Assembly: GCF_014230055.1 (NCBI RefSeq)
Contig: NZ_JACHVA010000040.1
Coordinates: forward strand, 62,001-126,000
DNA from: Puniceicoccus vermicola
Lineage (GTDB): Bacteria > Verrucomicrobiota > Verrucomicrobiia > Opitutales > Puniceicoccaceae
Length of the DNA: 64,000 nt
Reading direction: 5' to 3'
In this document: one piece after another, positions 1 through 64,000 of the stretch
Layout: every line of letters starts with the position of its first letter
Position numbering within the stretch: position 1 is the first letter of the stretch
The notes under the pieces: generated by a model
What the model was told of the DNA's origin: nothing
The model's database searches: none
The model's input: the letters and a program-made list of their open reading frames with translations, nothing else
Made by a program: the position numbers and the translations under genes

Positions 1-529
1 CTGAGAGTTGGAATAAACGCATGGCAAACGGGCGGACTAGACGCAGATCGTTCTCCAAACTGGCGGCGACTCCTGGATACTGCACTTTGACCGCAAACTC
101 CCGACCGTCCTTAACCGCTTTATGCACCTGACCAATCGAAGCTCCACTCACGGCTTCCCGACTGAACTCGTCAAAAATTTCCAAAGGGCTTCGCCCAAAC
201 TCCCGACGAAAGGTTCGCTCGACCAAGGGATAGGACAATGGCGGCGCTTGGTAATGAGCTTTTGAAAACTCCGTCGCGTAGGCCGTTGGCAGCAAGGCCG
301 TGTCGATGCTCAACATTTGGGCAATCTTCAAAGGCCCGCCCTTCAACCGACTCAAGGCGCCATAGGAATCCGACGCATTGGCGCGATGCAGGCTCTCACG
401 GTCATCCTTTCCGGTCACCAAACGCTTGGCGCGGTACCGGGTGTAGTTCACACCGATCTTCGCACCCGCATTGACCAAGGCAGCTGCACGCCCGATCTTT
501 CCCTTGGGGATCGAGGTCTGCTCTTTCAT
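1..529 (-). CDS. ABC1/AarF-family atypical kinase, N-terminal part (C-terminus beyond window)
   Basis: The first 176 residues are visible and the gene runs off the left edge of the window. In order the protein carries LKIAQMLS (the KxGQ-type motif of ABC1 kinases, here with Ala in place of Gly), the Ala-rich loop GASIGQVH, and the lysine strand EFAVKVQYPGV, followed by an acidic helix. These are diagnostic for the UbiB/AarF/ADCK family of atypical kinases or ATPases, which are linked to quinone synthesis or lipid homeostasis. The ATG at 527-529 overlaps the TGA of the upstream TetR-like gene by one base (TGATG), so translation is probably coupled. The exact substrate cannot be read from the sequence, and a role in quinone metabolism is inferred from the family only. 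Confidence 0.85.
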   Translation of the reverse strand, partial: MKEQTSIPKGKIGRAAALVNAGAKIGVNYTRYRAKRLVTGKDDRESLHRANASDSYGALSRLKGGPLKIAQMLSIDTALLPTAYATEFSKAHYQAPPLSYPLVERTFRREFGRSPLEIFDEFSREAVSGASIGQVHKAVKDGREFAVKVQYPGVAASLENDLRLVRPFAMRLFQLS

Positions 530-1173
530 CACTTCTTTCCGGAAAGAAACCGGAAAAAATCAGCCGCCGACTCGGGGATCCGGGTGTCAGCCAGATCGAA
601 AAAGAGCCGGGACGACTTTTCAACGAAAGCATCGGTACTCTCGAAATTCTCCGAATCATCCTCCAAGTGGTATTTCAAGATCGCCCGAAAATGCCCATAG
701 AGGAGCTTCGCCACCTTTTTATCTGCCTTCAACTTCGTGGCCAGCTTGCCTTCTCCCACCTCTTCAGCTGCGACTGGTTCCGCCCACTCCAAGAAGGATT
801 TCCGGAATCGTTCCAACGTTTTCGGATCGGGTGCTGGGAACTTCCTGGGAAACCGCGCCAGATACCAAGACCTTTGTCCCCGGATCGCTTCGAGAAAGGT
901 ATAGAAAAAAGCCAAAGCTTTCTGCCTCGGTGGATAAGTCGCATACTCCTCATCCGCCTCCAGCATTTCCCGAACGTGGTGCAACCGCTCGGCCCAGATA
1001 GCTCCCTCCAGAGACTCCAATGTCGGGAACTCGGCAAAAAATTCTTCCTCACCGATTTCCAGCAAGCGACAAAAGGCGAAAACGGAAGGCGGCGGCTTGC
1101 CATTCTCTAAAACGTAAATCCGATACGTTTCCATCCACTTCGAAAGATCCCGCTTTTCTGCCGCTTCTGCCAT
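529..1173 (-). CDS. TetR-like regulatory protein paired with the ABC1 kinase
   Basis: This 214-residue protein has a short N-terminal helical region that could be a TetR-type DNA-binding domain (METYRIYVLENGKPPPSVFA, then an FPTLESLEGAIW turn), followed by an all-helical C-terminal part. The fold is typical of TetR-family regulators that sit immediately upstream of ABC1 kinases in Bacteroidota and Verrucomicrobiota, a pairing I know from the family rather than from this sequence. The start at MAEAAEK is chosen because the reading frame upstream is poor in protein-like composition. An in-frame initiator exists as far up as 1269, and neither start has a clear ribosome-binding site. The stop overlaps the next ATG as TGATG. 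The helix-turn-helix is weak, so the DNA-binding role is tentative. Confidence 0.65.
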   Translation of the reverse strand: MAEAAEKRDLSKWMETYRIYVLENGKPPPSVFAFCRLLEIGEEEFFAEFPTLESLEGAIWAERLHHVREMLEADEEYATYPPRQKALAFFYTFLEAIRGQRSWYLARFPRKFPAPDPKTLERFRKSFLEWAEPVAAEEVGEGKLATKLKADKKVAKLLYGHFRAILKYHLEDDSENFESTDAFVEKSSRLFFDLADTRIPESAADFFRFLSGKK

Positions 1174-1347
1174 GGAGGAAAAGGGAAGCGAAAGCTCGGC
1201 AATTTCAAGTACGGCCCACCGAATCCTAGCGATGCAGAACGAGGAAAAACCATTGCGGCGGACATCCAAGGTGGGAAGGTTGCTTTAGCACCCTCCTTCT
1301 TCCTCTGGCCAACCGTAGAAATGGCTATCGCAATTCCTCTCCGGCGC

Positions 1348-1381
1348 TTTGGGGCCGTAACGCGAGGGCTACGGCCCCAAA
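1348..1381. repeat. Perfect 12-bp inverted repeat
   Basis: Twelve bases at 1348-1359 (tttggggccgta) are repeated inverted at 1370-1381 with a ten-base spacer. The repeat lies between the rpoC terminator and the TetR-like gene. It has no T-run in the direction of rpoC transcription, so it is not a standard terminator. It could be a back-up stop, a dispersed palindromic repeat or a protein-binding site. Confidence 0.6.
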
Positions 1382-1397
1382 ACTATCAAGGCGTCCG

Positions 1398-1431
1398 AAA
1401 AAAAGGCGCTCCTCCTTTCGGAGAAGCGCCT
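1398..1431 (-). terminator. Rho-independent terminator after rpoC
   Basis: The arms AGGCGCT (1404-1410) and AGCGCCT (1425-1431) pair, with an inner CTCC/GGAG stem at 1412-1415 and 1420-1423. On the minus strand the stem is followed directly by a run of seven T residues (1398-1404 on the plus strand). It lies 25 bases past the rpoC stop, at the end of the long ribosomal/RNA polymerase cluster. Confidence 0.9.
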
Positions 1432-1456
1432 GATAAATTGAGTTGGACTCGGGGTC

Positions 1457-5614
<4,158 letters not shown>

Positions 5615-5636
5615 GACAAATCCTTTTCGGTTGCGA

Positions 5637-9404
<3,768 letters not shown>

Positions 9405-9478
9405 GGTGGCGATGATGCGGACAGGTTAGCGTAGATCCGAGGATACGGCGAGGACGCCGGGAATTAGAAACAGCACAG

Positions 9479-9501
9479 CCGCGCGGGAAAAACCCGCGCG
9501 G
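9479..9501 (-). promoter_or_regulatory. Strong hairpin between rplL and rpoB (attenuator or processing site)
   Basis: A perfect nine-base-pair stem, CCGCGCGGG / CCCGCGCGG with a five-base loop, lies in the rplL-rpoB gap. It is followed on the minus strand by a short T-rich tract but no long U-run. In other bacteria this gap holds an attenuator and RNase III site that lowers rpoBC output relative to the ribosomal genes. The same role here is inferred from position. Confidence 0.6.
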
Positions 9502-9540
9502 TCTGGCTGGAATTCGTTCTGTAAGAAAGAGCTTTCGATA

Positions 9541-9924
9541 TTATTTGACCTCCACCTTGGCACCGGCGGCTTCGAGCTTCTTCTTGATCTCTTCCGCGTC
9601 GTCCTTCGTGGTGGCTTCCTTGACAGGCTTGGGAGCGCCTTCGACCAGTTCCTTGGCTTCCTTGAGCCCGAGACCGGTGATTGCGCGAATTTCCTTAATG
9701 ACGGCAATCTTGTTGCCACCGAAGTCGGCGAGGATGACGTCAAATTCATCCTTTTCTTCTTCGGCTGGTGCATCGGCAGCAGCAGCTCCGCCAGCCGCTA
9801 CAGCGACAGGAGCAGCAGCGCTAACGCCCCACTTTTCTTCCAGTTCCTTAACGAGACCTGCGATGTCGAGGACCGTCTGGGAGCTGAGCCATTCAATTAC
9901 GTCTTCTTTTGTGATATCTGCCAT
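9541..9924 (-). CDS. rplL: 50S ribosomal protein L7/L12
   Basis: The 127-residue stalk protein has an N-terminal dimerisation helix ([20 protein letters not shown]), an Ala/Gly hinge around residues 36-52, and the C-terminal factor-binding domain with [20 protein letters not shown] and the closing AGAKVEVK. It forms the multi-copy stalk that recruits elongation factors. It follows rplJ after an unusually long 137-base gap with two small hairpins. It has the best Shine-Dalgarno in the cluster (AGGAGGT at 9929-9935), consistent with the higher output needed for a protein present in four or more copies per ribosome. Confidence 0.98.
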
Positions 9925-9928
9925 AATT

Positions 9929-9935
9929 ACCTCCT
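9929..9935 (-). promoter_or_regulatory. Near-perfect Shine-Dalgarno of rplL
   Basis: AGGAGGT on the minus strand ends four bases before the rplL ATG. Most other genes of the cluster lack such a match, so this site probably contributes to excess L7/L12 synthesis. Confidence 0.75.
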
Positions 9936-9967
9936 GAGCGGATAGGGACCGGTTTCGGCCTGTTTAA

Positions 9968-10052
9968 GAGGGAGCACCCTCCTACCCACTTCACTCTTGG
10001 TTGTTGGTTGTGTGTTGTTTGCTTTTCTTTCCTTCCCGTGGCCAATGGCCAC
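9968..10052 (-). promoter_or_regulatory. rplJ-rplL intergenic leader with two small hairpins
   Basis: Two short stems occur in the 137-base gap: GTGGCC/GGCCAC (10038-10052, three-base loop) just after the rplJ stop, and GAGGG/CCCTC (9968-9981, four-base loop) nearer rplL. Neither has a terminator-like U-run. They may stabilise or process the rplL part of the transcript. This is an inference from position only. Confidence 0.35.
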
Positions 10053-10061
10053 CGGAAAAAA

Positions 10062-10580
10062 TTAGTTGGACTCGCCTTTGTCGGCGTAGGCCTTGAGGAC
10101 ATTGACGACGCTTTGTGGAACCGCGTTGACGACGGTAACGAAGCGTTGTGCCGGAGTGTTGAGAAGCGAGAGGAACTTCGCACGGAGCTCGTCCAGACCG
10201 GGGAGGTCGGCGAGTTCGAGGAGTCCTTCGGTTTCCACGGCTTGATCACCGAGGAGGCCGACTTTCATCTCCACCTTTTCTTTGTCCTTGAAGAATTTCT
10301 TCAGGACCTTGGCCACGCCGGAGGGGTTTTCCCCACCCACGATAATGGCGGTCGGGCCATTCAGGTAATCCTTCAGGTCCGGCTTTTCGCGGCGGCGAAG
10401 AGCCAGGTTCAAAATGCTGTTCTTGACCACGTGGAACTCGGCGTTTTCAGCAGCGAGTGATTCACGGAGCGCTTCCGTTTCTTCAACGGTGATGCGCTCG
10501 TAGTTGGTCAGGAAAACGTAGTCGGACTTGTCGAGGTGTTGGTCGACGTCGCGAACGAGAAGTTCTTTTTCCGGTCTCAT
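10062..10580 (-). CDS. rplJ: 50S ribosomal protein L10
   Basis: The 172-residue protein is the stalk base that anchors L7/L12 dimers. Recognisable features are the N-terminal block MRPEKELLVRDV with NYERITVEETEALR, the core AEFHVVKNSILNLAL, the GPTAIIV strand, and the C-terminal helix for L12 binding. It follows rplA after only 22 bases, which leaves no room in that gap for a separate L10 autoregulatory leader of the usual kind. Its order before rplL is universal. Confidence 0.97.
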   Translation of the reverse strand: MRPEKELLVRDVDQHLDKSDYVFLTNYERITVEETEALRESLAAENAEFHVVKNSILNLALRRREKPDLKDYLNGPTAIIVGGENPSGVAKVLKKFFKDKEKVEMKVGLLGDQAVETEGLLELADLPGLDELRAKFLSLLNTPAQRFVTVVNAVPQSVVNVLKAYADKGESN

Positions 10581-10602
10581 TTGAGAATTCTGCTTGGGTT
10601 GA

Positions 10603-11301
10603 TCAGTAGTTACCGTAGATCGATGGCGAGAGCTTGATGCTCGGGCTCATCGTCGAGCTGATGGCCAATCCACGGATGAACTTGCCACGGAGGGTCTCCG
10701 GACGGGCGCGTCCGAGGACTTCGATGGCGGCGGTGGCATTTTCGGCGAGTTGCTCAGCCGAGAAGGAACGCTTTCCGACAACGATCGCGACATTGGCGGT
10801 CTTGTCCATTTTGAACTCAACACGTCCGGCCTTCACCGCTTGAATGGCTTCGGCGAGGTTATCAGAAACGGTTCCTGCCTTCGGGTTCGGCATCAAACCA
10901 CGCGGTCCGAGAACCCGGGCGACTTTCCGAACTTCCTTCATGGCAGCAGTCGAGGCGACCGCCACGTCGAAGTCCATCCAACCTTCCTGAACCTTTTCGA
11001 TCAGTTCGGCCAGACCGGCTTCGTCAGCTCCAGCTGCGAGGGCTTCTTCAGGATTTTCCGTGAAGGCAATCACCCGGACCGTCTTACCACTCCCATGAGG
11101 AAGGCTGACCGTACCACGCACCATTTGGGTGCTTTGCTTCGGGTCGACGAAGAGTCGGGCTTGTACTTCGACCGTCTCGTCAAAGGCGGCTTTTGGAAGT
11201 CCTTGAAGGACCGCGACGGCGTCTTTCAGCTCGAGAGCTTCCTGCTCAGGAGTGAGTTCGGCTGCCTTGCGGTAACGTTTGCTGCGTGTAGCTGTTGCCA
11301 T
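10603..11301 (-). CDS. rplA: 50S ribosomal protein L1
   Basis: The 232-residue protein contains the L1 signature LPHGSGKTVRVIAF, the KVARVLGPRGLMPNPKAGT block and the late FKMDKTANVAIVVGK strand. The start is placed at MATATRSKRYRK (11301), which fits family length; the open frame continues further upstream through the intergenic region and into rplK but without L1-like sequence. L1 binds 23S rRNA at the E-site stalk and in many bacteria represses its own rplK-rplA mRNA. Gap to rplK is 46 bases. Confidence 0.97.
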   Translation of the reverse strand: MATATRSKRYRKAAELTPEQEALELKDAVAVLQGLPKAAFDETVEVQARLFVDPKQSTQMVRGTVSLPHGSGKTVRVIAFTENPEEALAAGADEAGLAELIEKVQEGWMDFDVAVASTAAMKEVRKVARVLGPRGLMPNPKAGTVSDNLAEAIQAVKAGRVEFKMDKTANVAIVVGKRSFSAEQLAENATAAIEVLGRARPETLRGKFIRGLAISSTMSPSIKLSPSIYGNY

Positions 11302-11347
11302 GATGCAATTCTCTGTTTCTTTCGGTCTCCTGCTTCCCGTTGGGGAA

Positions 11348-11773
11348 TCAGTCAACGACCTCAATGCCCATGCTGCGGGCGGTTCCCATAATGATTTTAG
11401 CGGCCTGATCCGGATCGGATGCATTCAGGTCGTTCTTTTTAATTTCTACGATCTCGTCGATCTGCTTGCGAGTGACCTTACCCACCTTGTCGCGGTTGGG
11501 TACACCCGATCCCTTGGCGATCCCAGCGGCCTTCTTCAAAAGAATCGGGGCCGGGGGGCTCTTCAGGATGTAGCTAAACGAACGATCAGCGTAAACGGTG
11601 ATGACGACGGGAAGCACGGTCCCCGCCTGTTCTTTCGTCCGCGCATTAAAGTCCTTACAGAAGGCCATAATGTTGACCCCTTGCGCACCCAGTGCCGGAC
11701 CGACAGGCGGTGCCGGATTGGCTGCACCTGCAGGCAGTTGCAGACGAATTTCTCCAATAACTTTCTTAGACAT
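11348..11773 (-). CDS. rplK: 50S ribosomal protein L11
   Basis: The 141-residue length is exactly typical. The N-terminal block [20 protein letters not shown], the [20 protein letters not shown] segment and the C-terminal RNA-binding block ending [12 protein letters not shown] identify it. L11 binds the GTPase-associated region of 23S rRNA. It starts nine bases after the nusG stop, with a moderate AAGGA upstream, and precedes rplA as usual. Confidence 0.98.
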
Positions 11774-11782
11774 CGATATTCC

Positions 11783-12358
11783 TTACTCTTCGACCCTTTC
11801 AACCTGCCAATATTCCAGGTCGACGGGGGTAAACCGTCCGAAAATTGAAACCGAAACCTTGAGCCGTCCCCGATCCGGGTCGACTTCGTCGATCCGTCCA
11901 GTGAGGTTCGAGAAGGGTCCGTCGTTGATCTTCACTTCTTCCCCAATCTCGTATTCGACCTTCGGGCGTTCCTTGCCCTCGGCGTCGGTGACTTGCTTGA
12001 GGATCCGATCGATCTCTTCCTTCTTGAGGGGAACCGGGCGTTCGCCTCCAACAAAATTAATGACCCCTTGCGCGTCTTTCACGAAGTACCACGCTTCCTG
12101 GTCGAGATTCCCGTCGTCGTCGTACAAACGCATTTGCACGAAGATGTAGCCGGGATAGAATTTACGGGTGCGCTGAGACTTTTTCCCGCTTTTCACTTCC
12201 GTCACGGTCTCGGTCGGCATCAAAACCTCCAAAACCCGATCGCCCATTTCCTCAATCTCCACGAACTTGTCCAAGTAAGACTTGGCCTTTTGTTCTTGGT
12301 TCGAAAGGGTCTGGACGGCGAACCATCGATGGCCGCTCATTGTGCTATTGGAAACCAT
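11783..12358 (-). CDS. nusG: Transcription termination/antitermination factor NusG
   Basis: The 191-residue protein has an NGN domain (RWFAVQTLSNQEQKAKSYL ... KFYPGYIFVQM) and a C-terminal KOW domain (EEVKINDGPFSNLTGRIDEV ... GRFTPVDLEYWQVERV). NusG binds RNA polymerase and links it to Rho or the ribosome. It lies between secE (30-base gap) and rplK (9 bases). The second Met, at MSGHRW six codons in, is the other likely start, because neither ATG has a good ribosome-binding site. Confidence 0.97.
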   Translation of the reverse strand: MVSNSTMSGHRWFAVQTLSNQEQKAKSYLDKFVEIEEMGDRVLEVLMPTETVTEVKSGKKSQRTRKFYPGYIFVQMRLYDDDGNLDQEAWYFVKDAQGVINFVGGERPVPLKKEEIDRILKQVTDAEGKERPKVEYEIGEEVKINDGPFSNLTGRIDEVDPDRGRLKVSVSIFGRFTPVDLEYWQVERVEE

Positions 12359-12388
12359 GATCTAATCTGGGACGGAAAGAAAAAAGAA

Positions 12389-12601
12389 TCAGTTGAGGGG
12401 GCGAACCCACTCAGTGACCAACTCGATCGAGTTGAGGAGGAAGAAATCCGATACGCCGATAAAAGCCCCGAGGATCGCTACCCCGATCAGAACCACAATC
12501 GTATACTGCCTGAGTTCCTTCCGGGTAGGCCAAGACGCTTTCCGGAGTTCGAGAATGGTCTCTTTCCAGAAAGTTCGAATGGATCGGAATGGGTTTTTCA
12601 T
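12389..12601 (-). CDS. secE: Preprotein translocase subunit SecE
   Basis: The 70-residue protein begins with an amphipathic part (FRSIRTFWKETILELRKASW) containing the conserved W-P-T-R-K-E turn, followed by one transmembrane helix (IVVLIGVAILGAFIGVSDFF). This is the short single-span SecE of most bacteria, which clamps SecY in the inner membrane. It sits between tRNA-Trp and nusG, its standard position. Confidence 0.95.
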   Translation of the reverse strand: MKNPFRSIRTFWKETILELRKASWPTRKELRQYTIVVLIGVAILGAFIGVSDFFLLNSIELVTEWVRPLN

Positions 12602-12623
12602 CAGGTGGTGCAGTAAAAAAGGG

Positions 12624-12699
12624 TGGCGGGAGAAGAGGGACTCGAACCCCCAGCCTACGGTTTTGGAGACCGTTGCTCTACCAGTTGAGCTATTCTCCC
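12624..12699 (-). tRNA. tRNA-Trp (anticodon CCA)
   Basis: The minus strand folds as a cloverleaf: acceptor GGGAGAA/TTCTCCC, D-arm GCTCAACTGGTAGAGC, anticodon stem around CTCCAAA, and T-arm GGGGGTTCGAGTCCCTC. The anticodon CCA reads UGG. The discriminator is G and the 3' CCA is encoded (12624-12626). It lies between tuf and secE and is probably cut from the operon transcript. Confidence 0.97.
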
Positions 12700-12733
12700 T
12701 CCTAAATAAATCGGTTCAGTTTTAGGATAGCGA

Positions 12734-12765
12734 ATGCCGAGAACGCAAAAAAGCGTTCCCGGCAT
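12734..12765 (-). terminator. Hairpin after tuf
   Basis: ATGCCG-GAACGC pairs with GCGTTC-CGGCAT, with one opposed mismatch and a six-base loop. The stem lies just past the tuf stop and before tRNA-Trp. No T-run follows it on the minus strand, so it is more likely a partial terminator or a 3'-end stabiliser that sets tuf mRNA above the downstream genes than a full stop. Confidence 0.5.
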
Positions 12766-12795
12766 CCCCAAAAAGGCTAATTATGCCGTAAATCC

Positions 12796-13986
<1,191 letters not shown>

Positions 13987-14029
13987 GAGATGGATTCGTG
14001 CTTGTTATCAGGTTAGAGTTTAATTGAAG

Positions 14030-14105
14030 TGGAGCCCTCGAGCGGATTTGAACCGCCGACCTCGTCCTTACCAAGGACGCGCTCTGCCGACTGAGCTACA
14101 AGGGC
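14030..14105 (-). tRNA. tRNA-Thr (anticodon GGT)
   Basis: The cloverleaf on the minus strand has acceptor GCCCTTG/CGAGGGC (one G-T pair), D-arm GCTCAGTCGGCAGAGC, anticodon loop TTGGTAA and T-arm GGCGGTTCAAATCCGCT. Anticodon GGT reads ACC and ACU. CCA is encoded at 14030-14032. The discriminator base is T rather than the more usual A. It is the first gene of the tuf cluster. Confidence 0.97.
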
Positions 14106-14174
14106 GGCGAAAGTGCCTTTTGGGATTGGTTTTGTAGGTTGTATGTTTGTAGAACGTAGAGACGAAAGCGGTGG

Positions 14175-14203
14175 AGAATGAGTTTTGCCCCCACCCTCGT
14201 CAA
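14175..14203 (-). promoter_or_regulatory. Candidate sigma-70 promoter for the tRNA-Thr/tuf cluster
   Basis: On the minus strand TTGACG (14198-14203) is followed after 17 bases by CATTCT (14175-14180). The -35 box is nearly perfect and the -10 box is weak. Transcription would begin about 60 bases before tRNA-Thr. The site lies in the divergent gap with the DUF971 gene. Confidence 0.4.
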
Positions 14204-14241
14204 TCCCTGAATTCTGATTTTTTGTCATTTCTTCAAAAACC

Positions 14242-14550
14242 ATGGTCCCAGCTCCCAAACAGATCGAAAACATCGGCGCAGAAATCGCCATTCTTTGGCC
14301 CGATGGCCACGAATCCTACCTTCCTCATGAATATCTGCGGGAAAAATCTCCCAGCGCCGATAATATGGGCGAGGTGGATATCCTCGGTCAACGCCACGGC
14401 GGGGACGGCCCCAAATTCTTCCCGGGCGTACGCGTCGTCGGCTGGGAAAAGGTCGGCAACTATGCCGTTTGCTTCCACTTTTCCGACGGACACTCCACCG
14501 GCCTCTATTCCTGGCCCTACCTCCGCCAGATCGACGCCGAGAGACAATAA
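14242..14550 (+). CDS. DUF971 (GBBH-like N-terminal) domain protein
   Basis: The 102-residue protein consists of one DUF971 domain, the small zinc-ribbon-like fold also found at the N-terminus of gamma-butyrobetaine hydroxylase. Family landmarks are ILWPDGHESYLPHEYLR near residue 17 and the closing FHFSDGHSTGLYSWPYLR. In bacteria stand-alone members are often linked to iron-sulfur cluster or Mrp-type proteins, but nothing nearby supports that here. It is divergent from the tuf cluster and convergent with radC. The cellular role is unknown. Confidence 0.85.
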   Translation: MVPAPKQIENIGAEIAILWPDGHESYLPHEYLREKSPSADNMGEVDILGQRHGGDGPKFFPGVRVVGWEKVGNYAVCFHFSDGHSTGLYSWPYLRQIDAERQ

Positions 14551-14602
14551 AGCGCCCATTCTATAAAGCGGATCGGCGAGCGCTTCCGCGTCCACCGCCG
14601 GA

Positions 14603-15322
14603 TCAGAGGAGTCCACCGTCGGAGAAGCTGTAGAATCCCACTCCGGCGGGATCGAGAGCCCGGTTCCCGATGACCACGTGATCGAGGAGGGAGATATCGA
14701 GCGTCTTCGCGGCCTCCCGCAGCTGGCGGGTGACCCGGACATCGGCCGCGCTTGGAGCAGGATCTCCGCTCGGATGATTGTGGGCTACGATAGCCGCCGA
14801 CCCACCCTCACGAATCACAGGCCGAAACACCTCACGTGGATGAACCAGGCTCGCATCGGCAATTCCGCGGGTCACTTCGATTGATCGGATAAGGTGATTT
14901 TTCCGATTAAGGACGAGAACCCAGAAATACTCGACGTCCAATCCAGCAACGATCGGTTGGAAAAAATGGAAGACCTTCTCGGGATCATCAAAGACGACCG
15001 GTTTCTCGCGGTCGGTCTGAAGAATTGCCCGTCGGGCCACTTCCATGATTGCCGCCAGCTGGAGCGCTTTCACCCGCCCAATTCCGTGGAGTTGCTCAAA
15101 GTCGGCGACAGTCCAACGAACCAACTGAGCAATCGAACCCGCCCGGCGGACCATCTCCGAGGCCACTTTCATCACGTCATGGCCCGCCGTTCCGCTTCGC
15201 ACGAGAATGGCGAGAAGTTCGGAGTCAGACAATGCGCCCGCTCCATGCTGCTCCATCCGCTCTTGCGGTCGCTCCTCACGGCAGAGATTCCGAAAACTTC
15301 CCGAATCTCCCCCGTCTTTCAT
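14603..15322 (-). CDS. radC: RadC-family JAB/MPN domain protein
   Basis: The 239-residue protein has an N-terminal helix-hairpin-helix region (LHGIGRVKALQLAAIMEVAR, about residues 78-97) and a C-terminal JAMM metalloprotease-like domain with His181, His183 and Asp194 in HNHPSGDPAPSAAD. The family is widespread and was once linked to DNA repair, but its true function is unclear. The metal ligands are complete, so the domain should bind zinc. It starts 25 bases after the FGGY kinase gene and is probably co-transcribed with it. Confidence 0.93.
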   Translation of the reverse strand: MKDGGDSGSFRNLCREERPQERMEQHGAGALSDSELLAILVRSGTAGHDVMKVASEMVRRAGSIAQLVRWTVADFEQLHGIGRVKALQLAAIMEVARRAILQTDREKPVVFDDPEKVFHFFQPIVAGLDVEYFWVLVLNRKNHLIRSIEVTRGIADASLVHPREVFRPVIREGGSAAIVAHNHPSGDPAPSAADVRVTRQLREAAKTLDISLLDHVVIGNRALDPAGVGFYSFSDGGLL

Positions 15323-15347
15323 AAAAGCATCCCTCCCCTTCTAGAGT

Positions 15348-16835
15348 TCAGGCTCCCGTGCAGAGAGCTCGATACTTTTCGACGTATTGATCCAAACCGG
15401 AGATCTCCGCCGACTCCACATCGCGGATCACAATCTCGAAGCGCGAGGAGAGGCTCTCCAAATCGACTCCTTCAACGAGTTTCCAAGCGCAGAGCGCCGT
15501 CCCAAAGGCGGTCGCCTCTTTGAGTTCCGTGAGGCAAACCCGATTCTTTGGCAAAAGAGAGGCCAAAATACGGCAATACTCCGGATTATTCGCAAACCCG
15601 CCTTCCACGAAGATTTCCGAATCCTCCCGGAGACCTGCCCGATTGAGAACCTCTACAGTCTGAATCGCGAGAGACAGATTCAGCGCGGCCAGAAAGGTAT
15701 CCTTTCCAATTCCCGCGGCATCGAGCCCCATTTCTTTCAATTCCTCCAGAGAAATTTCCTGACGTCCGAGGCGCAGAACCGGGACCGATCCCGGGAACGC
15801 TTCCGCTCCGGGAATGATTCCCCCTGTCAAAATAATCTCCGCATCCCGGCAGACGAGATTGATCTCCTCCGGATTCTCCATCGCAGTTTCGCCGACAATT
15901 TTGGAGAACTCGGAAAATTCCAGTCCACCCGGGAAAATCGCGGTCTTCACCGGGCGACCGTAGGCACTCAGGTTATAAAAAGTCTTCGTACCAATCTCGT
16001 TCGGCTCGAAGTCAAATCCATCGGAGGGCGTCATCGCGACGCACCAGGTGCCCGTCGAGTTGAGCGTGAATCGATCAAACCCTTTGGCCAAGTAGGGCAG
16101 AAGAGACGCATTCGAATCGTGAATCCCGACAACCACCGGAATGCCCGCAGGGATCCCACTTTCTTCCGCAACCGATTCTCCAACCGTGCCCAACTCGTCC
16201 CACGGGGCCAGAACCTTCTCCGGGATCATCCCATCGACTCCAAGCTCGCGGGCAACCTCGCTGGGGCAACTCTTCCGGAGATCCCACAGATACGTGTGAC
16301 ACCCGAGGTAAGTGGGGTCCGCCGCCATCTTCCCCGTAAAGAGATAGCCCAAATACTGGGGAAAATAGAGCAAATGCTGCGCTTTCTCCCAGTCCTGCGG
16401 AAAGAATTTCTGAAGAAAATAGATCTGCTTGGCCGCATTGGCAAAACCAAAGGGCGGCGTGCAGGTTTCGGAATGGATCTTTTCCGGAGGGCCAAACTTC
16501 TCGTTAAACTCGTCCTCCACCCGATCGCCAGCGGGGCTCAAATACGAAATGACCGGATGAGCCAATTCGCCATCACGGTCCAGAACCGCCAGAGTCGCTC
16601 CGTGGGTCGTGATCCCGATGGCACGAATGTCGTAAACTTCGGCGAATTCGGCAAGAATCTTGCAAGTCCAACGGAACAACTCTTCCGTTTGCTCATACTC
16701 AATTCCATCTCCATTAGGAACCGCGTCGAGGCTGATTTTTTTCAAATCAACCGCACGAAAGTTCGCATCATACAGGGCGACCTTTTTATTGGTCTTCCCG
16801 ACATCGAGAACCGCAACAACTGGGGGCTTGTTCAT
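15348..16835 (-). CDS. FGGY-family carbohydrate kinase
   Basis: The 495-residue protein has the two actin-like ATPase halves of FGGY kinases. It begins with the phosphate-1 loop VLDVGKTNKKVALYD. The likely catalytic base is Asp240 in VVGIHDSNAS. The C-terminal half has the adenosine-site block IFVEGGFANNPEYCRILASL. It would phosphorylate a sugar or polyol in the cytoplasm. Overall similarity is to the fuculokinase/rhamnulokinase-like group, but no isomerase, aldolase or transporter lies next to it, so the substrate cannot be named. It may form a two-gene unit with radC. Confidence 0.88.
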   Translation of the reverse strand: MNKPPVVAVLDVGKTNKKVALYDANFRAVDLKKISLDAVPNGDGIEYEQTEELFRWTCKILAEFAEVYDIRAIGITTHGATLAVLDRDGELAHPVISYLSPAGDRVEDEFNEKFGPPEKIHSETCTPPFGFANAAKQIYFLQKFFPQDWEKAQHLLYFPQYLGYLFTGKMAADPTYLGCHTYLWDLRKSCPSEVARELGVDGMIPEKVLAPWDELGTVGESVAEESGIPAGIPVVVGIHDSNASLLPYLAKGFDRFTLNSTGTWCVAMTPSDGFDFEPNEIGTKTFYNLSAYGRPVKTAIFPGGLEFSEFSKIVGETAMENPEEINLVCRDAEIILTGGIIPGAEAFPGSVPVLRLGRQEISLEELKEMGLDAAGIGKDTFLAALNLSLAIQTVEVLNRAGLREDSEIFVEGGFANNPEYCRILASLLPKNRVCLTELKEATAFGTALCAWKLVEGVDLESLSSRFEIVIRDVESAEISGLDQYVEKYRALCTGA

Positions 16836-16930
16836 GACCGCTATCTTGGACTGCTCCTCGGGCGAACGTCAACAAAGCTCAATCCACTCTCTCATTTGCA
16901 TCTCCACCATTAACCATAGAAGTTTATACA

Positions 16931-18193
16931 ATGGGCTCATCGACAAAGAAAAAAATTCTCGTTCTCGGAGGCGGTTTTGCCGGTCTCGAATTCTGCCGCC
17001 GCTTTAAGGACGAAGATACCTCGATCATGCTGGTGGACAAAAAGAACCACCACCTCTTCCAACCACTCCTGTACCAAGTCGCCACCTCTGGGCTTTCCGC
17101 ACCGCAGATCGCGCAGCCGCTACGCGGTATCCTCCGCGGCCGCGATCAGCTGACCACCTATCTCGATGAGATTCAGGAAATTTCGCTCGAGGGCAAATTC
17201 GCAAAAGGCAAGAACCGGATTTACGAATACGACTACCTCGTCCTCGGTCTGGGAGCGAAAACCAGCTACTTCGGCAACGATCATTGGGCCGAGCACACCC
17301 ACGGGCTCAAGACGCTGAACGATGCTCTCGGCATCCGCAACCACGTCCTCCGCTCGCTGGAGATGGCCGAGATGGAGACCGACTCCGAAAAACAGAAACG
17401 CCTGATGACGTTCATTGTAGTCGGCGGCGGCCCGACCGGGGTCGAAATGGCCGGCGCTCTCGCGGAACTCGGGCGCCACGTCCTGAACCGCAACTTCCGC
17501 CACATCGACCCCAAGAATGTCAGAGTCATTCTCGTCGAGGGATCGGACAAGATCCTCGGCAATTACAGTGATCCCCTTCCCGCCTCTGCCCAGAAACAGA
17601 TCGAAAAGCTAGGGGTCGAGGTCCGCTGCGGCAACATGGTCGAGGATATCCGGGCGGGCGAACTCGATGTCGGAGGAGAAACCATCTACGCCGGAACGAT
17701 TATCTGGGGAGCTGGTGTCGAAGCCGTCCCCCTAACCAAGCAACTCGGCGCTCCCCTCGATCGGGCTGGCCGGATCAAAGTTTGCCCGGACTGCTCCATC
17801 CCAGGGCATCCCGAAGCATTTGCCATCGGCGACATCGCACACCTGGTCGACACCAAGGGAAAACCCGTCCCCGGGGTCTCGCCGGCCGCCCTCCAAATGG
17901 CCAAGCACATTTCCAAGATTATCGCCAAAGAGATCGAAACCGGCCAAATGCGGAAGCCGGAAGAGCGCAAAGCCTTCACCTATTTTAATAAGGGAAATAT
18001 GGCGACCATCGGCCGCTCGAAAGCGATCGCCGAAATCGGTAAACTGAAGATGTCCGGGATGCCCGCTTGGATGGCCTGGCTCGTCGTCCACCTAATTTTC
18101 CTCGTTGGCTTCCGGAACCGAATCGTAGTTTTGCTCGATTGGTTCTACAGCTACATCAACTACCGGAGAAGCGCCCGAATCATTTTCGAGTAA
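16931..18193 (+). CDS. ndh: Type II NADH:quinone oxidoreductase
   Basis: The 420-residue protein has an N-terminal FAD dinucleotide fold (ILVLGGGFAGLEF, residues 9-21) and a second NADH fold (FIVVGGGPTGVEMAG, residues 161-175), followed by the FAD-contacting block AFAIGDIAHL. The C-terminus has a hydrophobic amphipathic segment (WMAWLVVHLIFLVGF) for membrane association. It oxidises NADH and reduces quinone without pumping protons. With the menaquinone genes nearby, menaquinone is the probable acceptor. It is convergent with aroE, with an eight-base gap. Confidence 0.93.
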   Translation: MGSSTKKKILVLGGGFAGLEFCRRFKDEDTSIMLVDKKNHHLFQPLLYQVATSGLSAPQIAQPLRGILRGRDQLTTYLDEIQEISLEGKFAKGKNRIYEYDYLVLGLGAKTSYFGNDHWAEHTHGLKTLNDALGIRNHVLRSLEMAEMETDSEKQKRLMTFIVVGGGPTGVEMAGALAELGRHVLNRNFRHIDPKNVRVILVEGSDKILGNYSDPLPASAQKQIEKLGVEVRCGNMVEDIRAGELDVGGETIYAGTIIWGAGVEAVPLTKQLGAPLDRAGRIKVCPDCSIPGHPEAFAIGDIAHLVDTKGKPVPGVSPAALQMAKHISKIIAKEIETGQMRKPEERKAFTYFNKGNMATIGRSKAIAEIGKLKMSGMPAWMAWLVVHLIFLVGFRNRIVVLLDWFYSYINYRRSARIIFE

Positions 18194-18201
18194 GCCCCCC
18201 G

Positions 18202-19122
18202 TCAGCTCCGGGCCGCCAGGGTTGCCTCGCAAGCAGACCGCATAGCGCGGGCGCTCACTTCGCGCCCTGACCAAATCTCCAGGGAGCGGACTCCTTGGTG
18301 AACGAGCATGCCCAAACCGTTGGAGATGGGATATCCGCGCAACATACCCTCCCGCAGGAAAGGAGTTTGTTCCGGGTTATAGATCATGTCGTAGAGAAGA
18401 CACTGCTCCGGCAGATCGGAAACCTCGATCGGCATCGGATCCTCTTCGGCTAAACCGAGGGAGGTTGCATTGATGACCAACGTTCCCGGAGCCACCTCGT
18501 CAGCGGCCGCATCGATCGAAACCGCCCGGATCTCGCAAGAAGTGCCCGTGGCCAAGGCCTCTGCAATTGTCTGGGCTTTGGCAACCGTGCGGTTTGCAAT
18601 CAACACGGAGTTAGCCCCCGACTCCACACACTGGGCGGCCGCCGCTCGGGAGGCTCCGCCGGCCCCCAAGATCAAAATGGAGCGCCCCGCCAGCCCCTGA
18701 CCAAAAGCCTCTTCAACCGCGTGTTCGATTCCATAACCATCTGAATTGAAACCGCTCAGCTTACCGTCCTCGAAGACTAACGTGTTGACCGCCCCCATTC
18801 GTTCGGCGACCGGATCAATCTCATCGAGCAAAGGCAGCACCTCCACCTTGTGAGGAACCGTGAGGTTAATCCCCCGGAATCCCTTCTCACGGAAATACTG
18901 CACGCCTTCAGGAAGCTCCTCCGGCCTCAACTCATACGCCCCATAGTGCCACTCGGCAAAAGCGGGATCCGATTGCGCCAAAACTTCGAGGGCCGCCCGA
19001 TGCATTGGCGGACTGATCGAGTGCCGCACTGGCCAACCCACCACCCCCAGAGGCACTCCCTCGGGTTGAAACTCGCGTAGTGATTCTAGAGTAAAGACTT
19101 CTTCAGGACGATTCGCGCTCAT
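18202..19122 (-). CDS. aroE: Shikimate dehydrogenase
   Basis: The 306-residue protein has the shikimate-binding serines in GWPVRHSISPPMH (Ser35, Ser37), the catalytic Lys92 in NLTVPHKVEV, Asn126/Asp128 in GFNSDGYG, and the NADP loop LGAGGASRA near residue 152. It reduces 3-dehydroshikimate in aromatic amino acid synthesis. The start at 19122 is chosen because GAGG lies seven bases upstream. It overlaps the end of the preceding SirB1-like gene by 20 bases, so the two are probably translationally coupled. The C-terminal QGVRSLEIWSGRE block is normal. Confidence 0.95.
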   Translation of the reverse strand: MSANRPEEVFTLESLREFQPEGVPLGVVGWPVRHSISPPMHRAALEVLAQSDPAFAEWHYGAYELRPEELPEGVQYFREKGFRGINLTVPHKVEVLPLLDEIDPVAERMGAVNTLVFEDGKLSGFNSDGYGIEHAVEEAFGQGLAGRSILILGAGGASRAAAAQCVESGANSVLIANRTVAKAQTIAEALATGTSCEIRAVSIDAAADEVAPGTLVINATSLGLAEEDPMPIEVSDLPEQCLLYDMIYNPEQTPFLREGMLRGYPISNGLGMLVHQGVRSLEIWSGREVSARAMRSACEATLAARS

Positions 19123-19957
19123 AGGCATCCTCGAATTCCTGAATATATCCGGCGAATTGGCGAGCCTTTCCGAGCTCATTACGAATCGTATACTGATGGA
19201 CCAGATTCCGGCAGAACCGGCAAAGCACCTCACCAATTGGCGATGGGAGCAAGTATTCGGCGGCATCCTCAATATTCCGAGTCAGCAACATCTGCCGCAC
19301 TTCCTCCTCGCTGCGAAAACGGCCCCGATCAAATGGATCCAGATAGAAAGAGTTCCGGTCTTCCAAATTAGCCAACAAGAACCGCCCCGGCGCTCCAATC
19401 GGATCGAGGGAAACCCCGCATCGATCCGCCACCAGCAAGTAGATTACGCTCAGCGAAATCGGAATCCCTTTTCTCCGGGCAATCACCGAACTGATGAAAT
19501 TGTTCTCCGGATCATGAAAATGATCCAAATCCCCCCGGAATCCATATTCGTGGAAAAAGACCAAATTGACCTGCTTACACTTCTCGAAAACCGATGAATC
19601 CGGATCAATAAATTCCATGCAGCGGGCCGCCATCGCATCCAAAAATCGCGCCACCGTCGTCCACTCCACTCCCGGATGAACCGTCCTCTCCATCAAGTAG
19701 CAACCGGATTCCAGTTCATAGCGAAAGGATCGAATAAATGCCTGAAAATCTCCGTTGGGGTCGTCTGCCCCCAATTCAGCCAAAAGCGAACGGGCATGAC
19801 GCCCCACCCCAGATGCTGTCTCCCGCGCAAGCTCTTGAAGAAAGCCAACCCCTTCATCGTTCCGGCTGCGTATCTCTTCTAAGACCGCATTCCGGACCGT
19901 CGGGCTCTCATCATCCAAAAGCTTCTTGAGAGCGTCCTTTCGATCATCGGAGATCAT
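19103..19957 (-). CDS. SirB1/transglutaminase-like core-2 family protein
   Basis: The 284-residue protein has a short N-terminal HEAT-like segment (ESPTVRNAVLEEIRSR and following) and then the Transglut_core2 domain: VNLVFFHEYGFRGDLDHFHD, NNFISSVIARRKGIPISLSV and GVSLDPIGAPGRFLL. These blocks define the SirB1 family, whose members often carry degenerate transglutaminase active sites and whose biochemistry is undefined. The start at MISDDRKD is preferred because the preceding 33 codons look like non-coding leader. It overlaps aroE by 20 bases. Confidence 0.88.
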   Translation of the reverse strand: MISDDRKDALKKLLDDESPTVRNAVLEEIRSRNDEGVGFLQELARETASGVGRHARSLLAELGADDPNGDFQAFIRSFRYELESGCYLMERTVHPGVEWTTVARFLDAMAARCMEFIDPDSSVFEKCKQVNLVFFHEYGFRGDLDHFHDPENNFISSVIARRKGIPISLSVIYLLVADRCGVSLDPIGAPGRFLLANLEDRNSFYLDPFDRGRFRSEEEVRQMLLTRNIEDAAEYLLPSPIGEVLCRFCRNLVHQYTIRNELGKARQFAGYIQEFEDAYERESS

Positions 19958-20063
19958 AGTCAGAAAGTAGCATTCACTGTTCCCATAAGAAAGGAAAATG
20001 CATGATTTTCCACCTTCTTCAAACTCCCCCAGCAAGACACCGTTCCACTCTGTCAACTTTTTG

Positions 20064-20079
20064 AAACCAGACCTCTTTT
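20064..20079 (+). repeat. Intergenic motif AAACCAGACCTCTTTT, copy 1
   Basis: This is one of three intergenic matches to AAACCAGACC followed by two variable bases and TTTT. It lies 81 bases upstream of the ffh start and points toward ffh. Its first bases are part of TTGAAA, which could serve as a -35 box. See the copies at 22552-22567 and 42438-42453. Confidence 0.6.
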
Positions 20080-20160
20080 ACTCGTATCGAACGAGAGCAT
20101 CTCAAGGAATCTCCTCTTTCGAGTTGTCGGCGGCTCTCCTCCTCTATTTATCTGGGCCAT

Positions 20161-21543
20161 ATGTTCGAAAGCCTTACAGACCGAATGAGCAAAGCTCTGC
20201 GGAATATCCGCGGAGTAGGAAAGCTTACGGAAGAGAACACCGCTGAAGCCCTCAAAGAGGTCCGCTCCGCGCTCCTCTCCGCTGACGTCCATTTTAAAGT
20301 AGCCCGCGAATTTGTTGAGCGAGTCCGCGAAAAGAGCACTGGGGTCGAAGTTACCAAGTCGATCACTCCCGGCCAGCAAATCGTCAAAATCATCAATGAC
20401 GAACTCGTGGAGCTTCTGGGGAACGACACCTCGGAGATCAGCACCGCTCGCCCCCTTCGCGTCCTCATGGTCGGGCTGCACGGCTCGGGGAAAACGACTT
20501 CCACGGCAAAACTAGCCCGTCTCTTCCGCAAGCGGGGAATGAAGCCGGGTCTGGTCGCCTGTGACGTCTACCGCCCTGCAGCAATTGACCAACTCGAAAC
20601 CCTTGCCAAAGAAGGGGACTTTCCGATCTACACGGATCGCGATCAAAAGAAAGTCATCAAAATCGCAAAGGCGGGAGAAAAAGAGCTCATCTCCCAAGGC
20701 TGCGACGTCATCATATTCGATACGGCCGGACGACTCCAAGTTGACAACGAACTGATTCAGGAAGTCAGCGATCTCAAGCAAAAGATTCAACCCGAAGAAG
20801 TTTTCCTCGTAGCCGATAGCGCTCTCGGCCAAGAGGCGGTAAACGTCTCCAAAACGTTTCACGAAGCGACCAATCTCACGGGGATCATCCTCACGAAGCT
20901 CGATGGTGACGCCCGCGGGGGTGCTGCTCTATCGATGAAAAGCCTCACCGGGGTTCCGATCAAATTCGTCGGAACCGGCGAGAAGATGGACGCCATCGAA
21001 GTCTTTCACCCAGACCGGATGGCCTCCCGCATCCTCGGTATGGGGGACGTGGTCTCTCTCGTTGAGAGAGCCCAGGAAACGGTCGACCAGGATGAAGCGG
21101 AGCGCATGGCCAAGAAGCTTCGCAAGGCTGACTTCAATCTCGATGACATGCTCAGCCAGATGAGGCAGGTCAAAAAGATGGGCTCACTCGGCTCGATCAT
21201 GAAAATGCTGCCGGGGATGAACGGCATCGAAATTGGGGATGAGGAAAATAAGAAAATGGGTCGCACTGAAGCCATTCTCCTCTCCATGACCCCGGAAGAA
21301 CGCAATTCTCCGAATCTGATCAACGGCCGCCGAAGGATGAGAATCGCAAGTGGTTCCGGGACTCACGTCCGCGACGTGAATCAGCTCCTCAAACAATTTG
21401 GGCAAATGCGCAAGATGATGCGCAAGCTAAAGGGAAAAAACCCCGAAAAGCTCATGAAGAAAATGGGTGGAGGTCCAGGCGGCATGCCCGGCGGAGGAAT
21501 GCCGGGAGGTGGTGGGCTACCCGGAGGATTTCCGGGCGCCTAA
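20161..21543 (+). CDS. ffh: Signal recognition particle protein Ffh (SRP54)
   Basis: The 460-residue protein has the N-terminal four-helix domain, the G domain with the P-loop GLHGSGKTT (105-113), DTAGR (187-191) and [10 protein letters not shown], and the methionine-rich M domain with the RNA-binding [17 protein letters not shown] block. It ends in a Gly/Met/Pro-rich tail. It binds 4.5S RNA and targets nascent membrane proteins to the Sec machinery. No clear Shine-Dalgarno precedes the ATG. It is convergent with the RAYT gene, with 13 bases between the stops. Confidence 0.97.
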
Positions 21544-21556
21544 AGCCCGCGCCCCT

Positions 21557-22513
21557 CTATTCAAACAACCCCTTCCGCAGCCCGGTCCCAACAGCCAAAC
21601 CACCCCAGTCAGCCCCGCTCATCGCATGCGCCCGCCGGGTACGCTTCCCAGCAGAACTCTGGGTCTGAACGTGCTCTTCCACAAACGAGCGCGACCCTAG
21701 CACCATCCCGTCGGTAAAATACCTCACCCGACACCGCAAAACCACAGACAAAGGCAATTTCCCCTTCTCCTCTTCCAGCACCCGCACCGCTTCTTCCCGA
21801 GAAATCGAGCACTTCTCAGCCTTCTCCCCGGCTCCGACCCCATACAGAGTCTGCCGATACCCGGCCAAATCCTTATCCACCACAGAAAGCCCAGCCCGAG
21901 CCATCCGACCCCCTCCAAGTGCCTCGGCATACCCACAAAACCGATAATCCTTAGGATCCTCAACCAACCCCGCCCGAACCGCGTTCAAGTCGATATAGGC
22001 CGCTACCGTCCGCAGGGCCCAACGGTCCCCTTCCACCAGCACACTCTTAAACCGCTCACACCAAAGCGGTCCAAAACGATCCCGTGATCGATTAAACCAA
22101 AGCGTAAATCGTTGCTTTAGGGTCTTCATCATCCAGGAAATATCCCCCATCCGTCGCAGCAGGCTCTTCCGCAAGTCCATCCCTTCCAGAGTATTATCCC
22201 GAAGGTGCCCCTCCAAAACCTCCGCCCGCATCGGATTCCAAGGCGTAGGCTTCGGATAAAGCCGACGATACCGACGAACCAACTCCTCATCCGAAACATC
22301 AACCTCCGCCGGCACCTCCACCAGGATATGGAAGTGGTTCTTCATCACCGCATAAGTAACCACCCGGATCCCCGAGAAATCAGCCACCTGCCAGATGATC
22401 TTCCGCAAAACCTCCCTCTCCCGATCCCCAAAGAGAGCCTCCCCATTCACCGTCCGACTCATCACATGGTAGTAAGCTGTCTGTCCATCGAGGCGCATCC
22501 GTTTTCTTCTCAT
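21557..22513 (-). mobile_element. REP-associated tyrosine transposase (RAYT, Y1/HUH family)
   Basis: The 318-residue protein has the HUH motif in AVMKNHFHILVEV near residue 60 and the catalytic tyrosine in ALRTVAAYIDLNAVRAGLVE. After these comes the C-terminal domain with EEAVRVLEEEKGKLPLS and YFTDGMVLGSRSFVEEH seen in RAYTs. These single-copy transposase-like nucleases are domesticated enzymes that act on short palindromic or repeated extragenic sequences. No insertion-sequence ends or target duplications are visible. A repeated motif lies 39-54 bases upstream. Start at MRRKRMRL (22513); MRLDGQ (22498) is also possible. Confidence 0.9.
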
Positions 22514-22522
22514 ACCCTCAAT

Positions 22523-22549
22523 ATGATAGGCTTTTGTTATTTCGGTCAA
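22523..22549 (-). promoter_or_regulatory. Candidate promoter of the RAYT gene
   Basis: On the minus strand TTGACC (22544-22549) and TATCAT (22523-22528) each match five of six consensus bases, but the 15-base spacer is short. A transcript from here would start almost at the ATG, giving a nearly leaderless message. Confidence 0.3.
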
Positions 22550-22551
22550 AC

Positions 22552-22567
22552 AAAATGGGTCTGGTTT
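22552..22567 (-). repeat. Intergenic motif AAACCAGACCCATTTT, copy 2 beside the RAYT gene
   Basis: This is the second copy of the 16-base motif, on the minus strand and pointing toward the RAYT gene, in an AT-rich gap between the RAYT gene and hemB. Its position next to a RAYT suggests a REP-like recognition sequence, though the motif itself is not palindromic. Confidence 0.6.
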
Positions 22568-22614
22568 ATAAAATTATTAAATAGATCAGCTATTCTAGTG
22601 GCGAAGAACCTTCT

Positions 22615-23625
22615 TTAGCTGCTGGCTACTTCTTTCGAAAAGTACGAAAGGATCAGGTCTGCGCCCGCTCTGTGAATTGCGGTGAGGGATTCGTTTCGGG
22701 CGGATTTGTAGTCTATCCAGCCTTTTTGGGCGGAGGCGTGGATCATGGAGTATTCTCCGGAGACTTGATAGGCGGCTACGGGGAGCTCGCAGCGCTCGCG
22801 GACTCTTCGAATGATGTCTAGGTACGGACCGGCGGGTTTTACCATTACGATGTCGGCTCCTTCGTGTATATCCAGGTCTACCTCGACCATGGCTTCCCGG
22901 ACGTTGGTTGGGGGGAGTTGATACGACGATTTATCGAGGTATTTCCCTCCGATTGGCGGGGCGCTGCCTACTGCGTCCCGGAATGGGCCGTAGTACGCTG
23001 AGGCGAATTTTGCTGAGTAGGCCATGATTACGGTGTTGGCCAATCCGGAGTCATCCAGAGCGTCGCGGATGACGCCAATCCGGCCGTCCATCATGTCGGA
23101 GGGGGCTACCCAATCGACTCCCGCTTCGGCATAGTTCACTGCCATTTCCGCCAAAACCTCTACCGTGGGGTCATTGAGAATTTCTCCGCTGGCAGGATCA
23201 ACGATCCCGTCGTGGCCGTGGAGGGTGTAAGGATCGAGAGCGATATCGGCGATCAGGTTGATGGGAAGGTCTTTTTCTTTTACCAAACGGGCCAGGGAAG
23301 GAATTATTCCCTCTGGATTGGTCGCTGCTTCGCGTCCCGTTTCGGTTTTGAGGGAGGAATCGATCTTGGGAAAAAGAGCGACCCCCCGGATTCCTAGGTC
23401 TGCCAGTTGCTCGAGTTCTTCGATCAGTTCTTTCTTCCCCAGACGATCAATTCCCGGCATCGAATCAATCGGTTCGCGGGCGCTCTCTTCATCAAGGACG
23501 AAGAGGGGCTGAATCAACTTTTCGGGGGCGAGACGAATCTCCCGCACCATTTCCCTCGTGGCTTGATTTTGGCGCAAGCGTCTGGGGCGTCTCGAGAGTG
23601 GAAGAGAAAACGAACTTGGTTCCAT
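22615..23625 (-). CDS. hemB: Porphobilinogen synthase (delta-aminolevulinate dehydratase)
   Basis: The 336-residue protein condenses two aminolevulinate molecules in tetrapyrrole synthesis. The Schiff-base lysines are Lys206 (MAYSAKFASAYYGPF) and Lys263 (IVMVKPAGPYLD). The metal site reads DIALDPYTLHGHDG (from residue 127), with aspartates in place of the zinc-binding cysteines, so this is the magnesium-type rather than zinc-type enzyme. It starts nine bases after the menE stop and closes a menC-menE-hemB unit that would supply both menaquinone and haem for respiration. Confidence 0.97.
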   Translation of the reverse strand: MEPSSFSLPLSRRPRRLRQNQATREMVREIRLAPEKLIQPLFVLDEESAREPIDSMPGIDRLGKKELIEELEQLADLGIRGVALFPKIDSSLKTETGREAATNPEGIIPSLARLVKEKDLPINLIADIALDPYTLHGHDGIVDPASGEILNDPTVEVLAEMAVNYAEAGVDWVAPSDMMDGRIGVIRDALDDSGLANTVIMAYSAKFASAYYGPFRDAVGSAPPIGGKYLDKSSYQLPPTNVREAMVEVDLDIHEGADIVMVKPAGPYLDIIRRVRERCELPVAAYQVSGEYSMIHASAQKGWIDYKSARNESLTAIHRAGADLILSYFSKEVASS

Positions 23626-23634
23626 GAGGGGAGT

Positions 23635-24852
23635 TCACCCGAAAAGACGGTCCGGATCAACTTTTCCGGCACCATTTCGGGGAATTTCCTTCAAATCTTT
23701 GACTGAGGCTGGGATTTCGTGGGGATCGAGGATGCTCTTCAACTCCTTCCTCCAATCGAATTGGGCGGACTCTTCCGAAACGAGAAAGAGGTGAACCCGC
23801 TCCCCCCATTCGGGGTCCTGATTCGCCGCGGCATAGGCATCCGCAACTCCGGGTAATCGCTTCGCCGCCTCCTCTATCTTTTCCAACGAAACGGTCTCCC
23901 CTCCACTAGAAACAAATCTGCCTTTTCTTCCCCAGAGGTCGAGCCGGCCCTCCTCATCCAACGCCCCGAGATCACCGGTCGGCCAGAAAGCCCCCTCCCG
24001 TCGCGCTTGTCCGAGATATCCGGCAAAGAGCTGGTTTGATCGAATTCGGATCTCATTCTGATCTCCGCTCTCGATTTGATTGCTTCCGATGGAAGAGACG
24101 CGGGGTTCACGGCCAGCCGCAAAGTCATCCGGATCTTGAACCGCTACCATCGCCGCCGTTTCCGTCATTCCGTAGACCAGACTCAACGCCAGATTGGCCC
24201 GCCTCCCCTCCTCCAGCAATTCGGGAGAAAACGCTGCCCCTCCCGCGAAGACCCGATCCGCCTGTTGGAGGATTCTCTTTTTTTTCGGGTTTGCCAGAGC
24301 CCGATAGAGCGTTGTCGGAACCACGGAAAATAATCGCATCCCGGGGAGTTGCTCAAATTCTCCGGCACCCGGCACCAAAACACTGCCTCCGGAAACCAAT
24401 GCCCGCATCACCGGCATCCAGCCACTGACGTGATTCAAGGGAAGGTCCAGTATCGCGGACATTGGGCGACGGCCCAGATGATTCCACAGGTTCTCGGCGG
24501 ACGCCTGAAGAGTTTCCCAGCTGTGGATAGCAAACTTGGGCTTTCCTGAACTGCCCCCGGTCCGGATGAGAACGCTCCCCTTCCCGACCCTGGAATCTTT
24601 GACCTGCGCATAAGCATCCCAGGTCCATTTCCCCCACGAGGACGAAGCGAGGAGAACGGGCACCTCGGTTAGGAGGCAGGACAACACCGCCGCAACCGAA
24701 TCCGGCCCCGAATCGGTCAGGATGACCTCTCGAATTCCGCCTTCGAACTGACGGCAAAGTGCCACCTCACGGGTGAGGGATGCACGGAACCGCTCCTCTG
24801 AGTAGTCATCGGCGAAAATTCGATTCTTCTGCAAATTTTCTTTAAGAAGCAC
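23635..24852 (-). CDS. menE: o-Succinylbenzoate-CoA ligase (AMP-binding family)
   Basis: The 405-residue protein has the adenylation P-loop RTGGSSGKPK (from residue 97), a DLPLNHVSGWMPVMRAL block, YGMTETAAMV, the WPTGDLGALDEEGRLDLWGR hinge and the C-terminal catalytic lysine in RNGAGKVDPDRL. This compact form is typical of MenE, which activates o-succinylbenzoate with CoA. Assignment rests on these motifs and on the adjacent menC. The start is taken as GTG at 24852, giving an 11-base overlap with menC. The open frame continues upstream only as a shadow of menC. Confidence 0.87.
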   Translation of the reverse strand: MLLKENLQKNRIFADDYSEERFRASLTREVALCRQFEGGIREVILTDSGPDSVAAVLSCLLTEVPVLLASSSWGKWTWDAYAQVKDSRVGKGSVLIRTGGSSGKPKFAIHSWETLQASAENLWNHLGRRPMSAILDLPLNHVSGWMPVMRALVSGGSVLVPGAGEFEQLPGMRLFSVVPTTLYRALANPKKKRILQQADRVFAGGAAFSPELLEEGRRANLALSLVYGMTETAAMVAVQDPDDFAAGREPRVSSIGSNQIESGDQNEIRIRSNQLFAGYLGQARREGAFWPTGDLGALDEEGRLDLWGRKGRFVSSGGETVSLEKIEEAAKRLPGVADAYAAANQDPEWGERVHLFLVSEESAQFDWRKELKSILDPHEIPASVKDLKEIPRNGAGKVDPDRLFG

Positions 24853-25771
24853 GGTTCCAGATCTCCTCCAAAAATGCTGCGGACACTTCTCCTTGATACT
24901 GGGAAGCTGTTGACCAGCCGTCCAGCCCGTCCTCCCCAAAGCTCCCGCGAGTGCCCAATCCGTGAGCGACGCCCGATTGGCCCAGCCGCGAAGCGATGCG
25001 TAAAACGAAGGCAAACCCGATCCCAGTTTCAAATGCCGAGGAAACCACCACCCTCCGCCGCAGCTCCTCTGGGAGGGAAAAAAGTGGCTCGGGCGAACCA
25101 AAAAGCGAGGGTTTGATGACGAACCATCCCGGCCACTCCATGGCTCGAGCCTTTTCCAGATTTTCCAGCCCCACTACTGACTCATCCAAAGCCAACCGCA
25201 CGGCGTCCTCGCAAAAAGTTTCCAACAACTCCCCTTCCCGCCCGACGGGAAGCGGCTGCTCCAGAAACTCAACCTCCGGATGATCGGACATCCACTCTAA
25301 CCATTCCCTCGTGGACTGGGGGGTCAGTCGTTGATTGGCATCGAGTCGAATCTTGGTGCCCGCTGGGGCCCCGGTGAGGATCCGGTCCAGACGCGATATT
25401 TCCTCCCGCTCGTCCTTCACTCCAATCTTCACCTTCCAAGTTTGATCGGAGGAATCCGGAAGAGAATCCTCTACGGAGCCATTGCCCTGAATCAATCCGG
25501 CGGATTTCGCATCGACGACAAACGGAATCTCCTGCTCCAAACACCAGGCACCGAAGCCCACCGCACCAGAGTCTCCCAAGACGCCAGGGTCCCCTTCGGC
25601 GAGCCACCTTTGGATGCGAGACTCCCAATCCCTTGGGCCCTCTGCAAATCCGGGGAATGGAGCGACCTCTCCCCAGAAGTTCTTTCCCTCCCTAGACTCC
25701 TGGAGAAGCCAGCCACGACGCTCCACAAATTCACCCGCAGCCGTTCTCAATGGGGGCTGAAACCGGCGCAA
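24842..25771 (-). CDS. menC: o-Succinylbenzoate synthase
   Basis: The 309-residue enolase-superfamily enzyme begins with the MenC-type hairpin FQPPLRTAAGEFVERRGWLL. It has the KxK catalytic strand WKVKIG, metal ligands in RLDANQRL, LEQPLP and ALDESV, and the second lysine in FVIKPSLFGSP, then SSAFETGIG. It dehydrates SHCHC in menaquinone synthesis. The only initiator that keeps the conserved N-terminus is TTG at 25769-25771, because an in-frame stop lies five codons upstream. No clear Shine-Dalgarno is visible. It overlaps menE by 11 bases. Confidence 0.9.
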   Translation of the reverse strand: MRRFQPPLRTAAGEFVERRGWLLQESREGKNFWGEVAPFPGFAEGPRDWESRIQRWLAEGDPGVLGDSGAVGFGAWCLEQEIPFVVDAKSAGLIQGNGSVEDSLPDSSDQTWKVKIGVKDEREEISRLDRILTGAPAGTKIRLDANQRLTPQSTREWLEWMSDHPEVEFLEQPLPVGREGELLETFCEDAVRLALDESVVGLENLEKARAMEWPGWFVIKPSLFGSPEPLFSLPEELRRRVVVSSAFETGIGFAFVLRIASRLGQSGVAHGLGTRGSFGEDGLDGWSTASQYQGEVSAAFLEEIWNRAS

Positions 25772-26017
25772 ATACTTTTTGGCTCTACGGGAAGAACCGT
25801 TTTTCTGACGAAACGTTTCGATCCCTTCGAGCTATTCCTGCAACCCCTTCCGGTCAACTGGGAAAGGCTCTGCTCTGACTTGGAAACCCTATCCCGGGCC
25901 AATCCCGTGGGGTTGGCGCCTCGAAGGAAGTCTTGAGTTCCCGGCCAAGAGCCAAAATGATCCCTCCCTACTCGAGAAAGCAAAACCCAAACAGATTTTT
26001 AACAGAACAGCCTCTTC

Positions 26018-27091
26018 ATGTCTTCGAATCCAAATCCAACCGAAGAGCTCATCGCCTTGACGCAGAAGCTCGCCGCACAGGAATCCCTCACGGTTTCCGA
26101 AGCGCGCACAGGCGCCGCGGCCCTTGCTGACCCGACCCCATCCGTAGAAACCAAGGAGAGTTTTCTCCTGACTCTGGCCCAAAAAGGAGAAACTCCGGAC
26201 GAGGTCTTTGCTTTTGCCCAAGAGTTCCGCGAAAGAGCGGTGGATCCGGAAATGAGTGACATCGCTCCCGATGCCATCGACATCGTGGGGACGGGAGGCG
26301 ACCGCAGTGGCACCTTTAATTTCTCCTCCGCGACCGGCCTCCTACTCGCCTCAATGGGCGTCCCGGTGATGAAGCACGGAAACCGCTCCATCACCTCGAA
26401 AAGCGGAAGCGCCGACCTCCTCGCCGCCCTCGGAATCCCGATGGAGAGCAAGCCAGACCATCTGCGGAAAAGTCTGGAGGAATTCAACTTCTGCTTCTTT
26501 TTCGCCCCCTCCTTCCATCCATCCTTCAAGGAGATCATGCCAGTGCGCAAAAAGTTGGCAGAATCGGGGCAAAAAACCATTTTCAACCTTCTCGGGCCTC
26601 TAATTAACCCGGGGAAGCCGACACACCAGCTCATGGGTGTTTTCTCTCAGGATTGGGTCTCTCCGATCGCCGGTGCCTTAGACAGCCTCGACTTGAAAGC
26701 CGCTCTCGTGGTTCATTGCCAAGTTTCCGAAACCCTTGGTGTGGATGAACTGACCGTGGCCGGCCCGAACTTCATCGAAGGCGCGGGACGCCTCAAAGGG
26801 GAAACCTTCCCTTCGCGTCCCTCAGAGTTCGGACTCATCGGAGGCCCCATCACGGATATTCTGGGCGGCAGCGCGAAGCAGAACCTGATCATCCTTCGTT
26901 CCCTCGCCAATGGGGTCATCACCGGCCCCATGGCCGATACTCTCTGCCTCAATGCCGGGGCCGCCCTCTACACCTGCGGTCGATCGAAAACGATCAAAGC
27001 CGGAATCGAAGCCGCCCAGGCAGCACTCCAAGACAAAACTTTAGAGAAGTGGTTAGCCCGCTTCGAAGACTTCAATCGAAAGGATTCATGA
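26018..27091 (+). CDS. trpD: Anthranilate phosphoribosyltransferase
   Basis: The 357-residue protein carries the PRPP-binding loop VGTGGDRSGTFNFSSATG (from residue 90), the KHGNRSITSKSGSADLL block (from 119), the substrate segment FNLLGPLINPGKPTHQLMGV, and the metal region VDELTV. It transfers phosphoribose to anthranilate in tryptophan synthesis. No other trp gene is adjacent. Its TGA overlaps the glmM ATG in ATGA (27088-27091), an odd pairing that implies coupled translation. The start at MSSNPNPTEE follows a 245-base gap to menC on the other strand. Confidence 0.94.
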   Translation: MSSNPNPTEELIALTQKLAAQESLTVSEARTGAAALADPTPSVETKESFLLTLAQKGETPDEVFAFAQEFRERAVDPEMSDIAPDAIDIVGTGGDRSGTFNFSSATGLLLASMGVPVMKHGNRSITSKSGSADLLAALGIPMESKPDHLRKSLEEFNFCFFFAPSFHPSFKEIMPVRKKLAESGQKTIFNLLGPLINPGKPTHQLMGVFSQDWVSPIAGALDSLDLKAALVVHCQVSETLGVDELTVAGPNFIEGAGRLKGETFPSRPSEFGLIGGPITDILGGSAKQNLIILRSLANGVITGPMADTLCLNAGAALYTCGRSKTIKAGIEAAQAALQDKTLEKWLARFEDFNRKDS

Positions 27092-28440
27092 GCACACGTT
27101 ATTTTGGCACGGATGGCATACGCGGCCCCGCAGACGGCCCCCTCTTCGAGAAAGCATTCCTCCTCAAATTCTCTGACGGCCTGATCCGTTATCTACGCTC
27201 CTCCCTCGCGGTCAAATCGCCCCGCATCGTCATCGGGCGTGATACCCGGGAGACTGGATCAAGGATCGTCGAAGATCTGATCGAGGGATTCAGTCGCATT
27301 CCGGGCGAATGCATCGATCTCGGAATCGTTCCGACTCCCGCGGTGGCCAATTCGGTTCGCGTAACGGAGGCCGATCTTGGGATTGCGATCACGGCCTCCC
27401 ACAATCCCGCGGAGGACAACGGGATCAAACTCTTCTCCGCCGAGGGAACCAAGTTCCCCGAAACCGAAGAGGAAAAGATCGAAGCTTTTATGCTCGCTCC
27501 CACCGAGATTCCGATGGGCGAGAACGCCGACTTTTCCAAGACCAAACGGAACGGACTAGCCTCCTACCTACAGGCCTCCGAAATCCTTTCGGTTCACCTG
27601 AACCTCGAAGATACAACCATCGTCTGCGACACAGCGAACGGCGCGACTTGCGAATCGACTCCGAGCATTCTCACCTCCCGGGGCGCAAATTTAATTCTGA
27701 CCGGAAATAATCCGGACGGGACCAATATCAATTTGGACTGCGGCAGCGAGCATGCCGAGAAATTGGCGAAAATGGTCCAAGAGTCGGGCGCTACCTTGGG
27801 CATTGCCCACGATGGCGACGGAGACCGGGTCATTTTCGTAGACGAAAAAGGCTCCATCGTTCCCGGCGATCAAATCCTCGGGATCTTCGCCCTCCATAGC
27901 ATGTCCAAGGGATCGCTCGTAGAGAACACCCTGGTGACGACGATTCAAAGCAACCGGGGCCTCGACCTCGCGATCCAAAAAGCGGGCGGTAAAGTGGTCC
28001 GCACCGACGTCGGGGACCGCAACGTCGCCTTCCGCATGCGGGAAATCGGAGCCTCCCTCGGAGGAGAATCCTCCGGACACATTATCCTCCACAATTACTC
28101 GACGACCGGGGATGGTCTCCTTGCCGCTCTCTACCTCCTCCGGGTTCTCAAAGAAACCGGCAAGCCCCTCAGCCAACTTCGCAAAGAAGTCCCACTTCTC
28201 CCGCAGATGACGGGAAACCTCCGGGTGAAAGAAAAACATCCGTTGAGCACCTGCAAAACGCTCATCGCCGAGCAGGCTGCGATCGAATCCACGATTGGTC
28301 AATCCGGCCGTGTGATGCTGCGCTACTCCGGGACCGAGCCTAAGCTCCGCTTCCTCGTTGAGGCACCCATGATCGAGGATTGCGAGGCGTACATGAAGCG
28401 CCTGTTGACAGCTGCCCGCACCGATTTGGGCGAAGCCTGA
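27088..28440 (+). CDS. glmM: Phosphoglucosamine mutase
   Basis: The 450-residue protein starts at MSTRYFGTDGIRG, the typical GlmM N-terminus. The phosphoserine is Ser104 in ITASHNPAEDNG. The magnesium loop HDGDGDRVIF gives Asp242, Asp244 and Asp246. The sugar loop GGESSGHII and the C-terminal phosphate site RYSGTEPKLRFLVEA are intact. It converts glucosamine-6-phosphate to glucosamine-1-phosphate for peptidoglycan and LPS precursors. The ATG overlaps the trpD stop by four bases. Confidence 0.95.
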   Translation: MSTRYFGTDGIRGPADGPLFEKAFLLKFSDGLIRYLRSSLAVKSPRIVIGRDTRETGSRIVEDLIEGFSRIPGECIDLGIVPTPAVANSVRVTEADLGIAITASHNPAEDNGIKLFSAEGTKFPETEEEKIEAFMLAPTEIPMGENADFSKTKRNGLASYLQASEILSVHLNLEDTTIVCDTANGATCESTPSILTSRGANLILTGNNPDGTNINLDCGSEHAEKLAKMVQESGATLGIAHDGDGDRVIFVDEKGSIVPGDQILGIFALHSMSKGSLVENTLVTTIQSNRGLDLAIQKAGGKVVRTDVGDRNVAFRMREIGASLGGESSGHIILHNYSTTGDGLLAALYLLRVLKETGKPLSQLRKEVPLLPQMTGNLRVKEKHPLSTCKTLIAEQAAIESTIGQSGRVMLRYSGTEPKLRFLVEAPMIEDCEAYMKRLLTAARTDLGEA

Positions 28441-28464
28441 GCTTCCGGCTGCCCCCGACTCCAA

Positions 28465-29475
28465 CTAGAACCGAAAGGTTCCAGTGATCCGGATACCGAC
28501 GGCTGAATCGACTTCAAACTCGTCGAATTTGTCGTCGTTTTTATAATACTCAAAATTCCGGTTAAAGCGGCTCTCAACATATCCACCCAACTCGAACATC
28601 TTTCCAAACTGGCGCTTCAGACCGACACGCGCTTGAAAATATTCCTGAGACACGACTCCCTGCTCTTCGTTGAAACCTTCCAAATCGGTCACCGCGAAGA
28701 CAAACGTTTCATACATCACAGAGGAGACGATCTCCCACTCTTTTTTGGCCCCGAGCTTGTAGCTCACCCGAACGCCATTCAGCGTCATAATGGTCAGACG
28801 ATCCGTCGGGGTCCATCGCAGTGTTACCAAAGGGATGACACGAGTCCCAATCTCTGCTTGCCAGATTCCGAGAACACCCGCCGAAACAATGAGCTTCGGA
28901 TGTATCAAGTAGCCCACACCGGTTGCGAACGGAACGTTCCAGCCATCAATGAGCGCGGTGCCCTTGGCGGATTGCAAACTCAAGCGCGAGGTCACGAAGC
29001 CACTCCAACGATCGCCAAAAGGACGCTCAAAAGTCGCACCAATCCGGACGGCATTGACCTCGGTAAAGCTGCTCGAGTACGGATCTCCATTGTCCGCCTC
29101 GTAGGACCTCTGCGAGTAGGACGTCATCAATTGGGTGAAATTGTTAAAGGAAGCGAGTTGAGTCCAATTCAGTTCCAGTCCCGCCCCGGTTTCGCCCAGT
29201 CTGCCCGGCTTACCGTCAAGGTCGGCCTTCGGCAAATAATGCACCTCTCCCTCTAAGGAAAAGAACGATCGCGGACCCCGATTCTGAGCTTTCCCGGGCT
29301 GAACCGCTTTCTCAATCGCCTCGCTGGGGTTGCTCCCCTCCGTTGCCTCTTCCGCAGCACCAGACATACCCTCCTCGAGGCTGCTTCCGCCGCTGCCGAA
29401 TTCGCCCACAGCGAAAACCGAGAGAGGAGAAAGGAGAGAAGCGCAGAGAAAGAGAGTACAGAATCGATTTTGCAC
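28465..29475 (-). CDS. DUF6268-type outer-membrane beta-barrel protein
   Basis: The 336-residue protein begins, from a GTG start, with a signal peptide (QNRFCTLFLCASLLSPLSVFA), then a low-complexity Glu/Ser/Gly linker. The rest is a series of alternating hydrophobic beta-strands ending in the C-terminal phenylalanine signature RITGTFRF that directs barrels to the outer membrane. The pattern matches the DUF6268 group of Verrucomicrobiota and Bacteroidota. An ATG 20 codons earlier would bury the signal peptide, so GTG is preferred. It is convergent with glmM and nearly divergent from avtA. Transport or structural function is unknown. Confidence 0.72.
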   Translation of the reverse strand: MQNRFCTLFLCASLLSPLSVFAVGEFGSGGSSLEEGMSGAAEEATEGSNPSEAIEKAVQPGKAQNRGPRSFFSLEGEVHYLPKADLDGKPGRLGETGAGLELNWTQLASFNNFTQLMTSYSQRSYEADNGDPYSSSFTEVNAVRIGATFERPFGDRWSGFVTSRLSLQSAKGTALIDGWNVPFATGVGYLIHPKLIVSAGVLGIWQAEIGTRVIPLVTLRWTPTDRLTIMTLNGVRVSYKLGAKKEWEIVSSVMYETFVFAVTDLEGFNEEQGVVSQEYFQARVGLKRQFGKMFELGGYVESRFNRNFEYYKNDDKFDEFEVDSAVGIRITGTFRF

Positions 29476-29643
29476 AAATCTTCGATAATCAGGGGCATCC
29501 CGACGGTCAATGGCCTTTCGGAGAACCCATCCCAAAGCTCAGGATTTTTACAGAAGCGGGAAACTGAAGAGATTGGAGAGATGGGGGGGTTCGCCGCGCA
29601 TTGCCGTTGCCCGCGAGCCCCCAGACCTTCCATACTCTCTTCC

Positions 29644-30903
29644 GTGAAAGAGCAAAATACGGAGGCCAACATTCAATTTTCGCAACTGGGAAAGCGCATG
29701 GCGGCCGGGAGTGGCATTGAAGATTTGATGGAAGACTTGGGCAAAACCCTGGTCAACAGCGACGGGTCGATCGCGATGCTGGGAGGGGGAAACCCCGCAC
29801 CGATTCCAGAGGGGCAAAAGCTATGGCGTGAGCGCATGAGCAGCCTTCTCGCCGAAGAAGGCGACGGCTTCGACCGAATGCTGGGATACTACGATCCCCA
29901 CCAAGGGAACCGCCGTTTCATCGAGGCGGTCGCCAACCTTTTCAATCGTGAATATGGCTGGGACCTCGAGCCGGAGAACATCGCGATCACCAATGGCGGA
30001 CAAACTGCATTTTTCTTCCTATTCAACCTCCTCGGAGACTCAGACTCCAAGATCCTCTTTCCCCTCTCACCGGAGTATATCGGATACTCGACCCAGGGAC
30101 TGTCCCCGGAGTCACTCCTTTCCGTGCCCGGCAAAATCGAGCTGCAGGAAAAACCGTTTTTCCGCTATCGAATCGATTTCGACGCGCTCCCTCAGGGTAC
30201 GCCGATTCGAGCCGCCTGCGTTTCCCGACCGACGAACCCTACTGGAAACGTGCTGTGCCTTGAGGATCTCGAACGCCTGCACGCTTACTGCCGTGCCAAG
30301 GATGCCCTCCTCATCATCGACAACGCGTACGGGACTCCATTTCCGAATATGATTTTCCGTGACGAGGCTCCGTTTTGGAGAGAAGGGGTGGTTCTCACCT
30401 ACAGCCTTTCCAAGCTCGGACTCCCCGGAACCCGCACGGGAATCGTCATCGGCCCGAAAGCCGTGTGCCGAGCCATTGCCTCTATGACCGCAGTCGTCGG
30501 TCTTGCCAACGGCACTGTGGGTCAGGCGCTGACCCTACCCATGTTCGAGGACGGAAGCATCCTCGACTACTGCCGGAACACGGTGCGCCCCTACTACGAG
30601 ACCCGCTCCCGCTGCGCGGTCAAAATTGTCCAAGAGGAGCTGGAGGGCATCCCCTTCCGCATTCATGAACCGGACGGAGCGCTGTTCTTGTGGCTCTGGT
30701 TTCCTGAACTCAAGATGCACAGCGCCGAATTTTACCAGAAACTAAAAGAGGCGGGAGTCCTCGTCGTTCCCGGGCATTTCTTTTTTCATAATTTGCCCGG
30801 CGACTGGACCCACGCCTCGCAGTGCATCCGGATTAACTATGCGATGGATATCGACGGTCTTCCGGAAGCGATTCGGCGGATTGCCGCCGTGCTGCGATCT
30901 TAA
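29644..30903 (+). CDS. avtA: Valine-pyruvate aminotransferase-like enzyme
   Basis: The 419-residue fold-type I PLP enzyme has the AvtA-type start GIEDLMEDLGKTL with AMLGGGNPAPIP, the cofactor block ITNGGQTAFFFLFNLL, SRPTNPTGNV, the Asp in LLIIDNAYGTPFP and the PLP lysine Lys257 in TYSLSKLGLPGTRTG. AvtA transfers the amino group between valine or alanine and their keto acids. The start is set at GTG 29644, because the upstream codons are leader-like. The TAA stop shares the four bases TTAA with the stop of the convergent dodecin gene. Confidence 0.88.
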   Translation: MKEQNTEANIQFSQLGKRMAAGSGIEDLMEDLGKTLVNSDGSIAMLGGGNPAPIPEGQKLWRERMSSLLAEEGDGFDRMLGYYDPHQGNRRFIEAVANLFNREYGWDLEPENIAITNGGQTAFFFLFNLLGDSDSKILFPLSPEYIGYSTQGLSPESLLSVPGKIELQEKPFFRYRIDFDALPQGTPIRAACVSRPTNPTGNVLCLEDLERLHAYCRAKDALLIIDNAYGTPFPNMIFRDEAPFWREGVVLTYSLSKLGLPGTRTGIVIGPKAVCRAIASMTAVVGLANGTVGQALTLPMFEDGSILDYCRNTVRPYYETRSRCAVKIVQEELEGIPFRIHEPDGALFLWLWFPELKMHSAEFYQKLKEAGVLVVPGHFFFHNLPGDWTHASQCIRINYAMDIDGLPEAIRRIAAVLRS

Positions 30904-31103
30904 TCGAGGGTAAAACCGATCTTGATCGTCACTTGCCAGTGAGCGATCTTTTGGTCGTCGATGTGCCCACGGGTCTCAACGACTTCAAACCAACGCATGT
31001 TGCGCACGCTTTCGGCTGCCTTTGCTACTGCGTTCTCGATCGCCTCCTGCTGGGAGACGGAAGAAGAGCCAGTAATTTCGATTTTCTTGTATGTGTGGTC
31101 CAT
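30900..31103 (-). CDS. Dodecin family flavin-binding protein
   Basis: The 67-residue protein reads MDHTYKKIEITGSSS, a helix QQEAIENAVAKAAESV, then RWFEVVETRGHIDD and HWQVTIKIGFTLD. This beta-alpha-beta-beta pattern, the NMRWFEV tryptophan and the length are characteristic of dodecin. Dodecin forms a hollow dodecamer that stores riboflavin or FMN or buffers CoA. The start at MDHTYK fits the family; an ATG three codons earlier is also in frame. The stop overlaps the avtA stop on the palindrome TTAA. Confidence 0.93.
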   Translation of the reverse strand: MDHTYKKIEITGSSSVSQQEAIENAVAKAAESVRNMRWFEVVETRGHIDDQKIAHWQVTIKIGFTLD

Positions 31104-31283
31104 GGTTACCATTCAATCAATAGGAGCAAAAAATGCAAGAGGAGCCTCCACAACCGACCTCCTCCTAAAGCCGGATGAGGATTTCGAAATTCTCTGTAAA
31201 AGGAGCGCTGCGGAGACTCTCGAATTGTTTTCTGCGGAAAAGCAGATAGTCTTGAGACTTCTTCCGCTACTCTTTCTGTTCTC

Positions 31284-32768
31284 GTGCCACCTACTTTTGA
31301 GCAAATTCCGACGCTCGCCGTTTGGGAGCCGGTTCACCCTGATGATTGGGGTCCCGGAGAGGCCCGCCATTTTCTCGAAAGAGCTGGTTTTGCCTCGACG
31401 ACAGACCTGGTCGAGGAAGCCACTGATTTAGCAGCCGAAGGCTGCTGCGAAAGATTCTTCCCCGAAACCCCGCTTGTCATCCCAGAATGGATCGAGAAAA
31501 AGATTGCCGAGTACGATTCCCTCTCGGAAAAGGCCCGCGAGACCAAAGACCGGGAAGCTCGGAGAATGGTATATCGGGAGCGCAACCAACTGTACCGGGA
31601 GTTCATCAAGGATTTCGAATACGAGTGGCTCCTGCGTGCCTCCCACCCCGATGCTGCCTTCCGGGCGAAATGGGAGCTCTTCCTCTCCGATGTCTGGGTC
31701 GTGGAAAACCGAACCGTTCGCGATCCCAGCTGGATCAGCTCCTACTGGATCACAATGGCAGAAAAGTCGGATCTCCCCTACCCCCAGTTTTGCAAAGACT
31801 TCAGCCGTGAGCCCGCGATGGTTCGCTACCTCGACCTGCACCGCAGCTCGAAAAAGAAGCCGAACGAGAATTTTGCCCGAGAGCTCCTTGAGCTCTTCAC
31901 TCTCGGCGAAGGAAACTACTCCGAAGCCGACATCAAGCAAGCGGCCCGCTCCTTCACTGGGCGCCGATTGCCCAAAGGCGAATACCGGGAGGTCGAGAAG
32001 CAACGCGATAACGGGACCAAAACCTTTTTCCAAAAAACCGGGAATTGGGACGGCGACGACATCATCGATATTGTCTTCCAGCAACCGGCCGCCCGCACCT
32101 ACCTCCCCTCCGAAGCCATCCGGTTCTACCTGACTCAGGATCCGATATCCGAAGAACGGTTGCGGTTTCTCGGCGATCTCTGGGCGGAGGAGAACTTCCA
32201 ACTCGACGCCCTCCGCCGCCGCCTCTTCTCCTCGCGAGGATTCTACGCTCAGGATTTCCGCGGCACCCGGATCAAGAGCCCCATCCAGTTTTACTTGGGC
32301 AACCTGCAGCGCCTTGGGCTCCAACCGGCTCCCCTTCCCCAGCGCACCACTCGCCCCCTCCGTGACATGGGGCAGGAACTTTTCGACCCACCTAACGTTC
32401 GTGGCTGGATCGGGGGCGCAGCCTGGATCAATGCGGGAAAGTTGGCCGCCCGCCGACAAACCGCAGACGCCCTTTTCGATCCGCTCCCCATGAAGCGCCT
32501 CAACGCTGATGATAAACAGAGGGTTGAGCGTGAGGAAGCGAGGCCCGGATCCCGACCCTTCTACCTCAAGCCTCAGCAACTGACCCAGCTCACAGGCAAG
32601 TCGACGGAAGACGTCATTCGCTACATTCAGGATCAGCTCCTTGCGACGAAACCCGATCCCGAATACCTCGGCAAGATTCGCGACTTTCTCGGAGAGAATC
32701 CGAAGCCCGAACGCATCCGGACGGTCGTCCTCACGGTGATCCAATCACCCCAATATCAACTCAGCTGA
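31284..32768 (+). CDS. DUF1800 domain protein
   Basis: The 494-residue protein contains the DUF1800 landmarks NENFARELLELFTLGEG (middle of the chain) and LFDPPNVRGWIGGAAWIN, with the final VVLTVIQSPQYQ. DUF1800 proteins are large helical proteins of unknown biochemical function, common in Planctomycetota and Verrucomicrobiota, and are nearly always followed by a DUF1501 gene, as here after 10 bases. The start is GTG at 31284. No signal peptide is apparent, whereas the partner has a Tat signal. The function is unknown. Confidence 0.88.
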   Translation: MPPTFEQIPTLAVWEPVHPDDWGPGEARHFLERAGFASTTDLVEEATDLAAEGCCERFFPETPLVIPEWIEKKIAEYDSLSEKARETKDREARRMVYRERNQLYREFIKDFEYEWLLRASHPDAAFRAKWELFLSDVWVVENRTVRDPSWISSYWITMAEKSDLPYPQFCKDFSREPAMVRYLDLHRSSKKKPNENFARELLELFTLGEGNYSEADIKQAARSFTGRRLPKGEYREVEKQRDNGTKTFFQKTGNWDGDDIIDIVFQQPAARTYLPSEAIRFYLTQDPISEERLRFLGDLWAEENFQLDALRRRLFSSRGFYAQDFRGTRIKSPIQFYLGNLQRLGLQPAPLPQRTTRPLRDMGQELFDPPNVRGWIGGAAWINAGKLAARRQTADALFDPLPMKRLNADDKQRVEREEARPGSRPFYLKPQQLTQLTGKSTEDVIRYIQDQLLATKPDPEYLGKIRDFLGENPKPERIRTVVLTVIQSPQYQLS

Positions 32769-32778
32769 TACACATGCC

Positions 32779-34017
32779 ATGATGGACGACGCCTTTCTTC
32801 CCCGAACGACCCGCCGTGAGTTTCTCCGCGCCAGTGGAAAAGCCCTCGGCTTTCTCGCACTGAGCCAAGTCGCCCCATCCTTCGTTGCCCGAGCGGCTGC
32901 AGTGGGCAGTCCAAGACCGGACAAGGACTCAACGATATTGGTTCTCGTTCAACTTGCCGGGGGGAACGATGGACTGAACACCGTCATTCCGTATGAGGAT
33001 GACCGCTACTACAATCTGCGGCCCACCCTGGGCATCCCGAAGAATGAGGTTCTCCCGCTCGGCGATACCGTGGGCCTCCACCCCTCCTGCAGCGAGATGC
33101 ACCGACTTTTCTCGGAAGGCAAACTCAGCGTCCTGCAGAACGTCGGCTATCCCAACCCGAACCGAAGTCACTTTCGTTCCATGGAGATTTGGGAAACCGC
33201 CTCCGACTCCGACGACCTCGGGCAGACCGGTTGGATCTCCCGGTTTTTCGACAACGCTTGCGAAGGCGCACCCTCGGAGGACCCGGAGGGGATCTACCTG
33301 ACGAAACAAGCCCCTCAAGTCTTTGACTCCGAGAATTTCCTCAACATTTACGGCGCCTCCAATCAGCTTTCCGGAAGTCGAGGAGGAGATCGTGGTCTCT
33401 TGGAGAGCTTTGCCCTGACCGAGGGAAAAGAAACACCGGAACCCGCCCATTTTCTCAGTCATACCTACCTGGACGCGCTCGCCATGGACGAACGCATCGG
33501 CCGGATATTAAAGAATAACCAGTCCGCCTCCCCCTATCCGAATTCCCGGCTGGCCAAATCTCTCGACAACGTCGCCCGCATGATTCGCGCTGGCCTCGAC
33601 ACCCGGGTCTATTTTGTCTCGCTGGGTGGATTTGACACCCACAGCAATCAGGAAGGACGGCAAGCCAAGCTCCTCAGCGAATTGTCGGGAGCTCTCCTCG
33701 CCTTTCAGAATGATCTGGAAAGTGACGGTCTGGATTCGCAGGTGACGACCATGACCTTCTCCGAATTCGGTCGCCGTCCGCTTGAGAATGAGAGCAAGGG
33801 AACCGATCACGGCACCGCCGCCCCGCTCTTCGTTATGGGCAGCGGAGTCAAAACCCCGATCTACGGAGATGCGCCCTCGCTCGACGTCCCTGAAAACGGA
33901 GACCTCTCCCACGAAATCGATTTTCGCAGCGTTTACGCCTCCGTTCTTGAGAACTGGCTGAACTGCCCGTCCGAACCAGTGCTGGGTCGCCCGTTTGAAA
34001 CCCTTCCGATCGTCTGA
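32779..34017 (+). CDS. Tat-exported DUF1501 domain protein
   Basis: The 412-residue protein opens with a twin-arginine signal (TTRREFLRASGKALGFLALS, then cleavage near FVARAA). The DUF1501 core follows: LVLVQLAGGNDGLNTVIPYED, the LHPSCSEMHRLF block, GGFDTHSNQ, and TMTFSEFGRR with TDHGTAAPLFVMG. DUF1501 is related to the alkaline phosphatase/sulfatase superfamily, and the Asp and His clusters are consistent with a metal-dependent fold. It forms a two-gene unit with the DUF1800 gene. Substrate and reaction are unknown. Confidence 0.9.
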   Translation: MMDDAFLPRTTRREFLRASGKALGFLALSQVAPSFVARAAAVGSPRPDKDSTILVLVQLAGGNDGLNTVIPYEDDRYYNLRPTLGIPKNEVLPLGDTVGLHPSCSEMHRLFSEGKLSVLQNVGYPNPNRSHFRSMEIWETASDSDDLGQTGWISRFFDNACEGAPSEDPEGIYLTKQAPQVFDSENFLNIYGASNQLSGSRGGDRGLLESFALTEGKETPEPAHFLSHTYLDALAMDERIGRILKNNQSASPYPNSRLAKSLDNVARMIRAGLDTRVYFVSLGGFDTHSNQEGRQAKLLSELSGALLAFQNDLESDGLDSQVTTMTFSEFGRRPLENESKGTDHGTAAPLFVMGSGVKTPIYGDAPSLDVPENGDLSHEIDFRSVYASVLENWLNCPSEPVLGRPFETLPIV

Positions 34018-34030
34018 ACGGAACGACAGA

Positions 34031-34054
34031 GGGATTGGGAAAAATCCCGATCCC
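34031..34054. terminator. Bidirectional stem-loop between convergent genes
   Basis: GGGATTGGGA and TCCCGATCCC pair over ten base pairs with one G-T pair and an AAAA loop. The stem lies between the DUF1501 gene and the convergent outer-membrane protein gene. It has no strong T-run on either side, so terminator activity is likely but not certain. Confidence 0.6.
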
Positions 34055-34077
34055 GAGAGAGAGTCTCCTCGTAAGAA

Positions 34078-34602
34078 TCAGAAGAAATAGGTCACACCCA
34101 AGGTGAACCCATTTCCGCTGAAGTCCAGATCCTGACCTCGAACATAGCCGCCGCCTGTCTTGTCGACCTCGGCTTCAAGCGACTGGTAACGCCATTCGAA
34201 GAAGACCCGGAGATCCCCCAAAGTGACGTCTAGACCTGCGGCCCCGAAATATCCGGTAGAATCATCCAAGGAGAATCCTTTTTCGCCCGAGAACTGGTAA
34301 TATCCCCCACCGATCCCGACAAACGGGGAGACCAGTGGAAAGGGAAAACGCAGCATGGCGGTGACTTCCATGGGGACCATGTCCACCGAAGGATCATCGA
34401 ATTTGAAATACCCGACGCGCCCATCCAAGCCAAAGAAACCAAAAATCTGGCCACGGGCGACGATTCCTCCGCCATGTCCTTCATCCAAATCCTTCGGTTT
34501 CCAGTAGGAACCGTATGCTCCCGCCTCAAGCCCCAAGAGCTGTGCCTTGGCAGGGACCAAACAAATCGAAAGAAAACCGAGGACTAAAAGGACTTTTTTC
34601 AT
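34078..34602 (-). CDS. Small outer-membrane beta-barrel protein
   Basis: The 174-residue protein begins with a signal peptide (MKKVLLVLGFLSICLVPAKA, cleaved before QLLGL). It continues with amphipathic strands such as GYFKFDD, PFVGIGGGYYQFSG, TGYFGAAGLDV and VFFEWRYQSLEAEV, and ends GFTLGVTYFF, the terminal aromatic typical of OMP assembly. It resembles the eight-strand OmpA/OmpW-like barrels in size, but no family could be named. The open frame extends 14 codons upstream; the signal peptide defines the start. It is convergent with the DUF1501 gene. Confidence 0.75.
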   Translation of the reverse strand: MKKVLLVLGFLSICLVPAKAQLLGLEAGAYGSYWKPKDLDEGHGGGIVARGQIFGFFGLDGRVGYFKFDDPSVDMVPMEVTAMLRFPFPLVSPFVGIGGGYYQFSGEKGFSLDDSTGYFGAAGLDVTLGDLRVFFEWRYQSLEAEVDKTGGGYVRGQDLDFSGNGFTLGVTYFF

Positions 34603-34677
34603 GAGAGTATAAGAATGGCCCCGCGCCTCGGTAGGCAACCGCAAATAATAGATCCGAGAAATTCGGAAAATCCGCTC

Positions 34678-36015
34678 TTAGGAGAGGTTGAAATCCCCCG
34701 AGGGAGAGGTCGAGTCGTTCCGAGCCGCGATCTTCACAAATCCCCGCTCGAGATCTCCGCCACTCGGATCTTGGTAGACCGACAAACCGAAGCGAGGAAG
34801 GGCGGCAATGAAATGGTCAAAAATATCGGCTTGGATGGATTCGTAACGGACCCAATTCGTCGTGGCGGTGAACACGTAGACCTGAATCGGAAGCCCTTTC
34901 CCGTCCGGCTCCAGCTGGCGGAAAAGAAAAGTCATATCCTTGCGGATCCGGTCATCCTTGCGGAGATAAGCCTCACAGTAAGCGCGGAAGCAACCGACAT
35001 TCGTCAATCGCCGTCCATTGACTGGCATGTCCTCGTCGATCTGATTCTCTTCATTCGACTCGTGAATTTCTTTGAGGCGATTTTCCAAATACGGCTTGAG
35101 GATTTGGATCCGCTGCAACTCGGCGAGAAGTTCATCATCCACGAAGCGAATGCTCCGCATGTCGATGCGCAATGAACGCTTGATCCGGCGACCACCGGAT
35201 TCAGACATTCCCCGCCAGTTAATGAACGACTTCGAGATCAGATCGTAGGCCGGAATGCTGGTGATCGTCTTGTCGAAGTTTTGAACTTTAACCGTGGTCA
35301 GGGAAACATCGAGAACGTCCCCATTCGCATTGTTCGAGGACATCTCGATCCAGTCACCGGGCCGGACCATATTATTCACCGAAAGCTGAATCCCGGCAAC
35401 AAACCCGAGGATCGCATCGCGAAAAATCAAAATAAGGACGGCGGTCAAAGCACCGAGCCCTGAGAAAATTAAGAACGGTGTTTTATTGAAAAGGACCGAA
35501 ACGATGAAGATCAACCCAATCAGGTTCGCGATCAATTTTGTCGCTTGGATAAAGCCCTTGAGGGGAAGATTCTTGGCCCGCGGTGATTGGGCGGCGAGAC
35601 GGTGGAGGGCATTCAACACCCCATCCAGCACGAAGAGTGAGATAAAGATGAGATAGATGGAGACCGCCGAACTGACCGCACTCTTCACCTTCTCGTGCTC
35701 GAAGAGGAAAGGTGTGGAAAAATGGACAACGAGCGCCGGGAGGATGTGCGAGAAACGAGTGATCGCCCCGGATTCCAGGAAGACATCATCACGCTTGGTT
35801 TTTGTCCCCTTGATAATGGCGCGAACCACTCGAACCAAAACGTTCTTCCCAATCCAATTGACGACGACACATCCTGCAACCAGAGCAAGAACCTTCGCCG
35901 TAACGAGCAAAACTTCCCAAACGTTTCCTTCGACTCCGACCCATAAAAATAAATCCGTAGACGGAGAGGAAGCTGCAGTAGCGGCGGCGATAGAGGCGAA
36001 CATCTGACTAAACAT
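34678..36015 (-). CDS. MscS-family mechanosensitive channel (YbdG-like)
   Basis: The 445-residue protein has about four to five N-terminal membrane helices (for example LVTAKVLALVAGCVVVNWIG and IYLIFISLFVLDGVL). The pore-lining TM3 region is FLIFSGLGALTAVLILIFRD, followed by the MscS beta-domain NNMVRPGDWIEM ... VQNFDKTITSIPAYDLIS. A long cytoplasmic domain with RGMSESGGRRIKRSLRID and GLPIQVYVFTATTNW resembles E. coli YbdG, suggesting an osmotic-shock channel in the inner membrane. It is the last gene of an EpsI-like/DUF2237/MscS run. The start at MFSQMF leaves a seven-base gap to DUF2237. Confidence 0.9.
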   Translation of the reverse strand: MFSQMFASIAAATAASSPSTDLFLWVGVEGNVWEVLLVTAKVLALVAGCVVVNWIGKNVLVRVVRAIIKGTKTKRDDVFLESGAITRFSHILPALVVHFSTPFLFEHEKVKSAVSSAVSIYLIFISLFVLDGVLNALHRLAAQSPRAKNLPLKGFIQATKLIANLIGLIFIVSVLFNKTPFLIFSGLGALTAVLILIFRDAILGFVAGIQLSVNNMVRPGDWIEMSSNNANGDVLDVSLTTVKVQNFDKTITSIPAYDLISKSFINWRGMSESGGRRIKRSLRIDMRSIRFVDDELLAELQRIQILKPYLENRLKEIHESNEENQIDEDMPVNGRRLTNVGCFRAYCEAYLRKDDRIRKDMTFLFRQLEPDGKGLPIQVYVFTATTNWVRYESIQADIFDHFIAALPRFGLSVYQDPSGGDLERGFVKIAARNDSTSPSGDFNLS

Positions 36016-36022
36016 CAACAGC

Positions 36023-36409
36023 TCAGTCCTCGTCGTCAACGACAACGGCTTTGCTCTTCAAATCTGCGATCTTGATAATCTCCAAGGCCCTCTCGTGCGT
36101 CGCTTCCAAAATGACCGGAGGAGCTTTACCCACATTAAAAGCCTCCTGCCATCGGCTTGCGCACAAGCACCAGTGGTCTCCGGGATTGAGGCCAGGGAAT
36201 CCCCATTCGGGAATAGCGGTGGAGAGGTCATTTCCACGATCACGCGTGAATTCGAGAAACTCCGCAGTCATAACTGCGCAGACAGCATGCAATCCATAGT
36301 CCTCAGTCGGCACCTCACAGGATCCATTCCGGGAAAACCCGGTGATGGGATCGAGACAGCACGGAATCAGGGCCTCGCCCAGGACGTTTTTCTGAATCTC
36401 AGCAATCAT
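36023..36409 (-). CDS. DUF2237 family protein
   Basis: The 128-residue protein matches the DUF2237 pattern from end to end: NVLGEALIPCCLDPITGF, EDYGLHAVCAVMTAEFLEF, RGNDLSTAIPEWGFPGLNPG, DHWCLCASRWQEA and PPVILEATHERALE. Five cysteines, three of them in the CC and CLC pairs, are conserved in the family. The function is unknown. It lies 21 bases after the EpsI-like gene and seven bases before the MscS channel gene on the same strand. Confidence 0.9.
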   Translation of the reverse strand: MIAEIQKNVLGEALIPCCLDPITGFSRNGSCEVPTEDYGLHAVCAVMTAEFLEFTRDRGNDLSTAIPEWGFPGLNPGDHWCLCASRWQEAFNVGKAPPVILEATHERALEIIKIADLKSKAVVVDDED

Positions 36410-36430
36410 CTTCTTCAGGCCCCGTGCCTC

Positions 36431-37147
36431 CTAGGAGGAGACGTTCACATCGTCCTTTTCCATGGTCAGTCCCAGGCCGGAAAGATCGGCGAGGACTTCT
36501 TGGAATTGGTTGTTTCTCCACAATGTGTCCAAAGGAATGTTGGTGTTGATCCGGATGAAGTATTGTTCCCCAGTTCCCAGGACCTTCGACTTCAGGAAGT
36601 CGCGGACATAGGCATAGGGAGTGGGAAACTGATTGGTTCGCTTCCCGTACTCGTAAGCTTCTCCTCCGACCAGATGCCAGAAATAAACGTACTGCTCATT
36701 GCCCTGAATCTCAAATGTGCGCTTTTCCGCGGGCAGTAGGAGGTCATCGCCGCACATATTCTCGACCCGGTGCTCTTTATTGACAATGTCCCAGCCATTC
36801 TTCGTCCAGCAGCGATCCGGGGTATGGGCGTTTACATCAACGATCGAGGCGGATCCCGGGGACCAGTAGGCCACATAGACCTCAAAAAACTCTTCGCCGC
36901 CCTTTCGCGAGAAATTCCGGTAAACAAAATCGTCCAAGTCGAGAATCGAAGCGGCGCGGGCCTCCACGGATTCCGTCTCGCCCAGCTTTTTATCCTTCAC
37001 GCTCCAACCTGTGAGCTCAGAGGGAACATACTCCCCCACGTGCGCGCCTCGGCCCTCCTCCACCTCGGCCGTGAAGGGATTATAAAAATTGAAGACGATG
37101 AGGACTGCGAGGACCGCAAATCCGAGAAATGGGAATATTTTCTTCAT
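36431..37147 (-). CDS. EpsI-like exosortase-associated protein
   Basis: The 238-residue protein has one N-terminal membrane anchor (FPFLGFAVLAVLIVFNFYNP) and a periplasmic domain. That domain holds the EpsI signature: FEVYVAYWSPGSASIVDVNA followed by HTPDRCWTKNGWDI, a conserved Cys in a P-x-x-C context, and later QYVYFWHLVGG. EpsI proteins are partners of exosortases in PEP-CTERM sorting and polysaccharide export. No exosortase, glycosyltransferase or PEP-CTERM substrate is in the window, so this copy is an orphan here. It is divergent from a lipoprotein gene. Confidence 0.78.
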   Translation of the reverse strand: MKKIFPFLGFAVLAVLIVFNFYNPFTAEVEEGRGAHVGEYVPSELTGWSVKDKKLGETESVEARAASILDLDDFVYRNFSRKGGEEFFEVYVAYWSPGSASIVDVNAHTPDRCWTKNGWDIVNKEHRVENMCGDDLLLPAEKRTFEIQGNEQYVYFWHLVGGEAYEYGKRTNQFPTPYAYVRDFLKSKVLGTGEQYFIRINTNIPLDTLWRNNQFQEVLADLSGLGLTMEKDDVNVSS

Positions 37148-37226
37148 GAGAGAGAGCGGAGGGCACCGAAGTGGTGCGAAAAACGTTTACGAGCGGGGAG
37201 ATGTGGATAAGAAACTATTGTACAGT

Positions 37227-37685
37227 ATGAAAATACCCGCGATTTTTGCCATTTTTCTTTTCACTTTTTTGGCTGGCTGCTCGACTGCTCCTAAAACAGC
37301 GACCAGCCCGGCGGACACGTCTAATTTGATCCACCCTGCGGCCACGATCTACGGGAATAAGGTCATTCACCTGAATCTTCCGAAACGGCTTTCGATGCTC
37401 CAAATCCGTCAAGCGATCTTCAACGCGGCCTACCAGGAAGGATGGGAAGCCGTCGACGCAGGGACCGAGGGCGACAGCGGCATGATCCAAGTCAAGAAAA
37501 CGAGCGTTTTTGCCGAATCGATTTTCACCTTCCTCTTCCAGCAGACCGTCATCGATGGGTACTCGAATTCCTACTCCGTGGACGTAACCGGCAAGCCGAC
37601 CAAACGCTACACTCCTCCGGTCCGCATCGACAAAATTCGCAAGCGGATCAAGGAGAACCTCCAGAGAGAAATGGCCGGGTATTGA
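37227..37685 (+). CDS. Lipoprotein of unknown function
   Basis: The 152-residue protein starts with a lipoprotein signal (MKIPAIFAIFLFTFLAGC, lipobox Cys18), then a Thr/Ala/Ser/Pro linker. The globular part contains LNLPKRLSMLQIRQAIFNAA and GWEAVDAGTEGDSGMIQVKK. The open frame continues upstream by 46 codons, but those codons are antisense to the EpsI-like gene and leader, so the lipobox defines the start. It resembles small periplasmic lipoproteins of Verrucomicrobiota, but I could not name a family. Confidence 0.7.
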   Translation: MKIPAIFAIFLFTFLAGCSTAPKTATSPADTSNLIHPAATIYGNKVIHLNLPKRLSMLQIRQAIFNAAYQEGWEAVDAGTEGDSGMIQVKKTSVFAESIFTFLFQQTVIDGYSNSYSVDVTGKPTKRYTPPVRIDKIRKRIKENLQREMAGY

Positions 37686-37937
37686 GGGGGATGGCAGGTT
37701 AAAGACCTGTGACCCAATGATTGCCAAACGCCACTGATTGGCCCGGAACCCCTCCACCCGCTAGCGCGGATCCCCCTCCCCTGCGATCAAGGGAGGAGTT
37801 TGGATTCGGATTCTCCTTCTATTTGCAGGAAGGAAACTCAGAGACGACTGAAAAAAGATTCTTACAAAGAGGATCTCCCTAAACTGCCATTCCGGTAAAA
37901 ATAGCCCTCTTCCCGAATCGATCTCGTCTCTCTCCGG
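37686..37937. other. Intergenic region with two weak stem-loops
   Basis: The 252-base gap between the lipoprotein and PolX genes (convergent) holds CAGGT/ACCTG with a five-base loop (37695-37709) and CCTCCC/GGGAGG with a ten-base loop (37775-37796). Neither has a T-run. They are probably the 3'-ends of the two convergent transcripts. No open reading frame of note is present. Confidence 0.35.
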
Positions 37938-39671
37938 CTAATCGACGCCGAGAAGCTTTTTCATTCCCGCTAAATCGCGGGTATTGACGACCTCATCGGC
38001 AGCTAAACCCGCCTTACGGGCCATATCGACCCCGTATTTCACGTAAGCCAGTCCGGAAGGACGGTGCGCGTCGGGACTTAAGTGAGCCAGTACCCCCTTT
38101 TCACGAGCACGGTTCCACTCCCGCCAGTCCATATCCAATCGAACCGGGTGGGCGTTGATCTCGATCCATTTCCCGTTCGCCGCCGCCGCGTCGATCACTT
38201 TGGCGAGATCGACGGGATAGGGCTCGCGCTGGAGCAAGAGGCGCCCCGTGGGATGAGCGAGAAAGGTCACGGAAGGATGCTCGAGGGCCCGTACAATCCG
38301 CTTCGTCACCGTATCCCGGTCCTGGCCAAACCCTCCCTGGTGGATCGCAGCTACCACATAGTCCATCTCGGCCAGAAGCTCGTCAGAGAAATCGAGTGAC
38401 CCATCCTTGAGAATATCGCACTCCGTCCCGGCGAAGAGGTGGACCTTAGCCCCACCCTTTTTGTTAAACTCACGAATCTCCTTCACCTGCTCACGAAGCC
38501 GCTCTTCGGTCAGGCCATTGGCTTGAAAACTGGAACGGCTGTGATCGGCGATCCCGAGATAATCCCAGCCAAGCTCGTCGGCGGCGGCCGCCATTTCGGC
38601 AAGAGTCCCCCGCCCATCGGAAGCCTTCGTGTGGTTATGAAGAGCGCCCCGGACATCGTCCAACTCGATTAGATTCGGGAGATTTCCCGATTCGGCCCAT
38701 TCGATCTCATCACCGCCTTCGCGCAGTTCCGGGGGAATCCACTCGAGGCCCAAGCGTTCGAACAAACCGGCCTCGTCCGCAACGGATTCGTGATCCCCCT
38801 CGCCTCCTTTCTGCAAGAGTCCCCACTCGCTCAGGCTCAACCCCCTCTCGAGGGCTCGCTTGCGCATCATGACATTGTGATCCTTCGATCCGGTAAAATG
38901 ATGAAGAGCTGCGGGGAATTGGACTTCGGAGACGACCCTGATATCGGCTTGCAGCCCCCCCTCGAAACGGACACTCGATTTCGTCTTCCCGTGGGCGGAC
39001 ACCTCCGTCACCCCCTCTTGCCCGACAAACCAGTCCATGACCGATTCCGGATCCTCAGAAGCGACAATGAAATCCAGATCACCAACCGTTTCTTTGCGGC
39101 GCCGCAGACTACCGGCAATCTCCGCCCGCTGAACCGCCTTTAATTTTTTCAAACCTTCCAAGACCGGGAGGGCCACTTCCTCGGCCGAAGAAAGAAGCTG
39201 TCGCTGGGAAAACTTCTCCAGATTCTCCAGACCTTTGAGAATCTTTGCCGCACTCTTCTCGCCAAACCCCTTCAAAGCCGCCACTTTGCCGGACTCACAG
39301 GCCTCGCGCAACGAGTCCAGGGAGTCCACACCGAGCTCTTGGTTCAGCTTATGGATCGTCTTCCCCCCGAGACCCGAAATGCCAACCATCTCCCGCAACC
39401 CCTCCGGGATTTCCTTTTTCAGCTTCTCGTAATACTCGAGCTCTCCGGTTCGAAAGAGGGTTTCGACCTTCTCGGCGAGCGCCTTCCCCACTCCGTCGAG
39501 ATCCTGCAAGCGTCCCTCCTCGACCAAGGTTTCGAGCGATTCGGAGTTTCGCTCTAGCGCTCGAGCTCCGTTTTCGTAGGCCCGGATTTTGAAAGCGTTC
39601 TCTCCTTTGATTTGGAGCAGCACGGCGATCTCCTCCAGAATTTCAACAATCTCATCGCGATCCTTCGGCAT
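37938..39671 (-). CDS. polX: DNA polymerase/3'-5' exonuclease PolX
   Basis: The 577-residue protein joins a family-X polymerase to a PHP domain. The N-terminal part has helix-hairpin-helix motifs (DLDGVGKALAEKV, ISGLGGKTIHKL, LKGFGEKSAAKIL). The nucleotidyltransferase core has GSLRRRKETVGDLDFIV with Asp198/Asp200 and Asp243 in QADIRV. The PHP domain begins at ALHNHTKASDGRG (His345, His347) and ends with SPDAHR. PolX fills short gaps in base-excision repair and has manganese-dependent exonuclease activity in the PHP domain. All catalytic residues are present. Confidence 0.95.
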   Translation of the reverse strand: MPKDRDEIVEILEEIAVLLQIKGENAFKIRAYENGARALERNSESLETLVEEGRLQDLDGVGKALAEKVETLFRTGELEYYEKLKKEIPEGLREMVGISGLGGKTIHKLNQELGVDSLDSLREACESGKVAALKGFGEKSAAKILKGLENLEKFSQRQLLSSAEEVALPVLEGLKKLKAVQRAEIAGSLRRRKETVGDLDFIVASEDPESVMDWFVGQEGVTEVSAHGKTKSSVRFEGGLQADIRVVSEVQFPAALHHFTGSKDHNVMMRKRALERGLSLSEWGLLQKGGEGDHESVADEAGLFERLGLEWIPPELREGGDEIEWAESGNLPNLIELDDVRGALHNHTKASDGRGTLAEMAAAADELGWDYLGIADHSRSSFQANGLTEERLREQVKEIREFNKKGGAKVHLFAGTECDILKDGSLDFSDELLAEMDYVVAAIHQGGFGQDRDTVTKRIVRALEHPSVTFLAHPTGRLLLQREPYPVDLAKVIDAAAANGKWIEINAHPVRLDMDWREWNRAREKGVLAHLSPDAHRPSGLAYVKYGVDMARKAGLAADEVVNTRDLAGMKKLLGVD

Positions 39672-39756
39672 AGTTCACCAAATTGTCCATTCCTCGGCGG
39701 ACAGGCAACCGCATTGCGGGATCGACTCGAGCGATTTCAATCCCACGATCAATGCC

Positions 39757-41250
39757 ATGAAGTTCCTGCTTTATCTCCCCGCCCTTCTCCTTTCTCTGAT
39801 GCCCGCGGCCGGGCAGACCTTCGGCGTCGATATCGATGTCGACGATCCTCCGGAAGGAATTTTTTCCGAAGAGTGGTCGGAGATGTACATCAACGGGTCG
39901 AAAGTCGGCTACACACACACCGTCCTCGAGCGACAAGGAGAAGAGATCCTCACCCTCGAGGATAGCTTCATGAAAATGGGCCGCGGAGATACGGCCATCA
40001 CCACGATCAGCACGAGCAAAACCCGCGAAAAACTCGACGGCACTCCTATCTCGATGGTCTCCGTGAACCGGGAAGGCCAACGAACCAAGACTCAGAGAGT
40101 GAAATTCAGCCCCGATGGCGCCCATGTGGAGACCACCGACAATACCCGCTCCTGGTCACGAGACATCGAGCTCGATCCCGGCTTCGTCCTCAGCTGGAGC
40201 TATGTCCGGGAGCTGGAGAAACGAAACCTTCAGCCCGGAGAGACACTCGAAAACCAAATCTACGTCCCGGATCTGGTTCTCGACCGCACGCTTCCAGTTT
40301 CGACCACGGTCATCGGCGAGGAAAACGTTACGGTCGACGGGAAAAAGGTCCCTTCGACAAAGATCCAGCAAACCCTGCAGCTCGGATTCCTCCCCTTGAA
40401 GCTGACCGCGTGGATTGAGACCGACGGAACTCTCCTGCGCATGAATATGCCACTCGGAGGAATGGACATCACCCTTCTCGGCTCCGATGAAGCCCGAGCA
40501 AAGTCCTCCTTTTCCCCGCCCGATCTCTTTACCAATACCCTCATTCCCCTCAATAAAGCCATTCCCGACAACGCCGAGACGGTGACCTTCCTCGTTCAGT
40601 CGAACGGCAATATCGTCGAAGGCCTTCCCGACAGTGCCTACCAGAGCGTCAAACGGATCGATCAGGGAACCTTTGAAGTGACCGTCCAGCGGGGTGAACT
40701 CCAGTTCGCCGGGAACTCCCCTTTGGACGAAGTTTATCTTCAACCCTCCCCACTCGTCGATTTTGAAGATCCGGCAATCGCCGAGCTCATCGAGAACGCC
40801 GGACTGGACGAACTCTCTCCCGAAGATCGGGTCCGCGAGCTTGTCCGCATTGCCGACGAGGCGATCTCGATCAAATCCATGGACATGGGATTCGCCACTG
40901 CATCAGAAACTGTGGCCCTCAGCGAGGGCGACTGCACGGAGCATGCCCTCCTCCTCACCGCACTGGGACGGGCGGCCGGCATTCCCACGCGCGGAGCTTC
41001 CGGAGTGGTCTACTTTCTCGATGCCGACGGCCAACCCACCATGGGCTATCACATGTGGGCCCAATTCTGGAATGGAAGCCAGTGGCTCGACATCGATGCC
41101 GCCTTCGGAACCGCCGAACCCGCTCCGATTCGCATCCTCTTCTCCACCACCGATCTGATGGACCCCTCTCTCACTGAGGACGTCCTTACCTTGTCCCAAT
41201 ATCTGGGACAGACTCAAATAAAAGTGTCCTCGGTCTCGGTGGACCGATAG
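39757..41250 (+). CDS. Exported transglutaminase-like domain protein
   Basis: The 497-residue protein has a signal peptide (MKFLLYLPALLLSLMPAAGQ). A long beta-rich N-terminal region follows (about residues 21-330, with WSEMYINGSKVGYTHTVLER), and the C-terminal domain is a transglutaminase-like core. The expected triad is Cys393 in EGDCTEHALLL, His432 in GYHMWAQFW and Asp445 in QWLDIDAAFG. Such periplasmic proteins are thiol hydrolases or amidases of uncertain substrate. Its stop is four bases from that of the convergent unknown gene. The start is set by the signal peptide; the open frame runs 56 codons further upstream. Confidence 0.85.
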   Translation: MKFLLYLPALLLSLMPAAGQTFGVDIDVDDPPEGIFSEEWSEMYINGSKVGYTHTVLERQGEEILTLEDSFMKMGRGDTAITTISTSKTREKLDGTPISMVSVNREGQRTKTQRVKFSPDGAHVETTDNTRSWSRDIELDPGFVLSWSYVRELEKRNLQPGETLENQIYVPDLVLDRTLPVSTTVIGEENVTVDGKKVPSTKIQQTLQLGFLPLKLTAWIETDGTLLRMNMPLGGMDITLLGSDEARAKSSFSPPDLFTNTLIPLNKAIPDNAETVTFLVQSNGNIVEGLPDSAYQSVKRIDQGTFEVTVQRGELQFAGNSPLDEVYLQPSPLVDFEDPAIAELIENAGLDELSPEDRVRELVRIADEAISIKSMDMGFATASETVALSEGDCTEHALLLTALGRAAGIPTRGASGVVYFLDADGQPTMGYHMWAQFWNGSQWLDIDAAFGTAEPAPIRILFSTTDLMDPSLTEDVLTLSQYLGQTQIKVSSVSVDR

Positions 41251-41254
41251 AAAC

Positions 41255-41701
41255 TTACTCGCTCGTTTCTTTGGGAATCTTGTTGTCCGTGCGGACGAGC
41301 AAGACCGGCTCCTTGGTCTTCACCCAGATCCCCTGCTCCTTGAAGTGGCGGGCGGTAACCGTCTCACAAGCCTCACCAATCGTCTCCACCGGGAAACGGC
41401 GCCCCTTCGGGGTTGTATTGAACTCGTACGCGGCCCGGATGATCTTGTCCTTGGCCAACTGAGGGCTTTCCCCTTCGGGAATTTGGACTACCCAACCCGT
41501 GAGGTCGATGCCTTGCAGCTTGCCCTCGGGGTCCGAGACCATGATCGAAAACTCCTTTTTTACGGGCGGAGCCTTCGGTTCTTCCTCTTTCTCCAACTCC
41601 TTATTGATGTCCTCAATGATCTGGCTGACCTGACGGACATCGAGTTCGTTGCGCTGGAGAACACGCTTGAGAAGATCCATTTCAACTTTACGACCGGGCA
41701 T
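41255..41701 (-). CDS. Conserved-looking protein of unknown function
   Basis: The 148-residue protein is not recognised. It has an N-terminal helical stretch (MDLLKRVLQRNELDVRQVSQ), an acidic Glu/Lys/Pro linker near residues 35-50, and a mixed beta/alpha C-terminal part (EFSIMVSDPEGKLQGIDLTG, then AKDKIIRAAYEFNTTPKG and IWVKTKEPVLLVRTD). Codon use and composition look like a real gene. There is no signal peptide or membrane segment. A second Met seven codons in is a possible start. It precedes the efp gene on the other side of an 80-base gap and shares its strand. Confidence 0.6.
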   Translation of the reverse strand: MPGRKVEMDLLKRVLQRNELDVRQVSQIIEDINKELEKEEEPKAPPVKKEFSIMVSDPEGKLQGIDLTGWVVQIPEGESPQLAKDKIIRAAYEFNTTPKGRRFPVETIGEACETVTARHFKEQGIWVKTKEPVLLVRTDNKIPKETSE

Positions 41702-41781
41702 AGGCTATCAAGCTAGGGTGAAGAATGGGTCCAAAGTCAAGAACCGCTTCTGCAGCGGCCTCCGACTCCAAGAGCTCAAGA

Positions 41782-42339
41782 CTAGACGCGACCGAGGTAC
41801 GAGCCGTTGTCCGTGCTCACCTTGATGCGGTCTCCCGGCTTGATGAACAGGGGCACTTGAACGGTAATCCCCGTCGTCGTCACTGCGGGCTTCTGCGCGG
41901 CACTGGCCGTATCTCCCCGAAGACCCTCGGGAGCTTCCGCCACATCCATTTCCACGGAAGATGGCAGCTGGACCTGCACCGGGCGACCATCCACATGAAG
42001 AATGTCATACTCCTGGTTTTCGGTCAGATAGGCCTTCTTGTCTTCCAGCAAATCAAACGGAATCATCGTATCCTCAAAGGTCTCCGGGTGGAGAAAATGA
42101 TAGCCGTCCTGATCTTCGTAGCTGAACTCGAGGCGCAAATTCTCGGTGTGCATGAACTCCACCGACTCCGTCGAACGGAACTTCTGGGTGGTGGTGGATC
42201 CGGTATTGAGGTTGCGGAGCGTAGCCTGAACAAACCCGGCCTGACGGCCCTGGGTGCGGTGAAGCATTTCCAGTACGAGGTGGGGAGCGCTCTGGTAGTC
42301 GATGACTCGACCTTTTCGAATTTCGGTTGGTGATGCCAT
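41782..42339 (-). CDS. efp: Elongation factor P with Arg32 at the domain I tip
   Basis: The 185-residue protein has the three-domain EF-P layout. Domain I starts MASPTEIRKGRVIDYQ and carries the tip loop HRTQGRQAGFVQAT. Domain II has YHFLHPETFEDTMIP, and the C-terminal OB domain has EAPEGLRGDTASAAQKPAV and VPLFIKPGDRIKV. EF-P rescues ribosomes stalled on polyproline. In E. coli the tip residue is Lys34, modified by EpmA/EpmB. Here the tip is Arg32, the position rhamnosylated by EarP in other bacteria. No modification enzyme is nearby. The residue may be modified or used as plain arginine. Confidence 0.95.
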   Translation of the reverse strand: MASPTEIRKGRVIDYQSAPHLVLEMLHRTQGRQAGFVQATLRNLNTGSTTTQKFRSTESVEFMHTENLRLEFSYEDQDGYHFLHPETFEDTMIPFDLLEDKKAYLTENQEYDILHVDGRPVQVQLPSSVEMDVAEAPEGLRGDTASAAQKPAVTTTGITVQVPLFIKPGDRIKVSTDNGSYLGRV

Positions 42340-42437
42340 AAACAGGCAAAAGAAACCAGAATCCGCGCCGATGACAAGGGGGAAGAACGGGGAAGTTTCC
42401 CTCCTCCCGTCAGCTTTCGGCCTCCGTCATCCATTTT

Positions 42438-42453
42438 AAACCAGACCCCTTTT
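42438..42453 (+). repeat. Intergenic motif AAACCAGACCCCTTTT, copy 3
   Basis: The third copy of the motif lies in the gap between efp and the DNA glycosylase gene. It is on the plus strand, 56 bases upstream of the glycosylase start. As with the first copy it precedes a plus-strand gene. Confidence 0.6.
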
Positions 42454-42509
42454 TGCAAAGGTTGCGGGGAAATTTGCTTTTCCGGGAAAAGATAGCTTCG
42501 CTCCCAGCC

Positions 42510-43316
42510 ATGCCCGAACTTGCGGAAGTGGAATACTACAAGAGGCGCTGGGAGCCGGCGCTCGGCCAAACTGTGCAAAAGATTGACCTGCATGAGAAAA
42601 ACAGGGTTTTCCGAGGGACGGACACCGAGGATCTGACCAAGAGCTTAACCGGAAGCCAATTCAGCGAAGCGCGGGCCCATGGGAAACAAATGCTTTTCCG
42701 ATTTGGGGAAGAAGGCTGGCTCGGGGTTCATCTCGGCATGGCCGGAAAGCTCTTCTGTCAGTCTCCCGAGACGTTCGAACCGCACAAACACGACCACTTG
42801 GTCATTCACCTCGAACCCAGCGTTCTCATTTTCAGAGATACTCGATATTTTGGCCGGATTCTCTGGCATCGCGGACCGGAGGAACCAGATTGGTGGACTC
42901 AGGCCGGGCGCAACCTTCTCGATGATGACTACACCGAAGAGATTTTCCGCGAGAGCCTGAGAAGACGTTCCAAGACTCCCGCCAAATCGCTACTTCTGGA
43001 CCAGAAACATTTTCCCGGAATCGGGAATTGGATGGCAGACGAGATCCTCTGGCGGGCCGCTGTTCATCCCGAAAAGCGCGGAGGCCAACTGAGCGAAAAA
43101 GAGATCTCTGCGCTCTACCAGTGCCTCCGTGAAGTATGTCGCGACGCGATGCGGGTCATTGCCCCTGACTGGTCCGACCCTCCCCAAAGTTGGCTATTTC
43201 GTCACCGCTGGAAAGATGGAGGCATTTGCCCGAAAACGGAAAAACCTCTGGCCCGGATTCAGGTAGGCGGACGGACCACCTGCTACTCTCCGGCCCGACA
43301 GGGTAAAGCGCCTTAA
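42510..43316 (+). CDS. Formamidopyrimidine-DNA glycosylase family protein with degenerate zinc finger
   Basis: The 268-residue protein starts MPELAEVEYYKRRWEPALG, keeping the catalytic Pro2 and Glu3. It has the beta-lysine in ARAHGKQMLFRFG, the LGVHLGMAGKL block and the H2TH region with FPGIGNWMADEILW. The C-terminal finger normally has four zinc cysteines. Here only the first remains (GICPKTEKP ... GGRTTCYSPARQ), the others being Thr, Ser and Ala, so the finger is probably zincless while keeping the GGR turn. It removes oxidised purines in base-excision repair. It converges on nspC, the two stops sharing TTAA. Confidence 0.9.
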   Translation: MPELAEVEYYKRRWEPALGQTVQKIDLHEKNRVFRGTDTEDLTKSLTGSQFSEARAHGKQMLFRFGEEGWLGVHLGMAGKLFCQSPETFEPHKHDHLVIHLEPSVLIFRDTRYFGRILWHRGPEEPDWWTQAGRNLLDDDYTEEIFRESLRRRSKTPAKSLLLDQKHFPGIGNWMADEILWRAAVHPEKRGGQLSEKEISALYQCLREVCRDAMRVIAPDWSDPPQSWLFRHRWKDGGICPKTEKPLARIQVGGRTTCYSPARQGKAP

Positions 43317-44488
43317 CCCAGCCTGTCCCGAAACGTCTCGTATCCGAAACGCCGCGCGGTTTCGAATTCCCCGTTCTCCCGCAGCACCGCGATGGAGGGA
43401 AGCTGAATCCCGTTAAAGGTGGTATTCTTCACCATGGTATAATGACCCATGTCTCCGAATACGATTCGGTCGCCAACCTCGAGAGGTTGATCGAAAGAAT
43501 ATTCTCCGATCACGTCGCCAGCCAGGCAGGTCAGCCCCCCGAGACGATAGGTATAGGGCTTCTCATTGGGCCGAGCGGCTCCGTAGATTTCGGGTCGATA
43601 GGGCATTTCGAGGACATCGGGCATGTGCGCCGTGACCGATGTATCCAAAATCACATTGCGACCGTGATTCTCTGTGATATCGAGAACCGTGGTCACCAAG
43701 ACTCCGGTGTTCAAGCCGAAGGCCTCGCCCGGCTCCAAGTAAACCTTTAGCCCCGTTTTTTCGCGGAACTCCCGAACGATCCGGATGAGTCGATCAATAT
43801 CATAATCGTCTCGGGTGACGTGATGCCCTCCTCCGAAATTGATCCATTTCAGATGAGGAAAGCACCAGCCAAATTTTTCTACCACAACTGCCAAAGTCCT
43901 CTCCAAGGCATCAGAATTATGCTCACAGAGAGTGTGAAAATGCAGGCCGTCGATCCCCTCCAAAGAGGCCTCGGACAACTCTTCCGAGCGGATCCCCAAG
44001 CGCGAGCCCGGTGAGCACGGATCATAGAGAGGAGTGTGCCCCTCGGAATGTTCAGGATTCACCCGCAACCCGAAATCGATGGAACCATTTCCCTCCCGGG
44101 CAAACTCGATCCAACGATCCTTTTGCGACAGCGAGTTGAAGACCACGTGATTCACCAGGGGCAGGGATACCTCAAAATCCTCTTTGCGGTAGGCCGGCGC
44201 AAAGATGTGAACCTCTCCACCCACTTCTTCGCGGGCGAGTTGTGCCTCGTGAGGCGAACTCGCACAGGCCCCATCGACATATTGTCCAACGAGTGGGAGC
44301 AGAGGGCGGCAGGCAAAGCCTTTCAGTGCCAGCAACACCGTCGCCCCACTCTCGTCCTTCACCCGGCGCAGCTTCTCGAGATTCTCCCGAAAAGCCCTCT
44401 CCACCATGACGTAGGACGGGCTATCCGACTCGCGAAGAATGAGTTTCAGCTCATCGCCAGTCGGAAAGTGAATGGGAATATCGCTCAA
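43313..44488 (-). CDS. nspC: Carboxynorspermidine/carboxyspermidine decarboxylase
   Basis: The 391-residue protein is a fold-type III PLP decarboxylase of the NspC family. The PLP lysine is Lys56 in VLLALKGFACRPLL. Family blocks are DGACASSPHEAQLAREEVGG, LRVNPEHSEGHTPLYDPC, GLHFHTLCEHNSDALERTL and WINFGGGHHVTRDDYDIDRL. It removes CO2 from carboxyspermidine or carboxynorspermidine to give the polyamine. The start is inferred as TTG at 44488, where TTGA overlaps the stop of the upstream dehydrogenase gene and GGAG lies eight bases before. It is the partner of the adjacent dehydrogenase. Confidence 0.93.
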   Translation of the reverse strand: MSDIPIHFPTGDELKLILRESDSPSYVMVERAFRENLEKLRRVKDESGATVLLALKGFACRPLLPLVGQYVDGACASSPHEAQLAREEVGGEVHIFAPAYRKEDFEVSLPLVNHVVFNSLSQKDRWIEFAREGNGSIDFGLRVNPEHSEGHTPLYDPCSPGSRLGIRSEELSEASLEGIDGLHFHTLCEHNSDALERTLAVVVEKFGWCFPHLKWINFGGGHHVTRDDYDIDRLIRIVREFREKTGLKVYLEPGEAFGLNTGVLVTTVLDITENHGRNVILDTSVTAHMPDVLEMPYRPEIYGAARPNEKPYTYRLGGLTCLAGDVIGEYSFDQPLEVGDRIVFGDMGHYTMVKNTTFNGIQLPSIAVLRENGEFETARRFGYETFRDRLG

Positions 44489-45669
44489 ACCGGGATCTCC
44501 ACGCGAGTCCAGGGAAGGCCGTACTGGTTCAAGTCTTCCATGAAAGGATCCGGATCCATTTGCTCCATGTTGAAGACGCCTTCTCCGCTCCACTTTCCGG
44601 TAAGCATCATCTTGGCACCGATCATTGCCGGGACGCCAGTCGTGTAGGAGATGGCCTGAGACTTCACCTCCTTGTAGCAATCCTCGTGATTGCAGATGTT
44701 GTAGACGTAGACCTTTTTGCGCTCTCCGTCACGAACCCCGTCAGCGATACATCCGATGCAAGTGCGCCCTTTGGTCAATGGACCGAGGCTGGCGGGATCG
44801 GGAAGGACGGCTTTGAGGAACTGGAGAGGAATGATCTGCTGCCCCTGATACTCGACCGGATCAATCCGGGTCATCCCGACATTCTGCAAGACCTCGAGGT
44901 GCTTCAGATAATTGTCGGAAAAAGTCATCCAGAACCGGGCCGATTTCAGGCCTTGGATGTTCTTGGTCAAAGACTCCAACTCTTCGTGATACATCCGGTA
45001 GATGTTCATCGGCCCAATGCCTTCCGGGAAATCGAAGCTATTCTTGGTCGAAAGCGCCGGCGTCTCGACCCACTCCCCATTTTCGAAGTGGCGGCAAGGA
45101 GCGGTGACCTCGCGGATATTGATCTCGGGATTAAAGTTGGTCGCGAAGGGCATCCCGTGGTTGCCCGCATTCGCGTCGATGATGTCGAGCTCGTGAATCT
45201 CCTCAAAGTCGTGCTTCGCCATCCAGGCGGTGAAGACGTTGGTCACGCCAGGATCGAACCCGGAGCCGAGAAGTGCCATCAAACCCTTCTCCTTAAAACG
45301 CTCTTGATATGCCCACTGCCAAGAATACTCAAACTTCGCGGTTTCCGGCGGCTCATAGTTGGCCGTATCGAGGTAATTGACTCCCGCAGCGAGGCAGGCA
45401 TCCATGATCGAAAGATCCTGATAAGGCAGGGCCACATTGATCACCAGATCCGGCTTCTCCTTCTCGAGAAATGCGGTCAGAGCCGGGACGTCATCGGCAT
45501 CGATCTGCGCTGTGCGCACGTCGCGGCCAATCTCAGCGGCAATTGCCTTGCACTTCGACTCCGTGCGGCTAGCCAGAACGATTTCTTCGAAAACTTCGGG
45601 CACTTGCGCGCACTTGTGAGCGACGACACCGCCGACACCTCCAGCACCAATAATGATCACTTTTGCCAT
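44485..45669 (-). CDS. Carboxynorspermidine/carboxyspermidine dehydrogenase (saccharopine dehydrogenase family)
   Basis: The 394-residue protein has an N-terminal NAD(P) fold (VIIIGAGGVGGVVAHKCAQ), the catalytic-type region NYLDTANYEPPETAKFEYSW and LLGSGFDPGVTNVFTAW, and a late block GRTCIGCIADGVRDG. It belongs to the saccharopine-dehydrogenase-like CANSDH group, which condenses a diamine with aspartate semialdehyde and reduces the imine. Followed by the decarboxylase with a four-base overlap, it makes spermidine (or norspermidine) from putrescine (or diaminopropane). speA lies 142 bases upstream on the same strand. Confidence 0.93.
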   Translation of the reverse strand: MAKVIIIGAGGVGGVVAHKCAQVPEVFEEIVLASRTESKCKAIAAEIGRDVRTAQIDADDVPALTAFLEKEKPDLVINVALPYQDLSIMDACLAAGVNYLDTANYEPPETAKFEYSWQWAYQERFKEKGLMALLGSGFDPGVTNVFTAWMAKHDFEEIHELDIIDANAGNHGMPFATNFNPEINIREVTAPCRHFENGEWVETPALSTKNSFDFPEGIGPMNIYRMYHEELESLTKNIQGLKSARFWMTFSDNYLKHLEVLQNVGMTRIDPVEYQGQQIIPLQFLKAVLPDPASLGPLTKGRTCIGCIADGVRDGERKKVYVYNICNHEDCYKEVKSQAISYTTGVPAMIGAKMMLTGKWSGEGVFNMEQMDPDPFMEDLNQYGLPWTRVEIPV

Positions 45670-45811
45670 ACAACACGGCTAACAGTTTGTAGCCTCTTCG
45701 CCAAGAGGAAGAATCGGTTAAATATTCAGCACCGTTACGGAACCGGTACACATGGTAGGCCGCAGAAAAATGGACCACCTAGGAAAGCGGATGGGGCGAA
45801 ACCTCCTCCGC

Positions 45812-47740
45812 CTACTCTTCGAAGTAAGTGTAACCGCGCAGCGTATCCTCGAAAGTCTTCACGATCGAACGCCGCTCATCGACATCGATATCTCCCGAGC
45901 GCACCGCCCGCTCAACCGACGCACGAAAACGCGAAGAAACCTGCTTCGGGTCGTATTCGACGTAAGAAAGAACGTCGGCAATGGAGTCGCCTTCAATTTC
46001 GCGGTCCACTTCAAAATCGCCGCCCTTCCCCATTCTCACGCTCACTACATGAGTATCGCCGAGAAGATTGTGCAGATCGCCCAAAGTCTCTTGGTACGCT
46101 CCAACGAGGAAGACCCCGAGCAGATACTTCTCCTGATCCCGCGGTTCGTGAACCGCCAGAGTGCGGCGGATGCGGCCCGATTCGACAAAACGGTCCACTT
46201 TCCCATCACAATCACAGGTAATGTCCGAAAGGATCGCCCGGCGGCTCGGCTCCTCGTTGAGACGCTCAATAGGCACAACCGGAAACACTTGGTCAATCGC
46301 CCAGGCATCGGGCAGCGACTGAAAGAGGCTGAAATTTCCGTAGTAAATATCGGCGAGGAAAGACTCCAACCCGAGAAGCTCCTCCGGCACCTCGTCCTCA
46401 TCCATTTGCGAACAAAGCTTCCAAATCTTCGAAAGATTGTCCCAAAAAATTTTCTCTCCGAGACTCCGATCGCGCAGCCCGAGCGCTCCCGCCTGGAAAA
46501 GCTGGCGAATCTCGTCCCGGTAGTAGAAGGCATCGTTGTAACACTCCTGCAGATTCTCGTCGTTCAAGGCGCGGCCAACCTCCAGAGAATTGCGAAGCAG
46601 GTAGTGCGCATCTTGCGGCACCTCCGACTCGTCAAGATCCGGCTCAAAACGATTCACATCGAGGACGTCGACCAACAAGACGGAATAATAGGCCACGGTC
46701 GCCCGGCCGGACTCCGACACGATGGTTGGATGATCCACCTTGGAGAGATCCATCTGGTGCTTCACCGTTTCGATAACGTCGCGGCAATACTCTTGGATCG
46801 TGTAGTTCCGACTGCCTCCACTCTTTGATTGGGAGCCCTCATAATCGATCGCCAGCCCCCCACCAATATCGAGCGTCCCCATCGGCGCCCCCTCCTCGAT
46901 CAGCCCGACGTAAACCCGGCAGGCTTCGGTCAGGGAAGTACGGATATCCCGAATATCCGGAACTTGAGATCCCAAGTGATAGTGCAGGAGCTGCACACAA
47001 TCGAGATACCCCGATTCCCGGAAGCGATCAATGCAGTCCATCAACTGACCGGCGTTGAGCCCGAAGACACTACGATCCCCACCGGAATCCTTCCAGTGAC
47101 CACTACCACAAGAGGAAAGGCGAACCCGGACACCAACCTTCGGGCGAATCCCCAACCGCTTGGCCGTCTCGATGATCAGATTGACCTCGATCGGAGTCTC
47201 GATGACGAAAACGCAGTCAATCCCGATTCGGCGGGCGTAAAGGCCCAACTCGATAAAGCGCTCATCCTTGTAGCCATTGCAAATGAGGAGATCTCCCGGG
47301 TTCTTCAGGTAGGCAAGAGCGGCAATGAGCTCAGCCTTGCTTCCCGCCTCAAGCCCGTGGCCGTATCGGGCGCCATAGGTGCAGACCTCGTCGATCACTT
47401 GCTCCTGCTGGTTCACCTTAACCGGGTAGACTCCACGGTATCTTCCTCCGTAGGAATATTCTTCGATCGCCTCGTTAAATCCTGAATTCAGTTCGTGAAT
47501 CTGCTGGTCGAGCAATTCGGGAAACCGCAGGAGAACGGGCATCGAAATTCCCCGCTTCCGCAATCCCTCTACCACCCTCGGCAAAGAAAGGCGGGATCCA
47601 TCATTCTCCCCTTTAGGACAGAGGACCACATCCCCCTCCTCAGATACGTCAAAATAACCACCACTCCATTCGCGAACACCATAAAGGGCGGCAGAGTCTT
47701 CGGAGGTCCAGGACTGGGAATCCATCTCGGGGGAATTCAT
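45812..47740 (-). CDS. speA: Biosynthetic arginine decarboxylase
   Basis: The 642-residue protein matches the long SpeA form. The PLP lysine is Lys108 in GVYPVKVNQQEQV. Other blocks are EAGSKAELIAAL, LLICNGYKDERFIELGL, QLLHYHLGSQVPDI, the DIGGGLAIDYEG strand and the C-terminal SDITCDCDGKVDRFV with cysteines near the active site. It turns arginine into agmatine, the first step to putrescine. The start at MNSPEMDSQ is chosen by family length; a longer in-frame start at 47785 is possible. It lies upstream of the two carboxyspermidine genes, suggesting one polyamine locus. Confidence 0.95.
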   Translation of the reverse strand: MNSPEMDSQSWTSEDSAALYGVREWSGGYFDVSEEGDVVLCPKGENDGSRLSLPRVVEGLRKRGISMPVLLRFPELLDQQIHELNSGFNEAIEEYSYGGRYRGVYPVKVNQQEQVIDEVCTYGARYGHGLEAGSKAELIAALAYLKNPGDLLICNGYKDERFIELGLYARRIGIDCVFVIETPIEVNLIIETAKRLGIRPKVGVRVRLSSCGSGHWKDSGGDRSVFGLNAGQLMDCIDRFRESGYLDCVQLLHYHLGSQVPDIRDIRTSLTEACRVYVGLIEEGAPMGTLDIGGGLAIDYEGSQSKSGGSRNYTIQEYCRDVIETVKHQMDLSKVDHPTIVSESGRATVAYYSVLLVDVLDVNRFEPDLDESEVPQDAHYLLRNSLEVGRALNDENLQECYNDAFYYRDEIRQLFQAGALGLRDRSLGEKIFWDNLSKIWKLCSQMDEDEVPEELLGLESFLADIYYGNFSLFQSLPDAWAIDQVFPVVPIERLNEEPSRRAILSDITCDCDGKVDRFVESGRIRRTLAVHEPRDQEKYLLGVFLVGAYQETLGDLHNLLGDTHVVSVRMGKGGDFEVDREIEGDSIADVLSYVEYDPKQVSSRFRASVERAVRSGDIDVDERRSIVKTFEDTLRGYTYFEE

Positions 47741-47832
47741 TTCTTTCACTCGACAACGATCAGTGCAATCCGACCGGATTCGCAAGCGCTAACACCAATT
47801 CCCTTTCCAACCTCAGCTTGCGTCTACGCAAT

Positions 47833-48792
47833 CTATTGATTCCCAACCAAGTTCATCGCCACCTGCAACCAAAGCGGTGTGGTGATCACTGACACCAGCA
47901 AGGTGGAAACGACCACTCGGACCGCCACATCCTGACGCCCTCCGTAAAACCCGGTCACGACAACGGGAAACAAACCGGCAGGCATCGCCGCTTGGATGGC
48001 AACGACCCGTTTCAGTTCGACGGGAAGAGGGAGAAAATAGGCGGCAGCCAGAAAGAAAACCGGGAGTAACCCCAATCGCAGCAAGCAAGCACCGGTCACG
48101 ACATTCCAGCCGGAGCGAAACGCATCGCGGGTGAGGAGTCCACCGATCGCACAGCCTGCGAGAATGATTCCCATCGGGACGGCAATCTCGGCGAGATATT
48201 CGAGAAACTGCTCTACCCAGTTCGGCAAGGTGGCGTAAATTCCCGAGTAGTTGAGGACGAGAGCGAGAACGAGGGCGATGAGAGGCGGATTGATGACGCG
48301 CCGAAAACCTTCGCGATTGAAAATTCCCTGAAGGATCAGGACGCCGACCGTCCAAAAGGCAAGGTCCACGCCGACGTTGTGCACGAAGAGGATGGCCAAG
48401 GTCCCGTCATTTTGCCCGTAAAAGGCAAAGACCAACGGAATCGGCAGGTAGCCGTAATTGTAAATTCCGGTGGTGAAGGAGAATGCGCGGCGGCCCTTGC
48501 CCAGTTTCAACCGGAACATCGGAGCGCAGATCCATGCGACACCAAAGCCGAGAAGAACGGTGAGAAAACCCGTCGCGATCGACACCCCGACGACTCCTAC
48601 ATTTTCCACGGCAGGCGTCGGCCCCACCGCACCCAGAATCAACGCCGGGTAAAAGATGGTGACGATCACCCGCATCAGAGGGCTCTCCGCCTCAGCGGGC
48701 AGGAGGTTGCTCTTGCGGAGGAAGATCCCCAAGCCGACCAGAAGGAACACGGGGAGGGTCACCCCCAGTATTCCAAGAAAAGAGCCGGTCAT
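47833..48792 (-). CDS. AEC family transporter (auxin efflux carrier type)
   Basis: The 319-residue protein is a membrane protein with about ten helices in two five-helix halves, for example GILGVTLPVFLLVGLGIFLR at the start and VEFL-like GIILAGCAIGGLL near the second half. The loop GIYNYGYLPIPLVFAFYG and the late MPAGLFPVVVTGFYGG are typical AEC sequences. AEC carriers export or import organic acids or amino acids in bacteria; the substrate is unknown. It lies 30 bases after cysN on the same strand and may be part of the sulfate operon. Confidence 0.88.
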   Translation of the reverse strand: MTGSFLGILGVTLPVFLLVGLGIFLRKSNLLPAEAESPLMRVIVTIFYPALILGAVGPTPAVENVGVVGVSIATGFLTVLLGFGVAWICAPMFRLKLGKGRRAFSFTTGIYNYGYLPIPLVFAFYGQNDGTLAILFVHNVGVDLAFWTVGVLILQGIFNREGFRRVINPPLIALVLALVLNYSGIYATLPNWVEQFLEYLAEIAVPMGIILAGCAIGGLLTRDAFRSGWNVVTGACLLRLGLLPVFFLAAAYFLPLPVELKRVVAIQAAMPAGLFPVVVTGFYGGRQDVAVRVVVSTLLVSVITTPLWLQVAMNLVGNQ

Positions 48793-48822
48793 ACTCGGCC
48801 GTGAATCTGAGACAAAAACCGA

Positions 48823-50094
48823 TTACCGGATCATTCCGGCAGCCACGGTCTTGTTCGTGAACTCGTCGATCAGGATGAAACTTCCCGTGAAGCGATTGCG
48901 TCCGTATGAATCGAAGAACAAGGGCTCCGAAGTGCGGAGCTGGACACGGGCGATGTCGTTCATCCCAATGTTCAGATCCGACTCAATCTTGTGCAGATTG
49001 TTGATGTCTACCTTGTACTTGATCCCCTTGACCATCGCCTTCGCCGTCTTCGTCGTGTGGCGGATGATGTACTTCCCGCGGGTCTGCAGAGTGTTATCCG
49101 AAGAGAACCAGCAAATCATGGCGTCAATGTCCTGACTCACCTGCGGCTGGTTATTCGGCTTCACGATCATGTCGCCCCGACTGATGTCGATCTCGTTCTC
49201 GAGACGGATCGCGACGGACATCGGCGAAAAGGCTTCATCGACTTCCTCTTCGAATCGATCAATTGAGCGGATTTTCGAAGAGAAACCGGAGGGCAACACC
49301 GTAACCTCGTCGCCGGGCTTGAAAACCCCGCCGGCGATGCGACCACCATACCCCCGATAATCGTGATACTTCTCGGAATGCGGGCGGATCACCCATTGAA
49401 CCGGGAAGCGGGCATCGACGTGATTCGCATCCGAACCGATATAGACCGTCTCCAAATGGTAGAGAAGCGGTGAGCCTTCATACCAAGGCATGTTCTCGGA
49501 ACGACGGACCACATTGTCTCCATGCAAAGCACTGATGGGGATGAAGGTCATCTCCTTGATGTCCAGCCGCGACGCAAAGTCGGAGAACTGCTTCACGATT
49601 TCGTTGTAGCGTTCTTCCGAATAGTCGACGAGGTCCATCTTGTTGATGCAGAGGACCACGTGCTCGATACGAAGAAGCGAAGCGATGAAGGAGTGGCGGC
49701 AAGTTTGCTCGATCACTCCCTTGCGGGCATCAATGAGGATGATCGCCAGATTTGCGGTCGAGGCCCCCGTCACCATGTTCCGGGTGTATTGAATGTGCCC
49801 CGGGGTGTCCGCGATGATGAACTTGCGCTTGGGAGTCGCGAAGTAGCGATAGGCCACGTCGATCGTGATCCCCTGCTCCCGCTCGGCCCGCAATCCATCT
49901 GTGAGAAGGGCCAAATTGACATTGGCGTCCCCCCGCTGGTGGCTGCTGCGTTCGATCGCCTCCAACTGATCTTCAAAGATCGTCTTGGTATCGTACATGA
50001 GCCGCCCAATGAGCGTGCTCTTACCATCGTCGACACTCCCTGCAGTCGTAAACCGCAGGAGGTCCATATCCATGTATCCGTCGTCAGTAGACAT
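48823..50094 (-). CDS. cysN: Sulfate adenylyltransferase subunit 1 (GTPase)
   Basis: The 423-residue protein is an EF-Tu-like GTPase with P-loop GSVDDGKSTLIGRL (from residue 19), switch II ADTPGHIQYTRNM and NKMD, then two beta-barrel domains with VQWVIRPHSEKYHDYRGYGG. CysN uses GTP hydrolysis to drive ATP sulfurylase by CysD. It has no fused APS-kinase domain; that activity is the separate cysC. The ATG overlaps the cysD TGA by one base (TGATG), so translation is coupled. Confidence 0.96.
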   Translation of the reverse strand: MSTDDGYMDMDLLRFTTAGSVDDGKSTLIGRLMYDTKTIFEDQLEAIERSSHQRGDANVNLALLTDGLRAEREQGITIDVAYRYFATPKRKFIIADTPGHIQYTRNMVTGASTANLAIILIDARKGVIEQTCRHSFIASLLRIEHVVLCINKMDLVDYSEERYNEIVKQFSDFASRLDIKEMTFIPISALHGDNVVRRSENMPWYEGSPLLYHLETVYIGSDANHVDARFPVQWVIRPHSEKYHDYRGYGGRIAGGVFKPGDEVTVLPSGFSSKIRSIDRFEEEVDEAFSPMSVAIRLENEIDISRGDMIVKPNNQPQVSQDIDAMICWFSSDNTLQTRGKYIIRHTTKTAKAMVKGIKYKVDINNLHKIESDLNIGMNDIARVQLRTSEPLFFDSYGRNRFTGSFILIDEFTNKTVAAGMIR

Positions 50095-51002
50095 CAAAAA
50101 TACCCTTCCTTTTTACGATCTTCCATCGCCGATTCGGAACGCTTGTCGTCGGCGCGGCCACCGCGCTCAGTCTGACGAGCCGAGGCAACTTCCTCGATAA
50201 TCTTTTCCAAAGTGTCAGCAGTCGACTCCACCGCACCGGTGCAGGTGGCGTCGCCCACGGTCCGGAAACGGACGATGCGCTTCTCGGGCTTCTCGTCATC
50301 TCGGAGAGTGAGAAACTCGTTGTTGGCGAGAAGAACACCTTCCCGCTCGATCACCTCACGCTCGTGAGAGAAGTAGATCGATGGGATCGGAATCTCTTCG
50401 CGGAGGATGTATTGCCACACATCCATCTCGGTCCAATTCGACAACGGGAAGACACGGAAATGCTCCCCTTGCGACTTGCGGGCGTTGAAAAGATTCCAGA
50501 GCTCGGGGCGCTGGTTCTTCGGATCCCACTGGCCAAATTCGTCCCGGTGGGAGAAGAAACGTTCCTTCGCGCGGGCCTTTTCCTCGTCGCGACGGGCACC
50601 CCCAACGGCGGCATCGAACCGATTTTCCTCAATCGCATCCAGGAGAGTGACGGTCTGCAGCGCGTTGCGGCTAGCATTCGGACCCTTCTCTTCTACGGCA
50701 CGACCCTGGTCGATCGAATCCTGCACGGAAGCGACGATGAGCTGTCCGCCGATATCCTTGATGAACTGGTCGCGAAACTCGATGGTTTCCGGGAAATTAT
50801 GGCCGGTATCAACGTGCATGAACGGCATCGGTGGACGCGCGGGCCAGAACGCTTTCTGCGCGAGCCGTGCGACCACGATGGAGTCTTTCCCCCCTGAAAA
50901 GAGGATTACCGGCCGCTCGAACTGGGCAGCAGTCTCACGGAGGACGAAAATCGCCTCCGATTCAAGCTGCTCCAAATGACGGATCTTATAAGAGACACTC
51001 AT
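50094..51002 (-). CDS. cysD: Sulfate adenylyltransferase subunit 2
   Basis: The 302-residue PP-loop enzyme has HLEQLESEAIFVLRETAAQF, the pyrophosphate loop LFSGGKDSIV, HVDTGHNFPETIEFRD, VGGARRDEEKARAKER and FPLSNWTEMDVWQYI. It adenylates sulfate to APS in complex with CysN. The C-terminal 40 residues are charged (GRADDKRSESAMEDRKK), as in other CysD. It is the first gene of cysD-cysN and its start lies 187 bases from cysC. Confidence 0.97.
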   Translation of the reverse strand: MSVSYKIRHLEQLESEAIFVLRETAAQFERPVILFSGGKDSIVVARLAQKAFWPARPPMPFMHVDTGHNFPETIEFRDQFIKDIGGQLIVASVQDSIDQGRAVEEKGPNASRNALQTVTLLDAIEENRFDAAVGGARRDEEKARAKERFFSHRDEFGQWDPKNQRPELWNLFNARKSQGEHFRVFPLSNWTEMDVWQYILREEIPIPSIYFSHEREVIEREGVLLANNEFLTLRDDEKPEKRIVRFRTVGDATCTGAVESTADTLEKIIEEVASARQTERGGRADDKRSESAMEDRKKEGYF

Positions 51003-51189
51003 GAAAAAGGCGGAGAAAACCAGAACTATGGGTGGGGGAAAAGGAAAAAAGGCCGCCGCTCCCCCGAGAGAACGCGGAATCCTACCGAATAAGAGCCCTA
51101 TTCCCAGCTTTCATCGACCAAACAAGGCCTTTACGGATCCAGTAGGCAACCCTCCCTATCCGTCGCGTTTCCCTTGGATCTAAACGGAG

Positions 51190-51801
51190 CTATGAAACAG
51201 TTGGCTGGACTCGCTCGCGAAGAATCGTGAGCAAACGCTTGGCGGAGTCTTCGGCGGATTCCGATTCGGTATCGAGAATGATGACGTTTCCGCCCTCAGG
51301 CTCTTCAAATCCGGAATCCTTCCCCGTAAATTGCTTCACGCCACCTTGCGCAGCCTTGGCGTAGAGCCCTTTGACATCCCGTCGGGCACACTCCTCGAAA
51401 GAGGCTTTGACGTAGACTTCGATAAAATCTTCGGCCCCGACAATCGAACGAGCCATCTCCCGAAGCTCCTTCTTCGGGGTGATAAACGAAGCCAAGGTCA
51501 CGACACCAGCTTCCTTCAGGAGCTTGGCGACTTCGGAGATCCGGCGAATGTTTTCCAACCGATCCTCATCGGAGAAGCCCAAATTCTGATTCAGCCCACT
51601 GCGGATATTATCCCCGTCGAGAATCTGAGTCATTCTCCCGTCTTCGTGCAGAGCGCGTTCGACTAGATTGGCAATGGTGCTCTTACCGGAACCGGAGAGA
51701 CCGTAGAGCCAGACGACTACTGATCGTTGTCCGAGCAGTCGTTGCTTATCATCCCGTCCCAAAAGACGGTCGAAGACGGGATGAATATTCTCCTGAGACA
51801 T
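51190..51801 (-). CDS. cysC: Adenylylsulfate kinase
   Basis: The 203-residue protein has Walker A GLSGSGKST (34-42), the APS-binding LDGDNIRSGLNQNLGFS, the ENIRRISEVAKLL helix and the lid GLYAKAAQGGVKQFTGKDS. It phosphorylates APS to PAPS. Its presence next to cysDN indicates sulfate activation for assimilation or sulfation. It starts three bases after the pyrG stop, so the two are likely read as one message. Confidence 0.96.
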   Translation of the reverse strand: MSQENIHPVFDRLLGRDDKQRLLGQRSVVVWLYGLSGSGKSTIANLVERALHEDGRMTQILDGDNIRSGLNQNLGFSDEDRLENIRRISEVAKLLKEAGVVTLASFITPKKELREMARSIVGAEDFIEVYVKASFEECARRDVKGLYAKAAQGGVKQFTGKDSGFEEPEGGNVIILDTESESAEDSAKRLLTILRERVQPTVS

Positions 51802-51804
51802 TGA

Positions 51805-53520
<1,716 letters not shown>

Positions 53521-53652
53521 TCAATTTCTCCCAGCCCCCCAGAACCTGCCGATTCCGCCCACTCTCGATACTTCGAAAGTTAAATGTAAAAATGCGTCCA
53601 AGCCCCACCAATAGTTGGCCAAACAGGCCTTCTTCCATCTATAAATGCGGCA

Positions 53653-54198
53653 ATGCAAGCTACTTGGTCCCATGATTTCTCCATCTTTCTTGAGAGAATT
53701 TTCGGGGAGCCCCAGGGCTCGACGCCTTTTATGATCATTGGCGTCATCGCTCTCGGCAGCCTCGTTTTCTTCGCGTGGATGATCACCAACCTCATCTGCT
53801 CCCATCGCAAGGGCATTTTTGCCTCCTTTTTCTCCCAAGCCATTCCCGGCTTCGCCGCGATCTTTGGTTGGATCGCCCTTCACCGCCACGTCGGTCCTCG
53901 ACTCGAAGGAGAAGGATTGCAAACGCTCGTGCCGATCGTCGGCGCGATTCTGATCGGAATGGTAGCCAGTTTGCTCACCTCCCGGAAAATCCTCGGCATT
54001 TCCGGCTCGAGCTCCATCGTCACCAACTTCCTGACCTACGCCTGCGTTCTCGGCATGATCTTCCTCGGCGGATCGCTGGTTCGCGAGATGGATTCCAGCC
54101 TCCACACGTTGGAACACGAGAAGGCCCAACGCGAAACCGACACTCAGAACATCCTGCAACAGAATGTGACGAAATCCTCGTCGCTAAAGAGAAACTAG
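53653..54198 (+). CDS. Four-helix membrane protein, paralogue A
   Basis: The 181-residue protein has four predicted membrane helices (FMIIGVIALGSLVFFAWMIT, SQAIPGFAAIFGWIAL, LVPIVGAILIGMVASLL, NFLTYACVLGMIFLGGSL), a periplasmic or cytoplasmic C-terminal charged tail, and no signal peptide. It is clearly related to the protein at 56281-56790: both share FLE-IF at the start, PF--IGIALG, and TYAC--G-IF-GGSLV---DS-L--LE near the end. I do not recognise a named family. It is convergent with recQ. Confidence 0.75.
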   Translation: MQATWSHDFSIFLERIFGEPQGSTPFMIIGVIALGSLVFFAWMITNLICSHRKGIFASFFSQAIPGFAAIFGWIALHRHVGPRLEGEGLQTLVPIVGAILIGMVASLLTSRKILGISGSSSIVTNFLTYACVLGMIFLGGSLVREMDSSLHTLEHEKAQRETDTQNILQQNVTKSSSLKRN

Positions 54199-54244
54199 AC
54201 TCTCTGACTCCCCTCCGATTCCTTGCCGGGAAAAGACCCCGCCC

Positions 54245-56161
54245 TCAACTGCGAGCGGCCAACACTTCGGCAAACGGCACCTCGGCACATTTCCCGAACC
54301 ATGCATTCCCCCGCAGTCCCCGAACCGCGGAAACCGCCGGGGAGCTGAGTCCGCACAAAAAACGAGCTTGCTGCCGCGGACGCCCCAACGCCTCCGGATG
54401 AGCCGCAACCAAGTCTTCAAAACCATCGAGGGCCAAACTTTCGATTCCCGGACTCCGCCGTGGTGGGATCGGTTCCGGGGTATCTCCCAGACAATTTCCA
54501 CAATGCCCACAGTCGGCGATACTCTCCCCGAAGTACTCCAATAACATTGCGGTGAGACATCCGGGCTCCTCAGCATACTCCAGCATGAGGCCGATTCGTT
54601 CGATCTCCATCCGTTCGTGCGTTTCGAAACTTGCGGCCAGCTCCTCCGCAAGAAGAGCCGGGTCCGGCTCCTCCGCCAGCAGCTGGAAACGCTGCCGGTA
54701 ACCTGCCAACTGCAGATCCGCCAATCCCTTCGTCTGCAAACTTTCCAAAGCCCGCAACACCACCGCTCGGTCCTGACCCGTCGCTTCAACCGCCCGATCC
54801 ATATCGAGGGTCACCCATTTCTTTGCTTTAGCGCAGCAGGCAAAGAGCTTCCGCAGAAAACTCGCTTGGCCCTCGGAATACTCGCCGAGCATGGCCTGAC
54901 TGTCCACCTTCGGGGCAAATCGGACACTCCCGTAATAATGTCCCTCCGAACGGATCACTCCGGCCAATTCCAGACGAGTCAGCAAGGTGCTGATGACGAG
55001 CGGGCGCATATCGAACCGCCGGGCAAGATCCGTGACGGCCAGATCGATGCTGGGTCCCTGCATGAGCAACTCGCCGAGCAGATTCTCCAGATTCACCGGA
55101 TCAGGGGTGTCCCCATAGACAAAATTCTCCAAGGTGGTGACGTCATCGCCACAGGCAAAAAGCTCACAGACCGACGGCTTCCCGTCGCGCCCCGCTCGCC
55201 CGATCTCCTGCATGTAGCTCTCAAATCCTTTCGCCAGATGGTAATGGTAAATATATCGAATGTCGGCCTTATCGATCCCCATCCCGAAGGCAATCGTGGC
55301 ACAAATGATCTGCACATCGCCCCGCATAAAGGCCTCCTGGGTCGAGCTACGTTTTTCCGCCGCCATCCCGGCATGGTAGGGCTCCGCGTTGAAGCCCGCC
55401 TCCTTCAATGAGGCAGCAACCTCCTCTGCATGCCGCTGGAGACTCACGTAGACAATGGTCGCTCCCGCTGGTCGGTCCCGCAGACGCTGGAGAAGCAGAT
55501 CCGGCCGAACTTCATCCGCGCAGGCCGTGACCCGCAACTCGAGATTGGCCCGGTAAAACCCCGTATTGATGATGTCCTCGGGAGCGATCCCAAAGGCCGC
55601 CGCCATATCCGCCGACACCTTGGGCGTGGCCGTCGCGGTGAGAGCGAGCACTCTCTCCACCTCCAAAGACTTGGCGGCATCGGCCAGCTTCAAGTAATCG
55701 GGACGAAAATTGTGCCCCCACGCCGAAATGCAATGAGCCTCATCCACCGCGAGGAGGCTGATCCGCTGCCCCCGAATCAAACTGAGAAACCTCTCGTTCC
55801 CCAAACGCTCCGGAGCGACGAAAAGAAGCCCGACCTCCCCCGCCCGGATCTCCGCGGTCACACGACGGTAGTCCTCCTCGTCCAAACTCGAATCGAGACG
55901 CTCGGCCCGCACCCCTTTGGCGCGGAGACTGTCGATCTGATCCTTCATCAAGGCCAAGAGCGGGGAGATGACCAGAGTCAGCCCCGGCAGTAAGAGCGAA
56001 GGGAGTTGATAACAGAGACTCTTGCCCGAGCCCGTGGGAAAGATGGCGGCCGCCCCCTTCCCCGCAAGCAAACGATCGATCACCTCCTGCTGGCCCGGTC
56101 GAAATTCCTCAAATCCAAAGCGTTCACGGAGTAAAGACAGGGAATCGTTCGCATCGGACAT
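54245..56161 (-). CDS. recQ: ATP-dependent DNA helicase RecQ
   Basis: The 638-residue protein has motif 0 ([14 protein letters not shown]), Walker [13 protein letters not shown] (Lys47), the DEAH box [12 protein letters not shown] (140-143), motif [14 protein letters not shown], and motif [15 protein letters not shown]. The RQC zinc-binding part has PGCLTAMLL and [10 protein letters not shown] cysteines. The C-terminal region is short; a classical HRDC domain is not evident. RecQ unwinds DNA in recombination repair. The start at MSDAND fits the family; the frame continues 23 codons upstream. It lies between two membrane-protein paralogues. Confidence 0.95.
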
Positions 56162-56280
56162 CCTCTTACCCTCTGAAAGTTCACGTCCACACCGCAAGCG
56201 TCGACTCCCGAACCGCGACCCCACGGACAATAAAATGGGCTCGTCTTCCCCATACGGAGCGTGAGAACATCGCCTCCACT

Positions 56281-56790
56281 ATGAATGAATGGAAAACTGA
56301 GCTGAATTCTTTCCTCGAGATGATCTTCAACGCCCCCTACGGAACGAAACCGTTCTGGGTCTCGGCAGGCATTGCTCTCGGCGTCCTTCTAATTTTTGGC
56401 TGGCTCATCTCCAATTTCATTTTCTCCGCGAAACGGGGCATGATCATCTCCTTTATCGCAAATCTCCTCCCCGGTGCCGCCGCCATCGCGGGCTGGATCG
56501 CCGTCACTCTTTACGCCGTTCCCGAGCTCAACGCCGGTCCGGTGCGGGACTATCTCCCCCTCGCCGGGGCGATTCTGGCTGGCTTTCTCGCCACCATGAT
56601 CTTCTCCCGGTTTATACTCGGAATTACTGAAGGCAAAGTCTTCATCTCGATGATCATGACCTATGCCTGCGTGGCCGGAGCGATCTTCATCGGCGGGTCT
56701 CTTGTGAAGAACGTAGACTCAGGCCTCGAAAGCCTCGAGAACAAGCAGAACGAGCGTCAGCAAGAATCGGATTCGATTCTCCAATACTGA
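56281..56790 (+). CDS. Four-helix membrane protein, paralogue B
   Basis: The 169-residue protein has four membrane helices (FWVSAGIALGVLLIFGWLIS, FIANLLPGAAAIAGWIAV, LPLAGAILAGFLATMIFS, MIMTYACVAGAIFIGGSL) and a charged Glu/Gln tail. It is paralogous to the protein at 53653-54198, with matching length, helix order and C-terminal block. The two flank recQ on the opposite strand. The function is unknown. The ATG at 56281 is preceded by no strong ribosome-binding site. proS follows 78 bases downstream. Confidence 0.75.
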   Translation: MNEWKTELNSFLEMIFNAPYGTKPFWVSAGIALGVLLIFGWLISNFIFSAKRGMIISFIANLLPGAAAIAGWIAVTLYAVPELNAGPVRDYLPLAGAILAGFLATMIFSRFILGITEGKVFISMIMTYACVAGAIFIGGSLVKNVDSGLESLENKQNERQQESDSILQY

Positions 56791-56868
56791 CCCGCCTCAT
56801 CGCATCCACCACAAACCGCAAAAATCCCCTCGTCAGACGGCCAGTGAGCCCGTAGACGTGAATCTTCC

Positions 56869-58371
56869 ATGGCGAAAAAACAGAGAACCGCGATTGAGCC
56901 CACCCGGGCTGAGAATTATCCCGAATGGTATCAGCAAGTCATCAAAGCTGCTGATCTAGCCGAAAACAGCCCGGTGCGTGGCTGCATGGTCATCAAGCCG
57001 TGGGGATACGGTCTCTGGGAAAATATCCAGAAGGTTCTCGACCGGATGTTTAAAGAGACGGGCCACGAGAACGCCTACTTTCCTCTCTTCATCCCGCGCA
57101 GTTTTCTCCAGAAAGAGGCCGAGCACGTCGACGGATTTGCCAAAGAGTGTGCGGTCGTCACCCACTCTCGTCTTGAAGCCGATGAAAACGGCGTTCTCCA
57201 GCCCACCGGCGAACTCGAAGAACCTCTGATTGTCCGGCCCACCTCCGAAACCATTATCGGGGAAATGTATTCGAAATGGGTCCAGTCCTATCGAGACCTG
57301 CCCATCCTCATCAACCAATGGGCCAACGTTGTCCGTTGGGAAATGCGGACCCGCCTCTTCCTGCGCACGGCAGAGTTCCTCTGGCAAGAAGGCCACACGG
57401 TTCACGCAACCCAGGAAGAAGCCGTCGAAGAAACTCTCAAGATGCTCGACGTCTACGAGACCTTCGCCCGCGACTATCTGGCCGTCCCCGTGATTAAGGG
57501 AGAGAAGACCGCCGCCGAACGTTTCCCAGGGGCCGTCTCGACGTACAGCATTGAGGCCATGATGCAGGACCGCAAGGCACTCCAGGCCGGCACCTCCCAT
57601 TTCCTCGGGCAGAATTTTGCAAAATCCAGCGAGATCAAATTCCTCAGTTCGGAGGGTCAGGAAGAATACGCCTGGACCACGTCTTGGGGCGTTTCGACCC
57701 GCCTCGTTGGGGCGATGATCATGGTCCACAGCGACGACGACGGCCTCGTGCTGCCGCCCAAGCTGGCACCGCGACACGTCGTCATCATTCCCGTCATCCC
57801 CAAGGAAGAGCACCGCGACGCGGTGACCGACTATTGTCGCAAGCTGCAGGGCGAGCTTCTCGGCTGCAACTACGGCGATCAACCCTTGCGGGTCGAGCTC
57901 GACGAGCGCGACATGCGCGGTGGCGAAAAAGTCTGGGGATGGGTCAAAAAGGGCGTCCCGGTTCGCCTCGAAGTGGGCCCCCGCGATGTCGAAAACGACG
58001 CCGTATTCCTCGGCCGCCGCGACAAAGCTGCCAAGGACCGCCAGACCGTCTCCCGCAAAGATTTGCTCCAGTCGATTGAAGGGATTTTGGGAGATATCCA
58101 CGAAGCCCTTTACCAGCGCGCCCTCAAATTCCAAAAGGAGAACACCAAGCGTATCGAAACCAAAGAGGAATTCTATTCTTGGTTCGCCAACGAAAAGGAA
58201 TCTGGATTCGTCATCTGCCCTTGGGCCGGAAGCGCCGAGCTCGAAAAGGAAATTTCAACCGAAACGAAGGTCACCATTCGTTGTATTCCGATGGACGAGA
58301 AGAAAACAGGCACCTGCCCCTTCACCGGAACAGAGAACGCACCAATGGCCGTCTTTGCTCGGTCTTATTGA
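56869..58371 (+). CDS. proS: Prolyl-tRNA synthetase, archaeal/eukaryotic-like form
   Basis: The 500-residue class II synthetase has motif 1 region RGCMVIKPWGYGLWENIQ, motif 2 NQWANVVRWEMRTRLFLRTA and motif 3 SWGVSTRLVGAMIMVHSDD, the anticodon domain with DERDMRGGEKVWGW, and a C-terminal domain ending FARSY. This is the short ProRS type (about 500 residues, no editing insertion, C-terminal zinc-like domain ending in Tyr) typical of archaea and eukaryotes and found in some bacteria. It charges tRNA-Pro. The window has no second proS. Confidence 0.95.
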   Translation: MAKKQRTAIEPTRAENYPEWYQQVIKAADLAENSPVRGCMVIKPWGYGLWENIQKVLDRMFKETGHENAYFPLFIPRSFLQKEAEHVDGFAKECAVVTHSRLEADENGVLQPTGELEEPLIVRPTSETIIGEMYSKWVQSYRDLPILINQWANVVRWEMRTRLFLRTAEFLWQEGHTVHATQEEAVEETLKMLDVYETFARDYLAVPVIKGEKTAAERFPGAVSTYSIEAMMQDRKALQAGTSHFLGQNFAKSSEIKFLSSEGQEEYAWTTSWGVSTRLVGAMIMVHSDDDGLVLPPKLAPRHVVIIPVIPKEEHRDAVTDYCRKLQGELLGCNYGDQPLRVELDERDMRGGEKVWGWVKKGVPVRLEVGPRDVENDAVFLGRRDKAAKDRQTVSRKDLLQSIEGILGDIHEALYQRALKFQKENTKRIETKEEFYSWFANEKESGFVICPWAGSAELEKEISTETKVTIRCIPMDEKKTGTCPFTGTENAPMAVFARSY

Positions 58372-58381
58372 GTCGCGCGAA

Positions 58382-58543
58382 AGGGAACCGATTCCCTCTT
58401 AAAGGGCATCCCCATCTCTTCCACCTTCAGCCCAGCATCATAAGGCTGCTTTCGCTTGAGACGCCCTGATGCCGGAATTCTCTTCCGGCGCAGCTTCGAT
58501 GAATTGCCAAACGGCCGATCCTACGGGGCGGACTCAAGTCCGC
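58382..58543. other. Intergenic region with three stem-loops
   Basis: The gap after proS has AGGGAA/TTCCCT with a CCGA loop (58382-58397), GCCGGAA/TTCCGGC with a five-base loop (58471-58489), and GCGGACT/AGTCCGC separated by two bases (58528-58543). The first is a plausible proS terminator. The others lie between convergent genes and may belong to the methyltransferase 3'-end or be palindromic repeats. No gene is seen in this 283-base gap. Confidence 0.5.
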
Positions 58544-58654
58544 GCTCCACGGGAAAATGGTGCTCGTGATTGCTGATCTTGGCGTGAGTTCCTGCGAATA
58601 AACGAAATCGCACCGCATTTGCCCAACCGGGGTAGAATCCGATAACGGGAATCC

Positions 58655-59593
58655 TTACGCAGACGGCTTCAAACCCGTCGCCAGAAGAGTAACGAAGCCA
58701 GGCTCCTGCTCTTCGCGTGAAACGGGGGTCACTTCAACCGAACGAAATCCGGCGTCCCGGAGGAACTGATACAGTTCGTTCTCAGAGAAACCGAGCCACT
58801 TGTCAGCATACAACTCGCGGGCCTTTTCAAAATTGTGTTCGTCAAGGTCCAAAACGGCCAGACGCCCGCCCGGCTTGAGGATGCGGAATGCTTCCGAAAT
58901 GGCTTGTTTCGGCTTCTCGGCGTGGTGAAGGGCTTGGCTAAGAATAGCCAGATCGACCGAGCCGTCCTTCATCGGCACGTCCTCGATATCACCGAGTTTA
59001 TACTGGAGATTCTTCAGTCCGTTCTTCTCGGCCAATTCCTTACCGACCTCCACCATCCGCGGAGAGCTGTCGATGCAGAAGACCTTCTCGGCGTTACGCG
59101 CCAGAAGTTGCGAGATCATCCCCTCTCCGGCCCCAAGGTCGGCGACGCGAATCCGGGGCGAAAGCAGGAGGAGAAAGTGCCCCAACGCCTGCCACGATCT
59201 CCCCGGGCAGTAGCTTCGGCCCAGTCGGCCAGCGACGAGATTGAAGTACTTTTCCGCGACCTGTTTCCGCCGTGCGAGAATCCGCTCGAGGTTGCGGGCA
59301 TCCTCCGCGAAAAGATCGTCTTCTTCGGCCACCGCCAAAGCGGAATCGACGAGATTTCTCACCGATCCGCCGAGAGACGGGTTCAGCCCGTAGAAGGAAT
59401 GCTTCCCCTCCCGACGATCCGAAACCAAGTTGCCTTGGCGCAGTAGACCGAGGTGAGAAGAAATTCTCGACTGACCCATCCCGAGGATCTCCTGCAGCTC
59501 CGCTACAGTGAGTTCCTCCCGACGAACCAGAGAGAGAATACGAGCCCGAGTAGGCTCGGAAAGCAGGCGAAGAGTTTCCCAACCTTCCGCCAT
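58655..59593 (-). CDS. ArsR-type regulator fused to SAM-dependent methyltransferase
   Basis: The 312-residue protein begins with a winged-helix domain (LRLLSEPTRARILSLVRREE, then ELQEILGMGQSRISSHLGLL, residues 8-51) of ArsR type. From about residue 150 it has a class I methyltransferase domain with motif I RVADLGAGEGM (149-159), VPMKDGSVDLAILSQALHH and FRILKPGGRLAVLDL. The fusion is a known architecture sometimes linked to methionine or one-carbon control. The methyl acceptor is unknown. It lies 36 bases after the GreA-like gene on the same strand. Confidence 0.9.
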   Translation of the reverse strand: MAEGWETLRLLSEPTRARILSLVRREELTVAELQEILGMGQSRISSHLGLLRQGNLVSDRREGKHSFYGLNPSLGGSVRNLVDSALAVAEEDDLFAEDARNLERILARRKQVAEKYFNLVAGRLGRSYCPGRSWQALGHFLLLLSPRIRVADLGAGEGMISQLLARNAEKVFCIDSSPRMVEVGKELAEKNGLKNLQYKLGDIEDVPMKDGSVDLAILSQALHHAEKPKQAISEAFRILKPGGRLAVLDLDEHNFEKARELYADKWLGFSENELYQFLRDAGFRSVEVTPVSREEQEPGFVTLLATGLKPSA

Positions 59594-59629
59594 GGCTTCC
59601 CTCCTACTCGAAAATAGACCTCCCTGGGA

Positions 59630-61513
59630 TTACCAGGGCTGGTCGACCCAACGCGAGATGGACTCGACCTTCCAGGCTTCCTTGGCTCCGTCCACTTCGG
59701 TTTCGACCGTATCGCCCACCTTGCGGGAGAGGAGACGCTGACCGAGCGGAGTGAGGTAGGAAAGGATGTCGCTGTCCGGATCACTGTCCCAAGCGCCAAG
59801 GATGGCATACTTGCGGACTTCACCCGAAGAACCTTCATGCAGCTCGACGACTGAACCAATCCCGACCACATCGGTGGAGACATCGCTGAAGTCGGTGACG
59901 CGGGCACGGGCCAGATCCTTCTCGAGATCGCCTTTGCGGGCCAAGAGGGTGTCTTGGTCCTGACGGGCCATCTTGTACTCGGCGTTTTCGCGCAAGTCGC
60001 CGTGCTCCTTGGCCGTTTCGATCGCCTGCTTGTTTTCGGGGATCTTCTTGCTGACGAGCTCTTCGTATTCCTTCTTGGCCAGATCGAAGCTCTTCTGCGA
60101 AACCGTAAGGGCCGAATCGGCGGCCGGTTCCTGATCTGCAGCTGCTTCGCGCTCGAGGAGGCTCTGAATGCTCGGATACTTGCGGATGAAGCGAACGAGC
60201 AGAGACTTCTTCGTCAGGTCGTCAAAACCTTGATTGAGAAGAAGGGTCTGCGCCAAGTCGCGGGCGGTTTCCGCAGTTCCTCGATCGAGGAGGAGCGGGA
60301 TGAGCTCGGTGTCATCGCTAAGCGCATCGGCGAGCGGAATCCGGCGGGTGGAGGCGTTTTGCAAAGACTCGAGGTCGATCGCGTAGAAAACGGCGTTGAG
60401 AAGACGCGGGCTGAGGAGGCTGTCAATCAGGTCCGCATATTTGACCGAATTGCGGTTCTTGATGATCCACTGGAGGATCGGGCCGCGCATCGTTTGCTCA
60501 TTGAGCCAACGTTCGAAGCACTCCTTCACGCGGGCTTCCTTCTTCTTCTCATAGAGGAAGGCGATGCACTCGCTGGTGAACTTCCCTTCACTGTGACGCA
60601 GGAGGCGGACGATGATGTCTTCCCACTTGTCAGGATAGGTCCGGGTCAGGAGGTCAAGGAAACGGTGATAGTAAGCGGCTGGCAGTTCGTCGGCGAGCTT
60701 CTCCAGATTCTCAGCGGCCTCTTCGATAATTGAGAAAGAGGTCGGCTCAAGAGTCTCGACGTCGATATCAGTCGAATCATCGCGGGCCAGGTCATTGCGA
60801 ACCCAAACGCCGTGCAGACGGTCAGCCTGTGTCAACAGCTTGGTGCTTTCAATGGCCTTGGTCAGGGTCTCAAGAACGCTCTCGAGGTGCTCCTTCAACT
60901 CGTCCTTGTCCTTCGAAAGGGCATAGAGTTTTTCAGCGAGGATGATCTTTTGTTTGGCCTTCTTGGTCGCGAAGAACTCCTCGAGAATTTCTTCTTCCGG
61001 GGTAATTTCTTCTTCGCGCAGGACAAAAGGATCGGTCTTCTTGGAGGGAACGGCGACGCGCGGCTCGCGGACGAGATCTTTCTTGGTGTCCGTCCACCAT
61101 TTCTTGCGTTTGCGGTCCTGAGGGATGAGGAAGCCGAGTTGGCGCTCAATCTCGATCGCGGTGGCCTGTTTATCAGCCTTGGCCGCCAAAATCGCGGTGA
61201 CAATTCCCACGCGATCCTTGTCGATCATCTCTTTGACGACGTCAGGCTCGGTCCGCATGCGGACGAGGATGTCGTCGTGCCCGAGGATCTCCAATTTGTC
61301 GATGCAGAAGGCGGGATCCATTGCATGGCCCTCTTTTCCTTCTTCGAAATCAATAATGAGCTTGTTCGCGTCGGAGTCGTAGCTCTGAATCTTTCCGAAA
61401 CCCCAGCTTCGGTGAATGCAATAACTGCCGGGCTGCATCGCCTCCAACTTTTCGCGGGACGCCTCCAGCTTCGCGTCTGCGGCAATCAACTGATCGATTG
61501 TTTCTGAATCCAT
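59630..61513 (-). CDS. greA: GreA-type transcription elongation factor with long N-terminal extension
   Basis: The 627-residue protein ends in a GreA/GreB domain (residues about 478-627). The acidic tip is HGDLRENAEY (Asp506, Glu509), followed by the FKBP-like C-terminal part ILSYLTPLGQRLLSRKVGD. The first 470 residues are unlike ordinary GreA: a small beta domain (SYCIHRSWGFGKIQSYDSDA), then a long helical stretch that looks like repeats. Ordinary GreA is about 160 residues, and a similarly long GreA is known from Chlamydia. It reactivates backtracked RNA polymerase. The start at MDSETIDQ is chosen because the upstream frame overlaps the divergent rsmB leader. Confidence 0.9.
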   Translation of the reverse strand: MDSETIDQLIAADAKLEASREKLEAMQPGSYCIHRSWGFGKIQSYDSDANKLIIDFEEGKEGHAMDPAFCIDKLEILGHDDILVRMRTEPDVVKEMIDKDRVGIVTAILAAKADKQATAIEIERQLGFLIPQDRKRKKWWTDTKKDLVREPRVAVPSKKTDPFVLREEEITPEEEILEEFFATKKAKQKIILAEKLYALSKDKDELKEHLESVLETLTKAIESTKLLTQADRLHGVWVRNDLARDDSTDIDVETLEPTSFSIIEEAAENLEKLADELPAAYYHRFLDLLTRTYPDKWEDIIVRLLRHSEGKFTSECIAFLYEKKKEARVKECFERWLNEQTMRGPILQWIIKNRNSVKYADLIDSLLSPRLLNAVFYAIDLESLQNASTRRIPLADALSDDTELIPLLLDRGTAETARDLAQTLLLNQGFDDLTKKSLLVRFIRKYPSIQSLLEREAAADQEPAADSALTVSQKSFDLAKKEYEELVSKKIPENKQAIETAKEHGDLRENAEYKMARQDQDTLLARKGDLEKDLARARVTDFSDVSTDVVGIGSVVELHEGSSGEVRKYAILGAWDSDPDSDILSYLTPLGQRLLSRKVGDTVETEVDGAKEAWKVESISRWVDQPW

Positions 61514-61569
61514 AAATGTTTGTGGCAAGCTGCTCTTTGGAATGAAGTAAAACGTACAATAGTGGGGAC

Positions 61570-62844
61570 ATGACCAAGAATGACAACAGTTTTTCCCAGA
61601 GTGGCCAAAGGCTCGCTCTGGCGTGGATGACGCGCTACCTGCGGACTCCGGCAAAATCTTCGGAAATCCGTGAAGCGGGCGGTGCGGAATCTGACACACC
61701 GCAAGCAGAGAGGCGGGCTCGAAGGCTGCACGCCTCGTGCCTGCGCCACCTGCGACTCTATCGGGAGATCCTCTCCCCTCTGGTCGCAAAGAAGCCCTCG
61801 CCAGAGGTACAGGCCGCATTGTTTCTCGCCCTGACCGAGGTCGATCTCGATTCTTCGGGCCGAAAACCGGCGATCATCGATTCCTGGGTCGGCGCCGTGC
61901 GCAAGATCGGCGGCCGCAAAACATCCGGATTTGCCAACGCGGTTCTCCGCCGCGCCTCGGCCCAATTGGAAAAAGCCCGGGATGGCAAAACCGAGCTCTC
62001 CCCCGCGATTTTGAGTTCGCACCCTGACTGGCTGGTTCGTCGCTGGACCGAGTCCCTGGGAAAACTGGAGACCGAGCGCATCCTCCAATGGAATCAAACG
62101 CCTCCCGACATTTATGCCTCGGGATCCCAAGAAGATCGCGAGAAGGCCGGTCTCGAACCGACTCAATGGCCCGAATTCTCCCGGATCCCCCATGGAATCT
62201 CCCCCGCGGTAGCCGAAGGCCTGCAATCAGGGGCTCTGACGATCCGAGACCCGGCGACCCGCATCGCGGCAAACCTCCTCTGCGCCTCTCGCCCCGACCG
62301 AGTTCTTGACCTCTGCGCCAGCCCGGGAGGGAAAAGCCGCGCCATTCTCTCCCGGGCCAACGGCCCATCGACGTTGGTCGCCGCTGACCGGGAAGAACGC
62401 CTCGCCGATCTTCGGCAAAACCTATCGCCTTGGGCCGACCGCGTCAGTGCAGTGGCGATCGATCTGGAACGTCCGGAAACCCTCCCGGAAGCATGGAGGA
62501 ACCAGTTCGACGCCGTTCTCCTCGACGCTCCCTGCTCAAACACCGGCGTTATTCATCGCAAACCCGACGTAAAATGGCGCCTCAGCCCCAAAGACATGGA
62601 GGCTATGCCCCTCATCCAAAAAACTTTCCTTCGGGAAGCGTCCCGTTTCGTCCGCCCCGGCGGATGCCTCGTCTACAGCACCTGCAGTATTGAGGAAGAG
62701 GAGAATCGAGCCGTCGCCGAGTCATTTTTGCAATCCCCCGAGGGGAGCTCTTTTCAACTCACCGCCGCGATCCGCGCCCTCCCCTCCCGCACAGGCCATG
62801 ACGGGGCCGGAGTCTATCGATTTATGAGGGCCAAGGATCGTTGA
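61570..62844 (+). CDS. rsmB: 16S rRNA cytosine-C5 methyltransferase (RsmB-like)
   Basis: The 424-residue protein has an N-terminal NusB-like helical domain (about residues 10-150) and a C-terminal Nol1/Nop2/Sun methyltransferase. The SAM loop is LDLCASPGGKSRAIL. The two catalytic cysteines are in DAPCSNTGVIHRKPDVKW and VYSTCSIEEEE. It methylates a cytosine of 16S rRNA (C967 in E. coli); the exact position here is inferred. It is divergent from the GreA-like gene with a 56-base gap. Confidence 0.92.
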   Translation: MTKNDNSFSQSGQRLALAWMTRYLRTPAKSSEIREAGGAESDTPQAERRARRLHASCLRHLRLYREILSPLVAKKPSPEVQAALFLALTEVDLDSSGRKPAIIDSWVGAVRKIGGRKTSGFANAVLRRASAQLEKARDGKTELSPAILSSHPDWLVRRWTESLGKLETERILQWNQTPPDIYASGSQEDREKAGLEPTQWPEFSRIPHGISPAVAEGLQSGALTIRDPATRIAANLLCASRPDRVLDLCASPGGKSRAILSRANGPSTLVAADREERLADLRQNLSPWADRVSAVAIDLERPETLPEAWRNQFDAVLLDAPCSNTGVIHRKPDVKWRLSPKDMEAMPLIQKTFLREASRFVRPGGCLVYSTCSIEEEENRAVAESFLQSPEGSSFQLTAAIRALPSRTGHDGAGVYRFMRAKDR

Positions 62845-62906
62845 CACCACTCGGCTCAGAACCTAAACACTTAGATTCGCTAAGCACTAACAACTTGAGC
62901 ATTATT

Positions 62907-63380
62907 ATGGCACTCTCAAAAGGAACGAAAGCACCAGACTTCAAACTTAAGTATAAAACTGCAGACGGTCTCACTGACGTGACCCTCTCCGACAACTTCG
63001 GGAAGAAAAATACGGTTCTCCTCTTCTTCCCATTCGCCTTCACCAGCGTCTGCATGTCGGAGATGTGTTCGGTCCGGGATACTCTCAATGCTTTCACTGA
63101 GTTGAACGCATCGGTGTATGGGATCAGCGTCGACAGTCCCTTCACACTCGAAGTAATGGCCAAGAAGGAAAACATCAGCTTTCCCCTTCTCAGCGACTTC
63201 AACAAGGATGTCGCCAAGGCATACGACGTGCTCTACGAAGATCTCCTCGGCCTGAGAGGGGTTGCGAAACGATCTGCCTTTGTAATCAACAAGGACGGAG
63301 AGATCACTTACTCTTGGTCGAGCGACGATCCGAAAAATGTTCCGGACTTCCCGGAACTCCGGGCGGCGATTTCCGCCTAA
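62907..63380 (+). CDS. Peroxiredoxin (AhpE/BCP-type)
   Basis: The 157-residue protein has the thioredoxin-fold peroxiredoxin core: KGTKAPDFKL, then FFPFAFTSVCMSEMCSVRD with the peroxidatic Cys49 and a second Cys54 five residues on, as in atypical two-cysteine BCP. Later come VYGISVDSPFT, ENISFPLLSDF and RSAFVINKDGEI. It reduces peroxides with thiol donors. The start at MALSKG fits the family; the frame begins further upstream but overlaps rsmB. Confidence 0.93.
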   Translation: MALSKGTKAPDFKLKYKTADGLTDVTLSDNFGKKNTVLLFFPFAFTSVCMSEMCSVRDTLNAFTELNASVYGISVDSPFTLEVMAKKENISFPLLSDFNKDVAKAYDVLYEDLLGLRGVAKRSAFVINKDGEITYSWSSDDPKNVPDFPELRAAISA

Positions 63381-63431
63381 GACCCAAACAGAACCGCATT
63401 CATTACACAGATATAAAATTACGCGCTCTCT

Positions 63432-64000
63432 ATGACCAATCCGTTTAACAGTCTTCAGTCCTTCGAAAGCGGCTCTTCGGCCGGTAAATTTTACTCCCTG
63501 CCGGAACTTGAAAAGCAGGGTGTGGGACCCATCAGCCGCCTGCCGGTCAGCATCCGAGTTGTCTTGGAATCCGTCCTTCGCAATTGCGATGGCGAACGGA
63601 TCACGGAAGACGATGTCAAACGATTGGCCAACTGGAACGCCAAGAGTCCCGCTCAGGAAGAAATTCCTTTCACCGTTTCCCGGATCGTCCTGCAGGACTT
63701 CACCGGGGTGCCTCTCCTTGTCGACCTTGCGGCCATGCGTGATGCGGCCGCTAAACTCGGGAAAGAGCCCTCGGTCATCGAGCCGCTCGTACCCGTCGAT
63801 CTCGTGGTCGACCACTCCGTCCAAGTAGATCGCGCCGGCACCGCCGAATCCTTCCGCCAGAACCTCAAATTCGAGTTCGAGCGGAATCGCGAGCGTTATG
63901 AATTTCTGAAATGGGGCCAACAGGCTTTCGACACCTTCAGCGTCGTTCCTCCGGCCATCGGGATCGTCCACCAGGTCAATCTCGAGCACCTGGCCAAGGT
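63432..64000 (+). CDS. acnA: Aconitate hydratase, N-terminal part (3' end beyond window)
   Basis: The first 189 residues are visible and read off the right edge. They start [20 protein letters not shown] and [18 protein letters not shown], then [28 protein letters not shown] and [17 protein letters not shown], and the aconitase A block [20 protein letters not shown]. The layout matches the cytosolic AcnA type, which isomerises citrate to isocitrate in the TCA cycle. The iron-sulfur cysteines lie beyond the window. Confidence 0.95.

Follow-up and report, generated by a model that had tools for sequence, protein, structure and literature searches.

The 64,000-nucleotide stretch of the Puniceicoccus vermicola genome analysed here (the window) encodes an elongation factor P (EF-P) that carries an arginine, Arg32, at the tip of its functional loop. 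The initial annotation of this locus assigned the protein to the rhamnosylated Arg32 type of EF-P and asked whether the arginine is modified in this lineage, and by what. This is a fair question. The way in which EF-P acts is open in more than half of bacteria, namely those without a known modification enzyme (PMC6544042).

The efp gene and the loop around Arg32

The gene runs on the minus strand from an ATG at 42339 to a stop codon at 41782 and its product is complete, whereas the plus-strand reading of the same interval encodes no EF-P (Table 1). All three domains (KOW-like, OB and C-terminal) score above their Pfam cut-offs, and the protein reaches 196.4 bits in TIGR00038 (efp), against a cut-off of 185.8. 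With its three domains, the EF-P fold and a seven-residue β3-β4 loop, it has the features of a canonical EF-P and, as EFP_N (PF08207) has a single match in the P. vermicola genome (a 5.2-Mb draft of 143 contigs, 96% complete), it is the sole EF-P found there. The genomes of the same order with any EF-P match have one match each. Of the relatives found that bear a name, Opitutia bacterium UBA4506 is the closest; its EF-P is 92% identical, in agreement with the verrucomicrobial host that had been proposed.

Table 1. Features of the efp locus, in window coordinates
Feature	Position	Strand	Basis
efp, elongation factor P, 185 aa	41782..42339	-	translation, Pfam, NCBIfam, fold search
Conserved tip stretch HRTQGRQAGF, codons 27-36	42232..42261	-	translation; invariant in 16/16 rows
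Seven-residue β3-β4 loop TQGRQAG, codons 29-35	42235..42255	-	predicted strands 18-28 and 36-43
Tip Arg32, codon 32 (CGT), aligned with E. coli Lys34	42244..42246	-	alignments, sequence
Downstream ORF, 148 aa, no assigned family	41255..41701	-	no Pfam/NCBIfam match

In an AlphaFold2 model of the protein (mean pLDDT 83.7, from a seven-row alignment), the strands formed by residues 18-28 and 36-43 flank the loop 29-35, with Arg32 at its centre, so that translation, alignments and model agree in placing this arginine at the functional tip, as first annotated. Among solved structures, the lowest E-value in a fold search was that of the Thermus EF-P 1ueb (TM 0.76, 34% identity), whereas the EF-Ps of C. 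glutamicum (TM 0.85) and P. aeruginosa (0.79) superpose better and rank lower by E-value. As the two orders disagree, the structural ranking was given no weight.

The loop had also been described as aligning without gaps to the Arg32 type and not to the Lys34 type. The first half of that statement stands, since the loop is gapless against TTRSGRNAAI of the EarP-type EF-P of Shewanella baltica. The second half does not: the alignment is equally gapless to the lysine-tipped loop of S. aureus and to Lys34 of E. coli, as well as to Arg32 of Thermus (1UEB), and the lack of gaps therefore cannot discriminate between EF-P types. In pairwise tblastn comparisons, the window protein scored 122 bits with Listeria, 113 with E. 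coli and 79 with the Shewanella EarP-type EF-P.

EarP, TDP-rhamnose and the genes around efp

The EarP-type EF-Ps of beta- and gammaproteobacteria bear an alpha-rhamnosyl-Arg32, and the window protein has in common with them the tip arginine, the seven-residue loop and the absence of proline two residues before the arginine (Q30-G31-R32). It is unlike them in its 30% identity to the Shewanella EarP-type EF-P and in the gene content of its genome. The searches for EarP and for the TDP-rhamnose genes that the initial annotation had proposed both told against the assignment to the rhamnosylated type. EarP (PF10093) was found neither in the P. vermicola draft genome (96% complete) nor in any of 288 genomes of the phylum, P. 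vermicola included. As none of the 14 control genomes matched either, among them Thermus composti and Deinobacterium chartae, a record known to carry earP was added as a positive control, plasmid pSbal01 of Shewanella baltica OS155, in which earP adjoins efp. In this controlled search pSbal01 matched at 8e-152 and EarP was absent from all 20 verrucomicrobial genomes, including all 17 genomes with the HRTQGRQAGF loop.

Synthesis of TDP-rhamnose requires the epimerase RmlC, which was detected in 11 of the 14 controls and in one of 22 genomes, and was not found in P. vermicola. RmlD on its own is uninformative as a marker of rhamnose: each of the 22 genomes and each of the 14 controls has relatives of it, above the cut-off in two of the 22. 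In P. vermicola its homologues lie below the cut-off only. The searches for EarP and RmlC, like that for EpmA below, covered class genomes other than G387-G457. Together with the tblastn scores, among which the Shewanella EarP-type protein is not the closest, these results leave the assignment to the rhamnosylated Arg32 type unsupported, and rhamnosylation by EarP is rejected on gene content. The one genome with RmlC, G366, is the only HRTQGR genome in which RmlC is joined by an RmlD above the cut-off, the two being neighbours on contig C71, and it has no EarP.

That earP does not adjoin efp, as the initial annotation noted, is correct: efp is preceded by a MutM/Fpg-like gene and followed by the 148-aa ORF. 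The P. vermicola neighbours were compared with 21 other loci of unequal lengths, a design in which neighbours shared only among other families would escape. The 148-aa ORF adjoins efp only in the same-genus genomes G131 and G210, and so offers no candidate modifier by linkage; no enzyme of the P. vermicola neighbourhood is kept beside efp outside the genus in these loci. A modifier linked to efp was thus rejected, homologues of the neighbours occurring only in G131 and G210, barring ORFs antisense to efp.

Several other genes of the window lie on the same strand. Close to efp, polyamine genes occupy 43313-47785: nspC (carboxynorspermidine decarboxylase), which exceeds its cut-off with 482 bits, a gene for a SpeA-like arginine decarboxylase (Pfam), and one for a protein resembling saccharopine dehydrogenase, possibly a carboxyspermidine dehydrogenase. 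The gene at 48823-50097 encodes a GTPase similar to elongation factor Tu whose C-terminal domain is of the eEF1A type (Pfam), perhaps the CysN type of sulfate adenylyltransferase.

Tip residues, EpmA and deoxyhypusine synthase in the class

The tip of the main EF-P was read in 152 genomes of the class, a non-random sample made up of 86 genomes from a set of 126 and 66 from a set of 71, and is asparagine in 112, arginine in 32 and lysine in eight. We know of no modification of an asparagine at the EF-P tip. The arginine-tipped loops are HRTQGRQAGF (17 genomes of families f1, f2, f6 and f62-f64, and also the two named contigs L033 and L035), PPRMASY (14 genomes, families f7 and f11) and HRTPGRRMAF (one genome, family f5). 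Genus g28 of family f7 might be Akkermansia. Outside the class, the tip is lysine in all 24 genomes read; 23 of them have a KPGK-type loop, and the remaining one, G004, has an HRTPGK loop and no EpmA. The EF-P of G004 (L079) is 48% identical to that of the window, and this genome is the closest thing seen to a lysine-tipped state after the loss of EpmA. One or two extra EF-P paralogs (L244-L252) are present in the class members G391, G396, G406, G408, G411, G424 and G442, with loops such as SGTAQTKPK, SGAAQAKPK and TGTAQTKHK, in which Ala, Gln or Lys is aligned at the tip.

In an alignment (A1) that takes in 16 of the 19 HRTQGR-type loci, the ten residues of the tip loop are invariant, and no other invariant run in the protein is as long, whereas 27% of the columns are invariant in the rest of EF-P, whose identity between HRTQGRQAGF families drops to 57-68%. 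From this contrast in conservation, the tip appears to be under selection within the HRTQGR clade, although it differs between clades.

EF-P trees were built with the loop columns left out. In a quick tree the free search ended worse than two constrained searches, and we therefore relied on a careful tree of 49 rows. Here the source clade, which unites HRTQGR and HRTPGRR loops, has a support of 100/99 and the PPRM clade of 100/100. The rows of the class together with G004 separate from nine others with 100/100 in a tree without the long Ehrlichia row and with 85/95 in one that includes it; this clade excludes the one EarP-type row, that of Shewanella. AU tests nevertheless did not reject joining the source clade with the Shewanella row (p 0.40; quick tree 0.54), nor joining the source and PPRM arginine-tipped clades (p 0.24; quick tree 0.69). 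As the latter joint clade is retained, two separate origins of the arginine tip within the class are not claimed and, with the deep order unsettled and the AU tests permissive, neither are the number of arginine origins or an asparagine or lysine ancestry. The HRTPGRRMAF locus (L019, genome G134) has an arginine tip with proline kept at -2 inside the HRTQGR clade, possibly as an intermediate or a reversal.

The window protein resembles the EpmA-type Lys34 EF-P, a type found in the phylum outside the class, in its domains and fold, and differs from it in having arginine in place of the tip lysine, QGR in place of PGK, and no EpmA in the genome. EpmA (TIGR00462) scored above the cut-off in 168 of 387 genomes of the phylum, all among the 261 outside the class, and in none of the 126 within it (source, same genus, order or class; counted manually). 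The best E-value among these 126, 1.1e-65, is at the level of full-length lysyl-tRNA-synthetase-like matches; the over-cut-off matches, among those listed, reach 1e-84 or better. Among the genomes of other classes, at least 17, including G115, G148 and G334, have epmA adjoining efp (locations matched manually).

The known chemistry of YmfI (5-aminopentanol) acts on lysine. A link between EF-P and deoxyhypusine synthase (DHS) has been suggested (PMC6544042). Of 132 class genomes, 92 have a match to DHS-like proteins (PF01916), above the cut-off in 86, and there is none in P. vermicola or in any of the 17 HRTQGRQAGF genomes. Where both a DHS match and the tip were read (95 class genomes, DHS states entered manually), the tip is asparagine in 94 and lysine in one, and none of the 32 arginine-tipped genomes of the class has a match. 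In the first genomes tested, a DHS-like gene was present in every HRTPGN genome and in no other, and a two-sided prediction was fixed before fresh genomes were read. Its first half, that a DHS-like gene goes with HRTPGN, was borne out in 29 of 29 genomes read (in the thirtieth named, G424, the main EF-P is in pieces); its second half, that genomes without such a gene carry another loop, failed in all ten read of the 11 named (G401 being the other), where weak matches of about 1e-4 or 1e-5 in six of the 11, below the cut-off, were scored as none. The strict link is thereby rejected, and the presence of HRTPGN where there is no DHS-like gene makes this loop independent of that gene. Of three DHS-like proteins checked, one scored over the cut-off as 1,9-bis(guanidino)-5-aza-nonane synthase and two fell below every cut-off; a polyamine role for these genes is at least as likely, and shared ancestry and polyamine metabolism are plain explanations for the one-way association with asparagine.

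How Arg32 may act

The window protein is thus an ordinary, sole and full-length EF-P with an arginine tip, in a lineage without EarP, RmlC, EpmA or a DHS-like protein. We consider it rather probable that Arg32 acts without modification; this reading is favoured because the searches for all four proteins were negative and because the tips of the class are mostly asparagine. Arg32 would then bear no modification and would contact the P-site tRNA as it is, as reported for Arg33 of EfpL, and EF-P would rescue polyproline stalls in this form. EfpL (YeiP) provides a precedent: its arginine tip is reported to be active unmodified and, in E. coli, mass spectrometry showed no modification on Arg33, which docking placed at the CCA end of the tRNA (PMC11611912). 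The two proteins are nonetheless distinct, as the window EF-P reaches 120.7 bits where EfpL requires 216, the EfpL loop is longer (by two residues in row L092) and typically has a proline three residues before the arginine, where the seven-residue loop of the window has T29, and EfpL is a paralog whereas the window EF-P stands alone.

A bare arginine is not automatically functional, as judged from the poor performance of unmodified EF-Ps elsewhere. In the case of N. meningitidis, EF-P with an unmodified Arg32 has some activity on its own ribosome, which is a further precedent, but its activity falls far short of that of the rhamnosylated protein (PMC4739656); in an E. coli reporter, EF-P K34R showed about 20% activity, and the unmodified EF-Ps of P. 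putida and S. oneidensis fell below the level of the deletion (PMC6544042). Two features of the loop also count against an arginine without modification. One is Q30: EarP-type loops have lost the proline at -2 (PMC6544042), and the window loop follows that pattern. The other is the strict conservation of the loop, which would also fit recognition by an enzyme outside the known set.

The alternatives have to be weighed against these data. That EarP rhamnosylates Arg32, as in Pseudomonas, Shewanella and Neisseria, would suit the tip arginine and the missing proline; EarP even accepts an E. coli EF-P that carries just K34R (PMC6544042), and the AU tests leave kinship with the single EarP-type row open. 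It is nevertheless extremely improbable, given that EarP was not found in P. vermicola, in the 288 genomes of the phylum or in the controlled search, that RmlC is confined to a single genome which itself has no EarP, and that the Shewanella protein is not the nearest type by score. A modification of Arg32 by an enzyme not yet tied to EF-P and unlinked to efp, perhaps with a sugar other than rhamnose or another guanidinium chemistry, is the main rival, possible if unlikely. In its favour, the loop is identical in all 17 genomes of six families whose EF-Ps have diverged, the canonical arginine EF-Ps of S. oneidensis, P. aeruginosa and N. meningitidis are all rhamnosylated (PMC4739656), and the absence of any known EF-P modification enzyme from more than half of bacteria (PMC6544042) leaves room for others; yet no enzyme is kept beside efp beyond the genus, and a class with mostly asparagine tips and no EpmA in 126 genomes has no evident inherited modifier.

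A fuller scenario, in which an ancestor of the class lost EpmA, the tip was rebuilt repeatedly (HRTPGN, HRTPGK, PPRM, HRTQGR) and Arg32 of the HRTQGR type became the substrate of such an arginine-modifying enzyme, seems to us a little less likely still; if true, EF-P would have a second arginine chemistry, one that does not depend on EarP. Finally, the tip residue might no longer matter in the class, the arginine being a product of drift. The occurrence of asparagine, arginine and lysine within one class, and of lysine and asparagine within the single family f3, fits this idea, but HRTQGRQAGF is unchanged throughout its families and no invariant run elsewhere in the protein is as long as that at the tip, and we regard drift as very doubtful.

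An unmodified Arg32 also has to be seen beside what is known from other phyla. The EF-Ps of Thermus, Deinococcus and Borrelia are arginine-tipped and, according to a supplement legend, Borrelia has no EarP (PMC4739656). Thermus EF-P shares Arg32 in a gapless GR loop (HQKLGRGGA). These proteins differ in phylum and in their other loop residues, and we claim no common origin from the resemblance. EarP itself has been reported in certain Fusobacteria, Planctomycetes and Spirochetes (PMC5615199), and tips with Asn, Gln, Met, Ser or Gly are already published (PMC11611912, citing Brewer and Wagner 2024). Among the best matches of a literature search on EF-P, EarP and arginine, supplements excluded, Verrucomicrobia were named only in the EfpL paper, and among those of a search on EF-P with asparagine, likewise without supplements, Akkermansia was not mentioned. 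Arg-tipped EF-P without EarP has been known since 2016 (Borrelia), and the loop survey of the class extends this known theme. It cautions that a tip arginine should not be read as rhamnosylation, and a class without EpmA (0/126) and with asparagine, arginine and lysine tips constitutes a natural set of variants for the study of polyproline rescue by a bare tip. In the window itself, the 52 greedy ORFs contain, as a raw count with no control set, 31 PP motifs and one PPP.
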